Shown here one piece after another: positions 1-64,000 of a stretch of DNA of 64,000 nucleotides. The position numbers and the translations under genes were made by a program. Under the pieces are notes generated by a model that saw only the letters and a program-made list of their open reading frames with translations, did not search any database and was not told the origin of the DNA. Position 1 is the stretch's first letter, and each line of letters starts with the position of its first letter. The stretch is taken from assembly GCA_947579605.1 (NCBI GenBank), contig OX388313.1, positions 27,283,214-27,347,213 of the forward strand, in the 5' to 3' direction. The stretch is from Athripsodes cinereus. Lineage: Eukaryota; Arthropoda; Insecta; Trichoptera; Leptoceridae.

Positions 1-550
1 AGTTACACCAGGATATAAGTATCACTTAATTGTATGACATCAAAAAAAAATTATAGGCAAGCCATATTTTAATTTTCGAATAGGATAGATTTTACAAAAA
101 TGATTCTTTCAAATAACGAGTTTCAAATTTACAAGATGACTGAAGAAGGTCATGAATCTTAGGTAGATGCATCATTAAAATAACTTTTATTACATATATT
201 TATTGCCACTATTTAAATTCTATGAAAAAAATAAACCTACCTACTTATTAACAATATAAACGTTTATCGTACTAAATATAGACAATTAATCATTGCCATT
301 TAATTTAATAATTATAAAACAGTTATAATGTTGCCATCGATTAAAAATATAAATAGCTATAATATTATAACTGCATTGTGTGTGCTGAATGCCAAATGTT
401 CTTGGTACCCATCTGAGTATAATAGTTTTTTTTTAAATTTGGAACATATTCTATTTTTATATCTGGCAAAACAATAAGGTGAATATTTTCTCTTTAATAG
501 ATAGATGATATTTTAAGCGTTCGTAATTAAATAATTTTATTACCTATCTA
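1..550. other. AT-rich spacer, no gene seen
   Basis: No reading frame with coding character, RNA gene or clear repeat boundary is visible. The sequence is very AT-rich with short homopolymer runs. Confidence 0.5.
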
Positions 551-750
551 TACCATCACGATATATCCCACAATTAGAGTAACCAGCAGATTTATTACAT
601 GTTAGTTGGAAGACATCGCATTTTAGCGATAAACTCGCCCTCTGTACATTGAATTGTATAACTGATATTTTCTATGAAAAATATTTTAATTTGTATTATT
701 GTAAACAATGTACAGTGAAGAATAAAATAAATAATAAAAATGTATAAATA
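551..750 (+). repeat. Retroposon tail with GCG hairpin (copy), preceded by family-X head
   Basis: The stretch GTTAGTTGGAAGACATCGC followed by GCGATAAACTCGCCCTCTG and an A-rich end with AATAAA occurs many times in this window (near 9.5, 13.2, 14.1, 25.7, 27.0, 39.4, 40.6 and 53.7 kb). The ATCGC/GCGAT pair forms a small hairpin. It looks like the 3' tail of a non-LTR retrotransposon or a SINE parasitic on one. The 50 bases upstream (ACCATCACGATATATCCCAC) match the start of another dispersed family, called X here, so two repeats abut. The family name is not known to me. Confidence 0.65.
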
Positions 751-754
751 AATT

Positions 755-935
755 GAGTTCGTCGGTAGCCTGGAGGTAAAGTCTCGGCCTCGTGAACAAG
801 GGGTCCGTGGTTCGATATCAGGTGCCGGCAAACTCCCCTATCACGACACAAGCTTTTAGTAGCTTACTGTGAAAGGTGAATAAGGTTGTATTTGGGTTTA
901 TAACAAAAACTCAGATATATCTTTAAAAAAAAATG
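755..935 (+). repeat. tRNA-derived SINE, copy 1 (SINE-1)
   Basis: The unit starts GAGTTCGTCGGTAGCCTGG. It has an A-box-like segment, a B-box-like GGTTCGATATC, and ends with a TTGTATTTGGGTTTATAAC-type tail and an A-run. A closely similar copy lies at 38.8 kb, an inverted one at 54.8 kb and a decayed one at 36.8 kb. The tRNA-like head with internal Pol III boxes and no cloverleaf marks it as a SINE rather than a tRNA gene. Confidence 0.7.
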
Positions 936-1296
936 TAATAATAGTCGTCCTATTCCTGCCAAAAAATAAGATATTCAAGATGGATGTTATACCACACTGA
1001 ATTGAAGTTGTGAAATGTCAAATTGGTAGGTACCTACCTGCTTTTAAAGGACACTCGCACAACTTATTGAAAAGCGTGGAGCTTCGTTTGCTTCTTCCAT
1101 ATTCATACAAGTTCCATATTAGCAGTCATACTTAACGTTTTTAATTTAATATATTCTCTTAACAAAATTTATAATGTGATAATTGTTACATCTTATTTTA
1201 TATTAATAAAACCAATGTAAGTACAAAACATTCTATTTTATTTCACATCACATATTCACATCCAAATATATTAGAATAAATGCTTCACATTACTTA
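936..1296. other. AT-rich spacer, no gene seen
   Basis: Nothing with coding or repeat structure is recognised between the SINE and the TIR element that follows. Confidence 0.4.
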
Positions 1297-2251
1297 CACC
1301 CGAATTCATAGTCGTGACTTGAGTATTCCCTGAAACTTGAGTGCTAGCCAAGTCGCGGTTTTCATTTCATAGTCATAAAAAGCTTACCCAAGTAGTACTC
1401 AAGTACCTGTGAACCCCAAGTCGTCGACGGACATGACTAGAGTGTTACTTAGAAATGTCAAACGCCGTTTGATGTATTTTATTTTGCCTTTTTCTAGTAA
1501 TTTACCTTTACTAAGGTATATAGTGTGCAAAGATACTATTTGTAAATAAAATTATTTGCTAAATAAGTAATAAATACTTACATTATTTATAATTTTTTAA
1601 CACAATTGTCATAACATGATCGTCATGTCAGATAACAATGCAAATGTTACATTTTGTCCAGATATTAGGCACTAATCTTTTTAATAATCAATGATCAATT
1701 TGCTAAATATGAATAAGTAAATCCATAATTTATTTTAAACAAATTTCTTATATTATAATCTGAAACGCAAATCAAAACAAAACAACTGGACCGACTACAG
1801 GGAATCATAGAACAATAAACTTATGTACGGGGAACGACGACGGTTTGTCGTTTGTGATTTTTGAGGTTATGTTAAATGGTAGGCGTAGTGATGAATACTT
1901 CTTTTTCTATAATATAACAATATTGCGAGGTTGTACATTTAACAATCATTTTATGTTTAAATTTACTATAAAATGTTACAAAACAATATTTAAAATGTAC
2001 TAATCGAATAATTACACAAAAATATAGAGTTAAACCGTGTTTTTTATGCTTTAAAACATAATTAAAAATACATTTTGTTTAGTGGCAATACTTTTCGCCA
2101 CAATAATATTTTCCCTATGACTCAAGCGTTAACTAAGCGAAGTAAAGGATCTGTGTTTGTTCATAGAATGCATCCACATCTTGAGTATTGCTTTTTACTT
2201 GAGTGCTCCTCGGCCAAGTATTACTCAAGTAAACGACTATGAATTCGGGTG
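1297..2251. mobile_element. Non-autonomous TIR transposon, PIF/Harbinger-like (TTA target duplication)
   Basis: Inverted termini read CACCCGAATTCATAGTCG at the left and its exact complement at the right, 955 bp apart. Both are flanked directly by TTA, the 3-bp target duplication typical of PIF/Harbinger elements. Inside the ends are several copies of CTTGAGT and its complement ACTCAAG, as expected for subterminal transposase-binding repeats. There is no transposase reading frame, so the element is a MITE. The superfamily call rests on the TSD length alone. Confidence 0.7.
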
Positions 2252-2399
2252 TTATAACACCCAGAATTCAAGGAATACTAATATATTACAAATTTCATAA
2301 TTATTTCTTTTCAAACGATACATACCCTATGATTAGGGAGTATTAAATTATTTGATGGTTTTTCTTATACATAACCAACAAATAAAATATCCACGCCAA

Positions 2400-2640
2400 T
2401 TTCTTTTACTCACCACGCGATCGTCCTTGAAATTTCGATCCATGTAATCAAGCCACGTAGTTCTATGGTTACATACTTCTTCAGCTTCCTCCACATTCAC
2501 CCAGTTTCTCATACATGCACGCAGCCGTCCTTGAGAATTTGATACACGTGGTCAAACCTCGCAGTTTTTAAGTGTCTGCGCTTTTTCACACCACCTCTTC
2601 CAGATAAATACATCCTCTTTGTCATCAGTCATTGTAGTCA
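2400..2640 (-). mobile_element. LINE 3' coding remnant (family C/B type), minus strand
   Basis: Read on the minus strand, this matches other pieces in the window (52.0 and 53.8 kb) that encode the extreme C-terminus of a non-LTR retrotransposon polyprotein. The match includes a CATGTATGAGAAACTGGGTGA stretch corresponding to CMRNW. It is heavily decayed, with several stops. Confidence 0.5.
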
Positions 2641-3479
2641 AAGTTTTTTTTAGTCATTGTAGTCAATTTGTAGTCATTAAGTTTTCATTGTTTTGTATCT
2701 TGTAAAATTGTCCACTTGTAATATTTTTTTTGTAATCAAAGGCAATAATGCCGTAAATAAATAAATAAATAAATAAATTTCATCATCCATCGCGCCACAT
2801 GTCCTTGTTCATCACATCACAACGTACACGCATTCTTATCTACAACATTCCTCTCGCATCCTCTCATTCTTCTTGTTAATATCTACTTTTTATTTAATAT
2901 CTTACATATTTACTTTAAATATTAGGTATATTAAAATGTCACAATTGTTTGATTAAACGAATGAATATAGGAAACCTGTGAGATTGTTAGCAAAACAATA
3001 TTATTCTGTATCATTCCACTTTCTAAATCACTCACCTACTAACTATACTACAACCTGATCTAATCTTAAACTAACACTAGCTCACACACGTTATCACAAC
3101 AACCAATCGACACAATATAAATATTTTAGTTCGTTTGAATATAATTATGTTAATATGTCATCAAAAGACACTGTAATTAAGCAAGACAAAGAAAAAATAA
3201 TACACTCTATCCAAAGTCTCATCTTTAGGGCGGATTTTAAACTAAATACATTATAAATAAATTTATGTATTGACAGCGATATTACAGTTTATATGATAAT
3301 ATTGTGTTATTAGTGCATAATATATTATACTACATACTGTTCTACATGTTTCATGAAAACACATTTGCTGAATATACTTCGAGATGGAAAAAATCATTTA
3401 TATAAGTATTGCCAGTTTATAAGCAATTTTTGCCATTTCTCAGGAAATAACTTTTGCTATCTATAAATGTTTAGTGTAT
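2641..3479. other. AT-rich spacer with ATAAATAA runs, no gene seen
   Basis: It contains an (ATAA)n stretch near 2,755-2,778, probably a retroposon tail. There is no convincing coding sequence. Confidence 0.4.
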
Positions 3480-3835
3480 TTACTATTTATTTTATTGTTT
3501 AACCGATGGCAAAACTAATCAGATATCTCGATTGGAGAACCATGTTTTACACAAGTTTACACACATTATGCAAAATCTAATCGTAAGAAGTGAGAAAGGC
3601 GTTCCAACACTTACGAATTGGCTCTAGGCTGGTTTTAGTAATCACTTTCGCTGTCTGTAAATAACGTTCACCAATTCTGCCATTCTCACTGTCACGATGT
3701 AACATGTAAGGTCCAACAATCGAGAAACATTTTATGCGAACCATGAAAGTTACGATAAATGGTTTTGCTATCTATAAGTTTTAATTTGTCAATTTGATGA
3801 TTATTTCCCGTGCAAAGCCGGGTAAAACTCAACTA
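3480..3835 (+). repeat. Dispersed repeat R3500, possibly Helitron-type end
   Basis: This stretch matches a second, interrupted copy at 23.2-24.04 kb. Shared blocks include AACCATGTTTTACACAAG, GAGAAAGGCGTTCC and TCTGCCATTCTCACTGTCACG. It finishes with a GC-rich CCCGTGCAAAGCCGGG hairpin just before AACTCAACTAATAAT. A terminal hairpin followed by CTAA is compatible with a Helitron 3' end, but the 5' end is not defined here. A related GC-rich edge sits near 32,465. Confidence 0.45.
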
Positions 3836-5790
3836 ATAATGTAAGAACATAATGGTGTAAACGTTTTTACCTCACTCATTGTTTTAATAAGAATGATAGT
3901 AACATACCTAATATAATAATGGATGAATTAATGTTGCCAGATCATTGGAGATAATATGCCAGAAAATATGATTCAATCTTGATGGAACAACCGAAAATGT
4001 CACTCGCAATTTTAGCAATTAAGATGTAAATTGAAACATCAACATATTCAATGTGTTGTTCCAATTTTTGTAACAATTTGATAATTTTTTGGTAATTTTA
4101 TTGAACACAACAAACAATACAGATATATCAATAAATAGACTATTTATTTTGATAAAAACTTAAATCTTAACAAATCTGAGACAAATCTCGTATAAAAAAC
4201 AATATTTCATTAAAGTTGTATAAGTTTTCTGGAACGTATCGTACGTGTATATTTTAGTTGATTTAAAAAATAGGTAATTGATTAAAAAAATTAAAGACGT
4301 TAAATAAAATAATGTTTGAAGATACTGTTCAATTTTATTTTTTTTATGTATAAACAATTTAAGATGCATTTTTGCTTTTAGCGTGCACCTAAATTCAAAA
4401 CTAATGTGTGAATTATTTAAAAAAAGTTTTTAACTACTCAAAATGCACACACGTCAGTGCGTCACTAAAATTGAAACGGTCAACCATTTATCGTTGAAGC
4501 GATTCTTTTCATTTTAAACTATGTAGTTCAAAATGGGTATGTTGTTTGGTCTAATGGTTTAAGTTACTTGCGATTATTTAGTTGTTCAATCAAGATAGAA
4601 CAATTCAATGTATTATTAAAGCTATTGTTGCCGCAGTGTACGTAGGTATGTGAGTTTTCTTTAAAGTTTAAACCATTGTTTCCTTCAATAGTACCTACTT
4701 ACTTACTTTTATCTTGTGTCTTCTAGAGATTTTTTTATTGTACAATAATGTCTGTTTATTCGAAATATTTTAGATTTACAGACATTATACTCTCTTTATC
4801 TATCACGTATTATACTATCATGGCATCTCACAGATTTGGAGTAACCATGTTGATTGCATTTTATTTGCTTAGGTACCTACATAAAAACATATGATAAAAA
4901 CGTAACCCGAGAAATCGAAAGACGTCCTTCTCCATTTGAAATTTATAGTAGAAAAAAACTTTAAATATTACCTATATGAAAGAGACTTGTAATGTAGTTC
5001 TATATTTTTTTTGAAAAAATGTTCCTAAATTAGTAATTATAAAAATAATTTTATGCTGTTTCACTCCATAGTATAAAGATGCTAATGGTCTCTTTCCTAC
5101 TTTTCTTTTCAACTCTTGTTTTCTCAAACATGCGGATATCTCAAATAATGAGAATCTACTGTGGCATTATATTTTATCTCTACCGTATCTAGACTAATAC
5201 TTTCTTTGTTTTTATCAATGATCGCATTTCCATCGATTTTAATAATATCATCATGTTTTCTTAAATAATAAGCATATAATTAATAGGTATTGCAAAAAAA
5301 ATAACAACACAATATCTATTGTTGCAATGTTGTCGAAAGAAACCGGAAAATTTAACGTTTAACCCAGCACATTGATTATGACAGACATAGTTTATATGCG
5401 CGCGAGCTCCAGAAACGTTTTATTTTAGTGTCAACTTATCTATGCCATTCGATATCTTCCGTTATGATGCTCATCTTCATAATATACAAGAGGCACATGT
5501 CCAAGGATTTCTCGGAGTTAAAAAAATATATATGTCTTATTTTATTTCACAAGGAACATTTACAGAAAACTGACTATACAGTACATAAATAACAAAAATA
5601 ATATAATCAGATCTGGCAAGATCTCCAATCAAGAGTGTCTTCAGCATGCGCATTAATTCATTAGGTACTCATTACATACTTCTAATCCGGTGGCTACCCC
5701 ATTTGCAGGAAATGAGAAGATGACATGATGATATTCAAAGATAACGCTTCATTTCTAAGCTATTCTTATAACTAATAATAAATTGTTCTG
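3836..5790. other. AT-rich spacer, no gene seen
   Basis: Only short chance reading frames occur. A CGCGCGAGCTC site near 5,400 is the only GC-rich spot. A short family-X-like piece (GTGGCTACCCCATTTGCAGG) lies near 5,690. Confidence 0.4.
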
Positions 5791-5880
5791 GGCATTACTG
5801 GAAGACATTGCCTCAAGGCAATAATGTACGCCTTTTCAAAAAATATATTTTTAATTTTTTACAATAAAGTGTTTATTATT
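5791..5880 (+). repeat. Variant retroposon tail (TTGCCTCAAGGCAATA hairpin)
   Basis: GGAAGACATTGCCTCAAGGCAATAATG followed by a T-rich stretch and ACAATAAAGT has the same layout as the GCG-hairpin tails elsewhere, with a different stem sequence. Related variants lie at 16.40 and 39.0 kb. Confidence 0.45.
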
Positions 5881-6087
5881 AATACCTTTTACACCTCCTC
5901 TATGTTCCTATTGAATTCGCTTGAGGAGATGATCCCTGACAATATGACTTATAAAATTGTCTGACCCCATCCACATAGATTTTTTTTATCCACATAGCCG
6001 ATGTTCTCTTTTCTGGCGCACTTTGTACATCACCATTCTCCAGTTTCAATATCAAGTATATACTTACAATTTTTATTTTCTTTGCAG

Positions 6088-6295
6088 CAAAATCCGCAAC
6101 ATGAACTGCCCAGACTGTCAACTTCTGGAACAAGCTGGTTACATCAGTCACTACGATATGAACAGAACTGGAATGATTTCGCCTCCCTTGAAACCACCTC
6201 CAGAAAACTTTGGACTGAGTCAATATGGACATCTCAAAATTGACTATTCTTGCAGTTGGCACTCGTTGGACCAATTAATCAGTCATGATAATTAG
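6088..6295 (+). CDS. Possible last coding exon of an unidentified gene
   Basis: A strong acceptor (TTTTATTTTCTTTGCAG) precedes an open frame of about 68 codons ending in TAG. The composition is balanced (MNCPDCQLLEQAGYIS..., with a PPLKPPP stretch and a C-terminal CSWHSLDQLI) and less AT-driven than the surroundings. An AATAAA follows 11 bases after the stop. Joined to an upstream exon the intron would be phase 2. No partner exon is recognisable in the first 6 kb, so earlier exons would lie left of the window. A second forward frame over the same bases is also open, and I prefer this one on residue composition only. I do not recognise the protein. It could be a soluble or cytoplasmic tail segment, or a chance frame. 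Confidence 0.4.
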
Positions 6296-6305
6296 TGTAG
6301 ATTAT

Positions 6306-6311
6306 AATAAA
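6306..6311 (+). promoter_or_regulatory. Poly(A) signal AATAAA
   Basis: It lies 11 bases after the stop of the putative last exon, a very short 3' UTR, and supports that exon weakly. Confidence 0.35.
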
Positions 6312-7288
6312 TCCTTAATTCTTTTAACACCTACCTCCACTCTTTTGTCATTTAACTTATCTTCTTTTATCCTTTTTCTTTTGTTTTTCAATTTGACATT
6401 AGATATTAAAGATGTTTCTTTTTTTAAAACTTTAAGTTTGCTCATATTTTTACATTGTACACATTATTTTTTTCTTACTTTCTTCAGATAAATTTTTCAT
6501 TTTGCTGGTCTTCAATTTTCTATAGGTATTAATGCTGTATCGGTTTCAGTTTTACTTGACTTGTTGAAAATTGAGACAGCAACATAACAAATATATTAGA
6601 AACGAAAATATATCAGAACAGAAACCTCTCTCTCAAAAACTAATTTAAAAACATGGTTCTATATTTTCATATTTTATTTAATGTATATAACTTAGGGTTG
6701 AAATTATTGTAAAAAAATTAATAGTATTTATAAGAGAGTTTTGTAATATAAGTAATATATATTTTACAGTTACATGTCATATTAGATAAATATTTAACCT
6801 ATGTATTTTACCGTGTTATAATATGTTCGAAACATAAATTACACATTGTGGCACAATTTATTAATTACTGTTATTAATAAAACAAACAAAAAATAATTGA
6901 TTTTTATTTATTTAATCAATAGCAATCGATAAATAATAATACTATAAGTAATCATCATACACAGAAAAACATATTGGTTGTTCGTTATCGAATAGGACTA
7001 AAATTAGCTCCCTGTGGACAACCAACAATTTATGATGAAATGGACACTCGATTAGACCAGAAAAAGCAGAAAAGAAAAGTCAATTTCAATCATCAATCTA
7101 TCCATTACTATCAGTTAAAATCTATTGTCTTAAATAAATTACAAAATATATTTTAAATGATAGAAAGATTATTGGAATCGATCGTAACTGAAAACCAATT
7201 AAATCATACATACAAAACTCTGAATCACAGTAGTTAAAATAATTATACGTGCAGAAATAAATAAAGCATAATAAAATAAGTACTTGGG
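6312..7288. other. AT-rich spacer downstream of two convergent 3' ends
   Basis: No gene is recognised. Short frames here lack coding character. Confidence 0.4.
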
Positions 7289-10200
7289 TTAATCATTTTC
7301 TACAAACTCTTCAGAGAACTTGCTAAAAAGTTTTCTTTTCAAAGTTTTTTTCTTCTCAACATTTTCCTGTGCAGATAATTCAACAGAAGACGGCTGAATA
7401 TTTGAAATTGGAGTGTTGGAAATTGGCTGTGGATTATTATTATACTTCTGCTGAGCGTTTGTAGATTTATACTTTGGAATCACTTGAAAAGAACCATAAT
7501 TCGAGCTTGGTGCAGAATCTTGGAACCTAGTAGATGAAGTATTTGAAGCTCTGCTTAATGGTCTTTCAACTTTGCTGGCATATTCTTTATTTTGGAAATT
7601 GTTAAGATTTGAGGAATTCCCATGGTATGCTAATGTGGATGGACACTGTTGTCTGTTTTGATTTATTTTTGTAGTTTCGTTGGCTCTTGATATGGATGGT
7701 TTAACAATATTCGTGCGCTGACTTTGCTTCTGTTCTAGACGAAATATTCTCTGAAAAAAGAGGTAATATATTTTGGTGTATTCAAATAAAATAACCTTCC
7801 GCTGGCAATGTTCCTTTTGGAAACTAAGGAAGAATAGTAACCTCACACTAATTTAAAATGAAAGGGCATGGCAGAAGATACCTCTGCCAAAATCTTCTAG
7901 TAAGCTCTTTGTTTTTTAAGTAATATTGAAAATAAAAACGTGAAAGATCTTTTGTATTTTCACTGAATTCGTATCAACCCGTGAATGTTTATAAGAAATA
8001 AAAATATCAATTTTAACAAAAAAGAAAATAACAAAACAATATAACATTGCACTGATTACCTCTTTGAAAGCTATTTCAGCTGCGTTTGATTTCTCTATTA
8101 GATTACGCATTTCATCTTTCATTCTCATATACTGGGCCTGAGCTCTCTGTAATTTTTCTTCATAATCCAATACTAGTTTATTGATCTATAACAAATAATA
8201 ATTTTTATTATATTTTATTACCAATATTATATTTCATCCTTTAAACTTAACTTTTAATTTTTACGAAGTCAAAAAATGTGCGTACATAGGAAACTTCTAG
8301 GTTAAAATTGGAGCACAGAGCGTTACCTTAATGCAGAACTATCCTAAGTTCAAATTTTGTCATAATAAGTTAAGTATGAGGAAATAAGAAATGATAATAA
8401 TACACATGCCTACAAGATAATTTAACGAATGAGAGTAATGCGATTCGTACATAATAATGCGTGTCAAAATTTGTTAAAGTTTATTTTTATTACAAAAACA
8501 AAACTTTAAACTGCTCCTGTGAAAAAATCACCCTAAAGATACTTAGGATAGTTCTGCATTAAGGTAACGAGAGATTTCTCATAATATTTAACACTAACTA
8601 AAATAGTTTAAAAAGAGAAGAACATGAAGAAAAATGGGGAAATAGTCCTGCAAAGAATGGTGCACTAAGACGTGGCCATCCAATGACTAAATTGCAAGAT
8701 CATGATTATATACCAGATCCTATAGGATGGACAAGTGTTGAACATATTAGATATGAGAGCATGCATGAAGAGTTGCATAAAAGTGATGGAATCGACAAGT
8801 GCACCCCGAAAGGTAAGATGTCTTCCTTTAGAATTCAGACCCAGCTTACACTGGGGAAAATGAGATTATGAACTCTGCCCCTCTCCATCCCTTAAAAGAG
8901 AGAAGTGAATTATTCACGATGCGTCACAATGTGTAATAAATTCCATTTTATAATATACTTAGCATTTTCGATAGTAAAAATATGGAAACCTACTACATCT
9001 ATAGACAAAATCCTGAACTAAGATAACATGATTACATTCTACATGTTAAAATATTTCAAGCAAAAACCCGATAGATGGCGCTACACAAAAATGTAAAATT
9101 ATTTTAAAAACATTTTCTTTATTTTAGTACGAATTTTTTATGATATTTTTTGCTTTTAGATTCTAATTTAATATCTGTAGATCGGAATCTAGTACCTGTT
9201 CATCCTTCTCAGCCTTTGCTTGAATCGCATCTTCTTCCGCCTTTATTGATTTGCAAACGGCTTCTGATTTCACAATGTTCAACTCATTTTTCAATTCTTT
9301 CACTGAAAACATGTCAAAAACAAATTAGTATACCAACAAAATGTTTTTTTTGGATATTTCACCAACATAAACTTTCAAAAATATAGTACATACGAATCAA
9401 GTATAATTAGGTATATTAAAATCTCGATGACAAAAATTGACGATTCTACAACATTCGAGGAATATGCCTGTCTAATTAAATTAATACATTTCATAAATTT
9501 AATTTGTTTATTTATTTATTTTATTCTTCACTGTACATTGTTTACAATAATACCTACAAATTAGCATAGAAAATATCATTTATACAATTCAATGTACAGA
9601 GGGCGAGTTTATCGCTAAAATGCGATGTCTTCCAACTTACCCGGTTTGTTTTATATTACTCTTTGAATAAAGACCTAAAAATTAAGAAAAAAATTAAAAA
9701 TGAGGCCAACGATACGCGGTGTTCCCAAGCGGTCACCCATCCAAGTACTGACCGCGCCCAATGTTGCTTAACTTCGGTGATCGGACGAGAACCGGTGCAT
9801 TCAACGTGGTATGATCGTTGGCGAAATGGATGGTCATAATATTAGCATAATATTAACAATATTTTTCAATCTATTTATAGTTTTATCGTAGTACTAGAGG
9901 ATCGAGCGCCAGTTTTATCCTTACAAACACTTTTCGTATCCGTCACATAATTCCTCATGCATGCTCTCTTTCAATGTGCTCAACACAAGTCCTCAGTAGC
10001 TTGTTCACTTTCATACTCGTTATTACCTCAGTTTTCATTCCACAAACTTTATTGATTACACGATAAGAACTACATATGTTTTTCAGATTTGTACCACACA
10101 CAAAAGTTAAAACTTAGAATGTAAATGTTATGTGATACATGTACATGTAAAAGTATAGGTAAATATATTAAGTTTATAAAAATATGTAATGGCAGCCACT

Positions 10201-10845
10201 TGGTAAAAAATATAATAAGTTAATACATAATTATGTACTCACAATCTTCGTTTAAGTTTTCAATTTTTTTATTGTATTCTTTTCTTATTTCCTCCGCCTT
10301 GTCTTCAAACTTCTTTGCAATGGTATATTTTTCCTGAGACAAAAAAAAAAGTACTTTAGAGGATGAATCAATCAATTGTTTAAGATGAAGTAAATTTGAA
10401 TTAATCGAAAAAATAAAAGAAACATGTTTAATTCACCTGCTCAACTTCCAATATTCTTTGTTCTCTAGTATTAATAATATCCTTGTATTTCTTTATTTCT
10501 TCTTTAACAGCCATTAATTTAGAAATAGTTATTTGTTGTTCCGATATAAGTTTCTTACTTTCTTCCAAGGAAGTTGAATGATTTTTCTCAGCTTCACGCA
10601 TTTTTTCAATCACTCCATTCTTTTCTGAAAGTTGTTTTTCAAGTCGAACGTTCTCATTTTTAAAATGTATTAACTTCTGAAATGTGTTTAAAAACTGGAT
10701 TAATTTTATTCATGAAGGTAATTGACCTCCGTATTTATTTTTATTGAATTGATTTAACACTCCTTACCTCTTTTGTAAATGAAAAGAGAGACAAAACTTT
10801 CATAATATCATCGTCCAAGCAACTTTTCAATCCTTCATTCTCCAT
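7289..10845 (-). CDS. Six-exon gene for a 367-aa coiled-coil protein of unknown function
   Basis: The exons on the minus strand are 10845-10768, 10676-10437, 10333-10243, 9302-9196, 8185-8060 and 7750-7289. They join in frame at GT-AG sites (phases 0,0,1,0,0) and total 1,104 nt. The start is MENEGLKSCLDDDIMKVLSL. Residues about 27-185 are rich in E, K, Q, R, I and L with heptad-like spacing and no proline, so they should form one long coiled coil. The last 150 residues change to a low-complexity S/N/Q-rich tail ending in a basic patch (KKKTLKRKL) and an acidic end. There is no signal peptide or membrane segment. The layout resembles meiotic, centrosomal or chromosome-axis scaffold proteins, but this is only resemblance, and I cannot assign orthology. 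The gene lies head to head with MINPP1. Confidence 0.8.
8321..8569. mobile_element. 249-bp TIR element (MITE) in a coiled-coil gene intron
   Basis: The left terminus starts CGTTACCTTAATGCAGAAC. Its inverted copy at the right end is identical over about 28 bp, and both are flanked by AGAG, a possible 4-bp target duplication. A second, inner pair (TCAAATTTTG / CAAAATTTG) continues the inverted symmetry. There is no coding capacity. It sits in the intron between exons 4 and 5 of the minus-strand gene. Confidence 0.65.
8610..8800 (+). mobile_element. Decayed LINE-B C-terminal remnant
   Basis: Compared with the better copy at 56.5 kb it retains GAATGGTGCNCTNAGACGTGG, AARTGGCAAGAT-like and GAGAGCATGCATGA blocks in the same order. 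It has lost frame in several places. Confidence 0.5.
9505..9645 (-). repeat. GCG-hairpin retroposon tail, minus strand
   Basis: It is nearly identical to the copy at 600-735, read in reverse (TTTATTTATTTATTTTATTC ... GGGCGAGTTTATCGC ... CTTCCAACT). It lies 60 bp from the 5S rRNA gene, inside the same intron. Confidence 0.65.
9705..9822 (-). rRNA. 5S ribosomal RNA gene
   Basis: The minus strand reads as a full-length 118-nt 5S rRNA. It begins GCCAACGATCATACCACG, includes the conserved CCGATCACCGAAGTTAAGCA and GTACTTGGATGGGTGACCGC segments (the A-box and C-box region of the internal Pol III promoter), and ends GTATCGTTGGC, so the terminal stem I pairs. Downstream on the minus strand two T-runs (TTTTT and TTTTTTT) serve as Pol III terminators. 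It is a single copy rather than part of an array and lies within the intron between exons 3 and 4 of the coiled-coil gene, in the same orientation. Internal differences from other insect 5S genes cannot be judged without alignment, but no deletion is visible, so it may be functional. The alternative is a 5S-derived SINE, but no LINE-like tail is fused to its 3' end. Confidence 0.9.
9890..10040 (-). mobile_element. LINE-B remnant, minus strand
   Basis: The reverse strand contains GGAATGAAAACTGAGGTAAT, GTGTTGAGCACATTGAAAGA and GAGCATGCATGAGGAATT. All occur in order in the 56.5-kb LINE-B copy, with an internal deletion between them. Confidence 0.5.
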
Positions 10846-11438
10846 TTTGAAATTGGTACTAAAAAGCAAAACAATCAAAACTTTTTGTTGCTATTGTAAA
10901 AAAACTGCATTCCCTGAATATACCTAACTTTAATAAAAAAAATAAACTTATAAAACGTTTTAATTTTAAATACTAATTGTTTCAAACTGTAATAATAACT
11001 TATCATAAATAATACCTTATTTGCAATTTACTTGTGCAAATGCGGAGGAAAGAGAAAATCAAAACTTATCATTATTGTTTATTGCAGTAGTATAATACAA
11101 AAACATAGCTACTTTTTCCCCTTTTATTATATCCCAAATTTATTCCCTAAAGGGAAAGTAAATCTATACGACGTAGATTTCTTGTCAATTTTATTAATAT
11201 TCAATAAAAAAAAAAAAATGTTTAACAGAAGAACACTTTTATATTAAAATAAACTTATACAAAATCCGAATTGTAAGCGAAAGCGATTATTGTTTTTGGT
11301 AACATCGAGTAATGGATCTCTAATCTCTATGGATTTATTTTTCATTGACAGATTTTATTTGTTGTGACAGTTTATGAATTGTTTATTAAATCGTAAATTA
11401 TTTATGTGATATGTGATTTTTATTATTATATAATAATA
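10846..11438. promoter_or_regulatory. Intergenic region between divergent genes, candidate bidirectional promoter
   Basis: The coding starts of the coiled-coil gene (minus) and MINPP1 (plus) are 593 bp apart with no other gene between them. Both promoters and 5' UTRs must therefore fall here unless upstream noncoding exons exist. No TATA box or initiator can be assigned with confidence in this AT-rich sequence. Confidence 0.45.
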
Positions 11439-14400
11439 ATGTTTCGTTTTCTAAAGATGGAACGGAGCCAGTTATTTGTGTATATCGTTTTTATTTTGAA
11501 TGTAATTTCGATTAGTCTGTCGAGCCAAAACAAAATAGAATACAGATTTTCTACCAGAACACCCTACAGAGTTATAGAAAATAATGATTTAAACGTTGGA
11601 CAATATCCAGGTAACAATTAAAATTCTACTTAAATTTCGATACAATATGGTAAACTATTAAAAAAAGATAAGTGACTAGTTAGAGGTTATGTACAATAAA
11701 TATTATAATTCTGTGGTTCGACAGATGGATATGAGATATTTAATTACATAAAAAATGTCGAAACCTCTGAGTTTATTGATTGTGTTTAGAGATCGAATTG
11801 GCAGTAATGATTCCAGCAAAAAAATGTATTGTCACACAGAATACTATGTATACCCACATATTAGGAAATTAAGCTTTAATCAACTCAATTTCCATTGATT
11901 TGCCTCAAAAAAAGAAGTACACAATATGTTGGACAAATGTAAGCATTGCAATGCAATTTGAAACAAGTGTTCCTTTCTACTATTGTTTGTTAATTCGCAG
12001 AGAGACGTTTTTCGACTTATAAGGTCATTATCAATCTGATAATGACCTTATAAGTCGATAAGTCGATTGATAATGACCTTATAAGTCGAAAGACGTCTCT
12101 CTGCGAATTAACAAACAATAGTAGAAAGGAACACTTGTTTCAAATTGCATTATTATGGAATTCTACTACGTGTGCACCGGCACAATTAATATGTAAGCAT
12201 TGCCCTCATTCCCTTTGAACATCAGTAGATCTATGTCACCGTTTTTCATTAGAGATTACCAGTTTTGTTTACTTCATTCCAGGTTGTGAGCAACTTAAGA
12301 TATGGATGTTGATACGTCATGGTACAAGATTGCCTACACAAAAAATTATAGATTTTATGATAAATCAGTTACCATTCATAAGAGACATCATTGTTAACAA
12401 CCATAACAGCAATAAAGGTTTGTGAAAACACTTATTTTTGAATTTCATATCGAGACATGGTGGGTACGGAAAGATGAATTGGTAGCTTTGAAGGGGCTAG
12501 AGGAAGAAGACGATTTCCCAAGAGGTCGGAGGACTAGAGATCTATGATCAATCGTGTTGTAGAGGCAAGAAGGCTGGCTGGTTATGACCCTCAAAATTGT
12601 GAAAAGTGACAGAAGGGGAGATTGATATGTAAAAGACAAACAATTAACAACTTTAAAAACATTGCGAGTTGGCAACAAGACTTCATTTCCTTAATTGCAC
12701 ACCAAGGAGTCAGTTTGAAAGCACTGCTTAAAACCGTGTTTTGCTAGTAATGACACACAGGGTGAAAAATCTATGTGGGGCCCACATAACCTTCTAATTA
12801 TCACATAGATTTTTCTATAACACATTTTTATACATAATATAAGATAATCTCATAGTGGAATTAAACAGTGTTTGATTTAATTTAAATATTATCTTTTATA
12901 ATATAAGATTAGGTTTGTATGTTTTCTATATTTTCAGGTAAATTGACAGATGACGAAATTGACTCATTAAAAAAATGGACTCTTGGTGTGAAGGAGAATG
13001 ATTTAGAGGGAATGTTAGTGACAGAAGGAGAAAGAGAAATGTTTAAATTAGGACAAAGAACGAAGCAGCGTTTTGCAAATATTACAAATATAGAATTTGA
13101 TAGAATAAAGGTTTGTTCAGTCATTTTTATTTAAATACATAGAAATCTGAAAATATATCATTGTCTATTGAGCTTGATACTACTGCCTTAAAATTTCCTT
13201 ATAAAATATATAACATGGGTTAGTTGGAAGAGATCGCGCCTTTGCGATAAACTCGCCCTCTGTATATTGATTGTATTTAATTTGAATGTATACCTTTTAT
13301 GTAATTGTTTTTTTATCAATGTACAGTAAAGAATGAATAAATAAATAAAATAAAAATATAATCAATACATCATCACGGCATGCCAGTGGGGTAACCAATA
13401 GACTTAATTCACCTAATAAACTTGAAGAGTGTCCTCTCCGTGCCAATAATAAGTAAGTCATCCAGTTTGTGGCATACCTCATTACTGCTTAATCTTATAC
13501 ATGATGTTTTTGAATAACTGTCTTTTATAGGACATTAAAAACTTATGGAAAAGAGTGGGAGACGTATTCTTTGTCAGATTCTTTACAGAATATATATACC
13601 CACTGATTTTAAAATAAATAAACAAAAATATATTTTATATTTGCAGTTTAAGACAACTCCAACACAAAGAGCTTATATGAGTGCTCATTACTTTGCAAAT
13701 GGCATGTTTGGAGAAAATGTAAGTGATTTGAATATTGAAAAATCACCAGATGAAGGTGACAAAATATTGAGGGTAAGTGCTTTGAACATATCTATTTATA
13801 TAAAGTATAGAATAACTAGTTCCATAATCTTAACAGTTGCATATTTTTTGTTCAATGTGCTCACCACATTTCTATTGTATAAGATTTGGTGATTTGACAT
13901 TGTCTTCAACCAGCCTTCCTCCTAACCCTGTGTAATATCAAAGTTATTCCTTATACAAATCACTTATCGTCACATCATTATGTATCCCACAAGTGGAGTA
14001 AACAGCAGACTAACCATGCATATTAAACATGCAAGTTTTCCTGTGTGTGTCAATAAAAAATTAGGACTATGTTAGTTAGTTGAAAGACATCACATTCTAG
14101 CGATGAACTCGCCCTCTCTACATTGAATTGTATAACTGAAATTTTGTGATACTTTGTATTTATTTGTGATATTGCAACCAATGTACAGTGAAGAATAAAA
14201 TAATAATACTATACAAAAAAAAAAATACCTGATTTATCTATGTTAATCTGTTTGGTATTCAAAATAGACTAAAAATATATATAAGAATTCATTTCTTTAA
14301 ATTTTTCAGTAGATTATCAATAATATTTGGTTAGTATTCTTAGAAGAGAACAATAAATTTATTAGATTATTTTGATTTGTAAAAAAAATGCAGTTGTGTC

Positions 14401-15043
14401 AAATTATTTTTATTTTCTGTTTAGTTTTACAAATCCTGCGACAGTTGGCAGCAAAATGTCAAGAAGAATGACTTCACATACTCTGAGTTGGATGTCTATG
14501 TGGAAATGATTGAGATGAGAAACGCCCTCGCTGAACTCTCACTTAAAATGGGTATTGACGATCCTATTGCTTACAGTAAGTTGACAATTTTATTATTATT
14601 TTTTCTTGAATATAATTTGGGTTAGACCCAACATTTTTGGAGGTCCCAAAATAGATTACTGCTCTCTTTATTCACTGACTTGCATTAGGTATTCTGTATT
14701 AATTTCAAAGGAATGGCAAAGAAATAATGGTAGTTTTCGCATTTTGTAGTATTCTTTTAAAGGTTGTAATCTACTTGAGTCATAATTTTGTAGATTAATT
14801 TTCAAGTTTTAGTAGCAGTTTATTTGTATTTCACGATTTTACATTAAATACAACTTTTATTATCTGCCTTTATTGTATGTCATGAAAAATACATTAAAAT
14901 TTTAATAGTAATGGAAAATTTAATATTACTTTGGTTTGTATTACAAAATAGTGTTTTAGTTATTTGCATGTCATATATACAGAATGTGTATTGTTTTTTG
15001 AATAAAAAAAAAAAGCAAAAATTAACCGCCCCCGGGTGGGCTC

Positions 15044-15080
<37 letters not shown>

Positions 15081-15917
15081 GCCAATTGCGCCACGGAGGC
15101 CATGAGAGGTGGCGCCAAAATAACGAATAAAATCATTGAAGGAAAATCGCCCATAGTTTCAAGTTAAAGTTCTTGTTATAGTTCCCAAATTTTAAAATGA
15201 AATTCTTTCAAAATATTGTGATTCAACTATTTGTACGTGAAAATTAACAAACATTATTTTATTTTCGTATTTTTACGCGTTTGTATTGTAGTTAAATTGT
15301 TTATTGACAATAATAAAACAGGCTATTGCAGTGTACCTACTGTGTCCAGGCGAGAACGTAATAATGTTTCCGATGCTTTTCAATAGATGTCTACGACGCC
15401 GGGTGCGATATAAAGTGTAAACCGTTTTATCGAAATAAAGTTGTACCTACCAAAAAATCGTTTACGTTTTAATTTACCGCTAAATAGTTAATCGATTGTT
15501 TGTTTTAAAATTTAAAAACCGGAAAATAATGTTACGTGTTGTATAAACGAACACTAGAGGCGTTTGAGATGTGGACCTATAGAAGACTATTAAGAATTTC
15601 CTGGAGAGACCACATCACAAACGAAGAAGTTCTTCAAAGAATCGAAGGAGGAAGGCACCTGCTCAAGATTTTGTCAGAAAGGCGTGCAAGGTGGATCGGC
15701 CATGTAATACGACAAGAAGGCCTCTTGCATGCCGTAATGGAGGGTATGACCGAGGGGACAAACTCTAGGGGACGCCCACGCCGAGAGTACCTGGAGGACC
15801 TGCTTGTGGACATGCGCTGCTCATCATGTGCAGAATTCAAAAGAACCGCACAAGACAGGGAGGAGTGGAGGAGAAGAATTAAAGAGATAATTGCTGCAAA
15901 CCAATCCCAGGATTGAA

Positions 15918-15948
<31 letters not shown>

Positions 15949-18900
15949 TTGTATAAGATTTTTTATGAAATTTATTTCAATTGTTTAAACTAAAATTTAT
16001 GTGCAAAATAATTATCATTGAATTCGATCGCGAAATAAGTGTATAAACCTAATTATTTATGTGAAAAAAAAAAACAAAATATATCTAGCAGAGCGTGGTT
16101 TCGATCCACGGACCTCTGGGTTATGGGCCCAGCACGCTTCCGCTGCGCCACTCTGCTGTGTGGCGGGGCGTCGAAATGTTGGTATAAGAATGTAGGAAAC
16201 TATTGATTTTATAAAGAGTTCGTACACGTTACTATAAATTGTACGACTTATTATAGCATTGTTGTATTCGCGGTACTTCATATGTTTTTTTTAATAACTG
16301 CCGGCAATTCTCGCATTTGTCCCTTACAAATAAAATAAATTTAAAATCGGTGACATTAATAATAATAAAAACAACCTTAATAAAAAAAATCATGAGTAAT
16401 TGGCCGGCTTATTGTCTGGAGGTAATACCTTTCAGCTAATCTAATTCCTTTTTTGGAAATAGCAATAATATGTTGTTATATTGATGCATAATTAAGTGGC
16501 GCCTAGACGGTAGGTCATTGTATAAAACAATATTGTTATTTTTTAGATATGGGGAAATTAATATACAACGCTTGTGCATTTGAAACTGCATGGAGTTTGA
16601 ATGACACTGTTTCGCCATGGTGCGCTCTGTTTTCAAACAGCAGTATAAAGGTATGGTAAAATCCATTTATTATTTTCTTTATTTTTGTTAAAACAACACT
16701 TTTGTACTTATCACACTACCTAATTTCACAAGATTGTGTTTGAATACGGCCGTTGTTCGAAAATGCGCTGTGTAGTTAAAAAAAAAAACACTAGCGTTTC
16801 CCTCTGTTTTTATTGTTTAAAATATGGTTTGTAACATTTCTATTAATTTTTTTAGGCATTTGAGTACGCAGAAGATTTGAAATTATTTTGGCGGGATGGT
16901 TATGGAAGCAATCTGACAAAAAAACTACCGTGCAAGCAACTCGATGACATAGTTAATCTTTTCCAGTAAGTTTTTGTAAAATTATTTTTCTTGTTAAATT
17001 GATTGATAATTTTGTTTTGTTTGATAATATTTTATTTTTGTAAAAGGCATTAGCCGTTTATTCGGTAAATAAATTCATTATATAGAGAGGATTACTGATA
17101 GAAAATGACAAAGAAATTTTGTGTCTGAAAGGGAATGGTGTTGACTTTTATATACTCAAGATGAATGCTTCTGTGTAACAATATTCAAAGAGCACGCATG
17201 AGTGTGATGGGTTCAAGTAGAGGGTTACTCCCGGGAAAACCCTCTAATTTTTATTTCCCGTTTCCCGGGAAAAATACGAATCCTTTCCCGGGAAAAAATA
17301 CAAATTATTAGTCATGCAGATTGCCATACCGATACCGAAATCTTTGTTTAGTTAACTGTAATAGTCGTGATAAACTTGTAGAAGCTGACGAATATTTTGA
17401 TATGAAAATATGAAAAATAATATTAATTACCAATATAAGTGTTATACTTAAAAAAAAAACTTAATTATAGCTTCAATGTATTCGTTTGAAAGAAGCATAA
17501 TTATTCTAAATATAATTTGAAATCGGAGGTGTGTTTGGCCGACAATGTATAAGAATCCTACAATTTTTCATGTTTTTTTTTACATATTTCGAAAAGTTAG
17601 ATAGTTCTTAAAAATATTAGTGCAGCCAACTGTCATTTTTTTTGTTTTATTCATGGATATTAACCGATATAAAAAATCTTTTTTTGTCGAAATTTCTCAT
17701 TTTTTAAAGTTAAAAATCTTTAAAAAGCTTTGCCAAAATCCATAACATTTTTTGCTTGATAGGATGATCAAAAATTAAAAGTTTATATATTTTGTAAACA
17801 ATTTTTATTTTGATATAACGTAGAGGTCCTGGCTGGAACATGTTTTGAGAATGCCTAATGATAGTTGGCCAAAAAGAGCACTGTTTTTCCGTCCGCAGGG
17901 GTTCCGTCGGCCCGGGCGCCCCTCTTTCACAATACACCGTTCCTATGACAACGATATCAGAGCGCAAGGAATGTCGTGGAAAGAGGTGACGCAATTGGCA
18001 CAGAGACGCTCTGAATGGAGGAGGCTGGTTTCTGCCCTGTGCTCCCGAGAGGAGCGTTGAGGGCGATGATGATGACCTAAATAAATCTCGTCAGTCAGCT
18101 ATTTAGTTTTTTTAAGCAAATTACTTATATTGGTAACAAAAATTTGTTTTTTTTTTTATCAAATCAAAATGTTTGCAAGGGTCAACAAGTTATGAGAGTT
18201 TTTATACCAAATTTGTTGAAAATTGAATATTTATAAAATGAAATTCATTTTAAAATTTCCCGTTTCCCGGGAACAAAAATAATCCGGGAAAAGATACCCT
18301 CTAGGTTCAAGTGAATGAATAAAATCGTATGACTTTTGGTGCTCTTTGCAAATCCTATGATTACTTTTTGTAATGTTATTTATGGATTATTTCTTCTGCG
18401 CCGTTTAATGGAGTATCCAGTGTGAGAAAATGCCTCAATGATTTTTATTATCTTTTTTTAAAAGGGCAGCGCCCGCCACATACCTCGTGCCGTACCTGGA
18501 GATATGTATCTCCATAACGACACACACATGCACAAACAGGATTTAATGTCGCATTAAAGCGAGAAATGCTGCCCCGAGGGAGCACTCTAGATTTAGCGGG
18601 CACACACCAAAAAATTTGGTGCAAAAATGGAAGAGAAGAAATGGGAATATGCTTTCTTCATTTTTTTTGGAGGGGAGGGAAGAAGGAATTTTTATTATCT
18701 ATGTGTTTACACGGATATACACTTGAAGTGGATTTATTCCAGATAACAGCGTATTATAAATTTTGCAAGTAATATTATACGGATCGCCAACATTTGTGAT
18801 CATGAAAATCCTTCTTTATAATTTTCATTATTGAGCACACGGTAGATTTATATATAAATTTTTGCACGCTTTCGGCACCTCCCATATGGTCTAGTGGCTA

Positions 18901-20397
18901 GGATACCTGGCTTTCACCCAGGAGGCTCGGGTTCGATTCCCGGTATGGGAATTTCCTTTTGTTTTTTTTTTCACTCTTTATATCTATAATAAATCATTAT
19001 ATCCAAAGTGTGATACTGTGTAATTTTTTCCTCGCTGTTGAAGATCGTGAATTTTCAGATACGTTTAATGGCGAGATACTTGAATAGGATGTCATAGTTT
19101 TAAAGAATCATATTATTATGACTGTGATCTGATGAATTCATAACATGCATTTTGATAATTGTAACAACTTATCTTCTACTCGTAAAATGTTCATGAATTT
19201 GTTTTTGTGTCATGAGAAAAGGAAAAATGCGTCAATGTTACGCGTTAATTTCATTACGTACAATAATTTGTTTGGAGTCATCTATCGAAACTTCGGTATA
19301 AACAGAAGTTCTACAAACTGTTTATTCAACATCTATACAGATGGCTCTATATACATTCGAATTTAAACACAATTAAAAAAATGTTTATAATAATTACAGT
19401 TTCTATTATTTTCAGATCAGACAACACATCTTCCGTGTTCTATTTCTCACACTCTGGGACAATATTGAAAACTTTAGCATTCTTCGGACTTTATGAACCT
19501 ATCGGAGATTTGAGACATTATAGCCGAGATCCAAACCGACAATGGCAGACATCGCGAATTGACGCGTTTTCTTCGAATCTTGCCTTCGTTTTGTACAGGT
19601 TAGCCACGGAAAACAATATTTTTTCACTATGAAATAAAAAAGAAACAAGTGAGTGGTTTAGAAAGTTTTATCAACTAATCGATAAAAAAATAATGCTCAT
19701 ATGTCATTCAAATACTGTTATTTTGTCACTATAGCCATCGTGTTTCCGTGGTGTAGTGGTTATCACATCCGCCTAACACGCGGAAGGCCCCCGGTTCGAT
19801 CCCGGGCGGAAACATTTGATTTTTTAATTTTTTTTTCACTTTTATATCAAAAGTATTTTTCTTGTGTTTGATTTATTTTGGAAATATATTAAATTTTAAA
19901 TATGTTTATAACATGCAGTACAGGATTAAACAAGAAATAAATTTTATTACTTACATACAGATGACTTGGATTTTGGTTGAGTCATCTCTTAAGAATGAGT
20001 GTTGACCAAAAAGATTTTTTTTTCACAAGTTTTCAGTATTACAGTACAGTATTCCAATGATACCAACAATATCAAAGCATTAGGAATGCTATAAGAGGAA
20101 GTAATAAAATTAGTGGTAGACATGTATCCATTCTGTGCTCCTGAGAGGAACATTAAAGGGTAAAAGAAGAAATAAGAACAAGCAGTGATACGGGAAATGT
20201 AAATATTATTTTATTTTAATTACAGATGCGGTGAACATCTCAAATTTGGAACTTTTCATCAGGAGCGACTCATCCATCTTCCTGAATGTAACAAAGAAGA
20301 ACCTTTGTGTCCTATGGAGATTCTCTTAGAGAAGAACAAATCCATCAAGTGTGATTTGGAGGAGATGTGTTCTTTGAAGGCTAAAGATGAATTATGA
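11439..20397 (+). CDS. MINPP1: Multiple inositol polyphosphate phosphatase 1, complete nine-exon gene
   Basis: The exons are 11439-11610, 12283-12417, 12938-13110, 13647-13772, 14425-14575, 16547-16650, 16856-16965, 19416-19598 and 20226-20397. All have GT-AG borders and compatible phases and encode 441 aa. Residues 1-30 form a signal peptide (a second Met at 7 could also start it). RHGTRLP at 69-75 is the histidine acid phosphatase motif with the nucleophilic histidine. The C-terminus is KDEL, an ER retrieval signal, as expected for the ER-luminal enzyme that removes phosphates from InsP6 and other inositol polyphosphates. The second active-site motif reads HSG at 336-338 where the vertebrate enzyme has HAE, so the usual acidic residue is missing. 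The length is close to the family norm of 450-490. The introns carry four tRNA genes and several transposons. Assignment to the MINPP/histidine acid phosphatase family is firm; naming as MINPP1 rather than a paralogue is likely. Confidence 0.93.
11950..12151. repeat. 202-bp near-perfect palindrome (foldback element) in MINPP1 intron 1
   Basis: The left arm runs from AATGCAATTTGAAACAAGTG through CTATTGTTTGTTAATTCGC and AGAGAGACG. The right arm is its inverted copy, ending CAAATTGCATT. The centre contains three copies of GACTTATAAGGTCATTATC in alternating orientation, so several hairpins are possible. The arms differ by only a few bases. It looks like a foldback MITE or a recent inverted duplication. 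Confidence 0.75.
13217..13350 (+). repeat. GCG-hairpin retroposon tail in MINPP1 intron 3
   Basis: It reads GGGTTAGTTGGAAGAGATCG, CGCGCCTTTGCGATAAACTC and ends in AATAAATAAATAAAATAAAA. The best match is the copy at 40.6 kb. Confidence 0.65.
13366..13500 (+). repeat. Family-X retroposon fragment
   Basis: The block ATCATCACGGCATGCCAGTGG, followed by GTCCTCTCCGTGCCAATAA and GGCATACCTCATTACTGC, parallels the better copies at 33.2, 53.4 and 61.4 kb. The family is about 250 bp, and its (TAG)n end marks its 3' side. Confidence 0.55.
13975..14215 (+). repeat. Family-X head joined to a GCG-hairpin tail
   Basis: ATTATGTATCCCACAAGTGG and AAACATGCAAGTTTTCC are family X. The sequence then switches at about 14,078 to GTTAGTTGAAAGACATCAC, the GCG-hairpin tail, ending in AATAAAATAATAATA. 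The same pairing occurs at 551-750 and 39.3 kb. Confidence 0.55.
15027..15100 (-). tRNA. tRNA-Asn (anticodon GTT)
   Basis: The minus strand folds as a 74-nt cloverleaf. The acceptor GCCTCCG pairs with CGGGGGC (one T-G pair) with discriminator G, there is a D-arm with AATTGGCTAGC, the anticodon loop is CTGTTAA, and the T-arm is GGTGG-TTCGAGC-CCACC. A T-run follows on the minus strand as terminator. It lies in MINPP1 intron 5, antisense to the host. Confidence 0.95.
15536..15950 (+). mobile_element. LINE-A C-terminal remnant ending in (AG)n
   Basis: A 126-codon open frame contains EMWTYRRLLRISWRDHITNE and RARWIGHVIRQEGLLHAVMEG, the C-terminal region typical of RTE-like non-LTR retrotransposon polyproteins. 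It has the GRPRREYLEDL block and ends QSQD followed by about 28 bp of (AG)n. A second, frameshifted copy is at 61.8-62.1 kb. It is a 5'-truncated insertion in MINPP1 intron 5, between the Asn and Met tRNA genes. Confidence 0.75.
16086..16157 (-). tRNA. Initiator tRNA-Met (anticodon CAT)
   Basis: This is a 72-nt cloverleaf on the minus strand. The acceptor AGCAGAG pairs with CTCTGCT, giving the A1-U72 pair of eukaryotic initiators. The anticodon stem has three consecutive G-C pairs (GGG/CCC around CCCATAA), and the T-loop has A at position 54 (ATCGAAA) in place of TTCGA. All three are initiator hallmarks. A poly-T terminator follows. It lies in MINPP1 intron 5. Confidence 0.95.
17218..18303. 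mobile_element. hAT-type non-autonomous element with 8-bp target duplication
   Basis: The termini are TAGAGGGTTACTCCCGGG at the left and, inverted, TAGAGGGTATCTTTTCCCGG at the right. They are flanked by GGTTCAAG on both sides, a perfect 8-bp duplication characteristic of hAT transposons. Subterminal TTTCCCGGGAAA motifs recur at both ends. There is no transposase frame. A LINE-D fragment (about 17,821-18,080) has inserted in the middle. It occupies much of MINPP1 intron 7. Confidence 0.8.
17821..18080 (+). mobile_element. LINE-D C-terminal remnant ending in (GAT)n
   Basis: The open frame encodes MRMPNDSWPKRALFFRPQ, GRPSFTIHRSYDND and EWRRLVSALCSREER, then stops and runs into GGGCGATGATGATGACC. 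Two further copies are at 47.14-47.36 kb (minus) and 60.69-60.95 kb (plus), each ending in a GAT/ATG microsatellite at the same point. It is a 5'-truncated non-LTR retrotransposon C-terminus. Confidence 0.75.
18880..18951 (+). tRNA. tRNA-Glu (anticodon TTC)
   Basis: This is a 72-nt cloverleaf. The acceptor TCCCATA pairs with TATGGGA, the A-box is TGGTCTAGTGGCTAGGA, the anticodon loop is CTTTCAC, and the B-box is GGTTCGATTCC. It is followed by T-runs. It lies in MINPP1 intron 7 in the sense orientation. Confidence 0.95.
19742..19814 (+). tRNA. tRNA-Val (anticodon AAC)
   Basis: This is a 73-nt cloverleaf. The acceptor GTTTCCG pairs with CGGAAAC, the A-box is TGGTGTAGTGGTTATCA, the anticodon loop is CTAACAC, and the B-box is GGTTCGATCCC. 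It is followed by TTTTTT and TTTTTTTTT runs. It lies in MINPP1 intron 8 in the sense orientation. Confidence 0.95.
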
Positions 20398-20872
20398 GAT
20401 CAACCAGTTGTTTTTGCGGATTACGTTTTAGAAAAAATATTATTTTAACAATAGTTTCTCTAACCAAAGAACATTTCTATAAGAATAGGAAACTTGCAAG
20501 TGTGAACTTTTGACCTAAAATTAAGTTTAATAGATAGTAAAAGTTACCCTGACTGCTGCTGATGATGTTTAAAACACTGCATGCCTGTGAAAACAATGTG
20601 TGACATTATAAGCTATGCCGACATCACATTCTCGTACCGTTTTTAATAGACTATTGCACAGGAGAAGCAGTGCTACAGAGCTCTCATGACATTACATGTT
20701 ACCTCTTACGTGGATACCTTTATGTATCCGAGATTCTCATTTAATCAATTTATTTATTTATATTTATATCATGATGTGGATATTTTATGTCCTAGAATTG
20801 ATAACGTTATCCAATAATAATTATATAATACATACGTACAGAAAATATTGTGGTATAGTTTTAAGCATTATA

Positions 20873-22181
20873 TAGGGTGTCTCATATTGTTTTTCGTTTT
20901 TTGTTTGGCCGCTACGCGCCAAATACAGATTGCAGGGGGAGGGGAGTGGTGTCAAACGCTTGGTTGGCTTTTTAAGTTTAGTAGTAATGGATCACTTCAT
21001 GGGACCGTAGCGCGCATTTTGCGTGCGCGCGTTTTACAAAAACAACGATTCGTGCACTATTGTTCGACGTCTCTACAGGACAAATTTTCATTTAATCACT
21101 ATAAAAAATGTGCAAAGTGCAAATTTAATAAAGCATTGGGTGCGCAAATTTCAACTGACTGGGAACACAATGCCGGATAAATTAACTGGGCGCACAAGGA
21201 CATCGAGAACGAGCACGAACGCCGACCGCGTTCGCCAGTCTGTTATGAACGACCCACAACAGTCACTATGATTGCGCGCGGCTTCTCTAAATTTAAACAG
21301 ATCACCGATTCATTGCATTATTCGTAAAGATATGCATTTTCACGCCCATAAAATATTAATTGTTCAAGAAATAAAACCTGATGATCCTATAAAACGAGTC
21401 GAATTCTGCAGGACGATGAAAAATCGTTTTAGGAGTTTCAATAACGTATGGTTCTCCGATGAATCGAATTTTCACATCAACGGCCACGTGAATAAGCAAA
21501 ATTGCAGATACTGGGCTTCCGATAATCCACTTAAACTGCATCAGCAACCATTGCATCGCCGAAAGTTGTCGTTTGGGCTGCCATATCAAGTTAAGGAATT
21601 ATTGGCCCTTACATTTTTGAAGATGACCGTGGTCACGCTCAGACAGTTAATTATGATCGATATTGCCATATGATCAGGACTTTTTTGACTACAGAAATGC
21701 AAAACCAGATCGGCTACAACTGCTAGACATTTTTCCAACAAGATGGAGCCACTTCTCATGTAACAAATGACTCCCTAGCTGTTCTTCAAGAATTATTTCC
21801 TGAAAGAGTGATAAGTCGCCGAGGAGACATCTACTGGCCAACAAGGAGCCCAGATTTAACGCCTGCTGATTTTTTCCTATGGAGCTACTTAAAAAATAAG
21901 GTTTACAACCCATTCCCACCCAACCTGAACGTTTTGAAGCAAAGAATCACAGATGAAATAAACGCTATTCCTAGAGCGATGCTCCAGCGGGTAATTGAAA
22001 ATTTTAGTGCCAGGTTAAATGAATGTGAAGAAGGGTATGGTGCGCACTTACAAGCGGTTATTTTTCATAAATAAAAATTTAAAACCTGCTCTTTAATATA
22101 ATAGTAATTATAACAAGTTTGAAAAAATTCTTGTGTTTTATTTTTAAGTATCAAAAACGAAAAACAATATGAAACACCCCT
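20873..22181 (+). mobile_element. Mariner/Tc1-type transposon, nearly full length
   Basis: The element is about 1.3 kb, with inverted termini of about 28 bp (inner part CATATTGTTTTTCGTTTTT on both sides) and TA at each flank. It encodes a broken DDxD transposase on the plus strand. It lies about 480 bp downstream of the MINPP1 stop codon and may fall within or just beyond its 3' UTR. Confidence 0.85.
20987..22074 (+). pseudogene. Mariner transposase, DD41D type, inactivated
   Basis: The start is MDHF, with an early stop four codons later. A helix-turn-helix region follows (HWVRKFQLTGNTMPDK, VRQSVMNDPQQS). Then come a stop at 21,269-21,271, the first catalytic Asp in WFSDESNFHI, a frameshift near 21,580-21,700, and the second and third acids in FQQDGATSHV and TPADFFLW. 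The last two are separated by exactly 41 residues, the spacing reported for rosa-like mariners. The protein ends at VIFHK. With at least two stops and one or more frameshifts it cannot make transposase. Confidence 0.85.
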
Positions 22182-22304
22182 TATTTTAAAAACTCATTTA
22201 TTAAATTTCAATATTTCATTCTAAAATAAAATAAATAGGCTTTGTAAACACTTTGGTTGAACCAACAAAATAAATATGTTAAATTTCTCCATTGTAGTAT
22301 TGAA

Positions 22305-22470
22305 GATAGACAAAGAGTGGGCGAAAGGCAGATGTCATGATTGTGCAACATTATAGATTAGACCGGAATCAGACTGGTGCAGGAGTTATTCCGAATTGCG
22401 CAGGACAGTGAAGCCTTCTCCATGGTGATCGCCAACCTCAGGGGGGACCTAAAAGAAGTAGTAAAATGGA
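22305..22470 (+). mobile_element. Short LINE C-terminal remnant
   Basis: One frame reads LVQELFRIAQDSEAFSMV, like the final segment (EL-R-AQDRE-F) of RTE-type polyproteins. The flanking codons are broken. It is too short to assign to a family. Confidence 0.45.
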
Positions 22471-22474
22471 AAAA

Positions 22475-23195
22475 TTTACAGTACCTACCTTTCTTTGTTT
22501 ATTAGTGATGAGAGCAATAAAATGTGTGATCCTTTTAAAATAAGAATGGCATCTAATTTTGAATATTAATAAAAATTGACATTAAAGCTATAGATATATT
22601 ACCATTATGCTACATTTATACATATATGTATAGGTAATTTATTATTGTCCTTCATCAGCATTTATGTATGTATACAAATGATTTCTCGAAAATATTCTTA
22701 GGCCATCTTTGCGATTTGAATTCACATTTTCTTCAATGTCTTTCCGTTCATAGTCACATATGACAGGTGCAATGGAAAGAAAGAATAAAGGGGAGTCAAT
22801 GGTTTATTAGTTTTGAAAAAAAATAATTTTTCCTTGAGTAGTGACATAGACAATGTAGGCAAAGATCAGCCTCTATGGAGCGTTTTGATAATGACTAATA
22901 CATTATTTTTATTCACTGATATATTATATTACAATGGCATATGGTCATATTCACGCAATAAGAAACAATAAACAATTTAACAAATTTTTGTGAAAATATA
23001 CTTACTTTATTTATTTTTCCGTGTTAAATCCCTGGCTATAATCTGAAGATAGTGAAGAATAATGTGTAGCAGGTACTTTATTTATTTATTTAATTATTCC
23101 TGTAAATAAAAACTAGAACTATTACAAAATTTATTGCAATATAAAATTTATTCTTAAATGATTTCTGGTGAGATAGTGTTGTTTCACTTGGATAT
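22475..23195. other. AT-rich spacer, no gene seen
   Basis: No coding or RNA signal is recognised. Confidence 0.4.
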
Positions 23196-24040
23196 CAAAT
23201 ATTTAAAAAGACCAATCAGACATCTTTATTCAAGAACCATGTTTACACAATGTAACATAGTTTGAGTTTGTTGGGGCTGACTGAGAGAAGAGTACTTTGT
23301 GATTTGATTTTGTTACATAAAATAATTCACGGGAATCTTGATTGTCCAGATATATTGTTGAAGTTAAATTTTCATGTTCCCATAAGGGCTACTCGACAGG
23401 CTTTACATTTTTATCGTAAAAGTTCCAGCACTTCTTATGATTTTAACTCGTCTGTCAACAGATTGCAGCGTCTTGGAAACAAATATGTGGATGTTGTAGA
23501 CGTATTTGGCATATCTCTGTTAGAATATAAGTTTAAAATAATAGAATCGCTTCTTTCAGATCAGACCTAGAGGATTTTCCCATGTTCATGTATTTTTGTG
23601 CAGTTCTAAAATTATTATTATTAATTTTTGTTTTTTTAATATCTTGACTAGTGACTAAAATTTGTCTTTTAATGAATTTATTGTATTTGTATTTAAATTT
23701 TCATTTTTATTTTTTGACTTGATCTGGAGTATGGCTATGTTTTGTTTGTTTTTATATTTTTGTACATGTGTTGAATGATTGTGTGATATTATAAAGTTTA
23801 TCTGTATACTTATAAAGGCAATTGCCGTATATTGTGTTTAAATAAATAAATAGTGCATAACCTAATCACAAGAAATGAGAAAGGGATCCCAATGTTTACG
23901 AATTGGCTCTAAGTGATCATTTTCGGTGTCCATGGACAATGTTCACCGATTCCTCCATTCTCACTGTCACGATATAAGGGTCACCAATTGAGAAACACTT
24001 GATGCAATCCATAGAAGTAACAATTTTTGGGATCTCATAT
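23196..24040 (+). repeat. R3500 repeat copy split by a LINE-E insertion
   Basis: The flanks AACCATGTTTACACAATG (about 23,228) and CACAAGAAATGAGAAAGGGA (about 23,868 onward) are contiguous in the 3.5-kb copy but separated by about 600 bp here. The intervening sequence is a LINE end, so the order of events (repeat first, LINE second) is clear. Confidence 0.6.
23256..23860 (+). mobile_element. LINE-E 3' end with polyprotein C-terminus
   Basis: An open frame of about 100 codons includes RRVLCDLILLHKIIHGNLDC and ends IIESLLSDQT. This is the kind of C-terminal domain seen after the reverse transcriptase in Jockey/CR1-like LINEs. The roughly 290-nt 3' UTR ends in AATAAATAAATAG. An inverted copy of the 3' part is at 45.06-45.45 kb. 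ATAG on both sides may be the target duplication. Confidence 0.7.
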
Positions 24041-24359
24041 TTCAGATTTCAAATGGATCAAAATCTCCCATCTTAAGAACAACAGAACAATTTAATTCAA
24101 TACGATTACTTTCAATTGAGGCCATTCCGGGAAGAAAGAGGACGGAACCAAAGCCTTAATTTTTTAATACAACAGTTTTAAGTTTTTATACCTGGATGAA
24201 TACGCAGCGAACATCACTGATATGAGTATAGCGGTGTTTGCAACGCCCGCCGGAGCTTCTCAAAATGTTTAGTATTGTAGACGCGTACAGATGATAGTTA
24301 TATTCCTAAGCTTAACTAAATGTTACTGTTATCAATTATTTTCGAAAACACTAGAAAAA

Positions 24360-24460
24360 AATTTGCCCATGGCACAAAATTTATTTGTCTAGTCTTAAAT
24401 TGTTTATTTTCGTATATTGTTTTTATTGGGGAATAAAGACTTTTATTATTATTAATATTA
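24360..24460 (+). repeat. LINE-type tail ending in (ATT)n
   Basis: GGCACAAAATTTATTTGTCTA through AATAAAGACTTTTATTATT matches the tail at 34.63-34.76 kb in reverse. It is a short retroposon 3' end. Confidence 0.5.
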
Positions 24461-25164
24461 GTACATAGCTCTAATTAATATTAGTACAAGGCTGGAATGT
24501 TATGTTTCATCTTTTTGGACGTGTATTATTTCCCCTCATTTCTTTTTTTTTATTAACGTTGATTTCCCAACTTTCTGGTCTGGATATTCTCCGTCTAGGG
24601 TATCCGGAAATATTTTCCATTATGATTTCTTAAAAACAGAAAAAATAGTGAGTAGTAAATAAATATATCAACACTCGCGGCACCACGGTTTGAGAATGAA
24701 TGAAACTTCTACTAAGCGTAAACAAGGGTATTAGAAACTAGGGAAGGGGGGAGAGAAGATACTGGGTAGGGACGTTTCGCTAGGAAGAGATAGAACGTAT
24801 TTATTTGATTAATTTTTTATTTTTTTTATATAATTGATTAATATAAAAATATGAAATATATATCAAAATATTCCTCGTGATAACGCGCATACATTGCACG
24901 AAAAATTTTTTTTTACCTACTTGGCGGCATCGTCTTTCTTCCTCGAATCGACTCAATTAGATTTTGCACAATGTTACATTGTGTAAACATGGTTCTTCAA
25001 GATGTCTGTCTGGTTTTGTTATCTGCATGTTGTGCCCAAATCCGTTAAAACATTAAAAAAATTGTAAATACCCAAAACATCAAATATACTGATACTGAGT
25101 CCACTATAACAATATGTAAATGAAATATAATATGCAGGTGTTCGAAAAAATTAAGACATTTTTC
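24461..25164. other. Spacer, no gene seen
   Basis: Near 24,970 is a short inverted echo of R3500 (AATGTTACATTGTGTAAAC). Nothing else is recognised. Confidence 0.4.
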
Positions 25165-25320
25165 ATCTTAAATTAAGCGATGAGGTATGCCACCCATCCT
25201 GAATGTCTTGATTTTATATTGGCACGAAGAGGACAGTTTGCATGTTTCTTACATGCAGCTGATCTGCTGGCTACCCCAGTTGTGGGATATGCCGTGATGG
25301 TATAGTATAGTATAGTATAA
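25165..25320 (-). repeat. Family-X retroposon 3' part, tail (TATAG)n
   Basis: It is almost identical to 53,465-53,640: GCGATGAGGTATGCCACCC, GGCACGAAGAGGACAGTTTG, GGGATATGCCGTGATGG, then TATAGTATAGTATAG. Strand labels for family X follow the 61.4-kb copy, so copies such as this that run toward the (TAG)n tail are listed as minus. Confidence 0.6.
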
Positions 25321-25649
25321 ATGAAATATAATAATGTTTAGTAAGAAAGTTATAAATAAACTAGCGTAATAGAGGCTGCTATTAAACAAAACGCACAGGT
25401 ATCTAGTAAAATAGTTTTTTAGTTACTTATTGAGATTATGTTTTATTGTGAATAAATTATAATAATAGCAAATTTTGTGTTAAATAAATTAGTTTGCATG
25501 TAAATATAACTTTGTTTTATTTGTTCATATATCTTTCCTTTTTTAGATGATTTGTAAATCTTATAGGAGTGCAAGTAAATTCTTACATCTTAAAACCATG
25601 TCAACCAAATTCTGGACGATGGAAATGTGTTATATAAAAGAACATCTAA

Positions 25650-25790
25650 TGTTTAGTTATTTTTTTCTTCACTGTACATTGGTTACAATAATACAAATTA
25701 AAACAAAGAATCACAAAAATATAAGTTATACAATTCAATGTAAAGAGGGCGAGTTTATTGCTAAAATTCAATGTCTTCCAACTAACTAAT
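25650..25790 (-). repeat. GCG-type retroposon tail, minus strand
   Basis: TTCTTCACTGTACATTGGTT through GAGGGCGAGTTTATTGC and CTTCCAACTAACTAATG. The hairpin is partly decayed. Confidence 0.6.
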
Positions 25791-25799
25791 GTTCATGCA

Positions 25800-26955
25800 T
25801 GAATTTAGGAAAAGTGTGTATTGAAAATAGTAAAAATTTGCTTGTCAGTAAACTTAAGCTTAAAAAAATAAAAGACCTAAATTTTACTTGCATTGTACAA
25901 CTGTTGTCTGTTATCTCTTCCAGCTTACCTAGAGATCCATTTTCAGGAATAAATATTTACTCCACTGTAATTATTTTACAGATATGTCAATTCTATTCAC
26001 AGTTCATGGAAACTATGAAGGAAATATATTATTTTTATCCCTGCGAGATTAGTAGCAATTAATGCATATTACACATATGATACATTTGGAATCCAGGTAG
26101 ATTGATTCCATTTTTCCTTAAGAGTGAGTTATTGGTGGATACTTGTTCTCTAGGCATCGGTTTATTCGGTGCCAAACAAACAGCTCAAAATTTGAACCAC
26201 ATATGGCTCTAGTCACTATAGGTATTGGATTCTAAGAGTTCAGTATATTTGTTGATCTATCTCTGAATATTTCAGATTGAAGGTTTATAGACATTATCCA
26301 CTATGGTTTTGAATGCTTCCTATGTATAATTACTGTATTACTGTGAATAAACATAATTATGAAATTATTATTTGTATTTGAATTATTGTGCAACTGCCAA
26401 ACATCAATGGAACTGTTTAATTGTTCAATAAACATAACAATATTTTCACAAACATTACACACAAAGATTTTATCACGAAATTTAATTGAAATATAAATGG
26501 CATGATTCATGGGATAAGACAAAGTTGAGCATTATGTATTAATTCTTGAAAATACAAAAATGACGTTAATCAACATTGTATTACAGTTATTATTTTAGTC
26601 TATCTAGAATATGAAAAACATTTTTTTTATGTATCTGAAAAAATCTTAAGGTTATAAATGACCTTGCAACCTCGGCAGAAAAATGGAGAGAGGAACTGTG
26701 GAGACAAGTACTTAGCGACAGTTCCTAGAAGATGGTATATAAAAGCACAAAAATTGTGCAAAATTTGAACTACCCTACATGGAAGACTCTCAACAGACTA
26801 AAGGTGTGGGTGATTAGTTGTAAATCAACTAACATTTAAGTAGGACTTTCTGGAGAGATATGACACAATTTGCGACTGTGGGAAGGTGCAGCATGAATCC
26901 CACTTGCTTGTTGATGCAAATTTCCTGTGATGAAGATGATCTGAAGATAGCTAAT
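25800..26955. other. Spacer, no gene assigned
   Basis: Short AT-driven frames only. Around 26,680-26,740 a short frame (AEKWREELWRQVLSDSS) could be another LINE fragment but is too short to call. Confidence 0.35.
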
Positions 26956-26959
26956 TACA

Positions 26960-27105
26960 GGGCTATATTTATTTTATTCCTCATTGTGCATTGGTTAGAT
27001 TATTTCAAATCAAAACAAAGTATCATGAAAATATCAGTTATTCAGTGTACAGAGGGCGAGTTTATCGCTAGAATTCGCAGTGTCTTCCAACTAACCCGGT
27101 ATTAT
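26960..27105 (-). repeat. GCG-type retroposon tail, minus strand
   Basis: TTTATTTTATTCCTCATTGTG ... CAGAGGGCGAGTTTATCGC ... CTTCCAACTAACCCGG. It has the same design as the other tails. Confidence 0.6.
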
Positions 27106-28341
27106 GTGATAGATAATAAATATTATGCCAGATGTGACATGGATGCAGTGTGCTTAGGATAGAAAATTGTGAAAATCACGTGAGAATGAATGCCTAAAAA
27201 TTTCATTGAATATGACACTGCATTCATTAAGATTCATCATGGAGTTATTTTTAGAAACCTTTCCTAGTAAAAATTAAAAGTAAGCATAAAAATGGAATTA
27301 TTTTTCCCCCATTCTGAGAAAAGATAAATGGGTATTACCTCTCCATTCTGAATGTTTTATTGTCCGGAAAAGTTATCATTGCTACGATACGACTGGACCA
27401 TTGGCGTCATGAAGCAGAAGGGATGCAGGTAGGTGCTGTCCCACCTCTGGTAATCCAAAAATAATTTCACACACTGAATGAACCGGAATCTCAAATTTCT
27501 TCTATATCTACCCCTCTCTCGTCGCGTATTTTTCAAGACCCAACTAGATAAAATGATATAGTTTTTTATATACGTCGTACGAAATAACAACTACTGCTCC
27601 TCCCCTAGAAAAACCCTATGTGCGCCTTTGAACTGGACTTTAATTGCATGATAATATAATTGTCTTTGCAGTCTTTGAGGAGTTCAGTCATGCGAGAAAG
27701 ACGTCGCGAGAAACGCAATAATTATACAGAATTATTTTAACGACTCGTAACAGAATCAGTATAACGATTATTTTATCGACATTTAATGCACAGACGGTTC
27801 TTAATACCTTCAACAAGAAGGAATTTTAGATATTGACAATCATTTGAATATTCTTCCATTTCGTGTGACGTATTATGTTTATGTCCCTCCCGTGTATATT
27901 AAGTATCATTCTCTGAAGGTGGCTTTTCAACTTCCCGTCTTGCAGTAATTTAAGACTCATCTACTCACCTTATTTAATAAACCTTTTTTATATCTAAACC
28001 TTTTTTATATCTAAACCTTTTTTTCTTCTTTTGAAATTTGTAATTGATTTCTTATCTGTCTATCATAAAAACCAAACTAGGGTTTGAATCCCAGTTTGTG
28101 TTGATTTGTGAATATATAAGTATCTAAATTGATAGATTAAAAAAATATATTAATAGATTCCTTCTGAATCGAGTTATTTGGCCATTTCACCTAACTTTCT
28201 TTTTTCATTCATTATTATCTCTTGTTTAATCTTAAATTCACAAAAAAAGGTGAACGCAAAAACATACTCTCTTATAAATCTCTCTTTAATTGTGTTATTT
28301 TTCATAGTTATTTAATTGTCTTATTTTTCTTAGTATTATGG
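27106..28341. other. Spacer, no gene seen
   Basis: The only structure noted is a short tandem (about 19-bp units of ATATCTAAACCTTTTTT) near 27,980-28,022. Confidence 0.4.
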
Positions 28342-28875
28342 GGTGTTCACATTTGGCGAATATCGCCAGGCGAATTTCAAAATATAACGTCAGGCGAAAA
28401 AACAAAATTCGCCGTACGCCCATTGATCGTCACACCTGTTCACACAGTCCACCGATTTAGAAACGATCTGTCAGATGCGCTTTGATTTTGACACTGTTTT
28501 CAAAATGGCGGACGTCGAGATGGAGATCGCGAAGTGTTTATTTTTAGTCGAAAATGTTATAGTAGAGGTTATAAGGCGCCTTTTAATTAAGGAAACAAAC
28601 GCCACAAACCAACAAAAAAGATAACAGCTGTCACGAAGCGGGAAACATTATAAAATTTATAGGTTATAAAGCTTTTACCATAGATACGAACGCCGCGCAT
28701 ATCTGCGCATGCGCAAATCGTTCAATCGGCCGAGAAAGTTGGAAGGTGGTCAACTCGAGACGATGTCGTTTCTACTGGTTTTTATCGTTTCAGACTAGCT
28801 GTCATTTTGTTCACACGGTTCAAATGGCTGGCGATATTTTGGTGCCCTGGCGATATTCGCCAAAGTGAGAACACC
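28342..28875 (+). mobile_element. 534-bp TIR element retaining the start of a transposon ORF
   Basis: The left end is GGTGTTCACATTTGGCGAAT and the right end is its inverted copy, with two mismatches over about 30 bp and including the ATATCGCCAGG block. The interior is notably GC-rich for this window. It includes, at 28,505-28,624, an ATG in good context followed by 39 codons (MADVEMEIAKCLFLVEN...) and a stop. The most economical reading is an internally deleted DNA transposon that keeps the first codons of its gene. No clean target duplication is visible, so the superfamily is open. Confidence 0.65.
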
Positions 28876-29246
28876 ACATTACCCCAGAACAGATTTTTTT
28901 AATCTAGTGGGGCAATACATTCCATAATGATGTTTTTTATGTTATTTTTGTAAGTAATATTTTTGGAAAATAAATAAAAAAATCAATAGTAATTTCTACT
29001 TTTATCGAGATTTAAAACATGATAGATTTAAAACATTCATTCCATCATGGAATTTCCCGCAAATGGGGTAGCTAGATGGTTTCTACATGCAAGTTGTCGA
29101 TGTTTATCGGTGTTTATTTTAACTAATCGTTCTTAGTTTGATGAAACGGAAAAGGTTAAGTTTTTGTAATTTAAAACTTTTTTTACATATTGACTGTCCA
29201 GCTCCATAGCTCAACAAGTAAAAATGTATTATATTCAAGAAATGAT
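28876..29246. other. Spacer preceding the 150-bp tandem array
   Basis: At 29,200-29,245 the sequence resembles 46,928-46,970 (CTCAACAAGTAAAAATGT), so the tandem array grew from a dispersed repeat. Confidence 0.4.
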
Positions 29247-29846
29247 TTTTTTTTGTAATTTCGGTATTTTTATATTTTACTTTAAACACACAACTTTGTT
29301 TTTATTCTTCTATATTTAAATAGAACCTTGTATTTTTGATAGTAATTTGTTTGTGGAATTGGAAGAGTAGCGTTGATTGCCTGTATTACCAATTATTTTT
29401 TTTTGTAATTTCGGTATTTTTATATTTTACTTTAAACACACAACTTTGTTTTTATTCTTCTATATTTAAATAGAACCTTGTATTTTTGATAGTAATTTGT
29501 TTGTGGAATTGGAAGAGTAGCGTTGATTGCCTGTATTACCAATTATTTTTTTTTGTAATTTCGGTATTTTTATATTTTACTTTAAACACACAACTTTGTT
29601 TTTATTCTTCTATATTTAAATAGAACCTTGTATTTTTGATAGTAATTTGTTTGTGGAATTGGAAGAGTAGCGTTGATTGCCTGTATTACCAATTATTTTT
29701 TTTTGTAATTTCGGTATTTTTATATTTTACTTTAAACACACAGCTTTGTTTTTATTCTCCTATATTTAAATAGAACCTTGTATTTTTGATAGTAATTTGT
29801 TTGTGGAATTGGAAGAGTAGCGTTGATTGTCTGTATTACCAATTAA
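29247..29846. repeat. Tandem array, 4 x 150 bp
   Basis: Four head-to-tail units begin at about 29,247, 29,397, 29,547 and 29,697 (each marked by GTAATTTCGGTATTTTTATA eight bases in). Units 1-3 are essentially identical. Unit 4 has a few changes (ACACACAGCTTTG, TTCTCC, GATTGTCTG). A single diverged unit lies at 46.97-47.48 kb. Confidence 0.9.
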
Positions 29847-30159
29847 TTTTTTTTTTTCGAAATTTACGATTTGTTGAGATATGAAAGTGATATTATTAAA
29901 CACATAAAATATACCATGATAATTTACGAAGGTGTATGTATGACTGATATAAATAATAGATATGAAAAACACTTTGTTATGTTTATTTTGTAAAGAAAAT
30001 TTAATAACGTCGAGTTAGAACCAAAATGAAAAATATCAAGGTTTTTTGGCAATTATCCTCGGTAAAGAATAAGAATTCTGCTCTTTTCTGTATGTTTTTG
30101 AGTGATCTTTAAAAAGCAAGTTCAAAAACTTCACATATAAGATAGTTGACATCTTCGAT

Positions 30160-30390
30160 TCAGCGATGAAGCACGCCACCCATGTTGAATGTTTTATTTT
30201 TTATTGCTACATCAGAGAGTAATTTAACAAATGTGAAAATTAACAGCGTTTTTTGTTTGAATGTTAAGAGATCTTAGGCGTATTATCATCTATCTCGAAT
30301 GTCCTTTTTAAGACACATAGAGGACAATCTGTATGCTTATTATAGACAGTTTGGCTGGTTACTCCACTTATGAGAGATACCGTATTAGTA
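30160..30390 (-). repeat. Family-X retroposon, decayed
   Basis: GCGATGAAGCACGCCACCCAT, then after an insertion CGAATGTCCTTTTTAAGAC, GAGGACAATCTGTATGC and GGTTACTCCACTTATGAGAG correspond to the 53.4-kb copy. Confidence 0.45.
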
Positions 30391-31290
30391 TAAATAGATA
30401 GATCGTTTTTGGTGAAGATCTCAGTTTATAAAAATGATCTGAAATGTGTACTTGTACTTTCTTCAATTATGAAAATCTTGACTTTTTACAGTATGCGAAG
30501 AGTTCCGATACTACGCGGTAAAAATATTTTTAATTCTGGAATAAATCATTCATTAACTAGACTTCTTGTTTGTACACCTCTTTAGTCACTGTGTGCATAA
30601 TTATAATATGTACCTACCTATATTTTCCGAGTGAGTCAGTGATCAGTTGATGATTTTAAGTCAGAAGTTAAACAGTTGCCGATTCATTCGGTCCAATCTG
30701 TGATAGAAACAAGTCTATGTAACGCGTGTTCCATGAAACGTCATTCTAAATTTTCAATTGCATTCGTAAAAAAGGCGGGAAATAAAGAAAACATTCTGCA
30801 GGTGCAGCGCTGTGAAATGAATTTTGAATAGTTTGAATTTTGCGTCCATATTTTGATAGACAATAATGTCATAGATAATAATGAATTGTTGTCATAAATG
30901 GGCATAATTTGAATAAAGAACTATTTGAAAAGAAGAGTTTAATTTTAAAGTGAATATAGTTTTTGTTATTTCAGTTCTTTTAACGTGAAGCATAAAGAAA
31001 ATAGATGTTTCTAATAAAAATCTATAATTAGAAGTGTTTCTGAGAACACAGTTTCAAAAAGAAACTAAAATTGGTTTAAATATTAAGGTACTCCTTTTTA
31101 AACAAGATAATTATAAAAATATCGTTTATACCACATTTTTAATACAAAGAAATTTTAGTGTATTCGTTTAATTTATTCGAATTTGGAAATTGTGAAATGT
31201 GATTTAGTAATTTCAAAATTAGAATGACAATCGAATAGTTGTGAGTGTTTTCGTTTTTTGTGACTTATTTTAGTGTTGCTATAATAAAAA
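30391..31290 (+). promoter_or_regulatory. Upstream region of the membrane-protein gene
   Basis: There is no coding sequence. The 900 bp before the first ATG of the membrane-protein gene contain no recognised repeat, unlike most of the window, which would fit a promoter and 5' UTR. An acceptor-like TTTTGTTATTTCAG near 30,973 could mark a 5' UTR exon. Confidence 0.3.
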
Positions 31291-34200
31291 ATGAATATCA
31301 AATTGAATAATGAAGACAGAACTCAAGATATTTTGGATCCAGAGCCGTTTTCTTCAGCGGTAGGTAGAATATACACATTTTTTTAAATTGATTTTCATGA
31401 CCAACATCATCATTTTATTTTTAGGTAGGTACTTACTAGCTAGTTTTGAATCTTTTTTTCGTTGATTATTATAATTTTGAATAAAATTTCTTATATAGGT
31501 AGGTATGTGTATTAATATTTAGTTGAAATCCGACCCTCCGCACAAGCATTTGGTTGCTTATGGAGGGAGCATTTTACTATGTGTAATATTGTTTTGTTGT
31601 TGTAATATCAATGTATACTGTGTATTTATAAATGAAATTAAAAAAAAATATCTATGGGCGTCGACAAAATGCCAGCACTAAAAGTTTGCTTAAAATAATA
31701 ATGATAAAATACATATTATAAAATTAGATAACATACAACGGTAGGTATTAACTAACACATTATCATAATTCTGTTATTTAGTATAATTTTGTATTGTTTA
31801 GTTTCTAACATGATTAATTAAGAAGAACACGTGCGTTCCAATATACACTAATAATGTTAAGCTATTACATTAAACTATCTAGATGTATTTTCTTCATAAT
31901 TTGACGATGTTATGCAACATTATGTCAAATTTAAACCTTCAAATAAAGTAAAATGTATTGTATTTTATGCGAGTAAATTACAAACGTTGAAACATTGTAG
32001 AGTTGTTTTTAAAATAGATAAATTCTGTGGTCAATAATGATTTTTGTATTCGATGAAATAACAGCTATAACTGTATTTGTTATAAGTTTGAAAATGTTGA
32101 AATTACAGAAAAATTGATATCCAATGGATTGTTCTGCAACAAATCTCTTAAGAGTGAAAAAGAATTGGCAAGAAGCGTTTCTACAGACGCTCTGAATACA
32201 CTTTTCTAGCTTGTGTTCCCGCGATAACGTTGAAGATAAAGATAAAGTAAGAAGAAAACAGTTTTAGGTTTGAACAATGTCACATGGTATTTTTTTTTTC
32301 TATTTTTTGGCTTTCAAAATTGTTTCTCAACACCATCCAAATAGTAGATAGGCACCTAGGTACTTAATTAATGTGTTTATATTGTAGAATATTATTTTGT
32401 TTAACAGCCAACACATTGTGTTTGTCTAACAAAACTTTAATAAATATATCTAATACTAGAATGATTCTACCCGGCTTCACTTAGGAAATAAACTTTTATA
32501 ATAAGCATTTTAGAAATAAGTAATTGTAGCAAAGAGCTACTGAAAAAGTGAATTATTTTTATTTACCTTACGACTTGTAGATAACATTTAAGAACTTTCC
32601 TAAAAAAATGGCAAAAAATTTAAAAAATGTTTAAAACCTAGCAAATGCATTTGACATTTTTTTCCATGTTCCATCGTGATGTAAACAATATATTGTATAC
32701 CTATCTATATAATAATTATTAACTATGATTGTGCTAAAACATAGTGCATTGAACAAAATATATTCTCTTCTCCCTTCCACTCAATAATTATTTATGTAGG
32801 TAATTGATATTGTGCTGTTAAAATATTTAGATTCTGTATACTTCAATTGGCGATGTAAATCACAAATTGAATTATTATAATATTATCCATTATCCAAGCT
32901 ATTGTATCTATTGAAGAAAAAATAAATAAAAATTTATAAAGTTTCTGTACAAATCCGATAACACTAATATATCTCTGTCACTATAATATAAGATATTTAA
33001 AATGCTTTTACCCTAAAACGGAAAATTGAAGACAAATATTATTCATTTAAGGCATTCCACTCGGAATGAGTGATTTGTGGACATACTCATATATAAAGAT
33101 ACACAAACGGATACAATTTTTAATTAGATTATAATATGTGAAATTATTATGAAATAACCATAGAATTAACTTATAAATATTCTACATATGGGTATTTCAT
33201 ATAAGTACCTCCATCCATCAATTCATGACATTTCCCACAAATGGGGTAGCCAGTGAACCAACTGCTTTAAAAAAAACATGCAAGTCGTCCTCTTTGTATC
33301 GCTAAAAGCTAAGGCATTCAGGATGGGTGGCATGCCTCATCGCTGAACTGAAGATTTAAAATGTCTTGAATTGGGATGTTTTACGAATTCCTTGCAGGAC
33401 ACTCGGAAACTTACAGAAATGAGTGGGAGGTGTATTCGTTACTGGAGATTCCACGGAATACATATTATGAAGTACTTTCCTACGCTTTTTATGTATTCTA
33501 AGGGAAAATATTCGAAATCGATGATTTAGGTATATTATCTCGTAATTTACCTTCCAAAATTATCAATGTTTTTTCGTAAAATAGATAATATTCAGACAGC
33601 TTAGATGAACCTCTTTCACAATACACCGTTAGTTTGTATGATATACAATCTGAGGATCAATAATGTCGTAAAGAAAGGTGACACAATTGGTGCATAATCT
33701 CTTTAAATGGTGGAGGCTTTTTCTACCTTTTGTTAAAAGAGCAAAGGAATTCTGTCTCATTTATTTTAGAAGGATTAACTATGTAACAGTTTCGAGACAT
33801 TTTGAATGTTTTTAGTATTCTACAACGCACTTCCGTTACTTGATTATTTAAATCGCGTTATTGTTTAACAAACTATGTAGATTTAGATTTCAAAATGCAA
33901 AATGCGATCTTTTTTCATGAACACTACTTTCTTGATAGTTGCCAAGTCAAAAGAGAATAAGTCGATTTATTTGAATGAATGTAAAATACAAAATTTATAT
34001 CTTGATAAAATTCTGCGTTGCTGTTTGAAATTCCGGATCCTGCATTGCGTAGACACCAAAAAGACCCACTAAAAATAAATGTTGGCGCCTATTGGCCTTT
34101 GCCAAGAAATAAATCCGCAGTAACTTAAAGACAACTGGGTCTCTGAACGGAGTTCAAATATGCGACACATTTTATATTGTTTTCTATTTATCTATACCAC

Positions 34201-37200
34201 TACAATATAACCCTAATAATAGTAGTTTTGTAATAAACATACAAGTCGTCCTTTCAATGTCACATTTTTACACTATATTCTCGATTTATCGCATTAAGTG
34301 TCACCCAATCGAGCCGGTAAGTATAACTTCTATGAGAGGGCTTTTGGTGTTGTTGGGCCGGTTACGTGGAATCGCCTACCGGTGCTATTGAGAGATAGTC
34401 AGAATGTCACCAGCTTCAGAAGCTAATTGAAAACTGCACCTTACACCAGCGCCCTTGAGACGGTCTAGGGACTTTTAAACGGCGTCAAAACCAAATCATC
34501 CAGAATCATCACCATGTATAAAAAAAATGAAATTAAACAAAAAATTTTGTCAAAGAAATTCAAAAATTTCTACTAGCGACTTAACTAATTTGCGAACTTT
34601 CGAAAACTTTCATTTGCATCATCAAGCAAATGAAATAATAATAATAATCTTTATTGCACAAAAAATCAACATAAGAAAATAAATAATCTAAACTAGACAA
34701 ATAAATTTTGTGCAATGAGCGAGTTTATCGCAGAAGCGCGATATCTTCCAACTAACCAATGTAAAGCTTACTTAACGTCATATTTTTTTATAAACTGAAG
34801 TGTTTTTATGCGTTACGAAAATGTTTTTAAATAGGTACCTATATGGGTATATTAGTAAGTTTTTAAATAAAAAAAAAATGTGATTTTTTTTATTCAAAAA
34901 CTTCAGAATAATGTTTGATCCTTGAAGTGGACAAAAGTTGGATATTAGAGGGATTGGATTAGGGTTGAAGATGTTTTTATATGGAAATTGATTTTTATAT
35001 TTTATCAATCCACCCCCAAGTGTATAATGGAAAAATGTGTACTAGAATATTTCATCCAGTAACTTTTGAACTATATTTCATTTCTTATGGGCTAGAAATT
35101 CAAAGATAAAATTGATAATGTTACCTAACATATTGGTGTTGCAATACTTAAAGGACATTGCTTTTTTATGGTAGGGGTCCTTTTATAACTTTATCAGGTA
35201 TTAAATATGTGCAAAGAGGTCAAAAGCACCTTATTATAAATTTTGAAACATGTTATCTGAGAAAATTAGTATAGCGTTACTATAGTCTATAAATCTATAC
35301 CATATAGGTTAATGCACAGATTCTCCTGGTCCATGCATCTTCTCTTTACTTTAGTTGACAGCGGTGTCGCTGACCCATTGTCCCTAGATATTACATCCAG
35401 AGACCCTTGATCATTGCTGCTTCGAGGGTCTCTGACCACTCCAAACAAAGTTATTCGCAACACAATAGTACATTTAACATTTTCTTTAAAGACGGTCCAG
35501 CGTCATTCTACCCTCTCCCTGAATTTCCCATTCTACGGATAGATGTACAAATTAGTGTAAACAATTTATAAAATAAACAATTTAATTTTTAGATATTTCT
35601 CACGTTTGACAGATTTCCTTCCTCTATGATATGTCACATGCAGATATGTCCAATAAGCCACGATGATGTTTTTCTGATCGATAAATATTATAATATATTC
35701 GACAATATTTTCATGACCTAGTTTCTCAACAGATTCATAAATCCTTAGGGTTTAAAGCACAGAAGACACGTGTTTTTGAGTTATGTGTTCCCGATGTTTG
35801 TATTTAATATTTGAGTAATTTCTACTAATAATTATGACTTTAAATGCTTACTTTTACTGTAATCAAAGTGTTTCAATAATATTATATATCATATACTTCT
35901 GAGTCCAAAACTTTAGATTTTAAGATGTCTAGTTATAGTATTGAGGCCACGATATTATCTTTTCTACTTGGTTAATTGCAAAACATAAATTAATACGAAA
36001 ATGATTGGAAAAATTGCAAATTTAAATTGGGGAAATATAATATAAAAAAAAACTCATCCTAATTTTGTTGGTGAAATATGGTGAATAAAATACAATGAAA
36101 TTAAATCAATAGTGTTTTGACCAAGACATGCAAGTTTATATTTTCAATTTTTCATAAAAATTTACACAATAAAAATATGGGAACATTTTATAGAGAATTT
36201 TGTTTTATGTGAAAATAGTTTCGGCGTTTTTTTTTCAATCAAATGGGAATCTTGTTTGATTTTATTGGCACTTACAATGCGGTAATCACCAAACATTTTT
36301 AAAATATTTAGTATTATTTTTATTATGTATTACAAAAATTTATGTGGTGAAAAATCGAAAAAAATATACGGTAATCTTGTTTGATTTTATTGGCACTAAC
36401 GATGCGGTAATCACGAAACATTTTTAAAATATTTAGTAGGTATTAGTTATTATGTACTACACCACAAAAATTTATGTGGTGCAGTACATAATAACTAATG
36501 CCAAATGGGAATCTTTTGTCTAGAATATTTGTTAATAAATAAATATGTACCTAGGTGTTTGTGTTGTATTGAAAAGTTTTTGGTATTATTAGTGATTGGT
36601 CTGTAGAACAATGTTTGAAGTGACTACGGTTCGCCAATTTTGTGTTTAAAATATTTTTGCCGAGCGCACAGCTGACATTGATAAATGAACTAACCATGTT
36701 AGAATCTATAACAAGGGCTTCGTACGACAGTGGTGTATATTTCATACAATCCCAATTCAGAAAAACTTTAAAAAAGTTAAATTATTTTGTGTTGATTATT
36801 TTGAGTGATTGGTAGCCTGGTGGTAAAGTTCATTGGACAGACTTTGGGTTCGAATTTTGTAGCTATTTACCTATTCTGTTTACACATTACATTATGATAA
36901 ATTGGTTGCTTGGTAACATTTTTGGATTTATTATATTACATAACCCAGATTAATATTACAAAAAAAATTACACCCATTTTTATAAGAAGTATTCTAATAA
37001 AGTGATAAGAGAAGTATTCCAATAAATTGATAGTGGTTTTAAATATATTTATTGTTCATGCGCATTATCATTATATAACAATGTAATAAAACAATATTAC
37101 GTAGATACTAAGACGATATGCAGTGGCGAGATATTACTATGTAGTGATTTGTTCCATCAAACCACTTCTCCGTCGACAACATTATAAAATATTCTGTTAG

Positions 37201-40200
37201 CCTGATGTAAATCTAGGATTTTAAACCCCGATATTTTCCTATTGCTAACATACTACACAAGCACACTGCATATTGTAAAAATTGATGATTATGTTTTTGG
37301 ATTTGTCTAAAAATAAAATCTTGTTGTAAAAATAAAATCTTGATGTAAAAAAATTAACAATTCGATAAAAAGATAAATCTAGAAATAATAGATAATTTAT
37401 GAGATAAGTAAGTATTATTTTTTGGAATACTTTGAAAATCTGGATTTTAACTGTGAATCAACATTTTGATTTCTTATCAAACTAAGATTTATGAATGCAG
37501 ATCATATTGAGGTCTAAAATTCTAAAATCAAAGATACCCCACTGCAATATGGGTGTATGCCCATGTAAAGGAAGTGGAGAGAAATGGGCAAGGTTTCATT
37601 TCCACTGCGATGGGTGCAAACATTTCATTTATAAAATCTACAGGACAAAGACTTTAAATTCTACGTTCTTTCAATACTATTCTTTGTTTTTTGTGATGTT
37701 GCAAGAATTTCGCCAACACTTTTTTGTTTTTCGTTTTTATTGAAATAATAATGGGTATTATTTGTAAGTTTGTGTTAACACTGAAAATTCATATTAAATA
37801 ATTTAAAAAGAATTAGTAACACTGTTATTTTTTCACAATTATATTCCACTTATACAGTACTTTTGAGAATGCCCATTGAAGTTGGTGAAAACGTTAGTCT
37901 TAATAATAGGTACTTACAGGATATGAAAATGATGTATCGGGCAAAATATTATGAGGTTACCTATTTGTTTATTAAATTTTAAAAGTGTAATTACTTACCC
38001 ACAATAAATAGGTCACTCACTTTTCTTTGCAATGTTTCGAGTTTGCTGTAAAAGGCAGGAATTTGAAAATCATCACATTTAAGACATTTAAGCAGAAAGA
38101 AACGAGCGCCACTTTCTCCTGTCCTTGCACAAGCTTTTTTGTATCCATCCATCCACACAATTCCTCATACATGCTCTCCTGTTTATTGGACTCAGTACGT
38201 GTCCGCCTTTTAAAATCTGGTCTTGCCATTTGATCCTTGGCCCTCCTCCACTTCTTTGAGCACCCTTTTTCTCAGCCATGTATGAATGGCATGCCTCATC
38301 GCTATATATATTTTTGGTCACTCTGTCCTCATTCATTTTTCCACATGCCCAAACCACCATTACTTATTTACATAGTTATTACTAACTTTAATTTCACATT
38401 TTTCTCGTATATCACTGTTATGCATACGATCTCTCAGACTTTTACAACGCATCCTTTTCAACGATCTCATGTGGTATGATGATTCATTAAATAACTTCGG
38501 TACAATAATTTTGATTTCTCGATCAAGTCAAACACAACATTTCTACCTTGATGTTAATTGAATTTGATGATATTATTATTTTCATCAAGGTTTGTATGAC
38601 CTGATTTTGTTTTTTTCTTTTATTTCTGTTTACGAATACCTAACCCAATTCAATTTTTTATCGAAATATCACATCAAATAAATAATCCATTATCTTGATA
38701 TGAATCATCTGAATGTTTTCAGTATGTTTAATATTCAACCATAATTTTAGAATAAATAGCACGTTACTCATATACAAAGATTAGCGTATAATGAGTTCGT
38801 CAGTAGCTTGGAGGTAGAGTCTCGGCCTTGTGAACATGAGGTCCGTGGTTCGATCGCAGGTGCCGGCAAATTCCCCCCTCACGACACAAGCTTACTGTGA
38901 CAGATGTATAAGGTTGTATTTGGGTTTATAACAAAAACCCAGATATATCTAAAAAAAAATGAATATAACTTAACAAATAATAATAATAAGTACACTTTAT
39001 TGATCAGAAAAAAAATCATGAGCAATTGGCGAGCTTATTGCCTGGAGGCAATATCTTCCAGCTAACAGACACCTCATCTGCACAACCAGCAGATTGTGCA
39101 AACTCCTTTATATAGGAAACAGGAAGGTGTCCAGATGCTTATGACAGATGAAAATATCTTCACTCACGCAGGAGTAAAAATTCAGTGAAATAGGAAAGTT
39201 ACGTTTACCATTTAGACTTTAGAAATTAGCGTTATTTCAAATTTATGTCTGACTTAAATTATTCACAGTTGCCAATTGTTACTACTACTGCTATCCCATC
39301 ACGGCATATTCCACAAATAGGGTAGCCAACAGACCTACCGTATGCAACAAACACGCAAGCTGTCCTCTCCATGCCAACAAAATATTTATTTATTTATTCA
39401 TTCTTTACTGTACATTGATTAAAAACAATTACATAAAAGGTATACATTCAAATTAAATACAATCAATATACAGAGGGCGAGTTTATCGCAAAGGCGCGAT
39501 ATCTTCCAACTAACCCAATATTATGACATTCAGGATAGATGGCAAACCTCATCGATGAATTTAAGATGTAAGATGCCTTTTTTTCGAACACCTGCCTTTT
39601 ACAGTACACTCGAAAAATTACGGAGAAAGTGGAAGACCAATTCTTTGCCGGATGCTCTGCGGAATAATCCGATTGTTGCTTGCTAACTAATTCAGTGCTC
39701 CAATTTATCTTGGTGCATTCTTATAAAGAGAAACATATCACTTTCGAATGAAATATATATATAAGGACGTTTTCTCATAGAAAATCTCCAAGTTCCAAGT
39801 TTTTATGCATGTTATAAGTTTTTACGCAAGTTCTTACAAGTAACACTTTTTCATACAAGTTACCCATTTTTTTTCAAAATTTACATAATTTATTCCCTCA
39901 AGAATTGTACAGAGCTTATTGAATGAATGAATAACATACTGAGAATCACAGAATTGTTATAAATTTAAACGCATAGCAATAAAGCATTCGCTTTCGAAAT
40001 AAATTTTGAATAAAATGACACAATCAACTGGAAAATATATTATGCAATAATAATATTGTGTGACATTAAACACCTGTGCATAAAATATTTGAATTTATTA
40101 TTTAATATGATCAAGTTCTTTTTATTTGACTATGTATGTCAACTTTAGTTTTATATTCTTTCCAGCACTTATAAAATAATAAATAAATAAACTTTAAATT

Positions 40201-43200
40201 TCTCATTCTTAATTCACGTGTCCATGTGGATGGAATTCATAACAGATCGCCTGTCAAAAACTTAATATGACTTGCCCTAAAAAACAAGCTTACTTAATCT
40301 GACGAACCAACTGTTATGACAGTTATGTAAATGTGTTTATTATTAACAAACATGTTATTGAATTGAAATTAATCAAATAAATGTCTAATGTGACGGAAGA
40401 ATTCGTCGGTTTTCCGTTTAACACAACGAAAATTGAATTGTTGTCCTATATAAAGGTACACATAAATAAAAAAAAATCTCAATAGCTAGTCTAGTAATCA
40501 GACGAACGGAATGCAAAATATTTTGTTGATTTTGAGGTAAATTGTGTATGTTAATGCCTGTTGTACCTAACAGAAGTTCAAGATATCAGTACTTTGTAAT
40601 TAAAAGTTTGAGTTAGTTGGAAGAAATTGGGCCTTTGCGATAAACTCGCCCTCTATATATTGATTATATCCAACTTGAATGTATGTAATTGTTTGTAATC
40701 AATGTACAGTAAAGAATGAATAAATAAATAAAGATAAGTACCTACCTACTAATATTAAATGTCTTATAAGAGATATTTAACAAATAGGATAACCTTTTCG
40801 AGGATATTGAAGGAGACCCCCTGTCCACCCGGATACCACAGAAGTCTGAGGACTTCCGAAATTTTACATCTTGTCCACATCGAAGGTGCCTTTAAGAAGA
40901 TAAATGAAAATTTACACTAAAAGTGAAATTTGTATATAAATTACGGAATTACACGGATTACGACACTTGAAGAAATGCTTTATTTAGCCAAAGACCTTTA
41001 CAATACAGACTTGAGATTCAATTTATTTATTTATTTTATTTATTTAATCAAGTTATAAAGATAACATTTACTTTTATAACTTATAACAACCTTATGATTA
41101 ACTACCATTATTAAACTTATTTTCTTTTTCAATTATCTTAAATTATGAATCAACTTTAATAAAACATTCCAATAAGAAAACAATCCATTCCAATAAGAAA
41201 ACAAATGGGAATGGGAAATCAATGGGAAAATAATGCGGCTTATCAAAACGTGCCGCCAAAATATTTTCATTAACAAACATTGGTTCAAAAAATTTCATTT
41301 TATGTATATAGGTTGTACATACAATAGTTTCACATTGGAACGAAGGAGACCATTATTATCTTAATACTATACATACAGTGAAACAGCAAACTTTTATTGT
41401 CTAATTGTTAATTTTGAACATGTTTTATGAAAAAATTAGTACCGCAATACTTATCTGTACCTACTATAAAGATATTAATACTAATAGTATCAAATCAATA
41501 TAGATTAGAAATATACCTAGTACCAATTCTCTCATAATTCAAGTTCCAAAATTAAAATAAATGAATACATTAGACATTTGCTGCTTCACTCCATGATATC
41601 CATATAGCATTGCTGTTTCGTAAAAATTATATATTATACATTCTATTCATAACAATATAATATTTCAGTGGTCGCCAAAGTAGTAGTCCCCAGAAACATG
41701 TGGAATATACTTACTCATCACGTTAAGTTATGTTATAAGTCCAAACTAGGCACATTTTGTGTGTTCTGAGATCACATTTTTTCAAATGCTCCGCGGGATA
41801 AAAAATTATGAGTTTACTGGTCCGTGAGGTCGAAAAGTTCGGCGAACGCTATTTGAACTATTTCACAACCTTGGACAAACGCTTGTTTCAGATTGACATG
41901 AAAATATTTGGGACCCATGATTCGATTGGACGCAATAGCAATTTTTTGTTTGAGTTGTTAGTCTATGATATATAATAATACGTCTATGGCATTTGGTAAC
42001 AAAATATAAATCTGATTCATAAACTTAAAATAATATTTGCTCCAAATTATAACAATACTTATCATGTTAGAAGATTGTTTGGTTGTTAATGTATTAACTT
42101 ATTATTACATATTATTTGTAATAACAATAAATATGAAATTATTATTAATTCAAGTGGTATTAACGAGGTCGTCCGATAACAACAAATCGTAAATTATGAG
42201 AAAACGTGAATCATGCAGATCGAATGCTGATGTTAATATAACAAATTGTTTTCACTTTGAGAAGACCCAGTAAGATGAAGTGTATAGAGCTGCCAGGAAT
42301 AAATAGTTACTCTTTATAGGAATAATAAATAACAGAATACAATGATTGTGGTAGCAAAGTAGGTAGTAAAAAAATTAAACAAGCGACGTTAATTTTTTTT
42401 TATTTATGTCTATACCATCAAGGGATCTGTCAAGACGGTAGAAGACTACATAAAATTTGTCTAATCCGTTCATCGATCTATGGATCCCATCACGTCATCT
42501 CCCACAAGCGGGGTAGCTTTCTATCGACATAGATAGTCGTGTTAGTACCCATAGTATAAGATTCATATCTTAGTTTGGGGACTAACTTAGTTTGGGATCT
42601 GTGTGAATTGTCTATGCGTGTTATGTTATGTTATGTTATATGCTTGTTACAACTTGTGGGTAGTTATTTGGATCACGCAAAACTTTGTGACTGATGTACT
42701 AGGCCGATAAATGTCAATTCGTCTGTCTGGTCGCAATATCTGCATACCAGATACTACTAATAAACCATTTGTACCGAGTACTTAGTATCTATTCTATATT
42801 AATACTGATTTATGTACTCGTATACTCAATATACTTGCTTGTAATAGCGATGCAATGCGTGCCAAGTGCATGTGAATGCATTCTTTAATTTATTGTTTAG
42901 TGTAACACGAGATAAATTATTTCTCACCTCACACCCAGATATCTCAGGAGCTGTAAACACCTATTTATCCGCATAATTAAACCAAATTTGTCCTCACGGG
43001 CAGGCCTGAAGGGCCAACCGGCCAAAACCGCCATCGTGGGATTTATATATATTTATACTTCTCTTTTAAATCTCCCTTGTAGGCGGTAATAATGTTTATT
43101 GAGGATAATATTATAATATATACAATTAAAATAAATAACAAGGAAAAAAATAAACAAAATAAGACAAGAGTAAAACAGTAAACAGTAAAACAAAAAACAT

Positions 43201-46200
43201 AATAATAAAATATATACACAAATTAGTAAGTACAGAAGGCCGAAGTGAGGGTAAACATTGTACAATGTAATGACTTTTTTCAAATTGTCCAGACCCAGGA
43301 CAATTTGAAAAAGGTTGCAAGCGATCTCGTATATACTGTATTATATTAATTCATTTTACTTAAATAGTGGACATGTGTCTTTTGTGCTATAAACCATCGA
43401 TATTACAATATTCCTACTATTCAACTATTGCACACAGTTGCCAAGACAATTCAAATAAGTCGAACAATCGCTGCACTTTGTATTATTCATAATAATTTAT
43501 TATGGGTCGTTGACCTTAAAATGCAGTATGAAATAATAAATTTATTTATTTATTTATTTATTTCACAATCCACGGCGTGAGCCTTTTACATGTTCAAGAA
43601 TAAATAATACACAAATCAAATATCTCATTCACAACACAGTTGGAAAACAAGAATTAACAAAACACAAAAGAGAATTATTTCATAACAATAATAATTTAGT
43701 CAAATCATAAAATATTGGAGTGTCAGTACAGAATGTCAATGAAATGTTTAATATTTAATATGTCAAGAATTAAAATTGCAATAATGTAGGAGATGTCATG
43801 TAGATAGAAAAAAAAATCCAATCAATGGAAATGATAATCTATATATTAGTTCGCTCAATAATTAAAATCTTTAAACTCGTTTCAAAATAGTACCTATTTG
43901 TGTGATTAACATGACAAAAAATGTATTTAGTAAGAACCTCTATAAGTTGGAATTCCTCTCATAAAACTTAGTCATAAAGTATCACTGAACTTTGGGTGTT
44001 CTGCCTCAAAAAAGAAAAATGAAAGTTAGAATTATTGGAGTTTATATTATATTCAGCAGATATTATCATAATGCTTTGTCTTAAAAAAAGGCTTTCAAAA
44101 CGCCAAAGAACGTAATTTTATTATAATGAATGATCTAGTAGTTATTAAATGCAATATTTCCATATCTAATACAAAAGCTTTATAATGCATTTTTCAGGTT
44201 AATGACAAGAAGAATACTTTATATCTAAAGTTTAAAATAGATTACTTTTCTTTTGTCTTTCAAATAATATCTACTGCTTTCTTTCTTTTATTCAATTGAA
44301 GTTATTTAAATAAGTAACGGTAAGATTTGATTTATATATTCCCAAGAATAAAACGCTGATGTATTTTTATTCTCTTATAGAATCCTTCAGCGAGTTTTTC
44401 ATGAAATGAATAATACAAAATTACGAGTATTCTACAACAATATGAAATAATGGTTAATCAATATTCCAGCTATTTCAATCATGGGTAGATTTAAATCACA
44501 TTGTATTCTATTACAGTTTGATATGAATTTTCTATTTTTAGCTTGAGATTTGTATTGTTATTATTATTTGTGAATTATTTAAATTATTTCACAAGCTCAA
44601 AAGCTTTCAATTCAATTTCAAAGATGGCTTGATGACTTATTTCATTAATTACTTGTGTGTGAAATTAGACTGTCTCAAAGCAATAATTAATTATGTTCAC
44701 TTAATTTATTTTTTACTGTATATTGTTTTTTTTTTTTTAAATATAATAAGCATAGACAATTGACACAGATTGAGCTAGTCCCGAACTATGTATTATGGGT
44801 ACTAATACGACGATACACATATATACAATACGCTAAACACAAATACACACACAAAACCCAGATCCAGAACAATTTGAAAAAAGTCATTCTTCATTTGGTC
44901 CTGGCCGGGAATCGAACCCAGGACCTTGCAACTTATTTTATTTGGTTACATTATATCATCAGTTATAATGTCAATCATTACAAGGTATCAGTTATAAAAT
45001 TTAATGCAGAGGGCGAGTTAATCTTAATCTTACAACTAACCTGGTATTTATTTATTTATTTATTTAAACACAATATACGGCAATTGCTTTTATAAGTATA
45101 CAGATAAACTTTATAATATCACACAATCATTCAACACATGTACAAAAATGTAAAAACAAACAAAACATAGCCATACTCCAGTTCAAGTCAAAAAATAAAA
45201 ATGAAAATTTAAATACAAAGAAGTACAATAAATTCATTAAAAGACAAATTTTAGTCACTAGTCAAGATATTAAAAAAACAAAAATTAATAATAATAATTT
45301 TAGAACTGCACAAAAATACATGAACATGGGAAAATCCTCTAGGTCTAATCTGAAAGAAGCGATTCTATTATTTTAAACTTATATTCTAACAGAGATGTGC
45401 CAAATACGTCTACAACATCCACATATTTGTTTCCGAGACGCTAATAATATATTAAGCTAATTATGCATTAATTTAAAATAGTAACGTAGTACAAATTTTT
45501 GCAGAAAACATGTTTCAAAATTAATAATAATATTCCTAAATTCCTAAACTGTTCCACTCCATACAGATCTAAATGTTACAGCCGCATATTTGGTGTGAAT
45601 CCGCTAAGGCTGAAATTGCATTGGTCGAACGCGTTTCTTTATCCTCTATGTTGCCTTTTTGTATAATTTATAATGTTTTAACATGTATGCTGTATTAATT
45701 GGAGGGTTGCTCTGATCAAATCAATATAATCCTCTCTCTTTTTATTTCCATATATATTTTGTTAAACCACTGTGTGTGTGTCTCGAAATAAATAAACAAT
45801 TAAATGGTAATGGCCTCCGTCACTCTTATACACGAGTATTGTACATCTTGTGTATAATTAGTAGAGATCTGAATTTTTCAGTGTTTTTTTTTAGGAAAAT
45901 CGGTGTTATTTTTTTTTTAGAAAAGTGGTGTTATTTTCGAGAAATCGGCGTTATTTTTTCTAGTAAAATAGTGTTATTTCCAAGAAATGTATGTTTTTTT
46001 TAACAAAGAAATATAAATTAAGAGAAATCAACATAAGTTGGCAAGTTCTATTTGCACTGTATATGATAATATGCAAACATAAAACTGTTTGAAAAATTAC
46101 CAAAGTTACAAAAAATTACCAAAGATATCCAAATGGTGTGTGCGGAAATGTCGTAAAGAGTCAAATTTCGGTGCTATTTTACTAAAACGTGAAAATTCAC

Positions 46201-49200
46201 GTTATTCGTGAAAAAGGTGCGAAATATCCGAATAACATCAGGTTTATCGCAAACGCGGAAAATTCAGATCATAATATGATATTTCTTCGGATTGTTCTTG
46301 TACGAATACATTAATCACATAATTCTTGATTACCACCAACTATCTATGTATATATACCAGCACGACATCAACTATTGTAAGAAATGCCTGTTCTCGAATA
46401 TGAATTCTAATTTAGATTTCTTTTTGCCGTAATTTGTGATCACGCTATCAGCCATGTTCACAAAACAATAGTAGTTACTTCACGTGGGAGCTGTGGGGTG
46501 TTGAATAAATAATTTATCAATATTGTATCGCCTCCCGCGGAGCTGCGAAACAAAGTGCTAGTGAAAATACTCGAAATGAGGAATGATTGATGGGTGGAAG
46601 AATTGCGGAATAAAACACTAGTTATATTATTATCTGCTATGGCCACCTTTATAAAACAACTAGTAGCAAACTTATGTATTCTATAAGAATTCTTATGATG
46701 GATTGAAAATAGATAGATAGATATTCTGATAAACTGCTGTTCACATTGAATAATAAATATAAATAAAAATGTATTGAAATAATTTTTGTGGTTGGTAAAA
46801 TTATGATGGAATGGAAAATTTACAACAATTGTTTGATGAAAAATAATTATAAAGTACTGTTTATATCATACTCACATTATACGTTGAGTCCCCGAAACAG
46901 ACTTAGGAATAAGTAAAATATGCTATCCAGTTTCATAAATCAACAAGTCAAAATGTCTTATATTCGAGAAATCGCAATTTTTGTAATTTTGATTTATTTA
47001 TTTTATGCTTAAAATCACAACAGGAAGTAAAATATACTATATAATAATCGCACTGTTAGAAGCATCATATTGTCTTTGTTTCATTCAATAAATAAACAAT
47101 TCAAAATATTGATTTGTGGAATTGAAAATAGGTAGGTCATCATCATCATCATCATCGCCCTCAACGCTCCTCTCGGGAGCACAGGGCAGAAACCAGCCTC
47201 CTCCATTCAGAGCGTCTCTGTGCCAATTGCGTCACCTCTTTCCACGACATTCCTTGCGCTCTGATATCGTTGTCATAGGAACGGTGTATTGTGAAAGAGG
47301 GACGCCCGGGCCGACGGAAAAACAGTGCTCTTTTTGGCCAATTATCAACTATCAACTATCTTATCATTACCTACATAATTTTGTTTTATTAACTAAATAT
47401 TTAATATACAAAAGGAACCATGTATTTTTTTATAGTTATTTTTTTGTGGAATTGATAGAGTGGAGTTGATTAAATATATTACTAATTAAATCTAAACATT
47501 CGAAAAGTTCGACTTTTTGAGTTGTGGAACTGGACAAAATGAACGTGTTAAAAAAATCATACCTATTAACTTATTAAATTGACAAGGATTTTTTGATATG
47601 TTTCAATTTTACTATAGAACCTTGTGTCTTGTTGTCATCAGCGGTCCCTGTGGACTGATCCCGGTCTCTCACTGTTTGGCAACATGGGATCACTTACATT
47701 TGAGCGTGGGGTGGATGGATGTGCTTGAGTGCATGGCTCTCTCGATCATAGCATCCTTGGGACATTGGATATTGGCTGTGTATTTAATTGGGCTTTGTAA
47801 CTCATACTGGATTGGTGATTTTATTTTGATTTCTAGTATTTTGGGATTTTTTATTTTTAGATTTACTTTGACTTTTTTTAGAAAATTTTAACTTTTACTT
47901 TTTTTCTCAAGACTTATGAGACTGAAAAATTGATTTCTAGTATTTTGGGATTTTTTACTTTTATATTTTTGTATTATTTTTAAATATTATATTATTATTG
48001 TTTTTAAATTTACTTTGACTTTTTTAGAAAATTTTAACTTTTGCTTTTTATTCTCAAGACTAAGACATTTCTGGTAAGAGTGGAATCTTTGCTGGTCCAC
48101 ATGTTGAGTGTATTAATTGTTAACATATTATGTTGTGACTGTTTGATTCTTTAATATTGTGAAAATAAAAATAAATAAAATAAAATAAAATAAATTATCA
48201 AATAAAATAAAATAAATATTTATTATTTTTGTTTCGTGTTACTGTTGAGTAAGACTAACGCACGACCGGTTTCGCGGACTCCTATTCCAAGAACTCCACG
48301 CCTGAAACCAACACGACCCCGCCTACCCCTACACCTTCACTGTAAACCCTAACGAACTTTTGTATTTGTTTTGTTTTAATTCAGTATAGATCAGCACCTG
48401 ATGATGCGAACTCGGAGTCCGCGAAACCGGTCGTGTTACTGTTGAGTAAGACTAACGCACGACCGGTTTCGCGGACTCATATTCCAAGAACTCCACGCAT
48501 GAAACCAACACGACCCCGCCTACCCCTACACCCTCACTGTAAACCCTAACGAACTTTTGTATTTGTTTTGTTTTAATTCAGTATAGATCAGCACCTGATG
48601 ATGCGAACTCGGAGTCCGCGAAACCGGTCGTGCGTTAGTCTTACTCAACAGTAACACGAAACAAAAATAATAAATATTTATTTTATTTTATTTGATAATT
48701 TAAAATGAAGTGTTACAAAGTAAATGCCGATACAATTAATAAAATAAAATAGTTTTTTCATAATTTATCTTAACACCAGAATTATGAAAACGACGGAATG
48801 TAGAAGAAGGTCATCAATTTCCCTAAAGAATAAATAAATAATTCTGAAAAATACGAACCATGAAAGGCTGTTCTTGAAAGAAAAGGTTCACGTAATATTT
48901 CAGTCGTAGATATACTGACTATTGAGATTAAGATTTTTAGCTTTGAAAAAGCATTCAACCGATAAAAATAGATGGTGTTGGGAATGTGAAAATGAAATAT
49001 TTTAAACATTGGCAAAAAATTTAATAATATTTCTCTAACAATTCTTCTATCCTATTAGGGTATTTATGAACACTTGGACAGATGAAGGATGAACTTGCTG
49101 AAAATATATGCAACTAACTTCTTTTGAATTATGAAAAATTACACATCTAAACTTCGTAAGTTCAGTTGTATGGTGTTGAACCCATTCTAGGTATTATCTT

Positions 49201-52200
49201 GTCAATTTGAAGTAGCAAGTTTTATAAAAATTACCATGACCAAGCATTCTTAAACCAACCTGAGACAATTTAAAAGTATTAAGTTACTTACTTGCTACCT
49301 TTCTTTACTTACTTAGCTTACCACTACTTCTGAAAATATTCTCTTTTGCTTAGCAAAAACTTTCTCATTAATAAAACTTATATATGCAAGGAGAATCTGC
49401 TATACGTACAAAAGTGGATTGATGTTTGAGGTGGTTAGGAGCCTGTTGGTAGAGTCTCTGTCGCTTTTTTAATTTGAGATTCCAGGTTCCAATCCACCTG
49501 CTTCCAACCAAGTCCGCTTTTATGGCATTTTAAGGATTTCCCACTTCTTTTCCCTAGATGTTTCAAGAATGGAGTTCCTTTATCGGAACCTTTCCAGCAC
49601 AGATAAATTGCTTCCTCTAAAGGTGTTTTTTAGTTACCAATAAACCCAAATTCATATATTTTTAGAAAAAAAAATACGGGTTGAGTTTTGTATTGTTTCA
49701 GCACAAGTTCGCTCGAACCAATTGAATGAAATTGTAACACTATCTTCTCATATTATTCTCATTTCTGCTTCGCTTAGCGTTATGTTTTATTCGATTCACT
49801 AGATTATTTTGCTGATTCTAGAGTTTTGTTTACGCTTAGTAGACTTTGTGAAACATCTGTTTCATTTCTTGTAACAACACATTTTGTTATTATTTATCAG
49901 AACGCTAATCATTATACAATGAATGAATATTGGTGAAAGTATTTTTTGCATAATGTAAACACTGAAATTCATAGAGTTGCTGAAAGATATTTAAAAGGAT
50001 TAAATTTCCGAAGTAAATAATCATTCCACCTTTTGCGGCGGATTACCCAAAAATTCTCTTTGCAGTGATATTTAGTAAAATTGTCAGTGGAGTCCCCGTA
50101 AAAAAATAGTTTTCCCAGATTCTGTTAGTTTTTAGTGAACTGTTGTTATTTTTTATTCTTAGAGGATTTATTAGAATGTGTTTGAGATGTGTATATAAAG
50201 CAGGGATGTTGCGAATATTCGCATCCGCATCCGCAAATGCGGAGCTTCCGCATGTATTTGGACATCTTCATCCGCATCCGCATCCGCAATAATCGATGCG
50301 GATGTTCATGCGGATGCGGATGTAAGACAATTTGCGACATTTGCGAATGGCGCGTGCCGTTCGCACTTGACATTAACCAATGGGAACGAAAAAATTGGTG
50401 ACAAGATCCGACGCGTTTTTATTTTTGCCGGTTTTATTTTATTTTTGCAAATAACAAAAAAGAAAAAAAATATTTCATCCATAAAAATCATAATACTTAT
50501 TGTAGCAACAATTTCGTCACATATTTGACATTGGGGCCAACCAACTAAGATAGTTCCTACTTTTTTTCTATAACATCTTGAACATCCGCATCCGCATCCG
50601 CGGATGTGAGCTTTCAAAAATCCGCATCCGCATTCACATCCGCGGATGTGTAAAAATCGACATCCGCAACATCCCTGATATAAAGCATAAAAAGGCATAA
50701 ATCATCTTCAATTCGTCGATGGCGTATGCCATTTACCTCAAATGTCACTTCTTTCGGACACAGAGACTGTTGTCTTTATGTTAATTATATGATGTAAGCT
50801 TCAATAGAAAAAATAGTAAATAGATAGAAGTATCAATTATCAATCAACAACGGAAGTATTTAATGTAAACTTAAATATTGATATCTTAGCCTTTTTCACT
50901 CTGATGTCGACAATATGTTAACATGATGATTTAATTATTAATTCCGGTGTCGACTATAATATTATATCGCCATAACGTATGCATGTTTTGTTCACACGTC
51001 GGAGTATATACCAGATCAAGCATAATCCTTATTCGTGTGTTTCAAAAGGTTCATGGTACCATTCAGATGTGTTTCTTTTGTTTAAATTTATTTTAAACTA
51101 CGCATTTTTATGCCATGTTCAAAATAAACTTGTTTTTTGATCAACTTGAAAAATAGAAAAAAGTAAGCGATAGAAAAAAATGATTTGCGTAAATGATTAA
51201 AGAGAGATTGTATGGTCTGTCCACAGGCGGTCAAAAGGGCAGAAACTGAAAATGTATGAATTTTGTGACAATTAGACAACCTAGGATATACTTAGAAAAC
51301 TGTTTTCAAAGGTAGCATAGATAGAAAGACAATAATGTTTAATAGCCAATTGTATTTATTTTTCTGTAATAAATCTATTTAAACATTTATTTCAAAGTTT
51401 CCAAGGTAATTTGCATGACATCTTTATCCATATTTTATTTTTATATTACTTTCTGGAATCTTTTGGTTTTGTTAGTTATTAAAGTTACACACAAATTCAT
51501 TGTGTCTATAATCACCACAACTTGTACCTGTTAATCAAAACGATGTTTTGTTAATATTATCAAATGTTGGCTGGAATCATAAACGATAAATTGACCGTAT
51601 AACACAAACTTGTAGCAATTTCACAGTTGATGATTTCATGTTCATTCAGTTTGTAATAAATTGAATCAATATTATATATTGTGTGTACATTGATTATATA
51701 TTGTGTGTACATTGATTATATATTGTGTGTACATTGATTATATATTGTGTGTACATTAATTCCGAGTTCAAATAATTGAATAGCCCGTGCCATAGATTGA
51801 AGCTGGAAAAGGTGGGATTGGTAATCGCACTATAGGTAAAGTGTGAACTTAAACCATCTTAAGACAATTCATAAGATCGTGACACCGTTCCTGCTTCGTT
51901 CTAACGGAAAATCACATAGTCTTTTTCACTTTGTAAATTCAGCATTTTTTAAGCGGTTTTATATTATAACATAACGTTTACAAATTCCCACGAGGTGGAC
52001 TTTCTCGGCTGGCCATTCAGGATGGCCCGGTCGTGAGGACAAAAATTTGCAAATGCGTATAAACAGAGGTTCTTGACTCCTGAGATATCATAGGCGGACT
52101 ACGTGGTTTGTACACGTGGATGGCCGAGTGTTGGGTACGAGAAATCGGCAAGCATGTATGAGAAATTGGATGAAGGTGCAGGAAATGGAAGAAGTTATAA

Positions 52201-55200
52201 GGATAGATCAATATGGGGTTTTGTTCTCCCTGCTTAACCCACCTTGACGTGGTGTCATCGATACATTATTTATTTGATAGTTGTTATTTCTTTAACCAGC
52301 AGGCATTCCAGCGTACATCTATCCACTGACTGGTGACAGTAAGTTAAATCACGCTCTTCTGCTGTTTGTACTACCTATACTAATCCAGTTTATTATATTG
52401 TTTCAGGAAGAGAGACGTCGTACAGGACGCTATGTGGCTATTCTAGTTGGGATATCTCTGGTCTGTTTGGCCATTTATCATGCCTGGGTCAGAAGGGTAG
52501 CTGTAATGGCCAGTTTGCTGGTGCCAGCTCTGATAATGATGCTCTATATTGCTTGGGTCTTACACACAGCCTCTAGAGATAAGAAAAAAGTAAGTACATT
52601 TTGTATTATGAATCAATTAAAAAAAAAGAAAGAAATTCATAAACCTAAACTATAACTACCATCCCATCATGGCATATCCCACGTGGGATAACCAGCAGAC
52701 CATCAGCATGTAAGCTATTTTAAATTGCGTAGGAAAGTGCAGGTACCATTGACAGGTAGATGTGGCAATGAAAAAATTATATCAAAAGGTTTGTGTATGT
52801 TAATACACACATTATGGGTTTTTCCAACCACTTTTCCCTGGATGTTTCAAGAGCAGAGCTCCTTAAACATCCAGCCTCAACGAAACAACTTTGGTTTTCA
52901 AGGGAGGGCTCAGGATTTGCCAGAGAGACTCCCTCCGATAAAATCCTCCCTAAAATTACAGAACCCTTAATGCCCCTTGGAGGAGATGGTTACTCACTTC
53001 AAGGCACTACTCACTAATACAGTATTCTTACAAACGTGTTCTTGGGTATGTTAATACAAAAATCTTGAAGGGGAAAATGTATTTTTGAACAGAAAGCTTC
53101 AAATGACACGATAAATTAGATCGGCTAAATTTAATATAACAGCTACTTATATTGGAATATCATATTTCATACTTGTATAATATTAAAATCTAAATTGAAA
53201 TATAAAAATAGCAACACTGATAATAATTCTATTATTGGTAGAAAACGTGATATTTATTGTTTCAATGCAGCGATAAAAAATATATTAGATGAGCAAAAAA
53301 ACTATGAATTTTATTAAAAAGAGTATATTATTTAATAACTACTATACTACACTATTTATAATATGTATGTTTGTGTATCCCGTGGAGCACCCGGTAAAGA
53401 ATTGGTCTCCCACTCTTCTGCGTAAGTTTTCGAGTGTCCTGTAAAAGGCAGGTGTTCGAAAAAATTAAGACATTTTACTTCTTAAATTCAGCGATGAGGC
53501 TTGCCACCCATCCTGAATGTCTTGATTTTATATTGGCACGAAGAGGACAGTTTGCATGTTTCTTACATGCAGCTGATCTGCTGGCTACCCCACTTGTGGG
53601 ATATGCCGTGATGGTATAGTAGTAGTAGTAGTAGTATGTTTGTGTATACCTAATTTTCATTTTTTTATTTCGTTTATTATATTGATAGGTTAGTTGAAAG
53701 ATATCGCTTCTGCGATAAACTCGTCAATTGTGCAATATCATTTACTTGTATCACATTATTTTATTACTTTGTAAATATGTATTTTGCAATAAAGTTTATT
53801 ATTATTATACCCTCACGCCGTGTCCCAGGTGGGGTAGGCAGAGAGAACGGAACGCCATATAGATCTATCCTTACATACTACATTAGCTTCCTCTACATTC
53901 ATCAGGTTTCTCATACATGCACGCCGATTTCTCTAATATATAAAATTCTCGTGTCACAATGTTTGTAATCATACTCCTCCGAAACGGCTGGACCGATTTT
54001 GATGAAATTTTGTTTGCTTATCGGGTAGGTCTGAGAATTGGCCAACATCTATTTTCCATAACCCTTAAAGTTAAGGGTGGTCCACCCCGAATTTTTTATT
54101 TTATTTTTTGGACATTTTTTTTTATGGTGAGGCATTAAAAAATACATACAGCCCTAAATTTTCACCCTTTCCTATTTTTTTAATAGCGATATTAGTAATT
54201 CAATCATTTTCAACTCCGGTCGAGATATAATTATATGGCGAATAAATAATGTACCTATATGGCAAAACAACGCTTGCCGGGTCAGCTAGTAATACACATA
54301 TTTGAATTTTAATTTGAAATTACTTCATTAAACTTCAAATACTTATAGGTTTTTAAAATCGTTGAATTAAGAAAAAAGTGTGTGAAATAAGATTAAATTG
54401 GAAGTTTTTCATTACAAAACCCATTACTGATAAAACTTTTGAGGGAGAATTTTTATTAGAAATGTTTAAAAATCGAACGAATTTCACATCCGCGTTTTTA
54501 TTGTATTTCCGGGAAATTTAATTTATATCAATGATTTCTTATTTATTTTACATACTTTTTACTGAACATTGGTTATAACATCATATTGAAAGGACCCTCC
54601 ATATACCCGGATATCTCAGGTGTTAAAGTATTATAAAATCATAAGTTATATAATATACATACACAGAGGGCTAGCTTATCGCTAGATTGCAATTTAATTA
54701 AAGAGTTAATAACTAATGATGTATCTGGTTATTTGTTATAAACCCAAATACAGTTTTATACATCTTCCACAATAAGCTGAAAGCTTGTGTAGTGAAAGAG
54801 AGTTTGCCGGTACTTGGAATAGAACCGCCTATCTCTTGTGCTTGAGACCGAGACTCTACCCCCAGGCTTCTGATAAACGATAGCAAAATTATTCTCGGAA
54901 AAGTAAATAAACAAATTTGAATTGTTTGTTTGTTTGTTTGTCAACTTTGAACTTTCTCATACATTCTTTAATTTTTTGTTAAATTTTAGAAATTTGAAAA
55001 TATTTGAGTATAATAATCTTCCTAATCTTTACTGAAAAGAATGATGCAATTTTTAAGGCGCTTAAAATTATTATTTTATTAGCGTAAAACAGTCGTGTTT
55101 CACGATAAGACTCAAAATCAGGTTTGCAATAAACCCAAATTTATCTTGTCATAGCGAGCAACATGTTTTATCACTAAGGTATCGAAAGTATCATGACCGT

Positions 55201-58200
55201 AACAAGGTATTGACTAATGTGATAATACCGCAATGTCCATAATCTCTAGGGAGCTCCAATAATGTCAGACCCAAATTGGAATGAATAAAACAGAATTTCA
55301 AAATTTTACTCCCCCCCCCCTACCCCGCTAAACAATAAAGTCAATAGTTTCGCCGGTCCTCGCTCGTCCTTCGCCAAACAATTTTGGAGCTGAAATACAA
55401 TGGATAAAATGTCTTTCTTATTAAATATTAAGCTTCAAGATCATCAAAAGTTTAATTATGCCTTTACGTTTAGTTTACTTTTATTTGAATATATATGATT
55501 AAATTTAAAAGCTTTCCGAACATATATCTGTCTTCTGAAATATTATTTAGGGTTATTTTAGAATATTTTAAATTTACAATGCATATAATTTACGGCTAAA
55601 GAAGCAAAGGGAAAGCCGTTCTTTTTACTAGCACCCTTGAGACTTTCAAAGGATCGTAAAACGGCGCCAAAGTAACAAATCATCTAATATCATCATCCTC
55701 AACGTGTTTAATACTACTACTACTTACTTTACCATCACAGCATATCATACAAATGGGGTAGCCAGCCAGCAGATCAGCTTCATATAAAAATGAATGCAAT
55801 GTATCTTCTCCGTGCTATTACCATATTAAAATTTTCAGAATGGATGTTTAATCTCATCGCTAAATTTTAGCTATAAAATGTCTTTACTTTTCCGGAAACT
55901 TACGGAAATGAGAGGGAGGTTCATTTTTTCCGGGTGCTCCACGGAACAATATAGTGGCTCTTTAAAAATAGATACCTTTTCTTGTACTTCTAAGTGACGA
56001 TGTTTCTTTTCATCAAATATTATTTCCAAGGAAATTTACTTTGGGACAAAGATGTGATAATTATTCCGGTAAGCATGTTTATTGGTACAAATTTCCTTTG
56101 CCCTACAAATCTCAAAGGATACGAGAAATAATTCCAATACTAAGTAATACTAATACAGAATCGTTACATTTTCATTTGTAGTGTTCCCGTTACCGTTTCG
56201 GTATTTAAATGCTTGAGAGATTTTCTCATTAAGAAATATCCTTTCAGGACATCAAAAAAAAAACAAAATAATAATGAAAGATAGGGACATTGGAGATCTC
56301 AAAGATATTCCATTCTGTTTTGATTAAGAATAAAAAGATGTACTCATGTCTATTATTTATTTATTTATTTTATGCAGTAAACGGCTATGAGCCTTTAACA
56401 AAAAATTATACAACAACGAAATAGAAAATGTCAAATAAAATAAATAAAAAATAAAAATATAAAAAAGTTAAATAAAAAGAAATAAGAAACACAGAAATGA
56501 GATTGTTGAGAAGGATGTGTGGTAAAAGTCTGAGAGATCGTGTGCGTAACAGTGATATACGAAAGGAATGTGGAATGAAAGTTGGTGTAATTACAAGGAT
56601 GAATGTGAATAAGTTTAGATGGTTTGGGCATGTGGAAAGAATGAATGAGGACAGAATGACCAAGAAGATATATTTGGCTGTGAGGAATGGTGCTCGGAGA
56701 CGTGGACGTTCGAGGATCAAATGGCAAGATAATTTAAATCAAATCCTACAGGACGGTCACGTGTTGAGCAAATTGAATAGGAGAGCATGCATGAGGAATT
56801 GTATGACAGTGATTGGAGCGAAAGATGTATGCAAGGATAGAAGGAAGTGGCGCTCGATCCTTTCTGCCAACTCCACGTGGGAAGCGGCGTGATAGTATGT
56901 ATGTATGTAATAAGAAACATAATATAATTTAATCTATGGAGAATAAACATTTAAGTTAATAAAATCTACAAAAATATTGAGTAAATAAAAACAATAAAAT
57001 AAAGGAAATAGAAAAAAAATATTTGAACTAGAAATACACGCATTGTACCTTTATTATTAACGATAAGTTGTTGATATATTATAAAGAATAAAATTATGAT
57101 GGATTGAAAATAGATAGACAGATATGCTGATAAACAGCTGTTCACATTGATAATGAATATAAATAAAAATGTATTGAAATAATTTGTGTGGGTGTTAAAG
57201 TTATAATGGATGGAAAATTTACAACAATTGTTTGATTAAATAATAATCATTACTGTTTATATCAAACTCGCATTATTCATAGAATCGCCGAAACAGAATA
57301 ATACATAACTATAATATTATGCTCTAAGTATATAAACCTCGCAGGCATGTTATTGACATGCATACCGATCTCTGGCTACCCCAATATAGTAGTAGTATTG
57401 TTAATATTGCGGTAGAGTATAGAAAGAATACACATTTATTCCTTTATCTATTATTTACTATTGTATTTATTGATTGTAAATTTTTTATATGAAAATACTT
57501 CTTCTTCTTTTTCCTCTTTTAATAGAGCTGTAGATCTGTTTCTATGGCGTCGAGGTCTCCTGGGACACTGTCCAGCTCCAGCTATCTCGCAATTTCTTTG
57601 CAGATCTTCCAAGTTGGTGAGTTCCCTCTGGCACGTTATTTGTGGCTACTTGAGGGAGTTTATCACCGCGTATTCGTGCTACGTGGTTGCGCTAGAAGCG
57701 TCTTCTTTTCCTGCGCCATCTGACAATATCTTTGATATCGCGGTTCTCACGTATTACTGTGTTTTCGATTCTATCCCTCAGTGTTTTTTATATGAAAATA
57801 AATTAATGTTAAGAACAATCAATGTGAGATACCTATGTCTTTGGTATTTTTAGGAGACATTAAATCGATTGATATGTTTTTGGTAGTCCTTATTCAATTG
57901 GAAATGGAATTTATCAAGTTTTCAAGTATTAATTTTAAATACTAATATTTTTAAAAACTAAATACTAATCACTTGTCACAGAGAGGACGACTTTTATGTT
58001 CATTACATGCAGCTGTAGCTCACTAATTAATCCAACTGCAAAAGTTGCCGTGAAGGTATAGATAGATAGATTTAAAAACATAACATAACATGCATGGACA
58101 ATTCATACAGATCGAGCTAGTCCCAAACTAAGACTGAATCCGGTATTCTTTCAGAACCTTGATATACTCGTCTCGATCTTGGTCTCTCACTGTTTGGCAA

Positions 58201-61200
58201 TATAGGATCACTTCCATTTGAGCGGGGGGTGGATGGGTGTGCTTGAATGCATGGCTCTCTCGATCATAGCATCCTTGGAACATTGGATATTGGCTGTGTG
58301 TTTAACTGGGCTTTGTAACTCATACTGGATTGGTGATTTTATTTTGATTTCTAGTATTTTGGGATTTTTATTTTTAACTTTTACTTTGACTTTTTTAAAT
58401 TATTTTTAACTTTTTGATTTTTTTCTCAAGACTAAGATATTTCTGGTAAGAGTGGAATCTTTGCTGGTCCACATGTTGAGTGATTTATTGTTAACATGTT
58501 ATGTTATGACTGTTTGATTCTTTAATATTGTAAAAATAAAATAAAAAACAAAAATAACTTTTAATAGAACAGCTTACTTTTTAAAGACTAAAACTGTAAT
58601 GAAAACTAGAAACATAATTTTATTTTTAAAAATATCGAAAATGTTTTCGTCATTTTAAATATTACAAATTTAATCTTAATCAAATAATTTATACTTCATA
58701 ATTCATAAAAAGCCTGTTTAAAATTAGCTTCTTTTTTATTATAGATTGAACCCACGAATTCCTATAAATAATGTTAAAACTAATTCATATCTAAATATAA
58801 TTATTTAAACAACCTCTCGACGTATTATTGTACGTTCGTTGTAAATTTGCACACAGAACATGATCATGCCTTCCACTCCAAATTATGAAATATTAGAAAC
58901 AAGAAAACTATAATTAACTAATTTGAATATTCCTAAATAGTTGTGTCCATACACAGGTGTTGAACAAACCGAACGGTATGAATGAATGTTCTGTCTCTCA
59001 TTTATTCTCTATTTATTCTCTTTGTCATCGAAAAAAAGAAAAGCGAAAAAAAAAACAGTTCGATTTTGTGCCATTCTCTGTATTTAAAATATGAAAAAAG
59101 ACGAGGAGAAAACATTCGTTCGCATCGTTCGGGCATTGTGCGTAGTAGATTTGTGGTTTCTGGGAAGTATGGAGGTATTTGATACGACGTAAAAGATTCC
59201 ATTATTCATGAGATGATTTCTTAAATGTGCCCTAGCAATGTTTTTTTACAATATGGCGTGTCCAGAAAAGGTGATTGTAAAATATTCAAAGAAGTAAATG
59301 TTAAAACGATCTACCTGAATAATCTTTTGAGTGAAATAAGGAATTTGTAACTCTAATTTAATATTATGGAGTACCTACCTACAGTGGAGTAACTGTATAG
59401 AAATACAGCAGTGCTACAGGTCCATAAAAAGACTTTTGATGGTCGTATCGCCGGAATGATCCGTATTCGAAGATCACATACTGCGCGAAATTTTTCTGTG
59501 CCTCTATGTAACAAAACTGTTTCGCAACTTCAATATATTATTATCAGGGTACAAAGCGTTTTTATAAATTACCTAAAGAACTCAAAAGTATCAATGACCA
59601 TTAAGAATTTTAAAATAGTCGGCGTTTAACAATAAAGAAATAAATTTGTGAAATATATAATTTTTTTATATTGTACATGTATATATAGTAAAGTATTTAT
59701 AAATAATCTAACCATGAAAGTAATCAAGTTATCCATGAAAATTTAAAACGGACGCACTATAATAATGTTTACACGTTAACATAATGCGAAATACGCCCAT
59801 TCAAAGCATTCGAACAGTGAGAAGTTTAACTTACGAAGGTTTCGATTGTGAATTAAATTTAATACGTGTAACGAAAGCTGATAAGGCTGACTAAATTGTT
59901 ACGCTACGGCTTAATACATTGTTGAACTTTTGATATTGTTACAAACTTCATTAAGAAAGTTTACTCGTTGAGGTTTGTTTTTAATTAAAAAAAATATTTT
60001 TCCATTAATAATGTTGATGTTTTGACGAAAATAATTATTTTACATACCTACCATTTTAGAGACTCATAAGATATTTTATTTTATTTTTCATTTTATTTAT
60101 TGGTAAAAAGTACAAAACAGACAACAACTATAAATATGGTTTAAGAAAAATAAAAATAAGTCGTTCATATCTCAGCTGTCATCCACAAAAATGTACCACA
60201 GTTAAGTCAATTATTTTGGTATCGCACATTCCGCTCATTCATCTGTTCTCACTAGCATATCACACAAGCAGCCATCGCTAACACACAAAAATATAGTTTG
60301 AAACATATTAATTATAAGTACAAATAAAAACTATTAATCAAAGAAAAAAAAAGAAGAAAAAAAACATATAAAATAGATATATAAATAAAACAAAATTGTG
60401 TTTTTCGTGGAGTCTTCTAAATTACCAGTTGTACAAGTTGGTATTTTTCTCCTCTGATTACGTGATAAAAGTATTGCAGTTTCCTTGTTTCTACACCGTC
60501 GAGCAACTCCAATACATTTTCATCCATTTCAGAGCAATCTCATTGCGAACTCTGCCTCTCCAAGAAATTTTACGTTAAACCAATGTATAGTGAAACACAA
60601 ATAAATAAAAATAGCTGCCGACTTACTCCACCTACACGACGCAAACATATTGCTTACTGTGCGGGTGTTTGGAGCTATTTGGGTTTATTTTAAATCCTGG
60701 TCCTGGCTGGGTCATGTTATGAGAATGCCCAATGATAGTTGGCCAAAAAGAGCAATGCTCTTCCATCCACAAGAGTTCAGTTGGCCCGGGTGTCCCTCTT
60801 ACACAATACATCGTTCCTATGACAACGACGACCGACGACGTTCCTATGTCCGAAGAGGTGACGCGATTGGCACGGAGACGCACTGAATGGATGAGGCTGG
60901 TTTCTGCCCTGTGCTCCCGAGAGAAGGGTTGAGAACGTGATGATGATGATAATGATTTTAAATCCAGATTAAGCTTAAAAAAATAGCTCAGGAATATGAA
61001 CATACTCAATATTTACGTAATCAAAAATTCTTTATCACATTAATATTCAAATGATATAAATTTGTACTACAGCGTTTTAGGGTGGAACGTTTGCGTATAA
61101 TGAAAATTTTGTATTTTTAGATCTGTACTTACTTAATTCCTGGAGTTACTTCCGTGAAGTTTCCGTGTAATGAAATATGCATAATCCCGTTTAAATATTC

Positions 61201-63344
61201 GTTTCATATCACAGTCTTAGATTACAAAATTAATTATTATTATGTCATCTCACTCTGAGGCGCTTGACAGTTTATACTCGTAATAATATAAGGAGAAGTG
61301 TATAAATAGGCAAACAAATATTATGAAAATATGCAAGATTGTGATGAAATATGCATTAGGCAGTTTTTAAATATTGGTTTAAAAAATGTCTTATATCCTT
61401 TTGAGGTGTAAATTAACGAAGCTTAGTGAGTAACTTTATGATACTACTACTGCTATACCATCACGGCATATCCCACAAGTGGGGTAGCCAGCAGACCAGC
61501 TGCGTGTAATAAACATGCACGCTACCTTCTACGTGCTAACAAAAATAAGAAATTCAGGTTGAGTGGCAAACCTCATCGCTGAATTTAAGATGTCTTTTTA
61601 CCAACACTTTCCCATGACACTCGAAAACTTATGGAAAATGTGGGCGACCAATTTTTTTCTAGTGCTCCACGGCCATATGGTCTTTTATAATATTTTTTTT
61701 AGATTTTTAAGTGGATAATCTTGATACGATTATTAGAATCAAAACCAAATATGTATAAAAGTGAATAAATATGCAGTACCAAAGACAAAGTTCTATAAAT
61801 ATTATACATACATTATATTAAACCAACAAGAGCTAACTGGAGAATCAGCCAACAACGAGCTAACTGGATTGGCCACAACATCAGGCACCCAGGACTACTC
61901 ATCGCCATCGCAGAGGGTAAGACCGAGGGGACAAATGGCAGAGGCCGACCAAGAGACGCATATATGGACCAACTGAAGAGAGACATGAACTGTGGCTCAT
62001 ACGTAGAGCTAAAAAGACTGGCTGAGAATAGAGACGAATGGAGAAGAAAAACCAAACTCGTTGCAGACCAATCTAATGGATTGTAACTCGTTATATATAT
62101 TAAACAATGCGGGGAATTCATTTTACTTTCTAGATAGAAAATATTGTGATAAAATATGAAGTAGAAATAGTGATTTTATAAAATAGAGAGCGTGCATATT
62201 ACATATTATTTTAGTTTATTATTATTTATTTATTTTAATCTTTTCGCACATCATCAATAATAACTAGACAATTTATAGTGCGCCGTTTTGTGGAATAAAT
62301 TCACTTCAAGGGCGCATAATATATAACAGTGTTAACAAAACAATACAAAATTCAAAACACTAGGGCGATATGCAGTGACGAGATTATCACTATGAAGTAC
62401 CTATCATAATTTATAATGTGCGTTTGTTCTACCTGAGATGTATTTTTTTTTATCTACTTAATTAAGAAAGTTAATTATAATGTTATTTCATAAAACATGC
62501 ATCTTATTGAAAATATGCAACTGAGTGAAAATATATACGCGACAATAGTAATGATAAGCACATTGATGAAAGTAAATAATTCTCTTGGTTAGAAATGGTT
62601 CTATTAAAACACAATTTGTGGAAGAAGTCCGTATTAATATAAATGAGTTGAAAATTTTATTTATTATTATAACCTTTGGTATTTATTGTGACAAGTAGTT
62701 TTAGCAATCCTAATTCAATAAAATTCCTAATTCAAAAAAAAAAAATTATTTTAATAATATCCGATTTGATGAATTATAAAAAAATAATATGGAAATCAGT
62801 TTCAACTCCTCGAGAAAATATTACGAAAATATACCCACCAGACTAATAATCTGTGACATTCCCTTTATGAGAGCAAATGTCTATACTAATTTTATAACTG
62901 TGCATAAATTTCCAGACCAAAATAATCTCTGACTTTCATTCGCCATTTGATTTGCTTCTCAAAAATACAAATACCGATTCTTTTTAAATATGATAAAGAA
63001 TATTATTATCTTTGTTTCAGATATTTGACCCAGAAAATGGTTTGGAGACAGCAATAGGACTTCTTCCAAGACCACATCTATCAACTGTGGATATCATTCC
63101 TGCAGAATCTCCAGCAACTACTACAAATTCATCATCCACGGTCCAATCTCCACTACCTCACCCTCCTGGAATAACAAAGAATCCGGCAAACAAAGTGACA
63201 ACAACCACTAAAAAGACAGCTAGGATAGCATCCCCGCCAACACAAGAAATTAAGAAAGAGAATAATGAAACTAAAGTGCCGACTACAACGCCAAAAAATC
63301 CTAATAGTCCCAAAGAATTCAGACGATGTTATTCGATAGCGTAA
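31291..63344 (+). CDS. Small multi-pass membrane protein of unknown function, three exons over 32 kb
   Basis: Exon 1 runs 31291-31363 (or 31359), exon 2 runs 52300-52589 and exon 3 runs 63021-63344. All three are phase-compatible and give 228 aa. The N-terminus is short and polar (MNIKLNNEDRTQDILDPEP). Exon 2 encodes three hydrophobic stretches: NHALLLFVLPILIQFIILF, then YVAILVGISLVCLAIYH, then VMASLLVPALIMMLYIAWVL, separated by EERRRTGR and WVRR, and ends in a basic RDKKK. Exon 3 is a Thr/Pro/Lys-rich tail ending FRRCYSIA. A shorter model uses donor 31359 and acceptor 52407, both good consensus sites and both phase 0. It omits the first hydrophobic segment and gives 191 aa. The function is not recognised. 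Linking exon 1, 21 kb away, rests on phase and splice-site fit only. Exons 2 and 3 together are more secure. Confidence 0.6.
31365..33214. other. Intron of the membrane-protein gene, no other gene seen
   Basis: AT-rich. A GC-rich edge ACCCGGCTTCACTTAGG near 32,470 resembles the end of R3500 in reverse. Confidence 0.4.
33215..33485 (+). repeat. Family-X retroposon, nearly full length
   Basis: CATTTCCCACAAATGGGGTAG, AAACATGCAAGTCGTCCTCT, GGATGGGTGGCATGCCTCAT, then CGGAAACTTACAGAAATGAG and GATTCCACGGAATAC follow the order of the other copies. Confidence 0.6.
34320..34515 (+). mobile_element. LINE-F C-terminal remnant
   Basis: One frame reads AFGVVGPVTWNRLPVLLRDS, the AxxxWNxLP signature found just before the end of Jockey/CR1/RTE-type LINE polyproteins. 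It is followed by a decayed end and AAATCATCCAGAATCATCA. A short related piece is at 55,640-55,715. Confidence 0.65.
34625..34760 (-). repeat. GCG-type retroposon tail, (AAT)n variant, minus strand
   Basis: It begins with (AATAAT)n, CTTTATTGCACAAAAAATC and ends GAGCGAGTTTATCGCAGAAG, GCGATATCTTCCAACTAAC. Confidence 0.6.
34770..36240. other. Intron spacer, no gene seen
   Basis: A moderately GC-rich patch at 35,320-35,530 is not in any long frame and matches nothing else here. It may be an old, unrecognisable element. Confidence 0.35.
36247..36499. repeat. Imperfect tandem duplication with a 58-nt hairpin
   Basis: Two direct copies (AATCTTGTTTGATTTTATTGG ... TTTTTAAAATATTTAGTA) lie about 120 bp apart. 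The second ends in a hairpin at 36,442-36,499: ATTAGTTATTATGTACT and CACCACA pair with their exact inverted copies around an 8-nt loop, with one mismatch. Confidence 0.7.
36500..37990. other. Intron spacer with SINE-1 trace
   Basis: A decayed SINE-1 head lies at about 36,808-36,885 (GATTGGTAGCCTGGTGGTAAA, GGGTTCGAATTTTG). At 37,010-37,150 ACTAAGACGATATGCAGTGG matches 62,360-62,400. No gene is seen. Confidence 0.4.
38080..38480 (-). mobile_element. LINE-B C-terminal remnant, minus strand
   Basis: The reverse strand encodes MNEDRVTKNIYSD, GGGPRIKWQDQILKGGHV, NRRACMRNCVDGW and CKDRRKWRSFLSA, with frameshifts. It aligns throughout with the 56.5-kb copy. Confidence 0.7.
38793..38960 (+). repeat. 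SINE-1, copy 2
   Basis: GAGTTCGTCAGTAGCTTGGAG, B-box GGTTCGATCGCAGG and tail CAGATATATCTAAAAAAAAA. It is about 85-90 percent like the copy at 755 by eye. Confidence 0.7.
38975..39070 (-). repeat. Variant retroposon tail (TTGCCTGGAGGCAATA hairpin), minus strand
   Basis: (AATAATAAT), then GAGCAATTGGCGAGCTTATTG and CCTGGAGGCAATATCTTCC. The same variant is seen at 16,395-16,440. Confidence 0.5.
39285..39690 (+). repeat. Family-X retroposon interrupted by a GCG-type tail
   Basis: Family X runs from CTACTACTGCTATCCCATC to CATGCCAACAAAATAT at about 39,382. It is then interrupted by a minus-strand GCG-hairpin unit to about 39,520, and resumes at GACATTCAGGATAGATGGC. AATATT flanks the inserted unit on both sides, a likely target duplication. 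Confidence 0.65.
39691..40605. other. Intron spacer, no gene seen
   Basis: Nothing is recognised. An ATGTCTAATGTGACGGAAGA stretch at 40,380 opens a short frame, but it soon stops and no splice donor is convincing. Confidence 0.35.
40610..40735 (+). repeat. GCG-hairpin retroposon tail
   Basis: GAGTTAGTTGGAAGAAATTGG, GCCTTTGCGATAAACTCGCC, ending AATGAATAAATAAATAAAG. Closest to the 13.2-kb copy. Confidence 0.65.
40740..42480. other. Intron spacer, no gene seen
   Basis: AT-rich with (TTTA)n near 41,022-41,046. No structure is assigned. Confidence 0.35.
42481..42630. repeat. Family-X head plus SINE-3 fragment
   Basis: ATCCCATCACGTCATCTCCC and GCGGGGTAGC are family X. CTTAGTTTGGGATCTGTGTG and ATTGTCTATGCG match, inverted, the start of the SINE-3 piece at 44.75 and 58.09 kb. 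Confidence 0.45.
42940..43035 (-). repeat. Dispersed repeat (SINE-4), inverted relative to 52.0 kb
   Basis: AGATATCTCAGGAGCTG, TTTATCCGCATAATTAAAC and TCCTCACGGGCAGGCC are the reverse of CGGTCGTGAGGACAAAAATT ... CTCCTGAGATATC at about 52,027-52,090. Confidence 0.5.
43274..43311. repeat. Perfect short stem-loop related to SINE-3
   Basis: TTTTTCAAATTGTCC and GGACAATTTGAAAAA flank AGACCCA, giving a 15-bp perfect stem with a 7-nt loop. The 5' half resembles the middle of SINE-3 (44,870). Confidence 0.6.
43320..44750. other. Intron spacer, no gene seen
   Basis: (TTTA)n at 43,541-43,562 starts an apparent tail of an old retroposon. Nothing else is recognised. Confidence 0.35.
44755..44935 (-). 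repeat. tRNA-derived SINE-3, minus strand
   Basis: On the reverse strand a B-box CTGGGTTCGATTCCCGGCCA is followed by GGACCAAATGAAGAATGAC and a (TGTG)-rich stretch, ending CATAGTTCGGGACTAGCTC. Fragments of its 3' end occur at 42.55 and 58.09 kb. Confidence 0.65.
45055..45450 (-). mobile_element. LINE-E 3' end, minus strand
   Basis: The reverse strand matches 23,466-23,850 nearly throughout, from CGTCTCGGAAACAAATATGT through the stop and 3' UTR to AATAAATAAATAAATA. A piece of GCG-type tail (GAGGGCGAGTTAATC) abuts it at 45,005. Confidence 0.75.
45862..46272. mobile_element. Possible TIR element with subterminal repeats
   Basis: AGATCTGAATTTTTC at the left and GAAAATTCAGATC at the right are inverted. 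Inside the left end a degenerate unit of about 25 bp (GAAAATCGGTGTTATTTTTT) repeats four times. No target duplication is visible, so the boundaries are provisional. Confidence 0.45.
46690..46915 (+). repeat. Dispersed repeat P, copy 1
   Basis: ATGGATTGAAAATAGATAGA, GATAAACTGCTGTTCACATTG, AATTTACAACAATTGTTTGAT and CCCCGAAACAGA recur in order at 57.10-57.30 kb. It is a moderately diverged direct repeat without coding capacity. Confidence 0.6.
46925..47480. repeat. Diverged single unit of the 150-bp repeat, split by LINE-D
   Basis: CAACAAGTCAAAATGTCTTA and ATTCGAGAAATCG at the left and GGAACCATGTATTTTTTTAT and TTGTGGAATTGATAGAGTGG at the right match the 29.2-29.8 kb array. The middle is displaced by the LINE-D fragment. 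Confidence 0.5.
47138..47362 (-). mobile_element. LINE-D C-terminal remnant, minus strand, (ATG)n end
   Basis: The reverse strand encodes GRPSFTIHRSYDNDIRAQGM and EWRRLVSALCSREER. It begins on the plus strand with (CAT)6, the same junction as at 18.06 kb. It is 5'-truncated. Confidence 0.75.
47663..48180 (+). repeat. Dispersed retroposon Q, copy 1
   Basis: It starts GGTCTCTCACTGTTTGGCAA. It includes a conserved frame (LECMALSIIASLGHWILAV) and ends TTCTTTAATATTGTGAAAAT followed by (AATAAA)n, a typical poly(A)-like retroposon tail. The second copy is at 58.18-58.55 kb. A short internal duplication (TTTCTAGTATTTTGGGATTT) occurs near 47,940. Its parent element is unknown. Confidence 0.6.
48394..48436 (+). 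ncRNA. Hammerhead ribozyme-like motif 1 (type I)
   Basis: In order: stem I 5' strand GCAC, core CTGATGA (48,398-48,404), one extra T, and stem II of 7 paired positions with one A-C mismatch (GCGAACT / AGTCCGC, loop CGG). Then come GAAA (48,423-48,426), CCGG as a minimal self-complementary stem III, and the GUC cleavage triplet ending at 48,432. The stem I 3' strand GTGT has one G-U pair. The palindromic ACCGGU stem III would favour dimer-type folding. The extra T between the core and stem II departs from the consensus. Confidence 0.6.
48591..48633 (+). ncRNA. Hammerhead ribozyme-like motif 2 (type I)
   Basis: It repeats motif 1 exactly 197 bp downstream, with CTGATGA at 48,595-48,601, GAAA at 48,620-48,623 and the predicted cleavage after 48,629. 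Stem I is perfect here (GCAC with GTGC). The sequence beyond enters the right inverted arm. Confidence 0.6.
48703..49425. other. Intron spacer, no gene seen
   Basis: Nothing is recognised besides chance frames. Confidence 0.35.
49429..49675 (+). repeat. tRNA-derived SINE-2
   Basis: The head GTTAGGAGCCTGTTGGTAGAG with GGTTCCAATCC resembles A and B boxes. The body TTTTCCCTAGATGTTTCAAG reappears at 52.84 kb (CCCTGGATGTTTCAAGAGC). It ends AATAAACCCAAATTCATATAT plus an A-run. Confidence 0.55.
50201..50677. mobile_element. 477-bp hAT-type MITE rich in GCATCC repeats
   Basis: The termini CAGGGATGTTGCG and CGCAACATCCCTG are exact inverted repeats, flanked on both sides by ATATAAAG, a perfect 8-bp target duplication. 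Each end holds clusters of the hexamer GCATCC/GGATGC in both orientations, which can fold into many hairpins and probably represent transposase-binding sites. The interior has no transposase frame. It lies within the large intron of the membrane-protein gene. Confidence 0.88.
50686..51668. other. Intron spacer, no gene seen
   Basis: No recognised structure. Confidence 0.35.
51671..51758. repeat. Tandem repeat, 4 x 22 bp
   Basis: Four identical units of ATTATATATTGTGTGTACAT plus TG run head to tail. The last differs only in its final base pair. Confidence 0.9.
51995..52260 (+). mobile_element. SINE-4/LINE-C 3' remnant
   Basis: The first 100 bp match 42.94-43.03 kb inverted. The rest (GAGAAATCGGCAAGCATGTA, GGATAGATCAATATGGGGTT, TGCTTAACCCACCTTGACG) matches, inverted, 53.82-53.93 kb. 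The piece ends about 40 bp before the acceptor of exon 2 of the membrane-protein gene, so a transposon end lies close to its splice site. Confidence 0.55.
52810..53030 (+). repeat. SINE-2 body, copy 2
   Basis: CACTTTTCCCTGGATGTTTCAAGAG through GAACCCTTAATGCCCCTTGG aligns with 49.55-49.64 kb but lacks the tRNA-like head. A family-X head (CATCATGGCATATCCCACGTG) lies just upstream at 52,662. Confidence 0.45.
53385..53640 (-). repeat. Family-X retroposon, best copy, (TAG)n tail
   Basis: Reading left to right: CCGTGGAGCACCCGGTAAAG, GAGTGTCCTGTAAAAGGCAG, GCGATGAGGCTTGCCACCC, GGCACGAAGAGGACAGTTTG, GGATATGCCGTGATGGTATAG and then (TAG)5. As the tail is at the right, the transcribed strand is probably the one shown. 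I label it minus only relative to copies such as 61.4 kb. Confidence 0.6.
53690..53810 (+). repeat. GCG-type tail ending (TTA)n
   Basis: GGTTAGTTGAAAGATATCGC, TTCTGCGATAAACTCGTC, then CAATAAAGTTTATTATTATTA. Same variant as 34.63 kb. Confidence 0.6.
53815..53931 (-). mobile_element. LINE-C 3' remnant, minus strand
   Basis: The reverse strand encodes CMRNLMNVEEANVVCKDRSI followed by W, RSVLSAYPTWDTA and a stop, the same end domain as LINE-B. It runs up to the Helitron-like element. Confidence 0.6.
53932..54289 (+). mobile_element. Helitron-like non-autonomous element
   Basis: It begins TCTAATATATAAAATTCTCG and ends GCCGGGTCAGCTAG followed by T, agreeing with Helitron rules (5' TC, 3' CTRR, insertion next to T). 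A short GC hairpin precedes the 3' end. The body (CCGAAACGGCTGGACCGATT) is typical of repeats I associate with lepidopteran Helitrons, from memory. There is no Rep/helicase frame. Confidence 0.6.
54545..54882 (-). repeat. Decayed GCG-type tail followed by inverted SINE-1
   Basis: GAGGGCTAGCTTATCGCTAG (about 54,665) is a worn tail. From about 54,730 the reverse of SINE-1 follows (TATAAACCCAAATACAG ... GAGACCGAGACTCTACC ... CCAGGCTTCTGATAA). Confidence 0.55.
54890..55725. other. Intron spacer with a poly-C tract and LINE-F trace
   Basis: A 12-base C run lies at about 55,310-55,321. Near 55,640-55,715 AGCACCCTTGAGACTTTCAAA and GTAAAACGGCGCCAAAGTAA match the end of LINE-F at 34.46 kb. Confidence 0.45.
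55730..55965 (+). repeat. Family-X retroposon copy
   Basis: ACTACTACTTACTTTACCATC, CATACAAATGGGGTAGCCAG, CAGAATGGATGTTTAATCTC and CGGGTGCTCCACGGAACAAT follow the family order. Here the (TAC)n side is at the left. Confidence 0.6.
56490..56910 (+). mobile_element. LINE-B C-terminal remnant ending (TATG)n
   Basis: An intact 131-codon frame includes MRLLRRMCGKSLRDRVRNSD, KFRWFGHVERMNEDRMTKKI, RRRGRSRIKWQDNL and CKDRRKWRSILSANSTWEAA. This is the C-terminal domain following the reverse transcriptase in RTE-like LINEs (the W-GHV-R motif is characteristic). It stops and runs into TATGTATGTATGTAA. It is a 5'-truncated, relatively young copy. Confidence 0.8.
57096..57300 (+). repeat. Dispersed repeat P, copy 2
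   Basis: Direct repeat of 46.69-46.92 kb with scattered substitutions and small indels. Confidence 0.6.
57480..57790 (-). mobile_element. RTE-like LINE C-terminal remnant, minus strand
   Basis: The reverse strand reads LRDRIENTVIRENRDIKDIV followed by RWRRKRRR, a stop, NHVARI and a long broken tail. RxRxxNxxIR and the K-H-AR block are the usual connector between the reverse transcriptase and the end of RTE-type proteins. Its antisense frame is long by chance. Confidence 0.55.
58085..58140 (-). repeat. SINE-3 3' fragment
   Basis: CATGGACAATTCATACAGATC and GAGCTAGTCCCAAACTA match 44,753-44,795. Confidence 0.5.
58181..58550 (+). repeat. Dispersed retroposon Q, copy 2
   Basis: It matches 47,663-48,180 from GGTCTCTCACTGTTTGGCAA to TTCTTTAATATTGTAAAAAT. 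The frame LECMALSIIASLEHWILAV is kept, but there is an upstream stop. Confidence 0.6.
58560..59395. other. Intron spacer, no gene seen
   Basis: No recognised structure. Confidence 0.35.
59400..59640 (+). mobile_element. Possible LINE C-terminal remnant
   Basis: A 70-codon frame includes IRIRRSHTARNFSVPLCNKT, VFINYLKNSK and TIKNFKIVGV, arranged like the final domain of CR1/Jockey-type proteins (RRSxxxNFxxPxxxT ... NxLP ... FKK). It ends in AATAAAGAAATAAA. It is short and AT-rich, so this is tentative. Confidence 0.4.
59645..60685. other. Intron spacer, no gene seen
   Basis: The poly-A-rich stretch at 60,300-60,400 may be an old inverted tail. No gene is seen. Confidence 0.35.
60690..60950 (+). 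mobile_element. LINE-D C-terminal remnant ending (GAT)n
   Basis: It encodes SWLGHVMRMPNDSWPKRAM and, after a frameshift, RRTEWMRLVSALCSREKG, then GTGATGATGATGATAATG. It is more decayed than the copies at 17.8 and 47.1 kb and extends slightly further 5'. Confidence 0.7.
60955..61435. other. Intron spacer, no gene seen
   Basis: No recognised structure. Confidence 0.35.
61438..61680 (+). repeat. Family-X retroposon, near full length
   Basis: ATACTACTACTGCTATACCAT, CACGGCATATCCCACAAGTG, CAAACCTCATCGCTGAATTT, GACACTCGAAAACTTATGG and GTGCTCCACGG occur in order. It is the inverse of the 53.4-kb copy. Confidence 0.6.
61838..62090 (+). mobile_element. LINE-A C-terminal remnant, frameshifted
   Basis: The frames together give QQRANWIGHNIRHPGLLIAI, EGTNGRGRPRDAYMDQLKRD and ENRDEWRRKTKLVADQS, parallel to the 15.5-kb copy. 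It ends with (TATATA). Confidence 0.65.
62095..63020. other. Intron spacer with a dispersed repeat trace
   Basis: At about 62,360-62,400 AGGGCGATATGCAGTGACGAG matches 37,105-37,140. Otherwise there is nothing. Confidence 0.4.
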
Positions 63345-63405
63345 ACATATTTGACAATGTATAAACTAGTCATTGTTTAAGTGATTATAATGCAATGATC
63401 TAATC

Positions 63406-63411
63406 AATAAA
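63406..63411 (+). promoter_or_regulatory. Poly(A) signal AATAAA
   Basis: It lies 62 bases after the stop codon of the membrane-protein gene, a plausible short 3' UTR. Confidence 0.55.
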
Positions 63412-64000
63412 ATAGGCAAATAAGAATTTAGTGAGTGAGCTTTAGGATAAATTTATCAATTACAACTATTGTTTGATTGCCAAAAAAATTACGGATTCTA
63501 GCATATTTATCTATTCTAGCATAAACTGAAATCTATTGAGTATTTTTTCGTACTCTGACTATATTACATATAAGCACATACATATTATAGACTCTTAATT
63601 CACAATTCTGACGACCAATTTCAATCTTTTTCAGTTTTAAGATAATTGCAATTTCTTTTCACCATTGGCATGATTCAGGGGTGTGTTATGTCTCCTTTTC
63701 ATTATGAAATAAGTTGATATCTAATTAACTTTAAATTATTAAAAAATGAGATTAACAGTTTTATTTTTAAGGGAGTGAATAAAATAAATGAATAAATTCT
63801 TAGCTGTAAAAATAAAATTTGAATAGACATTTTTTGATGAAATAAACAAAACCTAATCAACATTTTAATATACCTAAATCCGTTCATTTATGAATTCTGT
63901 CGAGTACATTGAAGATACTGTGCGCTTCAAAATTTTGGATTTTTAAAAATAATTGATTATTCAAGAAATATCCCGTTGATTTTTATAATGAAAATATTTT
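63412..64000. other. AT-rich spacer, no gene seen
   Basis: Only chance frames. Confidence 0.4.

Follow-up and report, generated by a model that had tools for sequence, protein, structure and literature searches.

Penelope-like elements (PLEs) of the GIY-YIG class with hammerhead ribozymes in their pLTRs were reportedly described by Cervera and de la Pena in 2014 and by Lunse et al. in 2017. Hammerheads in PLE terminal repeats are part of the available record (PMC7761336, PMC11167929), and for PLE protein it is reported that both target strands are cut and extended, with reverse transcription starting at two adjacent internal sites (PMC11167929). In the accessible part of the same paper the hammerhead of the Anolis PLE does not cleave without PLE protein, no RNA-seq reads begin or end at its cut site and hammerhead mutations have no effect on insertion in vitro (PMC11167929); on account of these results a role in processing is unestablished even in a studied PLE. 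For Penelope elements of rotifers, inverted pLTRs, a tail, target-site duplications, tandem truncated copies and palindromic junctions are reported, and self-priming has been proposed (PMC3846280).

In our study we analysed a stretch of 64,000 nucleotides of Athripsodes cinereus (hereafter the window), where two hammerhead motifs stand in tandem inside what is very probably a non-autonomous, 5'-truncated PLE insertion, with an inverted pLTR piece and a 197-bp tandem duplication. The element family has in common with GIY-YIG PLEs bearing pLTR hammerheads, PAc of Anolis included, an ORF with reverse transcriptase (RT) and GIY-YIG domains, a pLTR that is shared by tandem copies and bears a minimal type I hammerhead, a tail and insertion into AT-rich DNA, as far as the accessible text on PAc goes (PMC11167929). 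The two differ in the place of the cut, which in PAc lies 26 bp after the ORF start and here is predicted 75 nt before it; unlike the known hammerheads of GIY-YIG PLEs, ours has an extra U after A9, and the copy in the window is shortened to about 0.55 kb and bears the 197-bp tandem duplication. The paper on Penelope families of Adineta vaga does not use the word hammerhead in its main text, and its available parts describe no short tandem duplication between hammerheads (PMC3846280). The metazoan non-LTR retrozymes are alike in having one type I hammerhead per tandem unit of a few hundred bp and low predicted folding energy; in the accessible portion of their description, however, they form multi-copy families with detected circular RNA (PMC7229834), whereas the tandem analysed here was found at one locus, is PLE-derived and has a ribozyme predicted to be blocked. 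No Penelope copy containing a 197-bp tandem of hammerheads is described in the searched literature, which covers few papers from subscription journals and these sources in part.

Two hammerhead-like motifs exactly 197 bp apart, at the ends of 197-bp direct repeats, had been reported in an earlier note made from the letters alone, and re-reading of the sequence confirms both the motifs and their spacing. Hammerhead 1 occupies 48394-48436 of the forward strand (GCAC at 48394, core 48398-48432, predicted cleavage between 48432 and 48433) and hammerhead 2 lies at 48591-48633 of the same strand (GCAC at 48591, core 48595-48629, predicted cleavage between 48629 and 48630), which sets the predicted cuts 197 nt apart. 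Both read, in order, GCAC, CTGATGA, one extra T, stem II, GAAA, CCGG, TC and GTG(T/C). The two tandem units (48234-48627, forward strand) are the direct repeats 48234-48430 and 48431-48627, with three mismatches, at 48282, 48302 and 48336; both begin with TCGTG, a sequence that lies across the hammerhead cleavage site as well. The parts of a type I hammerhead are present, namely the CUGANGA/GAAA core, stems I-III, a UH cleavage site and an open stem I, plus one extra U between A9 and stem II in both motifs. Stem II consists in each of two 3-bp blocks, GCG/CGC and ACU/AGU, with an A.C mismatch between them, hence its description as well-paired was slightly generous. The complementary strands claimed for stem I form four base pairs in the second motif (GCAC/GUGC), while in the first motif the fourth pair is G.U. 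As for the likening of this anatomy, with its minimal palindromic stem III, to the hammerheads of Penelope-like terminal repeats, it is borne out by the copies in the own genome, which show the Penelope link.

Search of the own assembly (716 Mb, 160 contigs), in which 40 of 1004 candidates were scored, gave at least 95 matches, and in the same search the piece 48476-48640 was matched over its full length at 98-99% in at least 39 further places on 14 contigs; the PLE copy number obtained in this way is a lower bound. Longer flanking stretches identified the piece as the 3' end of a longer element. A partial ORF of 551 codons at another locus (L438) matched two Pfam families with scores better than their curated cut-offs, RVT_1 at E 2.4e-9 and GIY-YIG at E 1.5e-5, and in locus L447 the frame at 6397-8895 is open over 832 codons, giving 830 aa when read from its first ATG. 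In this second locus a truncated copy, starting from PLE position 1243, stands in direct tandem and runs into a copy starting from PLE position 1, with the hammerhead located in the shared pLTR. In this pLTR the ORF stop is followed by 87 nt to the predicted cut and then by 75 nt to the ATG of the next ORF, so that the unit from cut to cut is 2655 nt with the ATG at offset 75. The best protein relative is P0073 (41% identity, with RVT_1 and GIY-YIG; best among the 120 proteins listed of 283, 7989 candidates scored), and the named relatives among those 120 include proteins of Euphydryas and Diabrotica. Judged by sequence, the family is a Penelope-like retrotransposon with RT and GIY-YIG and with one type I hammerhead motif in the pLTR.

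Related genomic copies with a conserved core, the lack of which had been named beforehand as speaking against the motifs, are numerous: a count over 36 loci gave 45 motifs in which the core is exact, those of the window included and motifs with a changed core left out of the count. The PLE copies at these loci have variable 5' truncation points. A head-to-head inverted junction within 30 nt occurs in 21 of the 36 loci, again with the window among them, and the arms are of many lengths; the shorter arm consists of pLTR sequence in 18 of these junctions and comes from inside the ORF in the other 3. In this manner the pLTR is given as the exact place of the hammerhead motif, in a PLE that is dispersed and nearly uniform and has one copy bearing an open 830-codon frame, and the role of hammerheads in PLEs becomes testable within one genome.

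The window copy itself can be read piece by piece. The 14-base repeat AATAAAATAAAATA is flush with both ends of the insert, at 48179-48192 on the left and as an exact match at 48738-48751 on the right; being AT-rich, it is taken as a probable target-site duplication only, the last 2 bases of the left copy overlapping the inverted-repeat arm and the first 3 bases (AAT) of the right one being equally attributable to the end of the tail. At the 5' end of the insert is an inverted pLTR piece (48191-48282, reverse strand), which corresponds to PLE 2728-2637 at 100% in BLAST and is the left arm of a perfect 92-nt inverted repeat, 100% complementary to 48611-48702. This repeat, absent from the earlier note, encloses both 197-bp units. 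Next comes PLE 3' end in direct orientation, as a first piece (48279-48435, forward strand, PLE 2502-2658, 98.7% to the PLE of L447) that holds the final 67 nt of the ORF, with the stop ending at 48345, along with the 3'UTR and hammerhead 1. A second inverted pLTR piece (48431-48478, reverse strand, PLE 2685-2638) is due to the tandem duplication and holds a 21-nt complement of the 3' half of the ribozyme. The second direct piece (48476-48745, forward strand, PLE 2502-2771) is 99.3% identical to the PLE of L447 and exact to 48740; it comprises the ORF end (stop ending at 48542), hammerhead 2, the 75-nt leader and, as 3' tail, the ORF start with its ATG at 48705, from where the window reads ATGAAGTGTTACAAAG, the same as the start of the PLE ORF. 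Of the element the copy retains no more than 67 nt at the ORF end, which hold about 21 codons and the stop, together with 3'UTR, hammerhead, leader and 3' tail.

The end points of the insert lie near PLE +73 on the left and at +111 to +116 on the right. Since they resemble the two adjacent internal start sites reported for PLE protein in the accessible text (PMC11167929), we infer a separate start of reverse transcription for the two sides of the insert, on PLE RNA and from both cut target strands, and the inverted piece would have arisen when the two reverse transcription products joined at short homology. The inverted piece may alternatively have originated by self-priming, and for the steps behind it and behind the duplication one locus may permit several courses. 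Copying of the left flank by snap-back was also considered, and is ruled out by the 43 outer nucleotides of the piece, which are PLE leader found in other copies.

Further 197-bp units, which the earlier note proposed to look for in the host genome, did not turn up: the tandem junction was found at the window locus alone in the 716-Mb assembly at up to 2 mismatches, with no match for a reversed control pattern (in this search counts for large families are lower bounds). After the 45 exact-core hammerheads the sequence is the ordinary leader GTGCGTTAG in 44 cases, and GTGTTACTG in one, which is unit 1 of the window. Because the junction is found once, the tandem duplication looks like a single event, probably a one-off rearrangement with no family of units behind it, and it could have been produced by one template switch or slippage. 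That the units differ at three positions argues against a duplicate made by the assembly; polarised against L447, the derived bases are in unit 1 at 48282 and 48336 and in unit 2 at 48302. The duplication is joined at a 5-nt microhomology, TCGTG, coinciding with the predicted cleavage site; this may be fortuitous, or it may betray a template end cut by the ribozyme.

Several controls concern the probability of meeting such motifs by chance. The pattern CTGATGA-N5-30-GAAAC-N2-12-GTCG occurs twice in the window and is absent from all of 100 shuffles. A structural descriptor found both window sites; among 6273 dinucleotide-shuffled windows 159 gave at least one match, so a single motif of this kind would be unremarkable by itself, and 4 gave at least two. 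In viral and prokaryote contigs outside the window none of the 192 listed exact matches to CTGATGA-N6-30-GAAACCGGTC has stems I and II both with at least 3 contiguous pairs, as opposed to 2 of 2 in the window. The exact ribozyme pattern had no match in viral contigs, and BLAST of phages and plasmids likewise gave none.

For scoring, a covariance model (R1) was prepared from 21 viral-contig hammerheads, none of them from the own genome, and run unfiltered on both strands of the window. Its sources were type I hammerheads mined from IMG/VR contigs, presumably phages, out of which 35 of 138 eligible matches were sampled (30 at random and 5 with the extra base chosen on purpose), 14 of the 35 being then removed by eye for misaligned 3' ends. 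The proportion of rows with the extra U (5 of 21) is deliberately above the rate of 10 in 250 among mined matches, and this favours the window sites somewhat. Scoring with covariance models, proposed in the earlier note, had a divided outcome. R1 placed hammerhead 1 first in the window (23.8 bits, E 2.5e-5) and hammerhead 2 second (18.0 bits, E 0.0023), with E values that are rough owing to a shortened calibration; the third-ranked match, at 12030-12071 with core CUGAUAA (15.4 bits, rough E 0.017), is probably chance. In all 12 examined loci of the own genome R1 found the motif, 16 times altogether and each time at 18.0 bits. Rfam 15, on the other hand, gave no hammerhead match in the whole window at gathering score, none in 48150-48720 up to E 10, and none up to E 1 in L447, where further copies of the motif lie. 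Little weight attaches to this silence, because the Rfam model Hammerhead_1 stays below its cut-off of 34 also on the viral-contig hammerheads of locus L340, at 31.8 and 31.7 bits.

The extra U had been regarded as unusual and as possibly weakening or altering activity, a worry which is lessened by its occurrence elsewhere. Ten of 250 unique type I descriptor matches from viral and prokaryote contigs outside the window have a one-base insertion between A9 and stem II, and in nine of the ten it is T, one of these nine (L428) coming from a scan whose pattern required T. The nine extra-U motifs lie in eight viral-contig loci (L030, L034, L196, L280, L323, L340, L385 and L428). On the strength of these 10 in 250 mined sequences the position of the extra U is a recurrent natural variant, small in number, and the viral-contig examples deserve a survey of their own. 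The title of one cited paper refers to an extra nucleotide in the core of a viroid hammerhead.

Predicted folding separates the window copy from the ordinary pLTR. In the comparison only stems I and II were forced, and the energy was expressed as the excess above the best fold. In ordinary pLTR the hammerhead fold lies 3.4-6.7 kcal/mol above the minimum-energy fold, with a stem II probability of 0.15-0.82 depending on the length folded; in window transcripts with the inverted piece the gap to the best fold widens to 35-44 kcal/mol, and the 3' half of the ribozyme is predicted to pair with the inverted pLTR piece at a summed probability near 1. The context matters too, since unit 1 without the inverted piece still has its hammerhead fold 13.4 kcal/mol above the best. 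Being upstream of the ribozyme, the inverted piece is transcribed first. In the window copy a hairpin formed with the inverted piece would thus tie up the ribozyme, and from the folding models poor cleavage is expected. Release of a 197-nt RNA, which the earlier note had put forward for this locus, is unlikely because the predicted hairpin disfavours the hammerhead fold; the inverted piece predicted to capture the ribozyme 3' half is in each unit, and the junction was found once in the genome. Blocking alone leaves function possible, as the hammerheads of plant retrozymes are reported, in the part of the text available, to adopt a blocked conformation (PMC4918200). The ordinary pLTR transcript would probably cleave, perhaps as a dimer or with protein: the short palindromic stem III (ACCGGU) may make the hammerhead dependent on one or the other. 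In tandem or read-through PLE transcripts it is then rather likely that the hammerhead would cut one 2,655-nt unit from the next.

The tandem invites comparison with a non-LTR retrozyme, in which the 197-bp units would be a mobile family whose transcripts are cut twice, circularised and copied back into DNA. The unit length is within the 150-450 bp reported for metazoan type I hammerhead repeats, which likewise have one hammerhead per unit and occur as dimers in the accessible description (PMC7229834), and a stable fold is predicted for the circle of unit 2, with an MFE of -52.2 where shuffled sequences average -31.8 (z -5.3, none of 100 shuffles as low). However, the hairpin that stabilises this circle is the same one that is predicted to block the ribozyme, and the circle is 53-56% paired, near the shuffle mean of 52% and below the 70% reported for retrozyme RNAs in the text at hand (PMC4918200). 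Moreover, 154 of the 197 nt of the unit are plain PLE 3' end and the tandem junction follows just 1 of the 45 exact-core hammerheads, all of which makes such a family very improbable. A reading of the locus as a retrozyme being born from a Penelope element, through duplication of an inverted-piece insertion exactly at the hammerhead cleavage site, we regard as improbable. The ribozyme-cut 3' end would perhaps have been the template end where reverse transcription jumped; were it true, one step would yield self-complementary units, as long as those of retrozymes and each with one hammerhead, which PLE protein could release and copy. With the insertion taken as a truncated PLE, the window copy indicates that Penelope insertion can yield retrozyme-like dimers as a by-product, and for this reason a short hammerhead tandem alone is no proof of a retrozyme.

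The perfect 92-nt arms and the TA at both outer ends would also suit a TA-flanked miniature DNA transposon whose terminal inverted repeats measure 92 bp and which carries hammerheads by chance. Yet both arms consist of sequence from the PLE pLTR, at other loci neither the length nor the end point of the inverted pieces is constant, and on the right the insert runs on into the start of the PLE ORF, which forms a tail; on this PLE mapping and the variable pieces at other loci the DNA transposon was dropped, with next to no probability left to it. A third alternative takes the hammerhead-like sequence as devoid of ribozyme activity and kept solely because the PLE copies are young. Nearly all copies seen are close to identical, hence conservation cannot show selection, Rfam is silent, and in the accessible report the Anolis PLE hammerhead does not cleave without protein (PMC11167929). 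On the opposite side the core, three stems and cleavage triplet fit, the R1 E values of 2.5e-5 and 0.0023 point the same way, and hammerheads have been reported, in the available parts of two papers, from PLE terminal repeats (PMC7761336, PMC11167929). We consider this alternative very improbable.

Elsewhere in the window a 5S rRNA gene at 9704-9822 (reverse strand), which we take to be arthropod-like, shares a span of about 10 kb with four tRNA genes, for Asn (15027-15100), Met (16086-16157), Glu (18880-18951) and Val (19741-19815, by ARAGORN only). Within the same span an open frame at 15530-15916 is presumably the tail of an insect reverse transcriptase; its named relatives are in Phthorimaea, Choristoneura and Diabrotica, and Pfam gave no match for it. 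Two adjoining open frames at 21272-22074 appear to us to be pieces of a mariner transposase, again with no match in Pfam, and over 10 ORFs of the window the sole Pfam match was weak (E 0.0031, below its cut-off). At 29241-29855 there is a tandem array of a 150-bp AT-rich unit in 4.1 copies at 98%.
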